Of a stretch of 45,709 nt of DNA, positions 1-45,709 are shown piece after piece; the stretch's first letter is position 1; each line of letters opens with the position of its first letter. A program made the position numbers and the translations under genes. The notes under the pieces were generated by a model. The model worked only from the letters and a program-made list of their open reading frames with translations. It made no database searches and was not told the DNA's origin. Source of the DNA: Roseibium sp. TrichSKD4. Lineage in GTDB: Bacteria > Pseudomonadota > Alphaproteobacteria > Rhizobiales > Stappiaceae. The stretch covers positions 263,411 to 309,119 of the forward strand of contig NZ_GL476319.1 of the NCBI RefSeq assembly GCF_000148725.1, written 5' to 3'.

Positions 1-1
1 T

Positions 2-403
2 CGCGTGGGTTTTGTCGTCACCAACTTGCCGATGGAGCCGGAATGGATCATCCGCTTCTACAATCAGCGCGGCACAGCCGAACAGCACATCAAAGAAGGC
101 AAGAACGCCATCACTTGGACCCGCCTGTCCTGCAAGCGGTTCTGTGACAATGAGGTCCGGCTTCAGCTTCACGCATTGGCGTATAACCTTGGTGTCTTCC
201 TGCAAGGGCTAGACCTCCCGGAAGAGGTCGCCGACTGGTCGCTGACAAGTATCCAGAGCCGCCTCATCAAAATCGGGGCAAAGGTCGTACGCCATGCGCG
301 CAAAATCACGTTCCAACTGGCAGAGGTGGCTGTATCAGGCTACGTCTTCGGACGAATCCTCGCCGCAATCCGCGCCCTCAAGCCCCCGCCGAGGCCTGCA
401 TGA
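2..403 (+). CDS. IS1380-family transposase, C-terminal part (5' end off window)
   Basis: The reading frame is already open at the left edge, so this is only the last ~134 codons of a DDE transposase. The segment FYNQRGTAEQHIKEGKNA (about residues 18-35 of the visible part) is the conserved block carrying the catalytic glutamate in IS1380-family transposases. It is followed by the helical C-terminal region (LHALAYNLGVFLQGL). The catalytic aspartates would lie outside the window. The enzyme would cut and paste its own element. The element's right end lies downstream, near 600-625. It sits immediately upstream of a truncated EAL gene and probably took part in that rearrangement. Family assignment is from motif recognition; completeness and activity cannot be judged here. 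Confidence 0.8.
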   Translation, partial: RVGFVVTNLPMEPEWIIRFYNQRGTAEQHIKEGKNAITWTRLSCKRFCDNEVRLQLHALAYNLGVFLQGLDLPEEVADWSLTSIQSRLIKIGAKVVRHARKITFQLAEVAVSGYVFGRILAAIRALKPPPRPA

Positions 404-769
404 CGCTCCAAACAACGAAACCAACACAAATGCGGCTCCACAGCTGTGTCTTGTCGCAGCCCAAACGGGATAAAGTCCACGAAAAGCTCAAAAACCGCGC
501 TTACGTAACCGTCAAAATCGATAATCGCCCCGACAACGCTGCCGTCAGAGTTGCAAACGTCCGTGAAAACGGTCAACCTCGTCGCAACACACAGTTACTT
601 GGGAAATATCCGATTAGATTAAGCCCAGTTAGGGTGCAATCTGTGTTTTCACCAAATATAATACGCAATTTTATCGAGTATCATTTATTGAAGTTGGGCG
701 CTTGAGTGTAGAGCCTTTTCTGTCATGAGGTTTACATTTGCGACTTTGCTGCACCGTTTGTCGTTGAGT
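404..769. other. Non-coding insertion scar between IS1380 transposase and truncated EAL gene
   Basis: This 366-base stretch has no convincing gene. The first ~210 bases are probably the 3' tail of the IS1380 element. Around 600-620 the sequence GGGAAATATCCG resembles the terminal repeats I associate with IS1380 elements, but the matching left end is outside the window, so the boundary is tentative. The remaining ~150 bases up to 769, and on to about 814 inside the next reading frame, look like neither IS1380 nor the EAL domain. They may be the residue of a second, unidentified insertion or deletion event. Confidence 0.4.
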
Positions 770-3436
770 TTAATTGTGTTTCGTGATGACGGTGAGTGCG
801 GGTTTTAGAGGCTTAACCAATGCGTAATGGGATTTGGAGGTCGCCATATCGTCAACGAAAGCCCGATCGATCTTGATCCATGAGAATGGGAACCAGGCCA
901 GCTGCGACAGACCGGAATAGCCGGTCCCGAAGTCGTCCAGCGCGAATTGACAGCCAAGGTCACGGATCGCGTCAATCCGCATTTGCAGCTCGTCGGTCTG
1001 ACCGACAAACATGGATTCAGTAATCTCCAGTTTCATTCTCTCGGACGGGAAGCCGGTCTGGTCAAGGCAGTTTTTCACCACGTCCGCAAAACTCTGCTGC
1101 AAGAATTGTTGCGGCGATACATTGACTGATAGAAGAATATCACCGCCCAGTTTCACTAGGTCGGACGCAGCCCGGTTCATGACCCACTCGCCAATCTCCA
1201 GGATCATTCCGCTTTCCTCGGCGATCGGAATAAACTCCGCCGGCGATATCGGGCCGAGTGTCTGGTGGTTCCATCGGATCAGTGCCTCAACACCAAGCAA
1301 ACCCTTGTCGGCGAACCCGACTTGAGGCTGATAGAATACGCTCAGCTCGTCCCGCTCCAAGGCGTTGGTCAGTTCAACTTCCAGCGCGCGGCGACGAACA
1401 AGCCCCTCCTCCATATGCGGCTCGAACTGGATAGTCGATGCCCGCATATCCAACTTCGCGCGCGAAAGAGCGTTGCCAGCCTTTCGAATGAGCTGACCTG
1501 AAGATGTATCAGTTTCCGCCTTTTTGCTGCTGACATATCCCATACTAATCGAAACTGGAACACGGTTTCCGTTCGACGAAAAGTCTTCAGAAATGCCCGC
1601 ATGCAAGCGTTCGGCCCACCCTTCCGAACAACCGGTTTCAGGGGTGAGCGGAACAAACACGGCATAAGAATTGTCGTGAAGAACGCCCAGATAAGCGTCA
1701 TCCCCGATGCAATTTTGAAGGTCTTCACCGACTGAGCGCAACAGATCATCGGAATAGGCCATGCCCAATGAGGCCTTTACACTGTCTATTTCGTCCACCG
1801 CAATACAATAGACACAGAATACTTCATCTGGGTCAGCGGTCTGAAGACGGACGTCACACTCCATCTCGAAAGCATTTCGGTTCAACAAACCGGTCAAAGG
1901 GTCATGACGAGCCAGATATGCAAGTCGTTTTTGCGCCTCTCTTTCAAAGGTCACATCCCGGCATGTCACTGACGCAAGACGGGTGTGGCCCTCCTCACCA
2001 ATTTCCGAACGCTGCGCAGTCTGTTGCGTCGTTGTCGTCACCACATATTCAACGTGGCGGCGGTCACCACCTTCAATTTCAAGTTCAATGTTCTTTTTGG
2101 AAGCTGAATAAGTTTCCTTTGCCCCATCGAACGCTGATTTCACGTCTTCAATGACAGCATCCGGCAGAACATTTTGGGCCGATTGTCCGGCCTCAAATTC
2201 ACGCTGAAAGACGGCATCTGCCTTGTGGCTGGCCATGCGCAGTGTCAGGTCTCGGTCGATAACGATAATGGCATCAAAGCTGTCGTCAAAAACCTGCTTG
2301 AGCATTTGCTCTGTGTTTTCTGCCCGCCGCTGCGAAACCAGAGCAAGAATCTTGTGAAAGCCAATTTGGCGAAACAGCACATAAAGCGCTGTCATACCGA
2401 ACAAAAAATGGGTAGCGCTTGTATCTGGAATAATAGGACGGACTTGCTGAACGCCATAAGCTGCAACCTCGATAGCAGCTGCAAAAACAACAAGGGCCAG
2501 AACACGAACCTGCCAATTGATCATTACCAGCAAAACAAGCGGCAAAAGTAAGAAAATGGCCAAACCAAAAATTGTCCAACGGCCCGTTGTCTCCAACGCC
2601 CTACCCTGAATAATGGACTCAGCGCCCAGAGCTTGAATCACGCCCCCTGGGAGCAGGCCGTAAACGGGGACTGAGAAGATATCCCGCAGCTCCTGAGCTG
2701 TCGCGCAGACAATAACCACTTTGTCTTGAAAAACATGAGACGGCGCTGTTCCATTCAATACATCAACAAAGGAGACCCGCTCAAACTTCAGCGGATCAAT
2801 GCTGTAGTCGATCCAGAACGAACCCTCGGTCTTGGTCGGGACACCTGACATCAGGGCAGAAAGCGACGGCTCTACACCTTGACCCACTTGGTCGCCATAA
2901 CGCGCATGCCAGATCTGACCATCAGTTGAAATCGGAACACTTACTACGCCGGGCCACGAATGCTCCAAAAACAGGTCAATTGGTCGATTAACGTGGCTTC
3001 CGCCCTCTTCAGTAGTTCCAAAGTTGGACTGCTGCCGAAAAGTTGCCAGAGTCACCGCTCCCTCGGCCCGCGCAAGGGCTTCCGCAAATTTGGCATCTTC
3101 TTCAGGTGTTGATTGAGCGCTGAAATCAACGTCGAAATAAACTTCTGCGGCCCCCTGCTCGATGACTTTGTCGACAAGCTCCCCATGAAGGCCGCGAGGC
3201 CACGGCCAGACGCCAACGCCGGAGAGGCTGTTGGCGTCAATTTCGACAATAACAATCTCACCAGAAGGTGCGTTGCTTTCGACGGAAAACCGGCCTTCGA
3301 CCAAAAACCGCAGGATCGGATCTAAGCCACCAGCATACCCAAACAAAACGACAGTCAGCACCACAATGGCGAAGGCCGATTGCGTCTTCAGCCCGCGCCA
3401 ATGCGTCTTCCATGTGGATTTTTGTTCAAAGGTCAT
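770..3436 (-). CDS. CHASE2-PAS-GGDEF-EAL membrane protein with truncated EAL domain
   Basis: An 888-residue inner-membrane c-di-GMP protein. Order: one membrane helix (~22-42), an extracytoplasmic CHASE2 sensor (~45-285), two or three membrane helices (~290-350), a PAS-like domain (~375-505), GGDEF (~515-665) and EAL (~680-870). The GGDEF signature is replaced by HDNSY, so diguanylate cyclase activity is not expected. The EAL domain keeps EALIRW, NVSPQQF, EITES and DDFGTGYSGLS. It stops after SKSHYALV and continues with about 13 unrelated residues, so the last ~70 residues of a normal EAL fold, including the AEG(V/I)E block, are missing. The ATG at 3436 follows GGGA at good spacing; a TTG four codons upstream is less likely. 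It lies 48 bases downstream of a FecR gene on the same strand. The product is probably inactive as a phosphodiesterase, although the sensor may still fold. Confidence 0.85.
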   Translation of the reverse strand: MTFEQKSTWKTHWRGLKTQSAFAIVVLTVVLFGYAGGLDPILRFLVEGRFSVESNAPSGEIVIVEIDANSLSGVGVWPWPRGLHGELVDKVIEQGAAEVYFDVDFSAQSTPEEDAKFAEALARAEGAVTLATFRQQSNFGTTEEGGSHVNRPIDLFLEHSWPGVVSVPISTDGQIWHARYGDQVGQGVEPSLSALMSGVPTKTEGSFWIDYSIDPLKFERVSFVDVLNGTAPSHVFQDKVVIVCATAQELRDIFSVPVYGLLPGGVIQALGAESIIQGRALETTGRWTIFGLAIFLLLPLVLLVMINWQVRVLALVVFAAAIEVAAYGVQQVRPIIPDTSATHFLFGMTALYVLFRQIGFHKILALVSQRRAENTEQMLKQVFDDSFDAIIVIDRDLTLRMASHKADAVFQREFEAGQSAQNVLPDAVIEDVKSAFDGAKETYSASKKNIELEIEGGDRRHVEYVVTTTTQQTAQRSEIGEEGHTRLASVTCRDVTFEREAQKRLAYLARHDPLTGLLNRNAFEMECDVRLQTADPDEVFCVYCIAVDEIDSVKASLGMAYSDDLLRSVGEDLQNCIGDDAYLGVLHDNSYAVFVPLTPETGCSEGWAERLHAGISEDFSSNGNRVPVSISMGYVSSKKAETDTSSGQLIRKAGNALSRAKLDMRASTIQFEPHMEEGLVRRRALEVELTNALERDELSVFYQPQVGFADKGLLGVEALIRWNHQTLGPISPAEFIPIAEESGMILEIGEWVMNRAASDLVKLGGDILLSVNVSPQQFLQQSFADVVKNCLDQTGFPSERMKLEITESMFVGQTDELQMRIDAIRDLGCQFALDDFGTGYSGLSQLAWFPFSWIKIDRAFVDDMATSKSHYALVKPLKPALTVITKHN

Positions 3437-3484
3437 CCGGTTTCCCAAAAACGAAGAGCACGCTCCTAAGCCTTAGGGCCTGGG

Positions 3485-4579
3485 TTACTTCTTGCCATTC
3501 CCTTTACCGTTGCCATTTCCACCGCCGTTGCCGTTGCCACCGCCGTTGCCGCCGCTATTGCCGTTGCCGCCGCTATTGCCGTTGCCACCGCCATTGCCAC
3601 CGCCGTTGCCGTTGCCGCCGCCATTGCCGTTGCCACCGCCGTTGCCACCGCCGGTGCCGTTGCCATTGCCGCCGCTATTGCCGTTGCCACCGCCGTTGCC
3701 ATTGCCGCCGCTATTGCCGTTGCCACCGCCGTTGCCACGGCCATTTCCACCAGCGTTGGAGTTCCCAACGCCGTTTCCATTGCCGCGGCCATTACCAGCT
3801 GATTGGGAGTTGCCTCGGCTTTTCCCATTGTTCGCAAACGAATTTCCGCGACCATTTTTCCCGTTGGCGGCCCGTTGACCACCACCGAAAATTGCGCCCA
3901 AACCCCCACCACGATTGGCGCGCTCAACCTGCCGCGACTTACCTGGAATCGCCTTTGGAACATTCTTGACAGCAGGTGTCTCGAACACTGGCGCCTTTTT
4001 CTGTCCTCGGACAACTTGCGGCTTGGTCCGACCGCCAACCTGCAGGCCAACCGAACGTGTTGGGTTCGTTGAAGCGCTCTGGCCTGCGCCAACATTTGCA
4101 CGGTCACCAGACGCGAAATCGTCAACTTGAACCAACCCGCGCTCGACTTCGACCCGCGCAGAAGCGCCGTCTACAACGACATCGAATTTTGTCCCTTTGA
4201 CAACCGCTGCCATGTAGGGAGTTTCTACAGTGAAATGTGGCCGGGCACGCTTTTGAACATCAACCTGCAAGCGACCTGCTGTTTGAAGAAGCGTGGTCTT
4301 TCCACCAGTGCTGCGATACTTGGACAGGGCGAACTTGGTGTTCGGCCCAACAAAAATCGTTTCAGCACCACGCGCAATCAAGGCACGTGCTCGGCCCTTG
4401 GTCGCCACTGTGTAACCCGGCTCCAGAGGCATTCCCGTTTTTGCACGGAAAGCTTTCACTCCAGGTGCAACCAGATACACTTTGCCAGTTGCTTTTTTCA
4501 CCACCCAGCCGCTGGCTTCCGCAATTGAGCAAGATAGCGCAAGCACAACAACACAAAGTGTCAATAATTTCGCGAGCAT
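3485..4579 (-). CDS. FecR-domain secreted protein with Asn/Gly-rich tail
   Basis: A protein of ~364 residues. A Sec signal peptide (MLAKLLTLCVVVLALSCSIAEA) is followed by a FecR domain (~25-155, containing GYTVATKGRARALI and FTVETPYMAAVVKGT). A basic linker with a GLQVGGRTKP motif comes next, then a ~120-residue tail made almost only of Gly, Asn and Ser in GGNGNG/GGNGNS units ending in lysines. The FecR fold is known from the sigma regulator FecR, but this protein lacks the cytoplasmic anti-sigma part and the membrane anchor, so a secreted structural or sensory role is more likely. It is a paralogue of the gene at 4793-5683 and lies directly upstream of the CHASE2 protein. The start is uncertain: no strong Shine-Dalgarno precedes 4579, and in-frame starts exist at 4645 and 4657. 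I chose 4579 because it gives a clean signal peptide. Confidence 0.75.
   Translation of the reverse strand: MLAKLLTLCVVVLALSCSIAEASGWVVKKATGKVYLVAPGVKAFRAKTGMPLEPGYTVATKGRARALIARGAETIFVGPNTKFALSKYRSTGGKTTLLQTAGRLQVDVQKRARPHFTVETPYMAAVVKGTKFDVVVDGASARVEVERGLVQVDDFASGDRANVGAGQSASTNPTRSVGLQVGGRTKPQVVRGQKKAPVFETPAVKNVPKAIPGKSRQVERANRGGGLGAIFGGGQRAANGKNGRGNSFANNGKSRGNSQSAGNGRGNGNGVGNSNAGGNGRGNGGGNGNSGGNGNGGGNGNSGGNGNGTGGGNGGGNGNGGGNGNGGGNGGGNGNSGGNGNSGGNGGGNGNGGGNGNGKGNGKK
3492..3745. repeat. Short tandem repeats encoding the GGNGN tail of the FecR protein
   Basis: Degenerate 6-, 12- and 18-base units, read on the plus strand as (ttgcc[ag]ccgccg) variants, fill this stretch without a break. They encode the Gly/Asn tail. 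The unit length is a multiple of three, so slippage would lengthen or shorten the tail without breaking the frame. Confidence 0.85.
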
Positions 4580-4792
4580 TGACCACGGATAGCTATCCAA
4601 CACTCGGCCCGGTGCCTTTAAACCAGAAACTGAAACCTGACGCATGACAACACCCAACGCAATACTAAGTTCTTCTGATGCCTCTACATGGCATTCTCAA
4701 AGCTTACTTTACGTCATTTGTTTTAATAATGATTGAAGTCGGGCTTCCTCAAACTACCAACATTGCAAAAACTGCCGATAGTAATTGACGTA

Positions 4793-5683
4793 TCAGTCAT
4801 CATCATCGTCATCATCGTCATCACCGCCGCCGGAGCCACCGCTGCCGCCAGAACCACCGCTGCCGCCAGAGCCACCCGTGTCGCCCGATCCGCTGGTTCC
4901 ACCGGTAGAATTGCCTCCACTTGAAGAAACAGACGCAGAAGACGATCGATTGTCTCGTTCCGAACCTGAATTCCTGCTGCTGCTGCTATCCCCACCATTA
5001 CCGCGCTCATAGCTGTTTCGCGAGGATGCCAACGACCCGCCTAGCGTAGCTTGAGGGTTTTGAGGAACACTGGCTTGTGGGATGATTGGGATTTGAGGGG
5101 TTTGGAAGGCTGGCGCTTTGGGTTTGCCGGGAACAACAGTCGGTTTGGTTCTGCCACCAACTTGCAATCCAACAGATTGGCTGGGGCGACTGGCAGCACT
5201 TTGCCCTGCACCAACATTTGCTCGATCACCTGACGAAAAGTCGTTGACACTCACAAGGCCGCGCTCAACCTGAACCGTTGTTGATTGACGATCGACCCGA
5301 ATGTCAAACTTTGTGCCTTTTACGATCGCGGCCAAAAAGGGTGTCTCGACAGTGAAATGTGGGCGCGCACGCTTTTGAACATCGACCTGCAATTGCCCCT
5401 CGGTTTGAAGCAGGGTCGTTTTTCTGGCTGTGCTGCGATATTTTGAAATGGCGAATTTTGTGTTCTGACCCACAAAAATCGTCTCGGCTCCTCGTGCGAT
5501 CAAGGCTCTAGAACGCCCTTTGGTCGCAACAGTATAGCCGGGCTGAAGCGGCATACCGGATTTAGCCCTGAAGGCTTTGACCCCAGGCGCCACCAGATAA
5601 ACCGTCCCCGTTGCCTTTTTGACCACCCAGCCATTCGCCAGAGCCATGGACGGCGCAAACGTAAAAAGCGCAACCGCGAGCAC
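4793..5683 (-). CDS. FecR-domain secreted protein with GGS linker and poly-Asp tail; start disrupted
   Basis: A paralogue of the FecR protein at 3485-4579: the regions from GWVVKKATG through GLQVGGRTKP are nearly the same. After the FecR domain comes a Ser/Arg/Asn-rich linker, then a GGSGGS-type run, then nine consecutive aspartates at the C-terminus, a very acidic tail that could bind cations. The best-looking start is an ATG at 5738-5740, placed just after AGGAAAAACG. It runs into an in-frame TAA at 5699-5701 after 13 codons. The remaining frame can only begin at the GTG at 5681-5683, which has no ribosome binding site and leaves a shortened signal peptide (LAVALFTFAPSMALA). Either the gene has a recent nonsense mutation or the first 13 codons are a coupled leader peptide. 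FecR assignment is firm; expression is doubtful. Confidence 0.7.
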   Translation of the reverse strand: MLAVALFTFAPSMALANGWVVKKATGTVYLVAPGVKAFRAKSGMPLQPGYTVATKGRSRALIARGAETIFVGQNTKFAISKYRSTARKTTLLQTEGQLQVDVQKRARPHFTVETPFLAAIVKGTKFDIRVDRQSTTVQVERGLVSVNDFSSGDRANVGAGQSAASRPSQSVGLQVGGRTKPTVVPGKPKAPAFQTPQIPIIPQASVPQNPQATLGGSLASSRNSYERGNGGDSSSSRNSGSERDNRSSSASVSSSGGNSTGGTSGSGDTGGSGGSGGSGGSGGSGGGDDDDDDDDD

Positions 5684-5698
5684 AAGCTTGACGAGAAA

Positions 5699-5754
5699 TT
5701 AGAGCAACGGAGCTTCAAAGGCAGCGCGCAACAAGGTCATCGTTTTTCCTAAAA
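5699..5754 (-). promoter_or_regulatory. Strong RBS, ATG and 13-codon frame ending in TAA ahead of FecR paralogue
   Basis: On the minus strand AGGAAAAACG precedes ATG at 5738-5740. The frame MTLLRAAFEAPLL ends in TAA at 5699-5701 and is in phase with the FecR coding region. This explains why the annotated start of the FecR paralogue has to be a weak GTG. Confidence 0.55.
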
Positions 5755-5924
5755 AACCTCAAATTTTGAACTACGCTGGTCAGCGCAACCCAATAACTGA
5801 CGCTACGTTAGAAAATTTAACAATGCTTGAAACAACCCTCGCGGAAAACCAGTACAAACCACGAACCCAAAGATGAAACATGCAGAACTTTCTTGCCATT
5901 CATCGGTAAATTTAAAACTCTAGC

Positions 5925-6650
5925 CTATTTGGCAGCTGCCAGTTTTCGTCGCCCTTCTACCGCTCGAAAACGAGCTACATGGTCAATGTTGAACTGCTCA
6001 ATGCCACATTCAAGTGCACTCTCAAATACACTCTGGTCTTCACCGTCATAGAACATCTGCGTAATCAGCCCAGCTTCCTTGGCCTCTCGCACACGATCAA
6101 AAGTGAGGTCTTCAGGATGAAATTCGAGGATGTGCGCGCCGCTGGCGACAGCCCGCGCAACATTGCCGACATAAGAATAAAGCACCATTCGGCGCAGATC
6201 CGATGCCTTTGCGCGTGTTTCTGCCTGAATGTCGGGGTCGAAGGAGAAAGTCCAAGCTGTTTCCAGAAGACCACGTGCCGCCAGCATATCCCGCACCCGA
6301 GCAGGATCAGCATCCTTGATCTCCGCGTAAGTCTCTATCCGGCCGGCACAGCTGTCCAGAAAGATTTCAAGGCGTGGAATGCGTTCGCCGGCGTAGGCTT
6401 GATCAAACCAGCTACCTGCGTCCAACCGGTCAATGTCCGTTGAGAGCGCATCTACAAAACGTCCCTTACCATTGGACGTTCGCTCCAATGTGTCATCATG
6501 GAAGACATAAAGCACACCGTCCCTACTCTGGCGAATATCGAACTCAATCACGTCTGCGCCCACTGCAATTGCGCCTTCCAGAGCGGCCAATGTGTTTTCC
6601 GGTGCGGTGAGGCATGCGCCCCGATGGCAAATAATACGTGCCCGATCCAC
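5925..6650 (-). CDS. Glycerophosphodiester phosphodiesterase
   Basis: A 241-residue enzyme of the GDPD TIM-barrel family, which hydrolyses glycerophosphodiesters to an alcohol and glycerol-3-phosphate. The N-terminus carries the hallmark CHRG...APENTL block, then the metal ligands IEFDIRQSRDG and the acid/base histidine in VFHDDTLERTS. A later TYAEIKD segment supplies another acidic ligand. There is no signal peptide, so it is probably cytosolic. I chose the GTG at 6648-6650 because AGGA lies seven bases upstream; a TTG ten codons earlier is the alternative. Length fits the short bacterial (UgpQ-like) members. It is followed on the same strand by no close gene, and the PhnD-like gene lies 190 bases upstream. 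Confidence 0.88.
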   Translation of the reverse strand: MDRARIICHRGACLTAPENTLAALEGAIAVGADVIEFDIRQSRDGVLYVFHDDTLERTSNGKGRFVDALSTDIDRLDAGSWFDQAYAGERIPRLEIFLDSCAGRIETYAEIKDADPARVRDMLAARGLLETAWTFSFDPDIQAETRAKASDLRRMVLYSYVGNVARAVASGAHILEFHPEDLTFDRVREAKEAGLITQMFYDGEDQSVFESALECGIEQFNIDHVARFRAVEGRRKLAAAK

Positions 6651-6841
6651 GAGACATTCCTTTGACAAAACAAACAGCAAAACATGATCGACAGAATCGA
6701 TCTAACACCAAAATGCATCGGTTATCTGCTTGAAAGCCGCATGACAGGAAGCTAGGACCGCGAATTATATGGCTGTTTCCAACAGTTTTGCGAAGAATGG
6801 CAGCATATGAGAATAAAGAAGGGTGTTGAGGATGACTGCTG

Positions 6842-7588
6842 TTAAGGCAGAAAAGCTGCAGAGGAATAGTCTTCCGGCTGCATTCGCACAAAACCAACAA
6901 TCCCGAGGTCCTGTTTAAACTCAGCGTCCAGTTGCGCAAGGCCATTCTCAAAGGCTTCCGCAATGATTGAAGCCTCAAACCTCCTCGCACAAATCAGCGG
7001 CAGGCCTGGAACAGGCCATGTCCTTGCAACGACGCGAAGTGTGGGCGCAAACTCTTCAAAGCGGACAAGATTGCGCCATGTCACAGCATCCAGAGCTGCA
7101 GTCTGGGCCCGGCCTTCATAGACCGCAAGTGCAGACGCCCGGTGTGCGCCTGTCTCCACATTGAACAGTAACTCTATGCCTTGCTCTTCGGCAAAGGCAT
7201 GCGGACCGTGAAACCCGGATTGGCTATGCGTGTCGTTATAGGCCATCCGAGCACCTGCAAGGTCTCGAATGTCTTTCACCTGACTGTCCGCGCGAACAAT
7301 GAAAACGCTATGATAATAGCCAGCCGGACACCCTTCGAGACCATAATCTGGAGTCCCGACAAGGTTCACTTTCTCCCGCAAAACAGAACGGTAGGGATAC
7401 CCGCAGGTTTGGCTTAGAACCACATCAGGGTTTTGCCAAAACTCATATCCAACACCATCACTCGTCAGCGAATTTGGGGCGTCGATCCCGTTCTGCCGCA
7501 AGCTGTCCCGCACGAGGCTCCACAACGCCGCGTGTGCGGTGTTGAGCTCGGGCCGAGCGTACATGGGCAGGCTGGCGAGTGTGGGCAT
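6842..7588 (-). CDS. PhnD-like phosphonate/phosphate-binding protein without signal peptide
   Basis: A 248-residue protein matching the periplasmic phosphonate-binding fold (PhnD-like): GGCPAGYYHSVFIVR-type strands, the DLAGARMAYNDTHSQSGF segment typical of the ligand pocket, and a C-terminal EAFENGLAQL helix. It starts directly with MPTLASLPMY and has no signal peptide, so it is either cytoplasmic or exported by another route. The start at 7588 is set by GGAGG five bases upstream; a start four codons earlier would use that very GGAGG as coding sequence. It overlaps the 3' end of the desaturase gene by 131 bases in another frame. No ABC permease or ATPase is adjacent, so a transport role is not supported by context. 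Confidence 0.75.
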   Translation of the reverse strand: MPTLASLPMYARPELNTAHAALWSLVRDSLRQNGIDAPNSLTSDGVGYEFWQNPDVVLSQTCGYPYRSVLREKVNLVGTPDYGLEGCPAGYYHSVFIVRADSQVKDIRDLAGARMAYNDTHSQSGFHGPHAFAEEQGIELLFNVETGAHRASALAVYEGRAQTAALDAVTWRNLVRFEEFAPTLRVVARTWPVPGLPLICARRFEASIIAEAFENGLAQLDAEFKQDLGIVGFVRMQPEDYSSAAFLP

Positions 7589-8504
7589 TTTTGCCTCCAT
7601 AGTGTTTTAGTCCCTCCTCTGCCGTCCAAAGCGGGTGCGCGACTGGGTCTTTGGCATTGAAGAAATACTGCATGAAAATCTGCCAGTAAGACGCGTAGAG
7701 ATAACCGCCATTTCTGCGCAAAAAGTCCTCTCGCCTCTCGGAGAACAATTTGGGCAGTTTGTGCCACACAACCCTCGGATAGGCGTGGTGAACCGCATGA
7801 TAGTTGTTGTTCAAGAAGAGGAAAGCCAACAGCCCTCTGTCTTCAATAATTACAGACCGGGCCGCCGCGCGTTGCTCCGCCCTATGCTCCAGAAACGTCC
7901 GGATTTTCAAAAGAGACATGCCAAGATAGGCGGACAGGACATAAGCCCAGAGCGGCATATCCGTCACGAGTGCCACCCACAAAAGAATCGGCACTACGCC
8001 TAGAAAATGCAATACATAAGAGACTTGGATACGCCGGTTGCCATTGAGCATCTGCGCAATATCATCACGGTAAAATGCAGCCATTGCGACCACTGGACCG
8101 ATCAGCATGCGGCCCAAAAGCGTGTTGTTGAACTTCGCCACAGCCCTGCGCCAGCTTGGCAACTTCGCCCACTTGTCTGGATCGAGAAAATTGCTTTCCG
8201 GGTCCTCATAAGGGTCCGTCAGCTTGGGATCATAGTGGTGAGCAAGGTGTGTGTCTTTGAACCGCAAATACGGGATCAATAAGCCAAGAGCCGGAAACAC
8301 CGTTGCATCACTTGCCCATGTTTGTGTGAACGGATGGCCATGCACCACCTCGTGTTGCAGGGAAGAGTGCAAGGCGACAACCAAAGCCAACCCGCAAATC
8401 ACAAACACCAGCGGAAGTGTTCCCGCTGCCAGCGTCAAACTAAAAAATGCAGCATAACAGCCAGCCAGAAGCGCAAGTGTCGGCCCCTCTTCCCTCAAAC
8501 TCAT
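7458..8504 (-). CDS. Membrane fatty acid desaturase, probable read-through C-terminus
   Basis: A 348-residue integral membrane di-iron desaturase/hydroxylase. The three histidine boxes are present: HEVVHGH (51-57), HLAHH (86-90) and HAVHH (about 238-242), with hydrophobic helices before and between them. The family introduces double bonds or hydroxyls into acyl or carotenoid-type chains; the substrate cannot be told. The catalytic region ends near TAEEGLKHY. The last ~45 residues are Arg/Ala/Gln-rich and are simply the second frame of the PhnD-like gene, which suggests that the native stop was lost by an indel or point change. It is divergent from the XRE regulator at 8649, which may control it. 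Confidence 0.85.
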   Translation of the reverse strand: MSLREEGPTLALLAGCYAAFFSLTLAAGTLPLVFVICGLALVVALHSSLQHEVVHGHPFTQTWASDATVFPALGLLIPYLRFKDTHLAHHYDPKLTDPYEDPESNFLDPDKWAKLPSWRRAVAKFNNTLLGRMLIGPVVAMAAFYRDDIAQMLNGNRRIQVSYVLHFLGVVPILLWVALVTDMPLWAYVLSAYLGMSLLKIRTFLEHRAEQRAAARSVIIEDRGLLAFLFLNNNYHAVHHAYPRVVWHKLPKLFSERREDFLRRNGGYLYASYWQIFMQYFFNAKDPVAHPLWTAEEGLKHYGGKNAHTRQPAHVRSARAQHRTRGVVEPRAGQLAAERDRRPKFADE

Positions 8505-8648
8505 ATCAACTCTTTCGAAAATCAGCGATGATGTTGAAAGGGTAGGGTTCGACCAAGAAAACGGACAATTAGGTATCTTTTGTGCAAACTATGTTTTTTT
8601 GTTACTATCTAATAATAATTATGTAAGTTTACTACAGATGATGTAAAA
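8505..8648. promoter_or_regulatory. AT-rich divergent promoter region, desaturase / XRE regulator
   Basis: 144 bases between divergent genes, very AT-rich from 8570 on. It contains GTAAGTTTAC at 8623-8632, a near-palindrome that recurs as GTAAGTTT in the leader at 11570-11577. Promoter elements are not assigned base by base. Confidence 0.4.
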
Positions 8649-9446
8649 ATGGATCGCCGTGATCTCGCCAACGCCTTCCGAGGCCGGTTTCGCCAACTCC
8701 TCGATGAATTTCAGGATGACTTGCCAGGCTTCCTGAAGCGCGCCGGACTGGATCGATCGGCCCTCAGCCAACTCAGAGACCCTGAGCATGACCGCCTTCC
8801 CCGGGCAGAAACACTGAGGCGAATTGCCGAAGCGACCGGCGCATCGGTCGATTGGCTTCTGGCATTGGAAAATGCTCGCGAAGGTCGTCAGAAAATGACG
8901 GAAAGCAGCGAACTTTTAACCGCGACAGATGAGGAAGGGATTGCTCCGCTTGAGCTTTGGCGATCAGAAGCCAAGGGACATAAGCTGCGATATGTTCCAG
9001 CTGTCCTGCCAGATATGTTGAGCCTTGCCAATCAGACGGGCGGCGCAAAGGGCGAGGAAAAAATCTTGACCGGGTTTGACATTGACGAAATGGACCTGGA
9101 AATCGCCATGCCAATCCAGACGCTCGAAACAATGGCCTCACGAACCGGCATCTGGCACGGCAAAAATGCCGAAGACATTCAAAAGCAAATCACGCACATC
9201 GCTGAACTGTGTGACGCACATTACCCGGTTCTACGCCTGCACCTTTTTGACGCGCGGGTGAATTTTTCAGCGCCCTTCACGGTTTTTGGCCGAATTCGAG
9301 CATCGGTTTATGTTGGCCAAGCCTATATTTCAGTGACGCGACCAGAGGAGGTCAAATTCTTCACCAAGAAATTTGACGGACTGGTCCGCGCTGCCGTCGT
9401 CACGCCAGATGCAGTGCCCGAATATATCGACAGGCTGCTCTCATGA
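8649..9446 (+). CDS. XRE-type HTH regulator with large C-terminal domain
   Basis: A 265-residue DNA-binding protein. Residues ~20-75 form a helix-turn-helix of the Cro/CI type (LPGFLKRAGLDRSALSQL, then TLRRIAEATGASVDWLLAL). The remaining ~180 residues contain a mixed alpha/beta domain that I do not recognise with certainty; its end (SVYVGQAYISVTRPEEV) resembles domains seen in alphaproteobacterial XRE proteins that sense metabolites. It faces the desaturase gene across 144 bases of AT-rich DNA, so control of lipid modification is plausible but inferred. The ATG at 8649 has no clear Shine-Dalgarno. Confidence 0.8.
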   Translation: MDRRDLANAFRGRFRQLLDEFQDDLPGFLKRAGLDRSALSQLRDPEHDRLPRAETLRRIAEATGASVDWLLALENAREGRQKMTESSELLTATDEEGIAPLELWRSEAKGHKLRYVPAVLPDMLSLANQTGGAKGEEKILTGFDIDEMDLEIAMPIQTLETMASRTGIWHGKNAEDIQKQITHIAELCDAHYPVLRLHLFDARVNFSAPFTVFGRIRASVYVGQAYISVTRPEEVKFFTKKFDGLVRAAVVTPDAVPEYIDRLLS

Positions 9447-9615
9447 TGCCATAGAACTCTGTTTTAATTAAGACTTCCATATTGGCACCTCTCCCTGTCC
9501 ATTGTTCAACCACAATGGACAGTCAGTCAAATTGTCACAGGCCGAGAAATCCCTACATAGGGTGCACGGCGTTCAATCAGAAAGCCGACTCAATTCTTCC
9601 GAGAGGACAAAACAG

Positions 9616-10200
9616 ATGACCCGTTTGGCTACTTCCGCATTGGCACTTGCTCTTCTGACCGGCTCTGCAATCGCACAACCTGTTGCCTATTCCTTCGACA
9701 AATCTCACTCCAATCTGTCGTTTACCTACAACCACCTCGGTTTTTCCACCACAGATGGCCGCTTTGGTGACTGGGATGGTACGCTGGCGATTGATGAGAG
9801 CACTCCGGCCAATTCATCTATTGAATTCACAGTGCAAATTGACAGCCTGGATACGTTCTGGGGTGAACGGGACGCCCACCTGAAAAGCGCTGACTTCTTT
9901 GGTGCCGCAAAATACCCTACCGCGACTTTCAAAAGCACAGAAGTCAACAAAGTTGGCGAGAAACAACTGGAAGTGACCGGTGACCTGACAATCAAAGATG
10001 TCACCAAGCCGGTGACACTCACCGTTGATGTCTTTGGCCAAGGCGAACACCCGATGGCGAAAAAGCCGGCCTTTGGCTTCAAGGTATCAACTGTCATCAA
10101 GCGGTCCGACTTCGGCATGGACGCCTACGTGCCATATGTCGGCGATGACATTGCCATCACCTTCCACTCGGAAACGTTGAAGGCTGACGCCAGCAACTAA
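9616..10200 (+). CDS. YceI-family periplasmic lipid-binding-type protein (first copy)
   Basis: A 194-residue secreted protein. The signal peptide (MTRLATSALALALLTGSAIA) is followed by a YceI lipocalin-like barrel beginning AYSFDKSHSNLSFTYNHLGFS. It includes the typical FKSTEVNK, GDLTIKDVTKPVTL and FKVSTVIKRSDFGMDAY blocks. YceI proteins bind isoprenoids or other amphiphiles in the periplasm and are often co-transcribed with cytochrome b561, as here. The ATG at 9616 is preceded by GAGAGGACAAAACAG and gives a proper signal peptide; a longer frame from 9502 would add 38 residues without signal features. It is the first gene of a YceI / b561 / YceI operon. Confidence 0.92.
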   Translation: MTRLATSALALALLTGSAIAQPVAYSFDKSHSNLSFTYNHLGFSTTDGRFGDWDGTLAIDESTPANSSIEFTVQIDSLDTFWGERDAHLKSADFFGAAKYPTATFKSTEVNKVGEKQLEVTGDLTIKDVTKPVTLTVDVFGQGEHPMAKKPAFGFKVSTVIKRSDFGMDAYVPYVGDDIAITFHSETLKADASN

Positions 10201-10223
10201 GCCCCTATACCCTCATCATAGCA

Positions 10224-10249
10224 CCTCGGCTCCTAAAGCGGAGCCGAGG
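10224..10249 (+). terminator. Perfect 10-bp hairpin between yceI and cytochrome b561
   Basis: CCTCGGCTCC (10224-10233), loop TAAAGC, GGAGCCGAGG (10240-10249). No T-tract follows and the next gene starts 23 bases later. It is therefore more likely a partial attenuator or an mRNA-stabilising end than a full terminator. Confidence 0.6.
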
Positions 10250-10272
10250 CCACAAATCAGTGAGGACAGAAG

Positions 10273-10857
10273 ATGATCCGCAACACCTCTACCGGCTATG
10301 GACTGATCGCCATAGCGTTTCACTGGAGCATGGCTGTTCTCATGATTGGCATGCTGGCATTGGGCATTTATATGCATGACCTGCCGCCCACAGACCCTGC
10401 AACCTATGAGCTATACCAACTGCACAAATCGTTCGGTTTTGTCATTTTGGCGCTGGTGGTGCTCCGACTGGTCTGGCGCGGGCTTAACCCGTCGCCGAAA
10501 CTTCCAGACAACATGAAACTTTGGGAGAAAGCGGCGGCGCATCTTGGGCACACAGGTCTTTATGCCGTCATGTTCGCCTTACCCTTGAGCGGCTGGATGA
10601 TGGTGTCAGCCTCCCCTTGGGGAATCCCGACAGTCGTCTTTAATCTGCTGAACATCCCTCACCTGCCGGTACCAGCCTTTTTGGGCTCCAAGCAGGAAGT
10701 AGAAGCTGTATTTCAGATGATCCATGAATACATGGCCTTTTTCACAATGGCCTTAGTTCTGGCGCATGTTGCTGCCGCTTTGAAGCACCACTTTATTACC
10801 CGCGACACCACCTTGCGCCGCATGATCTCGACTGCACCCGCCAAAGCAGACAGCTAA
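10273..10857 (+). CDS. Cytochrome b561 family protein
   Basis: A 194-residue four-helix membrane di-heme cytochrome b (CybB-like, PF01292 type). Helices are at about 12-32, 50-68, 88-108 and 150-172. Candidate heme histidines occur in IAIAFHWSMAVLM, YQLHKSFGF, AAHLGHTGLYAVM and ALVLAHVAAALKHHF. The family moves electrons between quinol and periplasmic partners; some members quench superoxide. Shine-Dalgarno GAGGACAGAAG precedes ATG. It is sandwiched between two yceI genes, an arrangement that suggests the YceI proteins deliver or hold its quinone-like substrate (inference). Confidence 0.92.
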   Translation: MIRNTSTGYGLIAIAFHWSMAVLMIGMLALGIYMHDLPPTDPATYELYQLHKSFGFVILALVVLRLVWRGLNPSPKLPDNMKLWEKAAAHLGHTGLYAVMFALPLSGWMMVSASPWGIPTVVFNLLNIPHLPVPAFLGSKQEVEAVFQMIHEYMAFFTMALVLAHVAAALKHHFITRDTTLRRMISTAPAKADS

Positions 10858-10874
10858 TTCGTCAGGAGAAACTC

Positions 10875-11450
10875 ATGACATTCAACCGCAAAATCCGTGC
10901 CCGACTTGGCCTCACCCTCTTGGCCACAACGCTTAGCGTGCTTCCGCTTGCCAGTGCTCATGCCACGACATGGACAGTCGATCACGACAAAAGCGTTCTC
11001 GGTTTTGAGTTCAATCAGGCAGGAACACCTGTAAAGGGCACGTTCAACGATTGGTCAGCCGAAATCGTGTTCGACCCTGAAGACCTTTCCGCAGCGACCA
11101 TCAGGGCAGACATCCAGACAGGCTCTGCATTGACTGGCAATGGACAGTTTGATGGCCTGATCCCAACCGCACAATGGTTTGATACAGACCAGTTTCCAAT
11201 CGCCACGTTTCAGTCAGATACGGTTCAGTTGATCGAAGGCAACATCTACGAGGCAGCAGGAACCTTGAACCTGCGCGGCAGCACCCAGCCGACCACCCTA
11301 CGTTTTTCTCTGGACATTCAAGACACCACAGCCAAGGCAACCGGCACAGCCGAGATCAACCGAACCGCTCATAAGGTTGGAGACGGTGTAGCGCCTAATA
11401 GTGTCGGCATTGATGTCACCGTCACCCTTGATCTAACGGCGAGCAAGTAA
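10875..11450 (+). CDS. YceI-family protein (second copy)
   Basis: A 191-residue secreted YceI-like protein: signal peptide to about residue 31 (ending ASAHA), then a barrel beginning TWTVDHDKSVLGFEFNQAG. It includes FDGLIPTAQWFDTDQFPIATFQSD and an AAGTLNLRGSTQPTTLRFSL strand pair. It is clearly diverged from the first copy and belongs to the shorter YceI branch that often pairs with b561. AGGAGAAACTC precedes the ATG. Eighteen bases separate it from cytochrome b561, so the three genes are one operon. Confidence 0.9.
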   Translation: MTFNRKIRARLGLTLLATTLSVLPLASAHATTWTVDHDKSVLGFEFNQAGTPVKGTFNDWSAEIVFDPEDLSAATIRADIQTGSALTGNGQFDGLIPTAQWFDTDQFPIATFQSDTVQLIEGNIYEAAGTLNLRGSTQPTTLRFSLDIQDTTAKATGTAEINRTAHKVGDGVAPNSVGIDVTVTLDLTASK

Positions 11451-11556
11451 GTTCGCCATGGAAAAGCGTTAAGTAAATCAACAACACAACTAAAAAGAAA
11501 AATCAAAATAGCCAAACACAACCAAATAATGTATACGTTATTCATATATAATATAT

Positions 11557-11577
11557 AAACTTACTATGCGTAAGTTT
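11557..11577 (+). promoter_or_regulatory. Upstream hairpin of a two-state leader (anti-sequestering form)
   Basis: AAACTTAC (11557-11564), loop TATGC, GTAAGTTT (11570-11577): a perfect 8-bp inverted repeat. Its right arm shares bases with the left arm of the hairpin at 11567-11602, so the two cannot form at once. Forming this one would free the ribosome binding site. At the DNA level it could instead be a regulator operator. Confidence 0.55.
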
Positions 11578-11602
11578 TACTCCAAAGCGGAGAACTTACG
11601 CA
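11567..11602 (+). promoter_or_regulatory. Hairpin that pairs the Shine-Dalgarno of the VWA/Tad-like gene
   Basis: The left arm TGCGTAAGTT (11567-11576) pairs perfectly with AACTTACGCA (11593-11602). The stem continues, after a three-base bulge TTA, with CTCC (11580-11583) paired to GGAG (11589-11592) around the loop AAAGC. GGAG is the only ribosome binding site in front of the ATG at 11604, so this 14-bp structure would block translation. Confidence 0.6.
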
Positions 11603-11603
11603 A

Positions 11604-12842
11604 ATGTATACAGGGATAAAAAATCGCATTCAGGCACTAAAGGGCAATATTAAGGGTAGCATTGCTATCCCCTTTGCACTTCTAGCCACACTGATCCTTG
11701 CGGCCATCTCCGTTGGGATTGACATGTCATTTGCGTATAACAAGCGCGACCAGAGCCAACTTGTGGCTGATGAAGTCTCGCTCTTCGCAGTTACTACATT
11801 TCGGAAATATGTTGCTGATGGAATGTCAAAAAATCAGGCGAGAAAACGCGCCGAAACCGACGCACGCAAATTTCTGACCGCGCGAACCAAGTCCCTTGAT
11901 GGAACGACAGAAAAATTCAGTATCAAAATAAACATTGTCGACCGGGAAGCAAAAGTCGTAAAAGCCAATGTAAACATTAGCGGCAAACACGAATCCTACA
12001 TGACCCATGCCATGGGCTTCGACAACATAGATTATACTGCAGATTCAGAATCGACAATTTCCTTCGGTCAGGGCAAATACGAGTTTATCTTTTTGGTTGA
12101 TGTCTCACCGTCAATGGGAATTGGTGCAAGTAATCGTGATCGTCAAATCATGCAACGAGCCATTGGTTGCCAATTCGCTTGCCATGAACCTTGGTACAGC
12201 AGTGTAAGCCGCGCAAAAAGCGCAGGAGCCCGTCTCAGGATTGACGTTGTCAAAGACGCTCTAAAGTCCCTCGTGACTCAACTAGAAGAAGCCACTGAAG
12301 TCGACTTGAGAACCGGTCTTTACAGCTTTTCAAATTATCTGCACATTCAAACAGGCCTGAACAAAGGCATCTCAAAATTCAAACGTGAGGCCAACAAAAT
12401 CGCCATCCACCGGGAGTACCTCCGTGGCGGCGGGACAAACTTCCATGGGGTTTTCAGTGATTTCAATGGGGTGTTGCGCTCATTAAAGCCAAAAGCAGAT
12501 GTTAAGCAGCACATCATTATAATCTCGGACGGTGTGAACCATCTAAACTTGAGAAGTGGTACGAATCGGCACCTTTGGAACCAGACACCTAATTGGCGCC
12601 CCTACAACTACAGCTTTAACCCGAGATGGTGTGATGAGTTCAAAAAGGGAGAGGTTAGAACAGTGCACACAATGTTGGTTGAACCAGACAGAGCCCATTA
12701 TGTTAGGGCTTCGACCTCTTCAATGAGAGCTTGTGCAACAAGCGCAGACTTTTTCTACAGTGCGAACTCAGCCGCAGAAATCGACAAAGCCTTCAAAGAC
12801 CTGTTTGAAGCCCTATTAAAGTCTGTGTATGTATCAAGCTGA
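11604..12842 (+). CDS. Tad-type (TadG-like) protein with von Willebrand factor A domain
   Basis: A 412-residue membrane-anchored protein. The N-terminal GSIAIPFALLATLILAAISVGIDMSFAY (~18-45) is the single hydrophobic helix of TadE/TadG-like pilus assembly proteins, followed by a coil region. A VWA domain starts at ~158 with the MIDAS motif D166-V-S168-P-S170. The later GGGTNFHG and IIISDGVNH segments complete the metal site. An insertion with GCQFACHEPW holds two close cysteines. Such proteins act at the cell surface in Flp/Tad pilus function or adhesion, but no other tad gene is nearby. Base composition and Lys/Asn usage are more AT-rich than the neighbours. A terminator follows directly. 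Confidence 0.85.
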   Translation: MYTGIKNRIQALKGNIKGSIAIPFALLATLILAAISVGIDMSFAYNKRDQSQLVADEVSLFAVTTFRKYVADGMSKNQARKRAETDARKFLTARTKSLDGTTEKFSIKINIVDREAKVVKANVNISGKHESYMTHAMGFDNIDYTADSESTISFGQGKYEFIFLVDVSPSMGIGASNRDRQIMQRAIGCQFACHEPWYSSVSRAKSAGARLRIDVVKDALKSLVTQLEEATEVDLRTGLYSFSNYLHIQTGLNKGISKFKREANKIAIHREYLRGGGTNFHGVFSDFNGVLRSLKPKADVKQHIIIISDGVNHLNLRSGTNRHLWNQTPNWRPYNYSFNPRWCDEFKKGEVRTVHTMLVEPDRAHYVRASTSSMRACATSADFFYSANSAAEIDKAFKDLFEALLKSVYVSS

Positions 12843-12867
12843 ATTCAACAATTACAGATCCAACAAA

Positions 12868-12896
12868 AATGGCGGCTTCCATGCCGCCATTATTTT
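12868..12896 (+). terminator. Rho-independent terminator of the VWA/Tad-like gene
   Basis: AATGGCGGC (12868-12876), loop TTCCAT, GCCGCCATT (12883-12891), then ATTTT. A perfect 9-bp stem placed 26 bases after the stop codon. Confidence 0.85.
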
Positions 12897-13015
12897 GCCT
12901 GTCATCCAAGCAGAACACTTATTAAAACTCGACTTCAAAATGTTTGACAACGCTCCCTTTGCTAGCCTCCTACAGTCGTCATTCAGTCCATTCGAGTACC
13001 GAGGAAGAAGGTATT

Positions 13016-13192
13016 TTATTTGCCTGAAATCACCTTGAACTTACCCGGTTCGCTGTTGATTTCGATAGCAGGTTTCGGACGTCCTACGAAGTATCCTTGC
13101 TGGTAATCGCACCCAAGATGACTCGCAATTCGATGTTGCGCGGCTGTTTCAATCCCTTCCGCGACAACTGCAAGATCCAGATTAATGAGTTC
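13016..13192 (-). pseudogene. C-terminal fragment of the H-NOX-linked EAL effector, cut off by IS5
   Basis: The minus strand from 13192 reads ELINLDLAVVAEGIETAAQH, then continues through LGCDYQQGYFVGRPKP to a stop at 13016-13018, 58 residues in all. This is the end of an EAL domain: the AEGIET metal-site block and the QGYF(V)GRP motif. Its 5' boundary is the left end of the IS5-family element. It has no start codon and cannot be expressed on its own. It fits as the missing tail of the gene at 14667-15809. Confidence 0.85.
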
Positions 13193-14666
13193 GCGCTGAA
13201 AAACCCCTTAACTGATTGAAGAGTATGGATACCCATTGGGTTTTGGATGTGTGAATATGCCGGTTAGTTGATCCGAAGCACGCATTTTCTGGCATATTCT
13301 CATGAGACCTTCAAAACGCAACAAACGGTGTGGCGATCTGTTCAAGGAACGCCTGGCCGCAATCATCGATATGAACCATTCGTTGGTGCGGCTGTCTGGT
13401 CTGATGCCTTGGGATGAATTTGATGCGGAGTTCGGCAGGCATTATCGCCCCTTGGGACGACCGGCCAAACCAACGCGTCTGATGGCCGGGCTGCACTTTC
13501 TCAAGCACATGTACGATCTTTCCGATGAAGAGACGGTTGAGCGTTGGGTTGAAAACCCCTACTGGCAGTCTTTCTGCGGTTTTGAGTTTTTCCAGCACCA
13601 ATTCCCCATTGATCCCTCAACCATGACCCGCTGGCGCAAACGGATTGGTCCTGAGGGAATGGAAAAGCTTCTTTCTGCTACGGTAGGTGTTGCGATTGAG
13701 AGCGGGACGATCAAGAAGAGCAGCCTTGAGCGGGTCTTGGTTGATACGACCGTTCAACCCAAAGCCATTGCCCATCCCACCGATAGCCGTCTTTATCACA
13801 AGGCCTTGCAGCTTCTGGTGCGCCAGGCCAAGAGGGCCGGCATCATCTTGCGTCGCAGCCATACCAGAGTTGCCAAAAAGGCGGCCTTGATGGCGGGCCG
13901 TTATGCCCATGCCAAACAGTTCAAGCGGATGCGCCGGGAACTCAAAAAGCTGAAGACCTATCTGGGCCGGGTCTATCGCGACATCTCCCGCAAGATCGCA
14001 GGCAACGAAGGTCTTGAGCACCGGTTCTCCCGTCTGCTGGGACTGGTGGAGCGGCTTCTGGCCCAGACCCCCAAGGACAAAAACAAGATTTATTCCATGC
14101 ATGCGCCGGAAGTGGCCTGTATTGCCAAGGGCAAGGCGCGAACACCTTACGAGTTCGGGGCCAAGGTTGGCATTGCCACGACCAATCGGGAAGGATTGGT
14201 TCTTGCGGCGAGGGCTTTTGAGGGCAATCCCTATGATGGGCACACCTTGAATGACACCATCAGTCAGGCTGAGAAAGTCTGCGGCACCAAAGCTGAGCGT
14301 GTCTATGTGGACCGTGGCTATCGGGGGCATGATTATGAGGGCGACGCCAAGGTCATGATCTCCGGCCAGAAGCGCGGGCTGACGGCACAGATGAAGCGTG
14401 AGCTGAAACGACGATCAGCGATCGAGGCCACCATCGGCCACATGAAAACAGATGGACGACTTGACCGGAACTTCCTCAATGGCAAAAATGGCGATGCCAT
14501 CAACGCCCTGCTGGCCGCAGCCGGTCATAACCTGCGTCTGATCCTCAATGCACTGATCATTTTGCTGCTCTGGATCACAAACCCCATCCCCAAACCGGTC
14601 AAATCGAATATTTGCGTATTGCTTCGGCCACGCGCAACATCAATGGCTTAGACGTTGTTCAGGGCG
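13193..14666 (+). mobile_element. IS5-family insertion sequence
   Basis: A complete-looking element of about 1.47 kb holding one transposase gene. Imperfect terminal repeats are visible: GCGCTGAAAAACCCCTTAAC at the left and the complement of GCCCTGAACAACGTCTAAGC at the right, 14 of 20 matching. No target duplication is seen next to the ends, and the flanking EAL gene lacks the stretch that should join the two sides. So the insertion was followed by an adjacent deletion or by recombination between copies. The precise ends are inferred. Confidence 0.75.
13302..14651 (+). CDS. IS5-family transposase
   Basis: A 449-residue DDE transposase. The N-terminal domain contains RPTRLMAGL-type and YDLSDEETVERWVENPYWQ motifs typical of IS5 relatives. 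Catalytic residues can be placed in VLVDTTVQPKAI (D), ERVYVDRGYRGHDY (D) and RRSAIEATIGHMKTDGRL (E, within the Y-(2)R-(3)E-(6)K type signature). The frame is intact from ATG to stop, so it may be active. The transposase would bind its own terminal repeats and cut and paste the element. It is inserted in the EAL-encoding partner gene of H-NOX. Confidence 0.92.
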   Translation: MRPSKRNKRCGDLFKERLAAIIDMNHSLVRLSGLMPWDEFDAEFGRHYRPLGRPAKPTRLMAGLHFLKHMYDLSDEETVERWVENPYWQSFCGFEFFQHQFPIDPSTMTRWRKRIGPEGMEKLLSATVGVAIESGTIKKSSLERVLVDTTVQPKAIAHPTDSRLYHKALQLLVRQAKRAGIILRRSHTRVAKKAALMAGRYAHAKQFKRMRRELKKLKTYLGRVYRDISRKIAGNEGLEHRFSRLLGLVERLLAQTPKDKNKIYSMHAPEVACIAKGKARTPYEFGAKVGIATTNREGLVLAARAFEGNPYDGHTLNDTISQAEKVCGTKAERVYVDRGYRGHDYEGDAKVMISGQKRGLTAQMKRELKRRSAIEATIGHMKTDGRLDRNFLNGKNGDAINALLAAAGHNLRLILNALIILLLWITNPIPKPVKSNICVLLRPRATSMA

Positions 14667-15809
14667 GACCAATAACAGCATGCTCGGTGACCTCAAACCG
14701 GACCTGCTCCGGCTCGATCCCAACTTCAATAATAGTATCCAGCACAAAATCCGGCAGATTTTCATCAACGATATCACGCTCAGCCAAATTGATTGATACC
14801 CAGCCGATTTGCCCGCGCCGCAAAGGTCTGGCGACCGCTCTTAATGAGTTGGCTATGATCTGGCGGGTCAATTCCCCCAAGAACCCGTGTTCTTCAGCTG
14901 CAACCAACGTATCAAGAGGAGAAACCGGTCCAAAGCCAGCGTGTTCCCACGCAATAACGCTTCGCACCCTGGCGGTTCCTTCTGATCTGAGCTCAAGATT
15001 GGCTGGAAATGCATATTGATTTCGCCCAGCGCAAGATCTCGTTTCAAAGCATGGCCAATTGCAGTTCTCAAACGATAAGCGCGAGCCAACTGTGGCTCGA
15101 AAGGGGAGTAGCGACCCCGGCCCTCATCCTTGGCTTTGTAAAGTGCCAAATCAGCATAGATTTGAAGTTCGTCAACGGCCTTCGCATCAGATGGGAAATT
15201 CGCCCCACCCATGGAAACTCCGCAGTTGAGCTGATGAGCACCAACAAGAAAGGGTTTTTCCATCTTTAGCTGCAGTTCATTGCAAATGCCGGTAGCCTCG
15301 GCAGCAGACCCTACGTTGGATAAAATGAGCGCAAATTCATCCCCGCCCAGCCGTGCGGCCCAATCACCATCACGCAAACATCCTCTTACGCGATCAGCAA
15401 AGGTTTTCAGGGTCTCATCGCCAGCCACATGCCCATAGGTGTCGTTGAGTTTCTTGAAACCATCGAGATCACAAAAAACCAGAGTAAACCCCGGCCCTTC
15501 AATCCGCCCCGGAGCCGCAAGGTCTTCGAGAATACGGGTGAAGCTTAATCGGTTCGGCAGGCCGGTGAGGTAATCATTTTCCGCAAGGTGCAAGGCCTTA
15601 CGACGTTCAACCTCCAACGCTTCCGTGCGATCGCGTATTCGTACTTCGAGCGTTTCATTCAGGCGGCTTAGATTGCGATTGACCTCAAACAGTTCACGGC
15701 TTTTGGCTTCCAGCAAGCTCTCAGCTTCAAGGCGCGCACGCTTCTCCGGGCTTACCCTTCTTTCCAGGCGAGCAACTCTTTTTTCCAGGTCATTTTCGGT
15801 CTCATCCAT
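14667..15809 (-). pseudogene. H-NOX-associated GGDEF-EAL effector, broken by frameshift and IS5
   Basis: From the start at 15809: a long coiled coil (~1-75), an intact GGDEF domain (~80-245, with RDGDWAARLGGDEF carrying both the inhibitory-site RxxD and the active-site motif), and the beginning of an EAL domain (HFQPIL...CEALLR). At about 14948 one base is missing: the frame should read RWEHAGFGPVSP but shifts to GNTLAL and stops at 14868. The correct frame continues to EVTEHAVIG and ends where the IS5 element begins. Stand-alone H-NOX proteins are known to bind and tune such GGDEF-EAL partners (HaCE). Here the cyclase half could still be made, without a working phosphodiesterase. It lies 22 bases downstream of the H-NOX gene. 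Confidence 0.88.
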
Positions 15810-15831
15810 GGATGATTAACCGCCCTTTGCC

Positions 15832-16377
15832 TTAAGTCTGTCTCTGCACTTTTATGTCAGCAAAGGTTCCGAACTCATCCTTGGCATGGTCCATCAGCAC
15901 TTCAACATGATCATCAAAATGATTGGCCGCAGACTGAATGAGACCGGACGCCAGCTGCGCCAAACAACGTTTGCTTCGATAACGAAGAACAGCTTCGTTT
16001 TTACCACGCGACACCATCTTCAGGCTTGGGAGCTCGGCGTTGGCATAAAGTTTGCGCACTTCAACGTGGATATGGTTTTCAACACTGTCCAGAAAATCGA
16101 AAAGACTGGCCTGTTGATCGAAAAAATCGCGGAATCGATCCCTGAAGCTCCCGCCCAGATATACGCCAAATCCGTGGATTAGGTCGTCGACTGATACGCC
16201 TGTTTGTTTGGAAAGCGCTGTGACCAAGGTTACCATTTCTTGAAAGTCGTAGGTTCCTACAGCCGTGTAGGCTCCCCCACTCGGCAAATCACACTCATCA
16301 ATCAGATCTTCAATCTCATCCTCACCAAAAGCTGAAGATGCATGTTCAATAAATTCAGTGAATACGATACCCTTCAT
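15832..16377 (-). CDS. hnoX: H-NOX (heme nitric oxide/oxygen binding) sensor protein
   Basis: A 181-residue single-domain heme sensor of the cytosol. The N-terminus MKGIVFTEFIEHASSAFG is the family signature. The proximal heme ligand is H104, seven residues before Y111 in HVEVRKLYANAELPS, and the propionate-binding Y-x-S-x-R motif is Y133-R-S135-K-R137. Length equals typical stand-alone bacterial H-NOX. These proteins bind NO tightly and change the activity of a partner kinase or c-di-GMP enzyme encoded next to them; here the partner is the broken GGDEF-EAL gene downstream. GGAGGTGAACT gives a very good ribosome site before ATG at 16377. The gene is intact, so it is now a sensor with a damaged output. 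Confidence 0.93.
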   Translation of the reverse strand: MKGIVFTEFIEHASSAFGEDEIEDLIDECDLPSGGAYTAVGTYDFQEMVTLVTALSKQTGVSVDDLIHGFGVYLGGSFRDRFRDFFDQQASLFDFLDSVENHIHVEVRKLYANAELPSLKMVSRGKNEAVLRYRSKRCLAQLASGLIQSAANHFDDHVEVLMDHAKDEFGTFADIKVQRQT

Positions 16378-16674
16378 AGTTCACCTCCAAGCAACCTCAC
16401 TTGCAGTGCTGCAGACTATTCTTAAGCTTTCATCCCATAGACATTAAAAATTGTTATGATTTCAATTAATTACGTATTTTTACAATTATATAATATATAT
16501 TCAATTTGATAATGAGCGCTCACCGCTACGTCACTTCATACTTGAACTAATTGTATAGACGCCAAGGCTGTACACTCTTTTCAGAATTCCTATAAAAGAC
16601 GACATCAATAAGCACCGGAACAATCGAGAGAAAAACCGGCGCGCCAATTGCCAGTCGACACAAGGGCTTTCCAG
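16378..16674. promoter_or_regulatory. AT-rich divergent promoter region, H-NOX / fumarase
   Basis: About 300 bases with no gene. The part from 16440 to 16510 is extremely AT-rich, and a small GAGCGCTC palindrome lies at 16513-16520. Both genes must be transcribed from here. I could not place -10/-35 boxes or an NO-regulator site with confidence. Confidence 0.45.
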
Positions 16675-18312
16675 ATGACCACTCCCGTGACGCCGCCCGC
16701 CTATGAGCACAGCGCCCTCTTCCCGCAAGGCGAAGACACCACGCCTTATCGCAAGCTCACATCGGATCATGTCAAAACAGCCGAGTTTAACGGCGAAGAA
16801 GTCCTTATGGTCGAGCCAGAAGGCCTGCGCCTGCTGGCTGAAGAAGCCTTCAAGGACATCAACCACTTTCTCCGTCCCGGCCATCTGGAGCAGCTGCAGA
16901 AGATCCTCAACGATCCGGAAGCAACGGAGAACGACAAGTTCGTTGCCTTTGACCTTCTGAAAAACGCCAACATCGCCGCTCACGGCGTGTTGCCGATGTG
17001 TCAGGACACGGGCACAGCCATCATCATGGGCAAGAAAGGCCGCCGCGTCTGGACAGATGGTTCAGATGATGCGGCTCTCGGCGAAGGTGCCCGCGACGCT
17101 TATTTCAAGAAAAACCTGCGTTACTCTCAGCTCGCGCCGATCTCCATGTTCGAGGAAAAGAACACCAAGAACAACATGCCGGCGCAGATCGAGCTTTATG
17201 CAGAAGGTGAAGACGCCTACAAGTTTTTGTTCATGGCCAAAGGTGGTGGGTCTGCGAACAAGACCTTCCTGTTTCAGGGCACGCCGTCGCTGCTCACACA
17301 TGACCGGATGATCGAGTTTCTGAAGGAGAAAATCCTGACCCTCGGCACCGCCGCCTGCCCGCCCTATCACCTTGCCATCGTCATCGGCGGCACATCTGCA
17401 GAATCCAATCTCAAGACTGCAAAACTGGCCTCTGCCCGGTATCTCGACAACCTTCCAACCGAAGGCTCAGAAGCTGGAAACGCCTTCCGTGACCTAGACA
17501 TGGAAGAAGAAATCCACAAACTGACACAGGCAACCGGCGTCGGCGCCCAGTTTGGCGGCAAGTATTTCTGTCACGATGTACGGGTCATCCGCCTGCCGCG
17601 CCACGGCGCCTCCCTGCCTATCGGTTTGGCAGTTTCCTGTTCGGCAGACCGTCAGGCCGTCGGCAAGATCACCAAGGACGGTATTTTCCTCGAGCAGCTT
17701 GAAATACATCCGGAAAAATATCTGCCAGAAGTGACTGATGAAGACCTGTCCGACAATGTGGTCAAAGTGGACCTCACCAAACCGATGTCAGAAATTCTGG
17801 GCGAACTGACGAAGCACCCGATCAAGACCCGCCTGTCCCTGACCGGCCCGCTGATCGTGGCGCGGGATCTCGCTCACTCCAAACTGCGCGACCGGCTGGA
17901 AAGCGGCGAGCCCCTGCCCGACTATTTCAAGAACCATCCGATCTACTACGCCGGACCGGCTAAGACCCCGGAAGGCATGCCCTCCGGCTCCTTCGGCCCC
18001 ACAACGGCAGGACGCATGGATGCTTATGTCGATCAGTTCCAGGCCGCTGGCGGTTCCATGGTCATGCTCGCCAAAGGCAACCGCTCAGCCCAGGTCCGTC
18101 GCGCCTGCCAGGCTCATGGCGGCTTCTATCTCGGCTCCATCGGCGGCCCGGCCGCCCGCCTCGCCCAGGACTGCATCAAGAAGGTGGAAGTGGTCGAGTT
18201 TGAAGAACTCGGCATGGAAGCCATCTGGAAGATCGAAGTCGAAGACTTCCCGGCCTTTATCGTCGTAGACGACAAGGGCAACGACTTCTTCAAGGAGCTG
18301 AATTTGGACTAA
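16675..18312 (+). CDS. fumA: Class I fumarate hydratase (4Fe-4S)
   Basis: A 545-residue iron-sulfur fumarase of the FumA/FumB type, which converts fumarate and L-malate in the citrate cycle. E. coli FumA is of nearly equal length (548). Visible hallmarks are the cluster-ligand block [49 protein letters not shown] (second cluster cysteine region), [26 protein letters not shown] and MLAKGNRS. I take the ATG at 16675; a TTG nine codons upstream lacks a ribosome site. Class I fumarases are sensitive to NO and superoxide, which makes the divergent H-NOX gene an interesting neighbour, although a functional link is only inference. A hairpin follows the stop. Confidence 0.95.
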
Positions 18313-18333
18313 CCCTCGTTCCGGCACCCCGCC

Positions 18334-18362
18334 GTCCCGGCCTACGAGCCGGGACCTTCTTC
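18334..18362 (+). terminator. Hairpin after fumarase, also a member of a dispersed repeat
   Basis: GTCCCGGC (18334-18341), loop CTACGA, GCCGGGAC (18348-18355), then CTTCTTC. The same arms recur at 20819-20838, so this is probably a mobile intergenic palindrome that serves as transcript end. Confidence 0.7.
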
Positions 18363-18479
18363 AGCCGGTTCAACCGCCGCAAGTCAAATCCGCGATGCCT
18401 TAAGGGTCATCCTACGATCCTGATGGCATGTGAAGCTTTCTCGTCACAGCAAACCAGTGTCTTTCAGCAATTGGCTGGA

Positions 18480-18713
18480 TCAATCTGTTCGCCAGTAATT
18501 GTTGGCGGCAGCAACTGTCGCAAAATTCGTTGCGACGACCGAAGAAACGGATATCAGGAAGTCCGCTTCGCTTTCATATTCGGCCCTTAGTTTTTGACGG
18601 ACACCGTCGTCGGGCTGCGTAAGTTTTACCGCCATGCGGGATAGCTTGATTGCCAATTCATACCCCTCCTGAGGCGAAGTAGTTATCATAGTGGGTAACC
18701 AAATCTCGCTCAT
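18480..18713 (-). CDS. Small hypothetical protein (77 aa)
   Basis: I do not recognise this protein. It begins MSEIWLPTMITTSPQEGYEL and has a basic, helical middle with EYESEADFLISV. It ends in a small-residue stretch (SVVATNFATVAAANNYWRTD) that could be amphipathic or membrane-associating. The start is supported by the purine-rich GAGGGAGAGGGAA just before ATG at 18713; a longer frame would begin at 18821 inside the upstream hairpin. It is on the same strand as the secreted protein upstream, but a strong hairpin separates them, so it may be expressed at a lower level or from its own promoter. Confidence 0.6.
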   Translation of the reverse strand: MSEIWLPTMITTSPQEGYELAIKLSRMAVKLTQPDDGVRQKLRAEYESEADFLISVSSVVATNFATVAAANNYWRTD

Positions 18714-18731
18714 TTCCCTCTCCCTCTTAGC

Positions 18732-18757
18732 TTTGCGGGGGATAGTTCCCCCGCAAA
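18732..18757 (-). terminator. Perfect 10-bp hairpin downstream of the secreted protein gene
   Basis: TTTGCGGGGG (18732-18741), loop ATAGTT, CCCCCGCAAA (18748-18757). It lies 11 bases past the stop of the minus-strand gene at 18769 and in front of the 77-residue gene. No T-run on the minus strand, so termination may be partial. Confidence 0.65.
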
Positions 18758-18768
18758 AGCGCTGACAA

Positions 18769-19527
18769 TTATTGAATTTTTCCAGGCAAAGACAAATCTC
18801 CGGATGCGACATCAAAAACATCCGTTACACAAAACAAAGGTGCATGGATATTGGCATTCACGCGAAGCGCTGCGGTCACACCGTCATAGTTTATACCAGA
18901 GACATTGACACTCTGATCAAACGCCACATTCACGCTAACCTCAGGTCCATCAAACAAAGGTGTAAAGCCGGGGCTATCCAGTAGAATTGGCAAGCCAGGC
19001 CATGTGGCAGGCAGATTAGGCGCTGCATCTTCAGGAATATCTTTAACGGTCAGGGCACCAGGTCCGCAAGCTTCATCGGGAGCCAGGACAACCCAATGAC
19101 TGTGCCATGTGTTTCCATCATTACCGACGTTTCCATCTCCATTCTCATCAAACAACGGCGTGTCATCGAAATCCGGATGTGTTGCTGCGGCCATGGCGAG
19201 AATACCAGCACCTTCGTCGAATCCCACACTTGAAGGGTCAAGGGTGGTTGGCCAGACATAGGCGTAGGCTGGTGCGCCAGCCAATTCACCTACTTGTGTG
19301 GGTTTTTCAGCGCCCGCGATACCGTTGGTCGTCATATGAAAAGTCACTACGTTGCCGTTGCGATGCGCGTGAGCAGCTAAAATATCAAAAGCAGCCGTTT
19401 TTGCTGCATCGCGTTCTGATTGAACAGCTCCGTCCTGATGAACCGCGTGAGAGTGCGAGCCGTCAGCCAATACAGGTGCCGTTCCAAGCGTAGCCAAGAC
19501 AGCAAGTATGGAAATTGTTGAGCGCAT
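18769..19527 (-). CDS. Secreted hypothetical protein with Asp/Asn-rich loop
   Basis: A 252-residue protein with a clear signal peptide (MRSTISILAVLATLGTAPVLA). The mature part begins with a His-rich segment (DGSHSHAVHQDG) and has an ENGDGNVGNDG stretch resembling a calcium-binding loop. There is an NTWHSHWVVLAPDEACGPGAL region and a second cysteine near the C-terminus (LFCVTDVFDVA), so one disulfide is possible. Histidines and acidic loops suggest metal binding in the periplasm. I do not recognise the family. It is transcribed away from the Cys-containing MarR regulator at 19617 across 89 bases that hold inverted repeats, so it is the likely target of that regulator. Confidence 0.75.
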   Translation of the reverse strand: MRSTISILAVLATLGTAPVLADGSHSHAVHQDGAVQSERDAAKTAAFDILAAHAHRNGNVVTFHMTTNGIAGAEKPTQVGELAGAPAYAYVWPTTLDPSSVGFDEGAGILAMAAATHPDFDDTPLFDENGDGNVGNDGNTWHSHWVVLAPDEACGPGALTVKDIPEDAAPNLPATWPGLPILLDSPGFTPLFDGPEVSVNVAFDQSVNVSGINYDGVTAALRVNANIHAPLFCVTDVFDVASGDLSLPGKIQ

Positions 19528-19560
19528 TTGTTTTCTCCATGTTAACTCTGCGTCAGCACT

Positions 19561-19606
19561 TATAGTAGCGAGTCACTATTATTGCAAATATAATTTCGAC
19601 TCGCTA
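19561..19606. promoter_or_regulatory. Inverted repeats between secreted protein and MarR-type regulator
   Basis: TAGCGAGTC (19566-19574) and its exact complement GACTCGCTA (19598-19606) flank an AT-rich 23-base spacer. The left copy lies inside a further repeat, ATAGT-agcgagtc-ACTAT, an 18-base site of MarR-operator size. The right copy ends 10 bases before the regulator's ATG, so binding would block both directions. Confidence 0.6.
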
Positions 19607-19616
19607 TATTTAAAAT

Positions 19617-20165
19617 ATGAGCTCAGAACGAAATTCCCGGATCCGAGAGTTGTTGGACAGGCTACTGAGGCTGCACGCGTCTGAAGACTGGTCGGAACCT
19701 CTCAATCCAGCACAGAGCAGCGCACTGAATTACCTTGTTCGGGCAAATCGGTTTTCCCGCTCACCTTCAAATGTTGCAGACTATTTGTGCACGACACGAG
19801 GAACAGCATCCCAGACGTTGAAGGCTCTGGAAAAAAAGGGCTTTATCGAAAAGGCAAGTGCGGCGGGCGACAAGCGATCACTCAGCTATAACGTCACAAA
19901 GATGGGCCTTTTGTTTGTTCAAAAAACAAGCACCTTGGATGACTCACTGAACCAGATTGATGACGCTACAAAAAGCAGTCTGGAAACCGGTCTCACCGAT
20001 CTCATCCGACATCAGCTAACGGCCAGAAACTTCAAGTCATTTGGCATCTGCAATACATGCAAACACCACCGTGTGGACGCAGGCCAACGAACCTGCCAAT
20101 TGCTTCAAGTTCCGCTCAAGAGCGACGAAGGCAATCAACTTTGCCATGAACATTCCGCCCGCTAA
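19617..20165 (+). CDS. MarR-family regulator with C-terminal cysteine cluster
   Basis: A 182-residue regulator. Residues ~10-130 form a winged-helix MarR domain (SPSNVADYLCTTRGTASQTLKALEKKGFIEK is the recognition part, and AAGDKRSLSYNVT the wing). The last ~40 residues are unusual: C145-x2-C148 in CNTCKHHR, then C160 and C176 near LCHEH, with three histidines close by. This could hold an Fe-S cluster or zinc and act as a redox or metal switch. No Shine-Dalgarno precedes the ATG, which follows only ten bases after the operator-like repeat, so the mRNA may be leaderless. It probably represses itself and the divergent secreted protein. Confidence 0.82.
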   Translation: MSSERNSRIRELLDRLLRLHASEDWSEPLNPAQSSALNYLVRANRFSRSPSNVADYLCTTRGTASQTLKALEKKGFIEKASAAGDKRSLSYNVTKMGLLFVQKTSTLDDSLNQIDDATKSSLETGLTDLIRHQLTARNFKSFGICNTCKHHRVDAGQRTCQLLQVPLKSDEGNQLCHEHSAR

Positions 20166-20283
20166 TTTTAGAAGAAGCCGTAGGTTTGAAGAGTTTGGAG
20201 CTACTCAGACATTCGACTTCTTCAAGATCTGACCTAGTTACAGGGTTCGATATGACAGAGACGGAAGACAGGGCCTTTGTGAC

Positions 20284-20526
20284 ATGCTGGAAGAAAAACA
20301 GGCCGATCTGGACCGGGAAAAGCAGCGCAAGCTGCTGGAGCGCCTTGTGGCGGAATTGAGCCGAGATCATTTTGATCTCTACTATCAATCAACCAGCGAG
20401 ATCGCATTTCTGCTGGAGAGTTATATTCAAGGCAACGCCAAACTCACTCAAGATGAGCGTGCTCTTCTCGCCCCGCTCACCAGACGCGATATCGAGATCA
20501 AGTTGAGCTTGCATTCGGGCATGTAA
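20284..20526 (+). CDS. Small hypothetical protein (80 aa)
   Basis: An unrecognised charged, helical protein: MLEEKQADLDREKQRKLLERL then AELSRDHFDLYYQSTSEIAFLLESYI. It has no signal peptide or membrane segment, and the first ~30 residues could form a coiled coil. The preceding 13 in-frame codons contain no usable start, so the ATG at 20284 is the only choice, but its ribosome site is weak. An antisense frame covers its first part and seems less likely. It sits between the MarR gene and a field of intergenic palindromes. Confidence 0.5.
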   Translation: MLEEKQADLDREKQRKLLERLVAELSRDHFDLYYQSTSEIAFLLESYIQGNAKLTQDERALLAPLTRRDIEIKLSLHSGM

Positions 20527-20568
20527 GGCAAGTTCAACCGAAGCGTATTCAAGGCTGTAAATTTCCCC

Positions 20569-20733
20569 CGTCATTCCAGACAAGCTGAAAGCATGTGAAG
20601 CGCTGATCTGGAATCCAGATATCAGTCACGCGCAGCGTTGCAAAAGTCATAGAAATTGCACTCGCTTACACTCATGCTGACACGCTGGATTCCGGATCTT
20701 CCTTCAGCTTCGCTGCACTCGTCCGGGATGACG
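20569..20733. repeat. Intergenic palindromic repeat element, 165 bp
   Basis: CGTCATTCCAGAC (20569-20581) and GTCCGGGATGACG (20721-20733) are 13-base inverted ends with two mismatches. Inside are smaller palindromes, for example ATCTGG-AAT-CCAGAT near 20605. This is the style of the non-coding palindromic elements that are scattered between genes in alphaproteobacteria. Confidence 0.7.
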
Positions 20734-20776
20734 AATGGAGTATTTCCGCAGTCTTCCAACACACGAGAAAACTGCC

Positions 20777-20838
20777 ATCCCGGTCCATGAGCCGGGATCT
20801 TAAACGGCCTTGCAAAGGTCCCGGCTCAAGGCCGGGAC
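20777..20838. repeat. Double hairpin repeat 3' of the multicopper oxidase gene
   Basis: Two adjacent palindromes: ATCCCGG...CCGGGAT (20777-20798) and GTCCCGGC-TCAAG-GCCGGGAC (20819-20838). The second has the same arms as the fumarase terminator at 18334. It lies 45 bases past the stop of the minus-strand oxidase gene and may terminate it. Together with the 165-bp element this accounts for most of the gene-free stretch 20527-20882. Confidence 0.7.
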
Positions 20839-20882
20839 GGCCTGTTTGTCACATCGAAAAAGCGGAATGCTGGTTGGTAAGA

Positions 20883-22361
20883 TCAGGCGACCGTAAATTG
20901 CCCCATCATGCCGCAGTCTTCGTGCTCCAGAATGTGGCAGTGGTACATGTAAGGGGCGTGTTCCGGCGCATCATAATCAAACTTGACCAGCACCTCTGAC
21001 CAACCATTTTCAACATGAACCATATCCTTCCAGCCTTGCGCATAAGCTGGCGGTTCCGCGCCATGTTCAGAAAGGATGCGGAAGGAACAGCCGTGAATAT
21101 GGAACGGGTGCAGCATGTCATCGACAGAGATTCGCCAGATCTCCGTATCGCCTTTTTGAACTCTCTCGTCGATGCGGTCCATTTTCATCGGCTGGCCGTT
21201 GATCGCCATACCACCGCTTCCGCACACATTGCCCCAGTTGGCAGCAAGAGCGGCTAATTCTTCGCCATTGCCCATGTTCAACGTAAAGGAACGCGTCTTT
21301 TTCGCCGCCGACGGATCAGGTGCGGAGAGATTGGCCAACGTTTTTGGCACGGCACCATCAAAGCCCTTGTCGGCTGTCCGTGTCAGCGTCAGCGCAGTGA
21401 GTTCCTGAACACTTTCGCCAAAGAATTCAGTCACAAAGGCAAAGAAGCCCTCCGCCTCCACTTCAAATCCGACCACAAGACTGTTCGTTTCCACCGCCTT
21501 CATATCGACGAGGATTTCGTAACGCTCACCGGGTGACATCAAGAGGCTCTCGGTCTCGACCGGAGCTTTCAAAAACCCGCCGTCAGAGGCGATGACGGTG
21601 ATGGGCCCTGACGCCATCGACAAACGAAGGAAACGGGCATTACAAGCATTCAGAAGGCGCAAACGAACCAGCCCCGTGGGAACGGATTGTCCAACAGGAG
21701 CGATGGCTCCATTAACGACCAACGTGTCCCCCACGAAACCTTCTTCGAAAACCTCTCCAGTGAGGAAATAGTCCATTTCACCGGAAGGTTTGAACATCTT
21801 GTCCTGCAGGACCAGCGTGAAATCATCAACGCCATAGGTCTTTGGCAGATCGGCAGAAAGGCTCGCGTCATCTTCAATCAACAGGACACCGGCAAGGCCT
21901 TTGTAGGTTTGCTCGGCTGTCTTGCCATGCATATGGGAATGGAACCAGTTCATCGACGCATGCTGAACAATTGGGACATCCGGCGACCATGTGGACCCAG
22001 GTTCGATTTCCTGATGCGGCCCGCCATCTACATCGCCCGGAATATGCAACCCATGCCAATGAAGGGTCGTAGTATCCCCGATCCCGTTCTTGACATCAAA
22101 GGGAAGCGTTTGGCCCTGTTTCGCACGCAGGAGCGGCCCGAGGTAATTGTTGTTAATACCCAAGGTCGCACTTTTTGTGCCATTGCCAAAGTCATGAAGC
22201 CCCGGTCTCATGTCCAACATGATCCGACCATCAATCCCGCTCATCAGATCCGTCATCGGTAACACCGGAAGAGGCCGAAGCCCGGCTTGCGCCCAGCTGA
22301 CACCGGTTCCTGCCAACACTGCGCTTGCACATGTAGCTTTTAAAAAGGTACGCCGATCCAT
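20883..22361 (-). CDS. Multicopper oxidase, Tat-exported (CueO/laccase-like)
   Basis: A 492-residue periplasmic oxidase. The N-terminus MDRRTFLKATCASAVLAG is a Tat signal (RRTFLK). The copper ligands are in the expected four places: LHWHGLHIPG and WFHSHMHGKT in domain 1, and HPFHIHGCSF and YHCHILEHEDCGMMGQF at the C-terminus, the last including the type 1 Cu His and a Met axial ligand. Such enzymes oxidise Cu(I), phenols or siderophores with O2. There is no Met-rich insert of the E. coli CueO kind, so copper detoxification is possible but not certain. GGAGAGGGCA precedes the ATG. It is divergent from a MarR-like regulator, with a palindrome between them. Confidence 0.93.
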   Translation of the reverse strand: MDRRTFLKATCASAVLAGTGVSWAQAGLRPLPVLPMTDLMSGIDGRIMLDMRPGLHDFGNGTKSATLGINNNYLGPLLRAKQGQTLPFDVKNGIGDTTTLHWHGLHIPGDVDGGPHQEIEPGSTWSPDVPIVQHASMNWFHSHMHGKTAEQTYKGLAGVLLIEDDASLSADLPKTYGVDDFTLVLQDKMFKPSGEMDYFLTGEVFEEGFVGDTLVVNGAIAPVGQSVPTGLVRLRLLNACNARFLRLSMASGPITVIASDGGFLKAPVETESLLMSPGERYEILVDMKAVETNSLVVGFEVEAEGFFAFVTEFFGESVQELTALTLTRTADKGFDGAVPKTLANLSAPDPSAAKKTRSFTLNMGNGEELAALAANWGNVCGSGGMAINGQPMKMDRIDERVQKGDTEIWRISVDDMLHPFHIHGCSFRILSEHGAEPPAYAQGWKDMVHVENGWSEVLVKFDYDAPEHAPYMYHCHILEHEDCGMMGQFTVA

Positions 22362-22379
22362 TGCCCTCTCCAGAATTTA

Positions 22380-22423
22380 TCAACTAGAGTTGACAAATGA
22401 TAACGATACGGCACTTTGTCAAT
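22380..22423. promoter_or_regulatory. Palindromic operator region, multicopper oxidase / MarR regulator
   Basis: TCAACTAGAGTTGA (22380-22393) is a perfect palindrome, typical of MarR operators. It overlaps TTGACAAA, which recurs as TTTGTCAA (about 22415-22422), ending at the regulator's start codon. The TTGACA element may also be a -35 box for the regulator, so occupation would give autorepression. Confidence 0.6.
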
Positions 22424-22874
22424 GACGATTGAAAAAAAAGACGACACTTTTCTGGCGACCAACATCAAGGGCATGATGATGACCCTGCTCGCCCACTGGA
22501 ACAACGAGATGGATGCGGCCCGTTCTGGAACCGAGTTCGCCGATATTCGTCCAGCAGATATGCGTGTTTTCGGACAGCTTCGCGGACGTACAGTCAAACT
22601 GTCAGAAATTCACCGGGAGATGAGTTTCTCCAGGCAGGCCGCTCAGCAAGCAGTCGAGCGATTGGCCAAACAGGGCATGATCCAGATTGACCTTGCCCCT
22701 GGAAGCAAGCGCGACAAGATCATCTCAATTACAGAAAAAGGCCAAAAGTGGCGTTCAATCGCGGCCAGCCAGATCCGAAAAATCGAGCAGGATTGCGCTC
22801 ATGTGATTGGGGACAGTGGCAGAGAAACACTCAGAGCATTATTGATTGAGCTTATCAAAGACAGCAAGAATTAA
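22422..22874 (+). CDS. MarR-type winged-helix transcriptional regulator
   Basis: A 150-residue regulator. The middle contains a winged helix: VKLSEIHREMSFSRQAAQQAVERLAKQGMI, followed by the wing SKRDKIISITEKGQKW. Both ends are helical, as in dimeric MarR proteins. The ATG at 22422 (MTIEKKDDTF) is preferred over a TTG two codons earlier. It is divergent from the multicopper oxidase and a palindrome lies between them, so oxidase control is the likely role. The inducer is unknown; no cysteine pattern suggests redox sensing. Confidence 0.85.
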   Translation: MTIEKKDDTFLATNIKGMMMTLLAHWNNEMDAARSGTEFADIRPADMRVFGQLRGRTVKLSEIHREMSFSRQAAQQAVERLAKQGMIQIDLAPGSKRDKIISITEKGQKWRSIAASQIRKIEQDCAHVIGDSGRETLRALLIELIKDSKN

Positions 22875-22879
22875 CACCC

Positions 22880-23470
22880 TCACTTCGGCGCCAAAAGCGC
22901 CAAGGCCACAACAATTAGCATGGAAAGCGCCATGGCAATGTTAACGCGGCGTTGGATGTGGGGGGCGAGGTTCATCTTGTGCAAAGTCATGCCGAGATAG
23001 AGCCATGCGAAGTGGATCGGCAGCCAAATGGCATTCATGATCGCAAATTTCAGCGCTGTCTCAATCACAAGACTATCCGGCCAGAAGGCAAAGCCGGTCA
23101 AAAGCGTCGTGTTAACCGCATAGGCCTTGGGATTGACGATCTGCAGGAAAATACCGGAGCGAATGCCCGGCGCGCTATCTGCCGCCTTGAAGGCGATCTT
23201 CGATCCGGCAAAGGCAATTCTTGATGCCAGATAGACCAGATAGCCGACAGACAACACAAGCAGGATCAGGCGCAAGTTTTCATTTGCCAACAGGATAGTC
23301 GCCAGCCCTGACACCACGGCAAGAGCCACAAGATTTGTACCGATGAAGAGACCGCCGATATAGCGAGTTCCCGCCTGAAACCCGAAAGCAGAGCCCACAC
23401 CAGCGACGGACAGCACACCTGGCCCTGGAGTGATGATCAAAAAGAAAACCGCCAATGCAAATGTGATCAT
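22880..23470 (-). CDS. LysE/RhtB-family amino acid exporter
   Basis: A 196-residue inner-membrane protein with about six hydrophobic helices. The N-terminal FFLIITPGPGVLSVAGVGSAFG is the LysE-family signature (PGP motif), and QIVNPKAYAVN is the conserved NPK motif of the fourth helix region. The family exports amino acids or their derivatives using the proton gradient; the substrate cannot be told. It converges on the MarR gene with only five bases between the stops. Confidence 0.9.
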   Translation of the reverse strand: MITFALAVFFLIITPGPGVLSVAGVGSAFGFQAGTRYIGGLFIGTNLVALAVVSGLATILLANENLRLILLVLSVGYLVYLASRIAFAGSKIAFKAADSAPGIRSGIFLQIVNPKAYAVNTTLLTGFAFWPDSLVIETALKFAIMNAIWLPIHFAWLYLGMTLHKMNLAPHIQRRVNIAMALSMLIVVALALLAPK

Positions 23471-23694
23471 GAGTGGCCATGTTCAGTGGTTGTCGATCGA
23501 TTTCCAGAGCCTGACCATACTGCAACCCCACGACCTATAGTGGTTTATTTCACGCAACGTAGAATTAGCAACAGGAAACGGGAAGTTTTAGCAAGTCAAA
23601 TACAACCCTTTTATTTATTGAGTTTAAGGGTTTGAAAGGAGTTATGTGTAACCTTGGGTCAGGTGAGTCTACCCTGTTATGAGTTGGATGGCAC

Positions 23695-24096
23695 GTGTCT
23701 GATCCCAAAGCACACCCAGAGCAGTTTGCTGAAGAGTTCGCTCCGCGCGAACGGCGCCTTGTCGTTCAGCGCGAGGGCAAGGTTCTTCTTCAAGGTGGTA
23801 AGCTGCAAATTCCGGTTCATGTTCGTAACGTCTCGACCGAAGGAGCCAAGCTGGAGTTTGAGAACTTCCAGCTCCTACCACTCCAGTTTGAGCTGTTGAT
23901 CGACGACGATGCCCTGCCCGTTATGTGCGAAAAACGCTGGGAAGACGGCAAAACTTGCGGGGTCGCATTTATCGACAAAAAAGCAGAGATCATTCCGGAA
24001 ACCAAGCGGGATGCCCACGTCCCTGCCGCGGACAAACCAGCGACCAAACCTGTTCTGGGACAAATATTTGCGCCTGTTGACTGGTTCCACGACTAA
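23695..24096 (+). CDS. PilZ-domain protein (c-di-GMP receptor type)
   Basis: A 133-residue protein. PRERRLVVQREGKVLL supplies the RxxxR half of the PilZ motif, and NVSTEGAKLEF the (D/N)xSxxG half, with the usual spacing of ~25-30 residues. The C-terminal part ends in a Pro/Ala/Lys-rich tail. Such small PilZ proteins bind c-di-GMP and act on motility or envelope functions. It starts with GTG at 23695. No pilus or cellulose genes are adjacent. Its presence matters because two c-di-GMP enzymes in this window are damaged. Confidence 0.8.
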   Translation: MSDPKAHPEQFAEEFAPRERRLVVQREGKVLLQGGKLQIPVHVRNVSTEGAKLEFENFQLLPLQFELLIDDDALPVMCEKRWEDGKTCGVAFIDKKAEIIPETKRDAHVPAADKPATKPVLGQIFAPVDWFHD

Positions 24097-24198
24097 GATC
24101 AGCCCCCCTTAGATCAGTCTCACTTTTCCAGATTTGACACTGCACTTGCAGCAACCGACCTATCACCCTATGCAGGAAAGACTGCATCAGGAGGAACC

Positions 24199-25041
24199 AT
24201 GTCTGCACCACAAGATGCCGCAATGCGGCGGGCTGTCAAACCGGTCATCTGCTATCCGCCCGAGACACTCACTCTACCTCACTTGGCGCTATACAAAGAT
24301 GCTCGCAGGGCCGCCGACAAGATTGACGAAGTCATTGTTCCTGCCCGTGAAGCTTCCAGCATAGAAGTTCCCAAGGGGCATTTTCTGAAAATCACCAGCA
24401 TTGAAGGTCCGCAGGTCGGTGACCTGAACCTGTTCAATCTCAACAATCTGGAGGAACGCTTCTTTTCGGGAAAAACCCGAGCACTTCACGGAACCCATGT
24501 AACAACGGGAGATCGGCTCTGGTCCAACTTTCCGTATTTGCGACCGATAGCGACAGTCAGCCACGACACACTGGACTGGTATGGCATGGATGAGTTCGGC
24601 GGTTCCGTTCATGACGTCATCGGCACACGCTGTGATCCCTACACAGGCAACGTCTTGAGTGGCACTCAATACCATCACTGCTGCCATTCAAATCTGACCC
24701 GCGCGCTAGCGGATGCACGCAACCTTCCACTTCACGAAGCGGAGCGTCTTGTTCATGATGTTTTGAACGTGTTCATGTGCACCGGTTTCACAAGAGATAC
24801 CGGGCAATACTTCATGAAGGCCAGCCCCGTTCGGCCCGGTGACTGTCTGGAGCTGTTCGCTGAAATCGACATTCTCGCCGTTATGAGCGCATGCCCGGGT
24901 GGCGACTGCGGAAGCGAGCACTCCAGCGATACGGCAAAGTGCTTTCCCATGCTGATGGAAGTCTGGAAACCGAAAGAGGGATCGCTTGAAGGCTGGGCCT
25001 CTCCGCCCGTCAACGCCTATGACCGTTCTCACGGTCGGTGA
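24199..25041 (+). CDS. DUF1989 (urea carboxylase-associated) family protein
   Basis: A 280-residue protein of the DUF1989/urea amidolyase-associated family. Recognisable parts are KGHFLKITSIEGPQVGDLNLFN near residue 58, RFFSGKTRALHGTHVTTGDRLWSN, the HDVIGTRCDPYTG region, YHHCCHSNL and MSACPGGDCGS. The conserved cysteines and histidines suggest a bound metal. Relatives lie in urea carboxylase or guanidine-degradation loci, or next to aminotransferases, but here it stands alone. GGAGGAACC precedes the ATG and a strong terminator follows, so it is a single-gene transcript. Confidence 0.85.
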   Translation: MSAPQDAAMRRAVKPVICYPPETLTLPHLALYKDARRAADKIDEVIVPAREASSIEVPKGHFLKITSIEGPQVGDLNLFNLNNLEERFFSGKTRALHGTHVTTGDRLWSNFPYLRPIATVSHDTLDWYGMDEFGGSVHDVIGTRCDPYTGNVLSGTQYHHCCHSNLTRALADARNLPLHEAERLVHDVLNVFMCTGFTRDTGQYFMKASPVRPGDCLELFAEIDILAVMSACPGGDCGSEHSSDTAKCFPMLMEVWKPKEGSLEGWASPPVNAYDRSHGR

Positions 25042-25078
25042 TTGGGTCAGCGCAAACAAAACCGACTTCATAAACGAC

Positions 25079-25105
25079 AAAACCCCGGCAAAATGCCGGG
25101 GTTTT
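25079..25105. terminator. Bidirectional terminator between DUF1989 and Tgl-domain genes
   Basis: AAAACCCCGGC (25079-25089), loop AAAAT, GCCGGGGTTTT (25095-25105). A perfect 11-bp stem with A- and T-rich ends, placed between convergent genes. Confidence 0.9.
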
Positions 25106-25141
25106 GCGTGAGCGGCAGGCATTTAGCCAGCCTCGATCATT

Positions 25142-27073
25142 TTAGCCGTTCTGCAGCGCAGAGCGATCGCGATCATACCCCTGGAACAGCGCACCATTTT
25201 GGCCCTGGTATCCAGCGCTCAGGTAGTGACCATCGAAGGAGTCACGGTTTGCACCAGAAATCATGACGCCGTTTTCATCGATCACCAGGTCAACTTCTTC
25301 AACACCAAATTGGGTCCAGAAGAGGTGCTGTCCGTTGGCGCTTTGCCCCATGTAGGCAACGTTCCAGCCTTGCTCGGCAGTGGTGACATCACCGGCCTTG
25401 TCGAAGTAGTAGACGTTACCAACTTCAAGCTTGTCAGTGTTCGGATCGAACGGAGCACGGTCACCTGCAACAGATGTTCCGCCGCCCACTGTCACTGAAC
25501 CCGGCTCGGCAAATTCAAAGTCAGTCGCCTTCATGCCAGCGCCGTGCCACCCGCTGATGGTGAGGCCACCAACAGACTGATACATGGCGTCAAAATCATC
25601 TGCACCCAGAACATCAAGGCGTGCCTTGACGGCGACTGCAACAACGGCAGATGCACATTCCATGGAGTAGTGCTGCGGGTTGTTCCAGAGATCCTGGATC
25701 GCATCACTTGCACGAACACCGTCTTTTACGACCATGACGCCGTTCTTGTTCTCCCAGAACTGGCTTTCAGGAGCTGCTTTGGAAAGCCCGCCTTCACCTC
25801 GGAACGCCCAAGCACCGTTCTGGAAGGCCATTGCGTTGTCCACCATGGCAGCCTGAAGAAGGTCGTCATACTTTTCTGCCAGGTTGCCAGGATTTGGGCC
25901 TGGGTTAGGTCCAGGGCCAGGATTTGGGCCGGGGCCAGGGTTCGGACCAGGACCTGGGTTAGGTCCACCGCCACCATTGGCGTTACCGACAACAGAGACA
26001 GAACTGTAGTTTCCAAAGCCACCGTTATGAACAAGGCCCAGCGGCGTATCATCAGCCGGGATGTTGCCATTGGTGTAAACCGGAACACCTTTGAGGCGTT
26101 GTGTCAGTTTCTGAGAAAGAGCTGGCTTGCCCCAGATCATGACACTTTGGATTTTGCCATCCTGAACGAAAATGCGGCTACCACCCTCACGGGTATCAAC
26201 ACCATTAGCGTCCACCAGCTTGATATTGCCGCCCGTTGCATTGTTGATGATGTTGGAGAGCTTTGTAAGCGATGCATTGGTGAGCTGATGACCACCACCT
26301 ACATTGCCGCCGCCGTTCGGGCCACCAACGTTTGTACCACCACCATTGTTGCCGCCGACTTGCACCAGCTCCCAAACGCCGTTGTTGTTCACAAGGGTCC
26401 AGCCGCCGTTATTGCCATTTGCCGGGATGGTGTTCGCACCATTCATGGTGTTGACAAATGTGCTCGGCCCTTTTCCGTGGTTCGTGCCGCAAGTCTGGAC
26501 AAAAGCGCTAACACCGCCATTGGCTTGATTTGCACCATTGCCACCGTTCAGCATGGCCTGAACGAATGCTGTCGCAGGGTTTGCATTCTGCGCACCGCCA
26601 GCGCCGGTGTTACCACCGTTGCCCATCGCTTGAACAAATGCGCTTGCCGGTCCGGCTGGCGCCTGATTTGCACCACCATTCATGGTGTTGAAAAATGCAC
26701 TCGCTCCACCGGCTGTCCGGTTCGCCGCAGCAAATTCAGTCATTTGCGCTGTGCTCTGACCCGCACTGACCATACCACCAGTGTTCATTGCCGTCACAAA
26801 ATTGCTCGGACCATTGGACCGATTGTTCATTGCCGCTACAAGCGCACTTTGACGACCGGCGTCAGCCGCACCTTGAAAGCCACCAAACGTCACAGGTTGA
26901 TAGGCGTAATTGCCACCACCACCAAAATTGAACTGGTTGCCGCCATTGTTGTTGCCGCCCCAACCAGTATTGTGATTGTTGCCTTTGGCGTTGTTCAGCA
27001 CGTTTGAAAAAGCGTTACCGTTATTGTTGCCGCCACCATTTGGTTTTGGTTGGGGTTTCACTGGGCAAATCAT
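25142..27073 (-). CDS. Asn/Gly-rich repeat protein with C-terminal Tgl-like transglutaminase domain
   Basis: A 643-residue protein. After MICPVKPQPKP come ~50 residues of N/G-rich sequence. Next are about eight degenerate repeats of ~25 residues around an (A/S)xFVxAMxxG core (65-215), more N/G linkers, a ~110-residue mixed domain (285-395) and a PNPGPGP proline linker (~400-425). The last ~220 residues resemble protein-glutamine gamma-glutamyltransferase of Bacillus (Tgl): WENKNGVMVVKDGV, then YSMECASAVV with E472-C473 matching the E115-C116 catalytic pair of B. subtilis Tgl. Tgl forms glutamyl-lysine crosslinks in spore coat. No spores exist here, so a crosslinked surface or storage structure is inferred. 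No signal peptide is seen. GGAGAGATAAAA precedes ATG. Confidence 0.75.
   Translation of the reverse strand: MICPVKPQPKPNGGGNNNGNAFSNVLNNAKGNNHNTGWGGNNNGGNQFNFGGGGNYAYQPVTFGGFQGAADAGRQSALVAAMNNRSNGPSNFVTAMNTGGMVSAGQSTAQMTEFAAANRTAGGASAFFNTMNGGANQAPAGPASAFVQAMGNGGNTGAGGAQNANPATAFVQAMLNGGNGANQANGGVSAFVQTCGTNHGKGPSTFVNTMNGANTIPANGNNGGWTLVNNNGVWELVQVGGNNGGGTNVGGPNGGGNVGGGHQLTNASLTKLSNIINNATGGNIKLVDANGVDTREGGSRIFVQDGKIQSVMIWGKPALSQKLTQRLKGVPVYTNGNIPADDTPLGLVHNGGFGNYSSVSVVGNANGGGGPNPGPGPNPGPGPNPGPGPNPGPNPGNLAEKYDDLLQAAMVDNAMAFQNGAWAFRGEGGLSKAAPESQFWENKNGVMVVKDGVRASDAIQDLWNNPQHYSMECASAVVAVAVKARLDVLGADDFDAMYQSVGGLTISGWHGAGMKATDFEFAEPGSVTVGGGTSVAGDRAPFDPNTDKLEVGNVYYFDKAGDVTTAEQGWNVAYMGQSANGQHLFWTQFGVEEVDLVIDENGVMISGANRDSFDGHYLSAGYQGQNGALFQGYDRDRSALQNG
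25880..25975. repeat. Proline-rich (NPGPGP) tandem repeats
   Basis: Tandem units of about 18 bases (tttgggccggggccaggg-like on the plus strand) encode the NPGPGP linker before the Tgl-like domain. The copies are nearly identical, so length variation between strains is likely. Confidence 0.8.
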
Positions 27074-27367
27074 TTTTATCTCTCCGAGCTATTCGGCTTC
27101 CATCTCAGTGGAATCTCTGAACTTGCCCCAAAGGTACTCTTCGCCCGGATTTTCGACAATTTGGAGTGATTGCGGAGAGATCTACGTAGTACCGATGAGC
27201 CTTACGGATCTGAAGACCCTCACCCAAGTGTGAATTTGAACAGCGGAAAAACTGGCCAACGCCTTAATGTTCTTCTAGGCAATGCGCCTTACTCTGAGGT
27301 AGTAAATACTCGTACCAATGAACTGTGGTGGTAACAGTTATCCGGAAAATACATTTTGGGGGATGCA
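27074..27367. promoter_or_regulatory. Divergent intergenic region, Tgl-domain protein / L,D-transpeptidase
   Basis: 294 bases without a gene. It must hold both promoters. GGAGAGATAAAA is the ribosome site of the minus-strand gene and TTTGGGGGATGCA that of the plus-strand gene. I see no strong palindrome. Confidence 0.5.
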
Positions 27368-27970
27368 ATGAAGTTGATTTATGCCGTTTTGGCAGCGGCA
27401 CTTTTCACACTCTGGAGCCAAGCGGCATTCGCACAGGCCGGTGGTCGTTTTTTTGACCCCAACACCCGCCAGTGGATCACTTATGGCCCAACGCACGGAA
27501 ACCCAAGCGGCAAATCTCCAATTCGCCGCAAAATGGTGAAATACAGCACCAAATATCCGGTGGGCACCATTGTGATCGATACGTCCGAGCGCCGTCTTTA
27601 TCACGTGCGCCCGAATGGCAAAGCCATGAAGTACGGCGTTGGCGTCGGCAAAACCGGCTTCCAATGGGCCGGCACGCACCGCATCACCCGTAAAGCCGAA
27701 TGGCCGGGCTGGACACCTCCGCCGCAAATGCGAGCTCGCGAGCGCAAAAAGGGGCGTATTCTTCCGGCCCATATGCCGGGCGGACCGAACAATCCGCTAG
27801 GTGCCCGTGCCCTCTATATTGGTTCCACCCTCTATCGAATTCATGGCACCAATCAACCTTGGACCATCGGGGGAGCCGTTTCCTCCGGCTGCATACGTCT
27901 TGCTAATGATGACGTGACACATCTCTACAAGCACGTAAAGGTTGGCGCAAAGGTCATCGTCAAACGCTGA
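27368..27970 (+). CDS. L,D-transpeptidase (YkuD/ErfK family)
   Basis: A 200-residue periplasmic enzyme. Signal peptide MKLIYAVLAAALFTLWSQAAFA, then the YkuD catalytic domain from VGTIVIDTSERRLYHV to the end. H159 (in LYRIHGTNQ) and C175 (in SSGCIRL) are the catalytic pair. The enzyme makes 3-3 crosslinks in peptidoglycan or attaches proteins to it. I place the start at 27368, behind GGGGGAT; a TTG four codons upstream is the alternative. A terminator follows. Alphaproteobacteria usually have many copies, so a specific role cannot be given, but the divergent crosslinking (Tgl-like) gene is a suggestive neighbour. Confidence 0.93.
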   Translation: MKLIYAVLAAALFTLWSQAAFAQAGGRFFDPNTRQWITYGPTHGNPSGKSPIRRKMVKYSTKYPVGTIVIDTSERRLYHVRPNGKAMKYGVGVGKTGFQWAGTHRITRKAEWPGWTPPPQMRARERKKGRILPAHMPGGPNNPLGARALYIGSTLYRIHGTNQPWTIGGAVSSGCIRLANDDVTHLYKHVKVGAKVIVKR

Positions 27971-27996
27971 GCGCGCACCAAGGTTTCGAATCAAGA

Positions 27997-28024
27997 GGGT
28001 CGGCCAGCTGCCGGCCCTTTTTCG
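27997..28024 (+). terminator. Terminator of the L,D-transpeptidase gene
   Basis: GGGTCGGC, loop CAGCT, GCCGGCCC with one G-T pair, followed by TTTTTC. Starts about 27 bases after the stop codon. Confidence 0.85.
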
Positions 28025-28099
28025 TTTCTCTACCTGCTTGCCCCCCTCGCCGTCTTGCGTGCATGATTATAAAATGGGTTCGAGTGGTGGAGAAGTAAG

Positions 28100-28534
28100 A
28101 TGGGCAAATTGCACAAACTTACAGGAAGCAAACAGGTATTCCTGATGGTTGCTTTTCTTGCCGTTCTGATAGGGGCAAGCAGTTTCCCTTCCGCTCATGC
28201 GCAGGATATCCCCCTCCTGGCCCAACAAGGGCTAAACCTTTCGCAAACGCATTGTGGACGCTGTCATATCGTTGCCAAGGATAGGTTCGCCGGTATCGCC
28301 TCTACGCCGTCCTTCAAAATCATGATTCAGGCGCTGGACGACTGGGAAGACCGATTTGACACCTTTATGGCCAGAAACCCCCACCCGGCCCATATGCGTC
28401 TGGAAGGAGCAGATGAGCGCCCCGAAGACCTTCCAAGCACCATCAAGGAAGTCATCCTGACTTTGGACGAAATCGAAGTAATTCTGGCCTATGTGGATTA
28501 CATGGCGGAGGAATTGGGTCGCACAAACCCTTGA
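28100..28534 (+). CDS. Small periplasmic c-type cytochrome
   Basis: A 144-residue protein with a signal peptide ending about SAHA (residue 34) and a single heme site C52-G-R-C55-H56 near the mature N-terminus. The usual axial methionine may be one of MIQALDDWEDRFDTFM or the later MRL. The mature part (about 110 residues) is of class I size, with a final helix VILTLDEIEVILAYVDYM typical of cytochrome c domains. Its redox partner is not evident: the flanking genes are a transpeptidase and an exporter. AAGTAAG precedes the ATG, a weak ribosome site. Confidence 0.85.
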   Translation: MGKLHKLTGSKQVFLMVAFLAVLIGASSFPSAHAQDIPLLAQQGLNLSQTHCGRCHIVAKDRFAGIASTPSFKIMIQALDDWEDRFDTFMARNPHPAHMRLEGADERPEDLPSTIKEVILTLDEIEVILAYVDYMAEELGRTNP

Positions 28535-28741
28535 ATCAAATCATAAACGCTGAAACATAAGCTCGTGAATTTAAAACACATATATCAAATAGACTCAAAA
28601 CTGAGTGTCTTAGTTAACTCATAGGAATCACCTCGTTACGCGCGTTTGCGAATGTGTCAGGTTAAAGATAGAACCAATAGCAAATGTATTCGTAGGTGCC
28701 CTAGAATTTTGGCAAGTCCATGTATTTGAAAGATCTGTTAG

Positions 28742-29368
28742 ATGAATTTTGAAAGCCTTATCCTGCTTTTTGGGGCAGCATTTGTGGTTTCCCTGATCCC
28801 GGGCCCAAGCACACTGATAGCTTTCGCACATGGTGCCCGATTTGGATGGGGCCGCAGCCTTTATACTGCACTGGGAAACTCCAGCGCATCGGCTGTTCAG
28901 GCCATAGCAGCAACCGCCGGACTGGGGCTTGTTATTACAACATCAGCAACACTGTTCCTGATCATTAAATATGTGGGGGCCGCATATTTGATTTGGATGG
29001 GAATTCAGATGTGGCGCAGTGCCGCTGAACTAGTCGAAACCACAGGGATGAACGGTGTTTCGGAGGTTTCAAACAGGAACCTTTTTTCCTCCGGCTTCAC
29101 CATTGCAGCAAGCAATCCTAAAGCCATCGCTTTTTTCACGGCCTTGTTCCCTCAATTTCTGACAGCCGGAAACGATGGATTCTTGCAGCTTGCGATGATG
29201 GTGTGCGTGATTGCACTGGTCGCGTTCTCTGTCGCAGTGCTCTACGGTTTGGCGGGAGCGTGGTTGCGCAGTCTGGAACTGTCAAAGAAAATAATGAAGC
29301 GCATTTATCGCGCAACTGGTGGACTTTTTGTGGTGAGTGGAATTGGACTCGCAACTGCTCGGAGCTGA
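28742..29368 (+). CDS. LysE/RhtB-family exporter (second in window)
   Basis: A 208-residue inner-membrane protein with six predicted helices. It carries the family signature VVSLIPGPSTLIAFAHGARFG at the N-terminus and FTIAASNPKAIAFF (NPK motif). It is more like RhtB/homoserine-type exporters than the copy at 22880-23470, with which it shares only family-level similarity. The substrate is unknown. It converges on the DUF971 gene with eight bases between the ends. Confidence 0.9.
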   Translation: MNFESLILLFGAAFVVSLIPGPSTLIAFAHGARFGWGRSLYTALGNSSASAVQAIAATAGLGLVITTSATLFLIIKYVGAAYLIWMGIQMWRSAAELVETTGMNGVSEVSNRNLFSSGFTIAASNPKAIAFFTALFPQFLTAGNDGFLQLAMMVCVIALVAFSVAVLYGLAGAWLRSLELSKKIMKRIYRATGGLFVVSGIGLATARS

Positions 29369-29376
29369 GTTTTAGC

Positions 29377-29742
29377 TCAATCGCGAGACAAGCCCTTTTC
29401 CTCAAGCTCGGCCAGATAGCCGCCCCAGTGCTTGTCCTTGTCCCGTGCAAGGTCAAGGAAATAGGTCCAAGTGAAAATACCGGTGTTGTGCATGTCATCA
29501 AAATGGATGCGAACAGCGTAGTTGCCGACCGGCTCCATTTTCATGATGCCAACATTGCGCTTGTTTGGAACAGTTTTCTTCTGTGAAGGACTGTGCCCCT
29601 GCACTTCTGCAGACGGCGAACAGACACGCAGATATTCTGCTGAAAAGTCATGCTCTTCACCATTGTCGAAGGCGATGTGAAGCGTTTTTTTGTCTTCCCG
29701 CAATCGCAGTTCGGTCGGCCAGACTTTTGCAGTGTCAGTCAT
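29377..29742 (-). CDS. DUF971 (gamma-butyrobetaine hydroxylase N-domain-like) protein
   Basis: A 121-residue stand-alone DUF971 domain: WPTELRLREDKKTLHIAFDNGEEHDFSAEYLRVCSPSAEV then a Lys-rich loop, MKMEPVGNYAVRIHFDDMHNTGIFTWTYF. The same fold is the zinc-binding N-terminal domain of gamma-butyrobetaine hydroxylase; single-domain forms are near Fe-S or Mrp-type genes in many bacteria, and their role is unclear. It lies 81 bases downstream of the photolyase on the same strand and may be co-transcribed. Confidence 0.85.
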   Translation of the reverse strand: MTDTAKVWPTELRLREDKKTLHIAFDNGEEHDFSAEYLRVCSPSAEVQGHSPSQKKTVPNKRNVGIMKMEPVGNYAVRIHFDDMHNTGIFTWTYFLDLARDKDKHWGGYLAELEEKGLSRD

Positions 29743-29823
29743 GTGATCAATTCCATCACGTCAGCAGAATCAATGGGGAGTGGACGATAGCCCCACCCTT
29801 TCAAAACCGAAAACATGGATGGA

Positions 29824-31263
29824 TCAAGCGGCGTTTTCTGCATTCTCGGCTTTGACGGCCTCATAACCGTCCAGCGCCTTTTTGCGCGCCGTCTGGTGAT
29901 CGACCATCGGCAAAGGGTAAGTTTCCCCCAAACGGACCCCCGCTGCACGTAAGTCCATTGGCGAGGCATCTTGTGGGGCAAAAAGCTGCGGAGCGCGCAA
30001 GTCTTTCAGCTCCGGCACCCATTTTCTAATGTAGGCACCATCTGGATCAAACTTTTGGGCCTGCGTATACGGATTAAAAATGCGGAAATACGGTGCTGCG
30101 TCGGCTCCAGTGCCCGAAACCCACTGCCAACTGGCAGAATTATTGGCAACATCAGCGTCCAGCAGCGTATCTCGGAACCAATTCTCTCCATGCTGCCACG
30201 AAATTCGCAGGTGCTTGACGAGAAAACTTGCCACAATCATGCGCACACGATTGTGCATGTAGCCGGTCTGCCAAAGTTCACGCATACCGGCATCAACGAT
30301 TGGATAGCCAGTCTGGCCCCGCTGCCAGGCGCGCAGGTCTTCCGCATTTTCTCTCCACGGATAAGCGTCGAACCCGACTTTCCAGTTCTTTTCCGGCAAA
30401 TCCGGAAAATGAAAGAGCAAGTGATAGGAAAACTCGCGCCAAACAATCTCACTTAAGAATTTGTCGGCATCTGTTGCGTGCTCAGGATGAACGTCGGCAT
30501 GCATTTGGGTTGTCGCCCAAATTTGGGTTGGTGAGATTTCACCGAACCGCAGATGCGGTGACAAGCGTGACACGTTTGGAAGATCAGGCCGGTTGCGCAA
30601 CTCGCCATAACCATTCAGGCCTTGATCAAGGAAAACACACAGTCTCTCGCGTGCTCCCTGTTCGCCGGGTGTCCAAACGTTCTCCCACCCTTCCGCCCAG
30701 TTTGGATCCCTCGGCAGAAGATCGAGCGCCTCAATTCCAAGCGAAACCCAACCAACAGCCAGCTCGATTTTGTCAGGCACGGGCAACGGCGCGGCTACTC
30801 CGCGTGCCTTAACGGCTCGCCAATAGTGTGAATAGACCTTGTAAGAGCTCCCGGAGCCGGTTTTGATGTCCCATGGTTCATGGAGAACATTTCCCTTGAA
30901 GCTCTTAACCATGAGCCCGCTTTCACGCAGCTCAGTTTTGATTTTCTTGTCTCGCTCAATCCCGTATTCGTCATAGGCCCGGTTCCAACGGACAGCTTCG
31001 GCCTTGGTTTCCAGAGCCAGTTCCTGCAGCACGGTTGCAGGGTCACCGCGAAGCACGACGAGATCACCAAGCTGTTCTCTAAGAGCTGTCAGGCTGTGGT
31101 GAAGCCACCACTTTCCGGCGGCCCCGATCGCTTGTGAGTTCGTTAGTGGAGCCGCATCGTCCCAAATGAAAACCGGAATGACCGGCCCTTCCTGAGCTGC
31201 GTGATAAAGCGCGGCATTGTCCGCAACGCGGAGGTCCTGGCGAAACCAGACGATGGAGGTCAT
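29824..31263 (-). CDS. phrB: Deoxyribodipyrimidine photolyase (class I type)
   Basis: A 479-residue cryptochrome/photolyase protein. An N-terminal antenna domain (TSIVWFRQDLRVADNAAL) is followed by the helical FAD domain with SRLSPHLRFGEISPTQIW, WREFSYHLLFHFPDL, RMIVASFLVKHLRISWQHGENWF and DADVANNSASWQW. The last blocks hold FAD contacts and the thymine-dimer pocket. It repairs UV-induced cyclobutane dimers using blue light. The ATG at 31263 (MTSIVWFRQD) follows AGGG; a GTG seven codons upstream is less likely. It is divergent from moaA. Confidence 0.94.
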   Translation of the reverse strand: MTSIVWFRQDLRVADNAALYHAAQEGPVIPVFIWDDAAPLTNSQAIGAAGKWWLHHSLTALREQLGDLVVLRGDPATVLQELALETKAEAVRWNRAYDEYGIERDKKIKTELRESGLMVKSFKGNVLHEPWDIKTGSGSSYKVYSHYWRAVKARGVAAPLPVPDKIELAVGWVSLGIEALDLLPRDPNWAEGWENVWTPGEQGARERLCVFLDQGLNGYGELRNRPDLPNVSRLSPHLRFGEISPTQIWATTQMHADVHPEHATDADKFLSEIVWREFSYHLLFHFPDLPEKNWKVGFDAYPWRENAEDLRAWQRGQTGYPIVDAGMRELWQTGYMHNRVRMIVASFLVKHLRISWQHGENWFRDTLLDADVANNSASWQWVSGTGADAAPYFRIFNPYTQAQKFDPDGAYIRKWVPELKDLRAPQLFAPQDASPMDLRAAGVRLGETYPLPMVDHQTARKKALDGYEAVKAENAENAA

Positions 31264-31425
31264 GAACGCAACCCTGTTTGACACATGTACTTTCCCTACG
31301 AAGCGAAATCACAACCAGATCACCTCATTCCAAAGAGCACCTTTTCCCCTATTGCCATGGCGCATAAAACCATTACCTTCAATCAGATTGCGACATTTCC
31401 GGATAGCCGGACGAGGGAGAGAGAC

Positions 31426-32460
31426 ATGACCGCAAACGGCTCACATGACAGCGCGATTCCATCGCCCGCCATGATTGATCCATTTGGTCGGGCTGTGACC
31501 TATCTGAGAATTTCGGTGACGGACCGCTGCGACTTCCGCTGTGTCTATTGCATGGCCGAAGACATGACTTTTCTCCCGAAACGCGAAGTCTTGTCGCTGG
31601 AAGAACTGGACCGCCTTTGTACGGCCTTTATTGAAAAAGGCGTTCGCAAGCTTCGGCTGACCGGTGGTGAGCCGCTCGTTCGCAAAAACATCATGAGCCT
31701 CATCCGAAGCTTGGGTCGTCACATCGACTCTGGCGCTTTGGAAGAATTGACGGTCACGACAAACGGTTCTCAGCTGACCAAACTATCCCAGGAGCTGTAT
31801 GACAGCGGTGTTCGCCGGATCAACGTCTCGCTTGATACGCTTGACCCCGACCGCTTCAAGGCGATCACCCGGTGGGGCGACCTTGGCAAGGTTCTTGATG
31901 GCATGAAAGCAGCCCGCGACGCCGGGTTGCAGCTGAAGGTGAATATGGTGGCGCTCAAAGGCGTCAATGAACATGAGGTCATTCCGATGATGGAATGGGC
32001 CCATGACCAAGGCTACGATCTGACCCTGATTGAAACCATGCCGCTTGGCGAAATTGATGGTGATCGCACCGACCAATACCTGCCGCTTTCACTCGTGCGG
32101 GGTCGGCTGGCAGAGAAGTTCACACTGGAAGACATTCCTTACAAGACAGGCGGTCCGGCCCGATATGTTGAAGTTAAGGAAACCGGGGGGCGCATGGGCT
32201 TTATTACACCCATGACCCATAACTTCTGCGAAAGCTGTAATCGTGTTCGTGTCACCTGCACCGGACAACTTTATATGTGCCTCGGTCAAGATGACATGGC
32301 AGATCTCCGCGCCCCGCTTCGCGCGTCAGAAGGAAATGAACTGCTTCACAACGCCATTGACGAAGCTATTGGCCGCAAGCCAAAGGGTCATGACTTCGTG
32401 ATTGACCGCCGCACGAAGCAACCAGCTGTCTCCCGCCACATGAGTGTAACTGGCGGCTAA
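31426..32460 (+). CDS. moaA: GTP 3',8-cyclase MoaA (molybdenum cofactor synthesis)
   Basis: A 344-residue radical SAM enzyme for the first step of molybdopterin synthesis, from GTP to 3',8-cyclo-GTP. The SAM cluster is C35-x3-C39-x2-C42 in [10 protein letters not shown]. The second cluster is formed by [19 protein letters not shown] near residues 267-285. The C-terminus ends in the essential Gly-Gly. The ATG at 31426 follows GGGAGAGAGAC, and the earlier in-frame start at 31285 would add 47 poorly conserved residues. Its position at the edge of a formate dehydrogenase locus, which needs the molybdenum cofactor, fits. Confidence 0.95.
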
Positions 32461-32464
32461 ACTG

Positions 32465-32794
32465 ATGACGGATAACGCAACAAGCATTGCAAAACAAAGT
32501 GACCTCAAAGGTCGGCTTGTTGCGCTGGCAATAGCAATTGCCGCGTTGGCGCTGATGATCTGGATCGGGCGCAATGATGTTTCAAGCATTCAATATGCGT
32601 TGAGCCTTGTTGGCGGACAACAAACGTCCGAGCAAACCGGCTCCGGCAACCCGGCGCTCGATGCCTGCCTCGCCCAACGTGTTGGCGATGTTGAAAAAAT
32701 GAAGGCAGACGGGGTTATCAACGCCTCTCAGTTTGAAAGCTTCAAGAGCCGGGCAATAACCCTGTGTGAAGCTCAGAACCCGGTCGGAAACTAA
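32465..32794 (+). CDS. Small membrane-anchored hypothetical protein after moaA
   Basis: A 109-residue protein with one N-terminal membrane helix (LVALAIAIAALALMIWIG, ~18-35). A periplasmic or cytosolic part follows with two cysteines (LDACLAQRVGDV and AITLCEAQ) that could pair. The segment ADGVINASQFESFKSRA looks helical. Four bases separate it from moaA, so it is translationally linked. I do not recognise the family; a moaA-linked position suggests a role in cofactor or formate dehydrogenase biology but nothing more can be said. Confidence 0.75.
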   Translation: MTDNATSIAKQSDLKGRLVALAIAIAALALMIWIGRNDVSSIQYALSLVGGQQTSEQTGSGNPALDACLAQRVGDVEKMKADGVINASQFESFKSRAITLCEAQNPVGN

Positions 32795-32909
32795 CCAAAA
32801 GAAATATCGGTCCATTCTGTAAAATTACATTTATTTAACTGGCAACCATCCCTATAACTCCCTACGTCATTTCACGCATAAATTGCGATTTAAAAAGGGA
32901 ATTCAACTG

Positions 32910-33494
32910 ATGATTTTACGCAGAACTGTTCATGCACTCGCAGCTTCAAGCTTGATCCTGCTTTCCTCCGTCAGCCTCTCAACAGCCTCTGACAAGACAG
33001 AGATCAAGGATTATTTTGCTGCTGCCGACCTGTCCCAATTCAAGGCTCAGGTAGTTACCACCAATCCATCCCGCGACGAGGTCATCGTCAAGGCACCCAA
33101 TCAGAATGAATTTGCCATTCCCGTTACTGATGGCTTCGATTTGGACGGCGTTCACAAAAACCAATTCCTGACCGTAAGCTATTTGGCGGGTGCGGTTGTC
33201 GATATTCGCGAGAGCAAAAAGGACAAACCAGGCATTGACGCGGTTGGCTTTGTCGCGGCCGCAGATCCCGAAGACCTTCCAGCCGGACTTTCGGCCCGGA
33301 AACTTACAGTGACCGCAAAAATTCTGGGTGTCGACACCAAGAATGGCTCCGTTCGATTTGTCGGACCAGCAGGCACAGAACGCACCTATAAAGTGTCGAA
33401 CCTTGAACTTCTGAAAGATCTTGATGTGAAAAAGGGTGATCTGTTCGATGTCACCCTGTTTGACGCAGTTGGTCTGGAAATCACCAACCGATAG
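32910..33494 (+). CDS. Secreted hypothetical protein, beta-rich
   Basis: A 194-residue protein with a signal peptide (MILRRTVHALAASSLILLSSVSLSTA). The mature part is rich in short beta strands: DEVIVKAPNQNEFAIPV, NQFLTVSYLAGAVVDIRES, LTVTAKILGVDTKNGSVRFVGPAGT and GDLFDVTLFDAVGLEI. It resembles small periplasmic OB- or barrel-type proteins, but I cannot name a family. Start at 32910 preceded by AAGGGA; an upstream GTG-like extension to 32883 lacks signal-peptide character. A hairpin lies after the stop. Confidence 0.75.
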   Translation: MILRRTVHALAASSLILLSSVSLSTASDKTEIKDYFAAADLSQFKAQVVTTNPSRDEVIVKAPNQNEFAIPVTDGFDLDGVHKNQFLTVSYLAGAVVDIRESKKDKPGIDAVGFVAAADPEDLPAGLSARKLTVTAKILGVDTKNGSVRFVGPAGTERTYKVSNLELLKDLDVKKGDLFDVTLFDAVGLEITNR

Positions 33495-33509
33495 GCGATG
33501 CAAAGGATT

Positions 33510-33534
33510 GGGCGGTCTGCTAGCCGCCCTTATT
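33510..33534. terminator. Terminator between secreted protein and DUF3306 gene
   Basis: GGGCGG (33510-33515), 8-base loop, CCGCCC (33524-33529), then TTATTC. It lies between convergent genes and touches the DUF3306 stop. Confidence 0.6.
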
Positions 33535-34237
33535 CTTCATCGAAACGCACAGCCATTCGGCGTCTGATGGGCACTTTCCGCGCCATTTCCATCTCCTCGT
33601 CTCCTCCAAGGTCTGATGTGGTTGCGACACGAACAGGTGTTTCAAAGACTGGCTCTGGCTCATGCCGCCTTTCATCAGACCCCGGTTCTTCAGAAATCGT
33701 TGCGTGTTGGTCAACGCTCTCCGACAATTCGTTTTCTTCGCCATCACTTGCGGCGCTGGCCTCACCAGCCCCATCCCCATTTTCCAATTGGGCAGCCAAT
33801 CGTTCTGCTTCGGCAGCCATCTCCTCGGCCTTCGCCTTGTAGCCCTTGCCAACTTCCCAAGCCGATTGAAATTGGGTCAATACCTTGTCGATGACATTGT
33901 AATTGAGATCGTAGTCATTAAGGCCATCCAGAGTGGAAAACGCTGGATTGACGGTCCAGAGTTTGCGCAAGGCAGCTGTTTTCAGCGCCTTTGGCACGCC
34001 TTTTTTCATGAAAACGGTAAAATCCGAGTCTGAGGTCAAACTGTCCAAATCAATTGCTTCGGCAGCTTCCCGGTTGGCCATTATCTCAGGGTCTTCCTGC
34101 GAAGGGTCACCAATTTCATCCGCTTCTTCAACACCCTGCGGCTCTTCAACAGCCTCAAGGTCTCCCTCGCGCACCGCTTGCTTACGGCGTGACCAGCGGC
34201 TCAAGAACCCTTCTTCTTGATCTGAGGTCCCGGTCAT
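33530..34237 (-). CDS. DUF3306 formate dehydrogenase-associated protein
   Basis: A 235-residue acidic protein of the DUF3306 family. It begins EEGFLSRWSRRKQ, typical of the family, followed by an acidic segment. The conserved part is DFTVFMKKGVPKALKTAALRKLWTVNPAFSTLDGLNDYDLNY, and it ends in a highly charged low-complexity tail (~150-235). It has neither signal peptide nor membrane segment. In many proteobacteria it sits with DUF3305 and a 4Fe-4S protein next to formate dehydrogenase, and a role in maturation is presumed. It overlaps the DUF3305 gene by four bases (ATGA), so the two are co-translated. Confidence 0.9.
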   Translation of the reverse strand: MTGTSDQEEGFLSRWSRRKQAVREGDLEAVEEPQGVEEADEIGDPSQEDPEIMANREAAEAIDLDSLTSDSDFTVFMKKGVPKALKTAALRKLWTVNPAFSTLDGLNDYDLNYNVIDKVLTQFQSAWEVGKGYKAKAEEMAAEAERLAAQLENGDGAGEASAASDGEENELSESVDQHATISEEPGSDERRHEPEPVFETPVRVATTSDLGGDEEMEMARKVPIRRRMAVRFDEE

Positions 34238-34770
34238 TCGCCCTCGCCCGGCACCATGCGTCCACCCTCTTGAAAGATCGGCACTTTGCCAAATTGTTGT
34301 TCTTCCGTTTTCGCAGATTTCCGGCGGCGCTTTTTAAACGCTTCAGGCTCGGGCATTTTTTTCAAAAAGGCCACCGTCCATTGCAGAATATCGGCTGGCA
34401 TCGGCACACGCTCAATCAAGCCGTCTCCGGCATCCTGCATCCCTTGCGCCTCATAAGGGTCAGCGGTGACGCCGCGCACTTTATAGGGCACTGGATCGGT
34501 ATCCGCATCATCCAGCATCAACCAAAGGGACGGCGTGCCGGTTTCCATGTTTGCGTCATAGGCTTCCCCTAGTTTTCGGTGAAGAGTGATAGAAACTGGC
34601 CCAAACAGAAACTGAGTGGAAGCTTCGTCCTCACGTACGACCTGCCAATCGCATAGGGTCTCCGCCGCTTCTACAACACCGATTCCCTTCCAGGAAAACT
34701 CGGCCCAGGGGTGAGAACTCTTGCGACGCTCAATAACGACGGCAACATCTGTACTGATTTGCGCTTCCAA
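34234..34770 (-). CDS. DUF3305 formate dehydrogenase-associated protein
   Basis: A 178-residue protein of the DUF3305 family. The core is VVIERRKSSHPWAEFSWKGIGVVEAAE followed by FLFGPVSITLHRKLGEAYDANMETGTPSLWLMLDD and ADPYEAQGMQDAGDGLIERVPMP. The last ~40 residues are basic and disordered. It is the first gene of the pair with DUF3306 and is divergent from the 4Fe-4S protein at 34953. Function is unknown; association with molybdenum-type formate dehydrogenase is well known. Start ATG at 34770. Confidence 0.9.
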   Translation of the reverse strand: MEAQISTDVAVVIERRKSSHPWAEFSWKGIGVVEAAETLCDWQVVREDEASTQFLFGPVSITLHRKLGEAYDANMETGTPSLWLMLDDADTDPVPYKVRGVTADPYEAQGMQDAGDGLIERVPMPADILQWTVAFLKKMPEPEAFKKRRRKSAKTEEQQFGKVPIFQEGGRMVPGEGE

Positions 34771-34952
34771 ACGGCTCTCCCTGATACTTTCCCTATAAGT
34801 TTAGTGTCTTCTGCAGGCGGTGGCAAAGGTGTGAAAAGACAACAGGTTTCATGATCCCGATCAAGGCAAATGCAACCGGTTACACTTGTAATCATACCCT
34901 CGTGAGTTAGAACTAGAATAATTATAAAACAATCAAGTCGCCGGAGCCGCAA

Positions 34953-37001
34953 ATGACCGAAACGCAGGGCCGTGTTCTTTTGTGCAATTGCTTCAAGTCC
35001 ATGCAACTGGACAAGGCAGCTGCAGAGCTTTCGTCTGATCTTGCAGCACCTCTTTGCACCGAATTGTGCCGAGGCGAACTGGAGCGTTTTGAAAAAGCCG
35101 TTCAGGAACCGGGCGATCTTTTAGTCGCCTGCACGCAGGAGGCTCCCCTTTTTGAGGAAGTCGCGGAAGAGCTGGAGGGCCCAGCCACGTTGAAATTCGT
35201 CAACATTCGCGAAACGGCTGGATGGACAAATTCCAAAAGCGACCCAAGCGCAAAGGTTTTGGCTCTGCTTGCTGATGCGCAGTCCGCATCAAACATCACA
35301 CCGGCTCCAATCCGCGAGATTGAATCGGATGGCATGTGCCTTGTCTACGGAGCCGGGCAAGCGGCGCTCGATGCTGCAATGGCGCTGGAAGACACCCTGT
35401 CAGTCACACTTGTGCTGTCTTCCTGGGATGATGTTTTGCTGCCACCGGTCCTGCCCTTTCCGGTCTACCGCGGCTCCCTGCGCACTTTAACCGGCTCTTT
35501 CGGCAAGTTTGAAGTCATGCTCGACGGTTATGCGGCGATGATCCCAGCATCTCGCCAATCCCCTGAGTTCCATATGCCGCGTGATGGCGCAAAAGCAGGC
35601 TGTTCCATTGTTGTCGATCTCAGCGGCAACACCTCGGCCATCACGGCGCCAGACAAACGCTCTGGCTATTTTCGTGCCGCACCAAATGACCCGACAAGTA
35701 TCGCCAATCTGATCCGCGAAGCGTCCGAGATGATCGGTACTTTCGAAAAGCCGATCTACGTTTCGTACAATCCGGACATCTGTGCCCACAGCCACGCTGG
35801 CAAAGCCGGCTGTTCCAACTGCCTTGATGCCTGTCCCGCCGGAGCACTGACATCAGAGGCGGGAAAGATAGCCGTCGACCACGGTATTTGCGGTGGTTGC
35901 GGCAGCTGTTCGGCAAACTGCCCGACAGGCGCCATTTCTTACCAATACCCGTCACGTCCAGACCTGCTGGTGCCTATTCAGTCTCTCATAGGAGCTTACA
36001 AAGAAGCTGGCGGTCACAAACCGATTTTGCTCTGCCACGAAGCTGAACACGGTGGAACCATTATCAACGCGCTGGCCCGTTATGGGGATGGCTTACCAAC
36101 GAACGTTCTACCGCTCTCTCTCCATGCGGTGACAACGCTGGGCCACGAGGCCATGCTGACGGCCTTCTTGTCCGGAGCTGAGCGGGTTCTCTGCCTGATC
36201 GACCCAAAAAAGCACGATGAAACCGCACCACTCTCCAACGAAATCGGGCTAGCAAACGACCTTCTTGCTGCCTTGGGGCATGATCCAATTGGTCGGCTGG
36301 ATATCGTTCTCTCCAGTGATCCGGATGCATTAGCGGAAGCTCTGAGCACAAATTCGAAAGATTTGGCTCTGAAAAACCCGACCCGCATTGGGCCGGTGGG
36401 CGGTAAACGTGACATTGCGCGCATGGCCATCAGCGCCCTGCACCGCGCATCACCCGATGCGCCATCTGTTCTCCCTTTGAACGACTATGCACCTTATGGC
36501 CGGATCGAAATCCGGAGCGAAGGCTGCACCCTTTGCCTGTCCTGCGTTTCCGCCTGTCCGGTCGGCGCGCTGGCAGATAACCCGGACCAGCCACAAGTCA
36601 GCTTTACGGAAGCTGCTTGCGTTCAGTGCGGCCTTTGCCAAACCACCTGCCCGGAAAGCGTTATCACGTTAGTTCCGCAGTTCAACACGAGCGAAACCGC
36701 CTTGCGCGCTGCCGTGTTGCATGAGGAAGAGCCTGCCACCTGCACATCCTGCGGCAAACCTTTTGGTGCACAATCAACCATCGATCGGATCAAGGAACGC
36801 CTCGCCGGCAAACATCACATGTTCCAATCGGCAAATCAGATCAATCTGATCGAAATGTGCGACGACTGCCGCATTCAAGCCCAGTGGGACGCAGATCCCG
36901 GCTTTGGGGCGTCAGCACCGCGCCCACGACCCAGAACGACAGAAGATTACATGGAAGCGGAAAAGTCTGGCCTGACAGTCGATGATTTCCTGAAAAACTA
37001 G
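34953..37001 (+). CDS. Multi-cluster 4Fe-4S protein associated with formate dehydrogenase
   Basis: A 682-residue cytosolic protein without signal peptide. The N-terminal part starts LLCNCFKSMQLD with several cysteines. A 4Fe-4S double site is at ~283-325: CSNCLDACPAG then CGGCGSCSANCPTG. A second dicluster site is at ~524-570: CTLCLSCVSACPVG then CVQCGLCQTTCPES. A further CTSCGKPF and CDDC site lie near the end. This is an electron-transfer protein conserved with DUF3305/3306 and FDH3 genes; it may pass electrons to a quinone or mature the enzyme. GGAG precedes the ATG. Its gene ends in a terminator. Confidence 0.92.
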   Translation: MTETQGRVLLCNCFKSMQLDKAAAELSSDLAAPLCTELCRGELERFEKAVQEPGDLLVACTQEAPLFEEVAEELEGPATLKFVNIRETAGWTNSKSDPSAKVLALLADAQSASNITPAPIREIESDGMCLVYGAGQAALDAAMALEDTLSVTLVLSSWDDVLLPPVLPFPVYRGSLRTLTGSFGKFEVMLDGYAAMIPASRQSPEFHMPRDGAKAGCSIVVDLSGNTSAITAPDKRSGYFRAAPNDPTSIANLIREASEMIGTFEKPIYVSYNPDICAHSHAGKAGCSNCLDACPAGALTSEAGKIAVDHGICGGCGSCSANCPTGAISYQYPSRPDLLVPIQSLIGAYKEAGGHKPILLCHEAEHGGTIINALARYGDGLPTNVLPLSLHAVTTLGHEAMLTAFLSGAERVLCLIDPKKHDETAPLSNEIGLANDLLAALGHDPIGRLDIVLSSDPDALAEALSTNSKDLALKNPTRIGPVGGKRDIARMAISALHRASPDAPSVLPLNDYAPYGRIEIRSEGCTLCLSCVSACPVGALADNPDQPQVSFTEAACVQCGLCQTTCPESVITLVPQFNTSETALRAAVLHEEEPATCTSCGKPFGAQSTIDRIKERLAGKHHMFQSANQINLIEMCDDCRIQAQWDADPGFGASAPRPRPRTTEDYMEAEKSGLTVDDFLKN

Positions 37002-37015
37002 AGCACATCCACCCA

Positions 37016-37046
37016 AGCGCCGCACCTTAGCGGCGCTCTGTTTTTT
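37016..37046 (+). terminator. Terminator of the 4Fe-4S protein gene
   Basis: AGCGCCGC (37016-37023), loop ACCTTA, GCGGCGCT (37030-37037), then CTG and six T. It overlaps the last bases of the convergent transporter gene. Confidence 0.9.
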
Positions 37047-38262
37047 CAAGAACGAAGATTGCCACGACACCTGCAAGGGTCAGCGCAACAGCGCCGGTCA
37101 TCATCGCAGCCAAGGGCCAAACCGTTGCAGGCCACATGCTTTCAGACAAAGCCCAGGCAACGCCGGCACTGGCAAACGCCCCCATGCCGATTTGCATACT
37201 GGCCGTCAAACCTGAGGCCGCACCTGCCATGTCAGGACGCACACTGACAGACCCTGCAATAATGCTCGGCAAGCAAATGCCATTACCAAGGCCGACGAGG
37301 AACATCGGCGCAAAGAAGCGGATCGGCGTCACTTCACCGCTCAGCAAAACGGCGATCATCGCAAGGACCGCAACCACCGGAAACAGCGATCCAAACACAA
37401 TCATTGGCATCAAGCCAAAGCGTTCGGAAAACCGACCGGAAATGAAGTTGCCGATCAAATAACCTCCGGCGATGATCATGAAGTAGATGCCCATTTCACT
37501 GGGGCTGATTTTCAAGACATCAGCTGCCACAAATGGCGCTCCGCCGAGATAGGAGAAATAAACCGTGGCCGTGAACATCGCCGTGAGCCCGTAGGCCCAA
37601 AACAACCGTTCCCGCAAAAGAACACCATAGTTCTTGAAAAACGAAAACGACGCCTCCCCATCTCCCCGGTTTTTGTTGGTTTCATAAAGACCCAGATAAG
37701 ACGCGATCAATACGATCACACCCAGAACGAGCAGCAGAACAAAACTTCCGCTCCAGCCAAAGCTCTCGTCGAGCAGTCCGCCTATGGCAGGCCCTACCAT
37801 CGGACCGGCCGTCATACCCATGGTCACGTAGCCAATCATACTGGCCGCCTGATCGCGCCCATAGAGGTCACGGACAATAGCTCGGGCCAAGATCAAGCCC
37901 GCAGAGCCACCGATTGCCTGAATAATTCGTCCGCCAATCAAGGTTTCTATGGATCCGGCCAAAAGACATATGACCGTTCCAACTACAAAGCTCGCCATAC
38001 CACCAAGTACGATGGGACGACGACCGTATCTGTCTGACAAGGGACCGAGGAAAAGCTGAGCAACCGCAACCGCAACAAAATACAGAGACATCGTCATCTG
38101 CACTTGTCCGGCGGTGGCATCAAAAGCCTGTTTCATACCCGCCAGAGACGGCAGGTAAATATTCATGGCAACGGGACTAACCGTTGAAATTGCAATCAAA
38201 ATCACAATCGACGGCTTTCCAGTCAGTACCGGTTTCGGGACTTCATAAACTTCGGGCTTCAT
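37027..38262 (-). CDS. Bcr/CflA-type multidrug MFS transporter
   Basis: A 411-residue inner-membrane transporter with twelve hydrophobic helices. The N-terminal region contains MNIYLPSLAGMKQAFDATAGQVQMTMSLYF and the GPLSDRYGRRPIVLGG motif of the DHA1 group, and the motif ARAIVRDLYGRDQAASMIGYVTMGM of Bcr/CflA is present. It exports small drugs or amino-acid derivatives with protons in. It is probably unrelated to formate oxidation, although it lies within that locus. No regulator is adjacent. Confidence 0.92.
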   Translation of the reverse strand: MKPEVYEVPKPVLTGKPSIVILIAISTVSPVAMNIYLPSLAGMKQAFDATAGQVQMTMSLYFVAVAVAQLFLGPLSDRYGRRPIVLGGMASFVVGTVICLLAGSIETLIGGRIIQAIGGSAGLILARAIVRDLYGRDQAASMIGYVTMGMTAGPMVGPAIGGLLDESFGWSGSFVLLLVLGVIVLIASYLGLYETNKNRGDGEASFSFFKNYGVLLRERLFWAYGLTAMFTATVYFSYLGGAPFVAADVLKISPSEMGIYFMIIAGGYLIGNFISGRFSERFGLMPMIVFGSLFPVVAVLAMIAVLLSGEVTPIRFFAPMFLVGLGNGICLPSIIAGSVSVRPDMAGAASGLTASMQIGMGAFASAGVAWALSESMWPATVWPLAAMMTGAVALTLAGVVAIFVLEKTERR

Positions 38263-38346
38263 GCAAACCTTGTAAAATATATCAATATATTAGCCTGACT
38301 ATCATAACGTGTAACATTCAATCAAACACCAAAATATCGCACCTGA

Positions 38347-39249
38347 TCATTTCTCAACGCCAGACCTAAATTGGCCTGCCACTCCGGCAAGCAGCTTTCT
38401 CTCCCGCAAGAATGTGTAGACGCCTGTCAAAACGACTACACCGGTGCCTAGTAACGTCATAAGATCAGGCACTTCATCCCAAAAGAGGTAGCCGAGCAAA
38501 ATCGCCCACAAAACAATTGAATATCTAAACGGGGCAACGACAACGATCTCACCCGTCCGCATCGCAGCAATAATAAATATGTACCCAATTATAATGAAAA
38601 CCGACGCAACAAACAAATATGCTAGCTGCTTGAGGCTCATCGGCTCCCAGCCCTGAACCAGAACCATCGCTCCACCCAAAAGCGAAACTCCAATCATGGT
38701 CAACAGCGCAACGCCCAGTGTCGGCGTTTCTTTTGGCAACTGCCTTGTCGCCAAGTCCCTGACAGCCATGAAGAAAACACCACCCAGCGCAACAAAAGAC
38801 CAAGCGCTGAATCCACTCAATCCAGGTCGCACAATCAAGAGCACGCCCAAAAATCCGACGAGAATCGCAGTCCAGCGACGCCACCCCACCGGATCACGAA
38901 AGAACATGGCAGCTGCAGCCGTCACGACCAGAGGCAAGGCCTGCAAAATGGCCGTTGCGTTGGCGATGGGCAGTTGAAACAAGGCGGGAAGATAAAGAAC
39001 AGTGGCGGACATCTCTCCAAACATGCGACAGCCAACGGCCTTGTGTTTCAGAACAGGCAAATTCTTGAAGACGCCGGTGACGTAACAAAGACAGGTGAGC
39101 AGAACAACGCTGATCCCCCCACGCACCATCATGATTTGCCCCAATGGCAAGCTTTCGGACACCAGTTTGACCATGGCGTCGTTAAAGATGAAGCCAGCCA
39201 TCGCAACCAGCATCGCAGCAATGCCGCGGCTGTTATCAGAAACCTGCAT
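38347..39249 (-). CDS. EamA/DMT-family transporter
   Basis: A 300-residue inner-membrane protein with ten predicted helices in two EamA repeats (~8-140 and ~155-290). The start QVSDNSRGIAAMLVAMAGFIFNDAMVKLVSE and the block WRRWTAILVGFLGVLLIVRPG are typical of the RhaT/EamA drug-metabolite family. It moves small organic molecules across the membrane; the substrate is unknown. It follows the FDH accessory genes by 41 bases but could be a separate transcript. Confidence 0.9.
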   Translation of the reverse strand: MQVSDNSRGIAAMLVAMAGFIFNDAMVKLVSESLPLGQIMMVRGGISVVLLTCLCYVTGVFKNLPVLKHKAVGCRMFGEMSATVLYLPALFQLPIANATAILQALPLVVTAAAAMFFRDPVGWRRWTAILVGFLGVLLIVRPGLSGFSAWSFVALGGVFFMAVRDLATRQLPKETPTLGVALLTMIGVSLLGGAMVLVQGWEPMSLKQLAYLFVASVFIIIGYIFIIAAMRTGEIVVVAPFRYSIVLWAILLGYLFWDEVPDLMTLLGTGVVVLTGVYTFLRERKLLAGVAGQFRSGVEK

Positions 39250-39290
39250 ACTGACTCCACGGCCTCAAGGCTCTGAAGAAGAGAGTTGAT

Positions 39291-40304
39291 TCAACTCTTT
39301 GACGCGAGAGGTAGGTTCACCAGAAGATTCTGCGGTTTGACCCGCAGCTTGCCGTCCTTGGACATGGCAACTGCCAGCCAGACCGGTTTGCCGCGCAGGT
39401 CAGCTTGAACATTCGAGCGATTCTCGAAATCAAGCCGGAACAAGGAGAGCAACCTCAAATTGTCCGCTTCACTTAACTCCTCGCCCGAATAAAGGCTGTT
39501 GAGAATGGTTGTCGCTTCCGCATCCAGCCCAACATGCCACGACCAATGCTCATCGCGGATTTTCTGAACCGGCTGAACACGGACATCTGTATTGAAAAAA
39601 TGGCGGACCCAGGCTTCGACCACACGGGCAAACGCGTCCGGCCCTGGCTGCGTAAACCGGAAATCAAGTGCCGTATCAAACCTGTCGCTACGGTCCCAAT
39701 AAATTGCAGCGTTTTCTTCCGTCAAAACATCCAGCGCCACTTCCCGCATGGGCGTACCGCTTTCCATAAGGAGTGCGCCTAAACCACCCAGGCCGCCGGT
39801 TTCCGACAACATACTGACAATTTCAGAATCGGCGATCATCACCGTTCCGTTTTCCACCGTGACAACCTGCTCCCGGAAGAACAGTTCCGCTGCCCGAAGG
39901 CGAACCGGATCATGAACCTTTCGCAAGATGTTGCGAAGGATCAGGTGCACCAACTGGTCCAAAAAAACCGGAGGAACGGCGACTGAGCCTTCCTGAAAAA
40001 TCGCCGCATACGCAGCCTCGACCGTGCCGTGTTTTTTGAGATGATCCCGAAACCCCAGAACCACACGGTAGTTGTCCGCCGTATCGCTGTCGGCAATCCT
40101 CTTCAGATCAGCCTCATCAATCTCTGTGAACGGGTCCTCCATGAGTTTTTCAAAAAGCTCATGCTCAACCGCGCAGGATTCCTCCACTGGATGGATTTCC
40201 GGTCGCGTGAAATACGCCCGCAGCAAATCCGGAGTGACGCGAAGCCAGCCGTTCTTTGTCGGTTCAACCAAGTGATACCCGGCGGACTTCCAAAACTCTC
40301 TCAT
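39291..40304 (-). CDS. DUF6352 family protein (formate dehydrogenase locus)
   Basis: A 337-residue cytosolic protein. It begins MREFWKSAGYHLVEPTKNGWLRVTPDLLRAY and continues with EDPFTEIDEADLKRIADSD. The C-terminal segment reads EHWSWHVGLDAEATTILNSLYSGEEL, then a strand pattern. It is conserved next to FDH3-type formate dehydrogenase in alphaproteobacteria and given the name DUF6352; no catalytic motif is evident. The ATG at 40304 overlaps the stop of the DUF6505 gene by four bases (ATGA), fixing the start and showing translational coupling; GGTGGAGGA precedes it. Confidence 0.8.
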   Translation of the reverse strand: MREFWKSAGYHLVEPTKNGWLRVTPDLLRAYFTRPEIHPVEESCAVEHELFEKLMEDPFTEIDEADLKRIADSDTADNYRVVLGFRDHLKKHGTVEAAYAAIFQEGSVAVPPVFLDQLVHLILRNILRKVHDPVRLRAAELFFREQVVTVENGTVMIADSEIVSMLSETGGLGGLGALLMESGTPMREVALDVLTEENAAIYWDRSDRFDTALDFRFTQPGPDAFARVVEAWVRHFFNTDVRVQPVQKIRDEHWSWHVGLDAEATTILNSLYSGEELSEADNLRLLSLFRLDFENRSNVQADLRGKPVWLAVAMSKDGKLRVKPQNLLVNLPLASKS

Positions 40305-40798
40305 TCCTGATCCTCCACCACATCCCAAACAAGGGCATGCGGTTTGTCACCCGGCGGGTTGACGATGTGAAACTGTTCGCGAATGGCACCCTCAGCATCG
40401 ACCTCACGTTTCACCGCGAGCAGCGTGTTCAATGGAGTATCGTCAGCCAAGGCGCGCGCATATCCAATCTCATCACGCGCAAGACCCTCGGCCGCATCCC
40501 GGCTTGGGGCACCAAAATGTTCAACGAGAAACCGTGTCAGGTTGAGTACACAGGTCTCAATGTCCTGCTCACTCGCTTCTCCCACGCTGACCAAGGTCGA
40601 AAACCCAAATGATGGCAGGCCAAAAAATCCGCTGACAAACGCTTGTCGTTCCTTTTTGGCCAAGGAGCCAGCATCAAATCCGGGGCGCGGCATATAAAGA
40701 AACCCGCCCGGAATTGCCGATTCATCAGGCTCTGCAGCCCGTGGAAAGACATGCGTGTCCGATACATCAAAGCGAATTGCGCGCAGAAAACGAGCCAT
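40301..40798 (-). CDS. DUF6505 family protein (formate dehydrogenase locus)
   Basis: A 165-residue protein. Typical segments are FLRAIRFDVSDTHVFPRAAEPDESAIPGGF, then FLYMPRP and KERQAFVSGFFGLPSFGFSTLVSVGEAS. No membrane segment or signal peptide. It is one of the small conserved proteins without known function in this locus; I use the name DUF6505 from memory of the family. Its start codon overlaps the stop of the ligase-like gene by one base (TGATG), so it belongs to the same operon. Confidence 0.75.
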   Translation of the reverse strand: MARFLRAIRFDVSDTHVFPRAAEPDESAIPGGFLYMPRPGFDAGSLAKKERQAFVSGFFGLPSFGFSTLVSVGEASEQDIETCVLNLTRFLVEHFGAPSRDAAEGLARDEIGYARALADDTPLNTLLAVKREVDAEGAIREQFHIVNPPGDKPHALVWDVVEDQE

Positions 40799-41592
40799 CA
40801 GCTTTCCTGACTGGCAGGTTCTGGCTCATACTCTGTAACGCTATGGACAATGCTTTCCATGTGGTCCGTCACGGCGAATACCTGCGTTCCTGTATCGGTT
40901 CGCATCAGCAAGTTGCCGATTTCGTCAAGCCCCAGAAACTGACCCTCAGTGATCACCTGCTCGTCTTCAGTTCCAAACGACAAGGTAATTGTCTTACCCC
41001 GCCCCTCGCAGCGGAACAGCCACGCGTCATGAACGGGCTTGAAGCCTTCGCCATCCCAACGGTTGATCCAGGTGAGGAAGTGGCGGGACAGGGCAGCAAT
41101 CACATCCGCGCCCTCAAGATCGGCAGCTCCTTCGTCCCACAAACTGGTTTGGTCCGGAGTCTCGCCCGGCTCCAGTGCCGACTTCGGCTTCAAGGCCAAA
41201 TCAAGCCCGGCGATCAACCACATAGGCGCGCCGTCGTCATCCAGCTCACTGCTCACCTTGATGTGAGCCGAGCCAACTCCGGCACGATTGGCGAGAACCG
41301 GTTCGGCATTGCCAGGTAAAGCCAGTTCTGGGGACAAGCGTGCAATCGCATCCCCTGCCGCGACCATAAGCGCAAACAGCATTTCCTGTGCGCGCTCTGG
41401 CGAGACTTCAGGTTCCAGAACAAAGGCGACGGACACACTGTCAGTGGCACATGACCAGAAGAGATCACCTGCCCCAACGCTGTCCTCGGCAAGGGCCGCC
41501 TCTGCCGCCGCCATGGGCATCATCGGAGGCACGACCGGATGGCTTGTCAGGATAGGTGGAAGATCAAGCGTCAGATCAACAGCATGAGCCAT
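40798..41592 (-). CDS. Biotin/lipoate-ligase-like protein of the formate dehydrogenase locus
   Basis: A 264-residue protein resembling the biotin/lipoate protein ligase (BirA/LplA) fold with a DUF4444-type C-terminal part. Segments are LPPILTSHPVVPPMMPM, GAGDLFWSCATDSVSVAFVLEPE, WLIAGLDLALK and a C-terminal beta domain (GFKPVHDAWLFRCEGRGK...ITEGQFLGLDEIGNLLM). The GRGRxGR ligand loop of true ligases is not visible; NRAGVGSAHI stands in that region, so biotin ligase activity is doubtful. It may act on, or bind, another cofactor during formate dehydrogenase assembly (inference). The ATG at 41592 (MAHAVDL) has GAGG upstream; a TTG six codons earlier is the alternative. Confidence 0.8.
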   Translation of the reverse strand: MAHAVDLTLDLPPILTSHPVVPPMMPMAAAEAALAEDSVGAGDLFWSCATDSVSVAFVLEPEVSPERAQEMLFALMVAAGDAIARLSPELALPGNAEPVLANRAGVGSAHIKVSSELDDDGAPMWLIAGLDLALKPKSALEPGETPDQTSLWDEGAADLEGADVIAALSRHFLTWINRWDGEGFKPVHDAWLFRCEGRGKTITLSFGTEDEQVITEGQFLGLDEIGNLLMRTDTGTQVFAVTDHMESIVHSVTEYEPEPASQES

Positions 41593-41606
41593 GGGACTCG
41601 CCTCAA

Positions 41607-41798
41607 TCAATCGAGGTCAATCTTGCCGTCAACAACGTGCGTAAAGTCCGTTCCGTCAATCGTGATCGTTGCCTTGACGTTCAAGGACCCGGTCGTGCCG
41701 CCGCTTGCACGCACATGCTCTTCAAGAGCCTCTTGCGAGGTGACGCCAACCTGCTTGAGGAACTTGCGCATGGACATGTTGAAGGTGTCATTGGACAC
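41607..41798 (-). CDS. DUF6494 family small protein
   Basis: A 63-residue protein, MSNDTFNMSMRKFLKQVGVTSQ then a helix and a beta hairpin VKATITIDGTDFTHVVDGKIDL. It matches the small DUF6494 proteins found beside formate dehydrogenase and biotin-ligase-like genes. I place the start at the GTG 41796-41798, eight bases after GGGAG, which gives the conserved N-terminus; a GTG five codons upstream would use that ribosome site as coding. Fourteen bases separate it from the ligase-like gene. Confidence 0.8.
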   Translation of the reverse strand: MSNDTFNMSMRKFLKQVGVTSQEALEEHVRASGGTTGSLNVKATITIDGTDFTHVVDGKIDLD

Positions 41799-41966
41799 GG
41801 TAGATACTCCCACTTATTCCGGCTGTGTTGGCTGCCAACAGTTTCGCTGCACCAACCGGTTGCCGGGTTCATATTATTGTTTTTCAAGGTTTAAGCGCTC
41901 ACGCGCTGGACCTCAAGCATTGTCTCTGGCGGCGGAGCGAGACCATGACTTAAGCGATCAGATTTT

Positions 41967-42101
41967 TCAGTCCAGACGCACAGAATTGTTCGAACTCTGG
42001 TTGACTGCCGCGGCCGAATAATCGAGCTGCTGTGTGAGCACGAACCACGCACCGAAGCTGATCAACACACATGCGGCAACACCGCCCACAAATGCCTTCA
42101 T
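41967..42101 (-). CDS. 44-residue membrane protein in the formate dehydrogenase operon
   Basis: A small frame, MKAFVGGVAACVLISFGAWF then VLTQQLDYSAAA and a polar end. It has one membrane helix (~4-22) and a ~20-residue polar tail facing the other side. Its ATG overlaps the stop of the upstream WD40-cytochrome c gene in an ATGA arrangement, which strongly supports coupled translation. It is too short for most gene finders. Similar single-helix proteins often stabilise membrane redox complexes, but no function can be assigned from sequence alone. A gap of ~170 bases separates it from the DUF6494 gene. Confidence 0.65.
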   Translation of the reverse strand: MKAFVGGVAACVLISFGAWFVLTQQLDYSAAAVNQSSNNSVRLD

Positions 42102-43510
42102 TGGCTTTGGTCTCCACTTTCTTGACTGTTTGGCTGGTCTGCGGACGGATCTGTCGCCCGTTTCAAAAAGGCGACAAGGGCATCCCTGTCTTCCACCGAC
42201 TTCAGCCGTTGGATTGGCATCTTGGACCCTGGCGTTACAATGTCCGGCCCGTGATCGAAAAGATCGGATATAGTTTTTTCATCCCAAAAAAAGTCGGCCT
42301 TTATCAAGGCCTCTGAATAGGGATACCCTTCCAGCCCGCCTGCCCGACGCCCAAAAACACCGAAAAGCGTTGGACCAGCGCGATTTCCACCATCCGGTGT
42401 CAACGTGTGGCAAACAGAGCATTTACGGGCAAACTGGCGTTCACCCGGATCAGATGTTTCGGCAACCTGAAACCGGCGTGGAAAGTCGATATCAAGCGCT
42501 TCAAACGGCTTTCGCGGCGAGACATCCCAAAGGTGAATTTCGTCATCCAGCCCGGTATAAAAGAGCCGGTTGCCATCGGCATTGAAACTCAGCCCCCAAA
42601 CCAGGCCATAGGGGTTTTCAAACTCTTCCAGCAGCTCGAAGGTTTTGGCATCAAAAACCCGAATGAGGCCATCTCCACCGCCACTGGCCGCGCGTTTTCC
42701 GTCAAGCGACACAGCCAGTGAAAGAACCGGACGGGTATGCGGCGGCAAGACCTTGATCTCTTCCCCGGTCCAAATGTCCAGAACGCCGGTCTTGCCATCG
42801 GTCACACCAAAGAACAGTGACGTCCCGTCTGGCAGGACTTTTAGAACATTGACACCCCACCCGAGATTGACGATCTCACGCAAAAACGCGCCCGTTTCAA
42901 CATCAAACTGTCGGATGCCACCGTCATAAGAGGCGGTAAAAAGCTGCGTCCCGTCTTTGGAAAACGCCACGGAGTTGACGTTGCCACGGTGCTGATCCAG
43001 CACATGCAAAAGTTTGGAAGGAGATGCCTCCAGATCGTAGATACGGGCCTGATTTTCCCAAGAGGCAACGGCAGCAAAGCGGCCATTTGCCGATACATCG
43101 ACGCTGAGAACTTTTTCGCCAAACCCATCAAAGCGGTGCAGAAGCTCAGCGGTTGTCAAATCCCAAAGGATCAGATCGCTGTCATCACCAACCGTAACCG
43201 CTCTGTTTCCCGGCAGAAACCGCCCATCATTGACCGCTGCCTCATGACCGATAAGCCGAAGCGGCTCTGCTGAAGCCTCCCCTGCTTCATCTTCAGACCA
43301 AACAAGCACCGAATAGTCGAAAGAGGTGCTGAGCAATCTCTTGCCAGACGGGTCAAGGGTCACCGACTTGACCGGGCCACCATGGCCTTCCAATCGATCT
43401 GGCCACTCGGCAAGCGCCGGTACAAAGGGGCTGGTCAAGCAAGTGAGGATGGCCGCTGTTTTAACGGCCAAACGCACTCCTGCCCTGTGTCGTCCCTTCC
43501 TCTGAACCAC
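42098..43510 (-). CDS. Periplasmic WD40 beta-propeller fused to cytochrome c
   Basis: A 470-residue secreted protein. A signal peptide (to ~35, ending VPALA) is followed by six or seven WD40-type blades (~38-345; for example LEGHGGPVKSVTLDPSGKRLL, LIGHEAAVNDGRFLP, HTRPVLSLAVSLDGKRAASGG). A class I cytochrome c domain (~360-455) carries CSVCH (heme), GPTLFGVFGRRAG and GSKMP (axial Met). It is encoded between the cytochrome b subunit gene and a small membrane protein, in the formate dehydrogenase operon. It may accept electrons from the enzyme or act as an assembly platform (inference). Confidence 0.92.
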   Translation of the reverse strand: MVQRKGRHRAGVRLAVKTAAILTCLTSPFVPALAEWPDRLEGHGGPVKSVTLDPSGKRLLSTSFDYSVLVWSEDEAGEASAEPLRLIGHEAAVNDGRFLPGNRAVTVGDDSDLILWDLTTAELLHRFDGFGEKVLSVDVSANGRFAAVASWENQARIYDLEASPSKLLHVLDQHRGNVNSVAFSKDGTQLFTASYDGGIRQFDVETGAFLREIVNLGWGVNVLKVLPDGTSLFFGVTDGKTGVLDIWTGEEIKVLPPHTRPVLSLAVSLDGKRAASGGGDGLIRVFDAKTFELLEEFENPYGLVWGLSFNADGNRLFYTGLDDEIHLWDVSPRKPFEALDIDFPRRFQVAETSDPGERQFARKCSVCHTLTPDGGNRAGPTLFGVFGRRAGGLEGYPYSEALIKADFFWDEKTISDLFDHGPDIVTPGSKMPIQRLKSVEDRDALVAFLKRATDPSADQPNSQESGDQSQ

Positions 43511-43526
43511 GCGCCCGCCCTAACCT

Positions 43527-44684
43527 TTATTCTGCAGGTTGTGCAGCAGGTTTTCCCTGATCGCGTTCATGGACGTCATCCATGTGCTCGTCCACCCAGA
43601 TCGAGTGGTGTTCTTTGGCCCAGTTCAAATCAACTTCACCAGTGCCCATGGCATCAAAAGCGCCTTCCATGCCAACCGAACCGATGTAGATATGCGCAAG
43701 GATCACACACACCATGAAAACAGCCATGATGGAGTGCCAAAGGGTTGCAAGTTGCTGTTCCTGAATGACACTCAAGGTGGTTGGCAGGTTCGTGGCGAAG
43801 ATGAGATTGATCTTGTCGAACGTGTCAGCAAAGAACGTGGTGGTGAACGGGAACAGAAGCTGCCAACCAGATAGGGACAGCGACACACCGCCGAGGATCG
43901 TCAGCCAGAAGATCACCTTCTGCCCGGCATTGAATTTCTTGGCCGGCGGATGAAGTTTGGAAGAGAAAATGCCTCCCCCCTGAAGCACCCATTTGATGTC
44001 AGTGCGGTCCGGCAGATTGTGCTTCACCCACATCACGAAGATCATCAACAGGCCAAGCATGAAGGCAAAGCCGAGATAGTTATGCAGATACTTACCCATC
44101 TGCGTGATGAAGGAGAAAGCCTCTGCGCCCAACAACGGAAGGATCACATAGCGACCGAAAAGAACGTTGAGACCTGTCAAGGCCAGCACAACGAAAGAAA
44201 CCGCCAACAGCCAGTGACCAAACCGCTCAATTGCCTTGAAACGTGTAATCGTCTGACCGGAGCGACCATGGGCAATCTTGATGCGACCACGAATGGCATA
44301 AAAAATACCAAGCAGAACAATCATGCCAAGCATGGCCCAACTGGCATAAAGCGACATGGGGCCATTCCGGAAAGACCGCCAAGCTTCACCCTCGGACTGG
44401 ACCAAAGTTCCGGCTTTTTGGTCTGGAATAGATACCGTTCCCTGAACACCGCCGCGCACGGCCCGCCAGTATTCTGCATCAGAATTTGTGCCGAGCACGT
44501 CGCCCGGGACAGCGCCACCTGTCGGAGAGTTTTGGCTAATGGCAGGATCCGCAACACCTTGTTGTGCAATCGCTGAGTCGCTTAGACCACCGACACAAAG
44601 GGTCAAAACGAACGCAACCAGCGCAACCGCTGCATAGTCCTTGATCCGGACACTCCAGTTTGTTGTTTCCCCAAGCCCTGGCAT
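43527..44684 (-). CDS. fdoI: Formate dehydrogenase gamma subunit (cytochrome b556)
   Basis: A 385-residue membrane subunit. An N-terminal extension with one hydrophobic helix (VALVAFVLTLCVGGLSDSAIA, ~15-36, probably a signal) and a periplasmic stretch precede the cytochrome b core. The core begins at ~150 with RFKAIERFGHWLLAVSFVVLALTGLNVLFG; heme histidines are in FGHWLL, YLHNYLGF and the last helix LWHSIMAVFMVCVILAHIYIG. The subunit anchors the dehydrogenase and passes electrons to quinone. It is longer than E. coli FdoI (211) because of the N-terminal extension. It lies upstream of the WD40-cytochrome gene by 16 bases. Confidence 0.92.
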   Translation of the reverse strand: MPGLGETTNWSVRIKDYAAVALVAFVLTLCVGGLSDSAIAQQGVADPAISQNSPTGGAVPGDVLGTNSDAEYWRAVRGGVQGTVSIPDQKAGTLVQSEGEAWRSFRNGPMSLYASWAMLGMIVLLGIFYAIRGRIKIAHGRSGQTITRFKAIERFGHWLLAVSFVVLALTGLNVLFGRYVILPLLGAEAFSFITQMGKYLHNYLGFAFMLGLLMIFVMWVKHNLPDRTDIKWVLQGGGIFSSKLHPPAKKFNAGQKVIFWLTILGGVSLSLSGWQLLFPFTTTFFADTFDKINLIFATNLPTTLSVIQEQQLATLWHSIMAVFMVCVILAHIYIGSVGMEGAFDAMGTGEVDLNWAKEHHSIWVDEHMDDVHERDQGKPAAQPAE

Positions 44685-44778
44685 GGCACCCTCTCCTCAT
44701 TCGTCCCAGACACCTTCTTCACGTATTTTTGGCGTCTAACGGCCATTTGGTTTTCGCCGAAGCGATGAATTTCAAATC

Positions 44779-44976
44779 TCAGAAGCTCTGTTTGTTTCCG
44801 CGCGCACGCAGAGCCCGTTTTTGCTCATCATCCAGCTCGGTATCCTGTGGGCCAGCGTAGCTGCCCTTCTCAAGCTTGATGGGCCGGTTCTCCTCAGCTT
44901 CCCGGCAGGCTGAAAGACCTGCAAGCAGCGCAACTATGCCGAAAATCTTCAAGAATGTTGAAACGCGTGGTGTCAT
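44779..44976 (-). CDS. Small lipoprotein between fdh3B and the gamma subunit
   Basis: A 65-residue protein with a clear lipoprotein signal: MTPRVSTFLKIFGIVALLAG then L-S-A-C24. The mature part (42 residues) is highly charged (EAEENRPIKLEKGSYAG...DDEQKRALRARGNKQ). Position between beta and gamma subunit genes on the same strand suggests membrane attachment of an accessory role. I do not recognise a family. Confidence 0.75.
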   Translation of the reverse strand: MTPRVSTFLKIFGIVALLAGLSACREAEENRPIKLEKGSYAGPQDTELDDEQKRALRARGNKQSF

Positions 44977-45150
44977 CGACGTGATCCCAATGGTCTTGGT
45001 TCTTTTTTATGTCACGATCAGAAAAAGTCACGAGAGCTGCTCACACTTAGGGATTAGCGTGACGCATTCACTCCATGAACACAACCTCCGATTTACAACC
45101 GTAGCCAATCAGGCATCTGCCCGCCCTGTCCCGGTCGCTTCAGAAGCGAA

Positions 45151-45174
45151 CGGAGGCAGCCATAGCCGCCTCCG
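45151..45174. repeat. Short inverted repeat after fdh3B
   Basis: CGGAGGC (45151-45157) and GCCTCCG (45168-45174), just beyond the fdh3B stop on the minus strand. No T-run, so it may stabilise or partly end the upstream message rather than terminate it fully. Confidence 0.4.
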
Positions 45175-45202
45175 CCTTAAATTCAAGTTCGGACAAGCCT
45201 CG

Positions 45203-45709
45203 TTAAAGAGTGCCGGCCTTTTGGTCGTAAGCTGTGCCCCAGCCCCACGCGCCGGAGCCGAAACCACGAGCAACAACGCGCTCGCGGTAGATGGCTGAAA
45301 CGACGTCACCGTCGCCGGCCAGAAGCGCCTTTGTGGAACACATTTCTGCACAGAGCGGCAGCTTGCCTTCTGCCAGACGGTTACGTCCGTATTTCTGGAA
45401 CTCGACCGAGGAATTGTCATCCTCCGGACCACCTGCACAGAAAGTACATTTGTCCATCTTGCCGCGGGAACCGAAGTTGCCGACCTGCGGATACTGCGGC
45501 GCGCCAAACGGACACGCATAGAAACAGTAACCGCAACCAATGCACAGGTCCTTGGAGTGCAACACGACGCCCTCTTCAGACTCGTAGAAGCAATCCACCG
45601 GACAAACGGCCATACAAGGCGCGTCCGAGCAGTGCATGCAAGCGACCGAAATCGACCGCTCACCCGGCTTGCCATCATTGATCGTCACGACGCGGCGGCG
45701 GTTGATGCC
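45203..45709 (-). CDS. fdh3B: Formate dehydrogenase FDH3 beta subunit (5' end off window)
   Basis: The last ~168 residues of a four-cluster ferredoxin-type subunit; the frame is open at the right edge (GINRRRVV...). Clusters: CMHCSDAPCMAVCPVDC, then CIGCGYCFYACPFGAP, KCTFC and CAEMC. The end RNRLAEGKLPLCAEMCSTKALLAGDGDVV and GSGAWGWGTAYD are characteristic of the FDH3 group. It carries electrons from the molybdenum or tungsten catalytic subunit (which should lie just outside the window) to the cytochrome b gamma subunit. Probably cytoplasm-or periplasm-facing according to the alpha subunit's Tat signal, not visible here. Confidence 0.95.
   Translation of the reverse strand, partial: GINRRRVVTINDGKPGERSISVACMHCSDAPCMAVCPVDCFYESEEGVVLHSKDLCIGCGYCFYACPFGAPQYPQVGNFGSRGKMDKCTFCAGGPEDDNSSVEFQKYGRNRLAEGKLPLCAEMCSTKALLAGDGDVVSAIYRERVVARGFGSGAWGWGTAYDQKAGTL

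Follow-up and report, generated by a model that had tools for sequence, protein, structure and literature searches.

An intact H-NOX gene beside a GGDEF-EAL partner with a broken EAL domain in Roseibium sp. TrichSKD4

A stretch of 45,709 nucleotides on contig NZ_GL476319.1 of Roseibium sp. TrichSKD4 (hereafter the window) carries an intact gene for a predicted H-NOX haem NO sensor, and the gene next to it is a broken member of the H-NOX-associated GGDEF-EAL enzymes, which in the Shewanella woodyi type are named HaCE. The reading that we favour, with moderate confidence, is that the pair has lost its phosphodiesterase half, that the coil-GGDEF product folds, and that H-NOX still controls the cyclase only.

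The H-NOX gene and its interrupted partner

The hnoX gene (15832-16377, minus strand) encodes 181 residues, and the Pfam HNOB profile spans nearly the entire protein (columns 1-161 of 163, E 1.8e-38). The nearest H-NOX locus found is that of Roseibium sediminis (locus L001, genome G001), whose H-NOX is about 63-64% identical (114/179). Solved H-NOX structures are found among the relatives of the protein, and its proximal haem histidine, H104 in HVEVRK, aligns without gaps to the same motif in the solved chain 6bde_A; the Y-x-S-x-R motif is likewise kept, as YRSKR with its first residue at 133. These observations bear out the initial annotation, which had described H-NOX as intact with both features in place.

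A spacer of 22 bp lies between hnoX and the reading frame of the partner (14868-15809, minus strand), which encodes 313 residues comprising an N-terminal coil, a GGDEF domain with an I-site (Pfam GGDEF E 7.5e-40), about 47 residues toward the EAL domain up to EALLR, and an out-of-frame tail; 161 of 287 residues are identical to the R. sediminis partner. The features of a diguanylate cyclase, namely the GGDEF motif and fold, are recognisable from the Pfam match, the motif and the predicted structure, and the RxxD I-site begins at residue 146, in keeping with the earlier view that the GGDEF half is intact. The partner adjoins hnoX and carries an N-terminal coil and a GGDEF domain, as do the H-NOX-associated GGDEF-EAL enzymes. 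The complete EAL domain of such enzymes, with its E, N, E, DD, K, E and Q, is absent from the window partner, in which the frame slips and DD and K are missing.

The EAL domain is broken in more than one place. Alignment to the R. sediminis partner changes frame at approximately 14949-14951 (minus strand): up to its residue 310, at 14949, it follows one frame, and its residues from 307 onward lie in another. This one-base slip parts EALLR in the first frame from the later EAL sequence in a second one (ORF 14659-14967). As a consequence of the slip, the predicted 313-residue product ends at 14868, before the insertion sequence is reached. Beyond the slip, the middle remnant of the EAL domain (14670-14949, minus strand; Pfam EAL columns 35-128, E 9.7e-11) is identical to R. 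sediminis at 55 of 100 residues and stays open as far as the border of the element at 14670. The C-terminal remnant (13016-13186, minus strand; columns 201-236, E 1.5e-9) resumes at 13186 and ends with a stop codon at 13016, with 20 of 41 residues identical. Between the two pieces, 72 of the 236 Pfam EAL columns are absent, and residues 404-473 of the R. sediminis partner, 70 in all and including DDFGTG and KID, have no counterpart between the window flanks. Nor is this stretch found elsewhere in the window, where a query with the R. sediminis partner returned only the partner's own pieces and a CHASE2 paralogue. The 70 missing residues rule out a clean, simple insertion. It follows that the 313-residue product keeps the coil, the GGDEF domain and the I-site and cannot form an EAL barrel.

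The initial annotation had the partner cut by an IS5-family element, with EAL parts (EVTEHAVIG and ELINLDLAVVAEG) that do not abut and some 60-75 residues gone. The element, at 13189-14669, does lie inside the EAL domain, and the loss relative to R. sediminis falls within that range. As for ELINLDLAVVAEG, its letters EL come mostly from the end of the insertion sequence and EAL sequence begins only at I (codon 13184-13186). Moreover, the element breaks the EAL domain and is not its sole lesion, the upstream slip having been overlooked.

The element itself is complete (1,481 bp, plus strand; terminal repeats GTTCGC / GCGGAC). Its terminal inverted repeats are imperfect, with 17 of 26 bases alike, and its transposase of 449 aa is open (13302-14651, plus strand; NF033578 columns 3-418 of 419, E 2.5e-170) with a score of 567 bits against a cut-off of 275. 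The flanking 6-mers, TAATGA and CAATAA, agree at four of six positions; two related copies for which both ends were found (L036 and L047) have identical 6-bp repeats. That no exact target duplication is present, as had been noted earlier, would fit a deletion that came after the insertion or together with it. A search of the window for a second copy found none. An 84% identical copy over query positions 1-1480, the best found, is present in one of 397 sampled genomes of the order (G415), and pieces occur in a second of these genomes; among 87 family genomes, five gave matches at E 0.001, the best being 71% identical. The window element is distinct from ISRm12, the annotated copies of which have a transposase of the same family and DNA that is 69-70% identical over about 79% of the query.

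Relatives of the locus and the age of the lesions

The gene order fumarase, H-NOX, GGDEF-EAL, VWA/Tad-type protein, YceI and cytochrome b561 is common to the window and the R. sediminis genome, in which the syntenic partner is intact (541 aa) and has the same neighbours. The fumarase of the window is 94% identical to its R. sediminis counterpart, and several further genomes of that family (Stappiaceae) are as close, which places the window in it. Of the remaining syntenic genes, 12 match R. sediminis in a single frame across most of their length, and an ORF of 143 residues at the edge of the contig is matched only partly. A plasmid or phage origin of the window was considered and rejected: plasmid matches over 11000-20000 amount to the fumarase and one 58-bp hit, and phage and viral collections returned distant transposase relatives only.

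Of 87 genomes taken as the R. sediminis family, 19 have an H-NOX match. Partner genes were scanned for 17 of these loci, together with L003 from outside that search (n = 18); the two left out are G060, where the contig ends in H-NOX, and G071, which gave no partner ORF with the query used. Thirteen of the partners carry a histidine-kinase HATPase_c domain and five are GGDEF-EAL proteins. The N-terminal coil of the window partner was detected in 17 of the 18, above all 200 shuffles, the exception being L071, which counts against the cyclase-only reading. Given that the same coil occurs in partners with different outputs, histidine kinases as well as GGDEF-EAL proteins, it is probably the part that docks H-NOX. 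Most of the family's scanned H-NOX partners, those of L058-L066 and others, are histidine kinases that have this coil in common with the GGDEF-EAL partners.

The catalytic E, N, E, DD, K, E and Q are retained in all five aligned GGDEF-EAL partners, so that, among the loci compared, only the window has lost this domain. A search among them for a close relative that shows such a broken structure together with an open frame found none, R. sediminis and the other four having a whole EAL domain. Prior degeneration of the EAL motifs in the relatives L054 and L055 was also considered, and is rejected by the alignment, in which DDFG and EGVE are kept.

The damage to the partner looks young. Amino-acid identity between the window and R. 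sediminis is 63% for H-NOX, 55% for the coil plus GGDEF, 60% for the start of the EAL domain, 58% for its middle piece and 45% for its C-terminal piece (47 residues). The middle piece differs from R. sediminis at 0.35, 0.25 and 0.70 of the first, second and third codon positions, an excess at third positions. That this out-of-frame piece is no more diverged than the GGDEF domain, and that its third positions differ most, suggests young lesions. The lower value of the C-terminal remnant, relative to GGDEF, speaks against recency; it is a short piece, and the same part is also less conserved in the intact pair L001-L054 (40%, against 47% for the coil plus GGDEF, with 51% for H-NOX, 36% for the EAL start and 40% for the middle piece).

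What the truncated partner may still do

The proposed course of events starts from an ancestral pair in which NO-bound H-NOX would have regulated a bifunctional c-di-GMP cyclase/phosphodiesterase. The IS5-family element lies in the EAL domain, some 210 bp of neighbouring EAL sequence are gone and the target duplication is not exact, as would fit an IS-adjacent deletion or recombination between two IS copies. A separate one-base slip further upstream, which can be read directly from the DNA, stops translation before the element. The remaining coil and GGDEF domain with its I-site would dock H-NOX, probably through the coil, and most likely leave cyclase-only control. An AlphaFold model of the 313-residue product, built on an alignment of three sequences (mean pLDDT 78.5, pTM 0.60), has a long helix at residues 2-77 and a well predicted GGDEF domain, with residues 1 to about 260 confident and residues 266-313 at a pLDDT below 50. 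The coil and the GGDEF domain with its inhibitory site are thus predicted to fold, and the EAL stub to be disordered.

The output now under H-NOX control is most likely no more than a cyclase. Published accounts have NO-bound H-NOX act on GGDEF-EAL partners by inhibition of the cyclase, stimulation of the phosphodiesterase, or both (PMC8738867, PMC5588039), from which the window pair would be at best an NO-inhibited cyclase. The suggestion in the initial annotation of a cyclase-only or absent H-NOX output therefore holds as regards an intact H-NOX, a destroyed EAL domain and an intact GGDEF domain, and falls short in its account of the lesions. NO-dependent biofilm control may be altered in either direction, since c-di-GMP is reported, in passages of PMC5588039, to work against biofilm in Paracoccus.

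The strongest rival is that the partner is a plain pseudogene, its truncated protein unstable or unregulated, with H-NOX left without output and next to decay. It is favoured by the two or more distinct lesions that this gene carries and by the disordered stub and out-of-frame tail, which could misfold and destabilise the truncated protein. On the other hand, the GGDEF domain, I-site and coil are free of lesions and H-NOX is whole, although, since the lesions look young, their intactness is no proof of use. We regard this rival as possible, if rather unlikely. An artefact, in which the slip would be a sequencing error and/or the IS join an assembly collapse of two IS copies that flank EAL sequence, is improbable: the element is a repeat able to mislead assembly and the window starts inside another insertion sequence, as is common in draft contigs, but the flanks of the element belong to one EAL domain in the correct order and strand, 12 of the other syntenic genes compared keep one frame over most of their length, and two IS copies would break the gene anyway.

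The broken pair has partial likenesses among known systems, and the favoured cyclase-only output has parallels in two of them, those of Paracoccus and Legionella. In the Shewanella woodyi type, as described in parts of PMC8738867 and PMC5588039, hnoX is directly followed by a coil-GGDEF-EAL gene, as in the window, where, unlike in that type, the EAL domain has been destroyed by a frame slip, a deletion and an insertion sequence. Passages of PMC5588039 describe Pden_3719/3720 of Paracoccus denitrificans as a GGDEF-only partner beside H-NOX with a cyclase-only output, as proposed here; that partner has no broken EAL domain, and the haem histidine, which the window keeps as H104, is missing from the Paracoccus H-NOX. 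In Legionella pneumophila, the GGDEF-EAL partner of Hnox1, Lpg1057, has a phosphodiesterase half that is likely inactive according to part of PMC8738867, but it is full-length, in contrast to the truncated window partner. Natural E. coli isolates have repeatedly lost EAL domains through stops and frameshifts, and their truncated proteins of c-di-GMP turnover include a YciR that lacks its EAL domain and keeps an intact GGDEF domain (PMC5635171); the passages of that paper mention neither an insertion sequence nor an NO sensor partner, unlike the window. None of the papers searched combines H-NOX, an insertion sequence and c-di-GMP, and the 10 listed of 179 matches to at least two among H-NOX and five genus or family names included none with H-NOX.

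The locus adds a case to ordinary gene decay, with damage that looks more recent and goes further than the initial annotation had held. Here a natural deletion has parted the cyclase half of an NO-regulated c-di-GMP enzyme from its phosphodiesterase half. Should H-NOX still act on the truncated product, docking and control would lie in the coil and GGDEF domain alone, and the locus would offer a route from a GGDEF-EAL partner to the cyclase-only partner known elsewhere; if it ignores H-NOX, the case would be one of ordinary gene decay.

A second damaged c-di-GMP gene

A further gene of this kind, the CHASE2 paralogue at 770-3448 (minus strand), encodes 892 aa with a CHASE2 domain, a degenerate GGDEF domain and an EAL domain that has lost its C-terminus (Pfam EAL columns 3-194 of 236). 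Its R. sediminis orthologue has 954 aa and a whole EAL domain, with the GGDEF domain already degenerate; the match stops at residue 885 of the orthologue (window 806), so that its last 69 residues are lost. The CHASE2 protein is matched in 41 of the 87 family genomes at E 1e-100, with matches that end at window residue 877-882 and open frames of 925 residues or more, one of the 41 having an internal stop.

The truncation lies about 400 bp from an IS1380-family transposase of which the 3' part remains at the edge of the window (2-403, plus strand; NF033539 columns 309-417 of 419, E 9.4e-35). Its score is 120 bits; the curated cut-off is 180, and a fragment is expected to fall short of it. Part of the interval 404-805 resembles sequence 3' of related IS1380-type transposases, and a search beside 2-403 for the right end of such an element did not find one. 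Two EAL domains within 16 kb are cut beside insertion sequences and the one intact GGDEF domain is kept, which might point to selection for higher c-di-GMP and for an NO response through cyclase inhibition alone; we consider this quite doubtful. The comparison of the two broken genes was chosen with the result already seen.

Two adjoining FecR-domain genes lie at 3485-5683 (minus strand), for which R. sediminis has three related ORFs with partial matches. Elsewhere, at 42098-43510 (minus strand), this bacterial DNA encodes a WD40-repeat protein of 470 residues.
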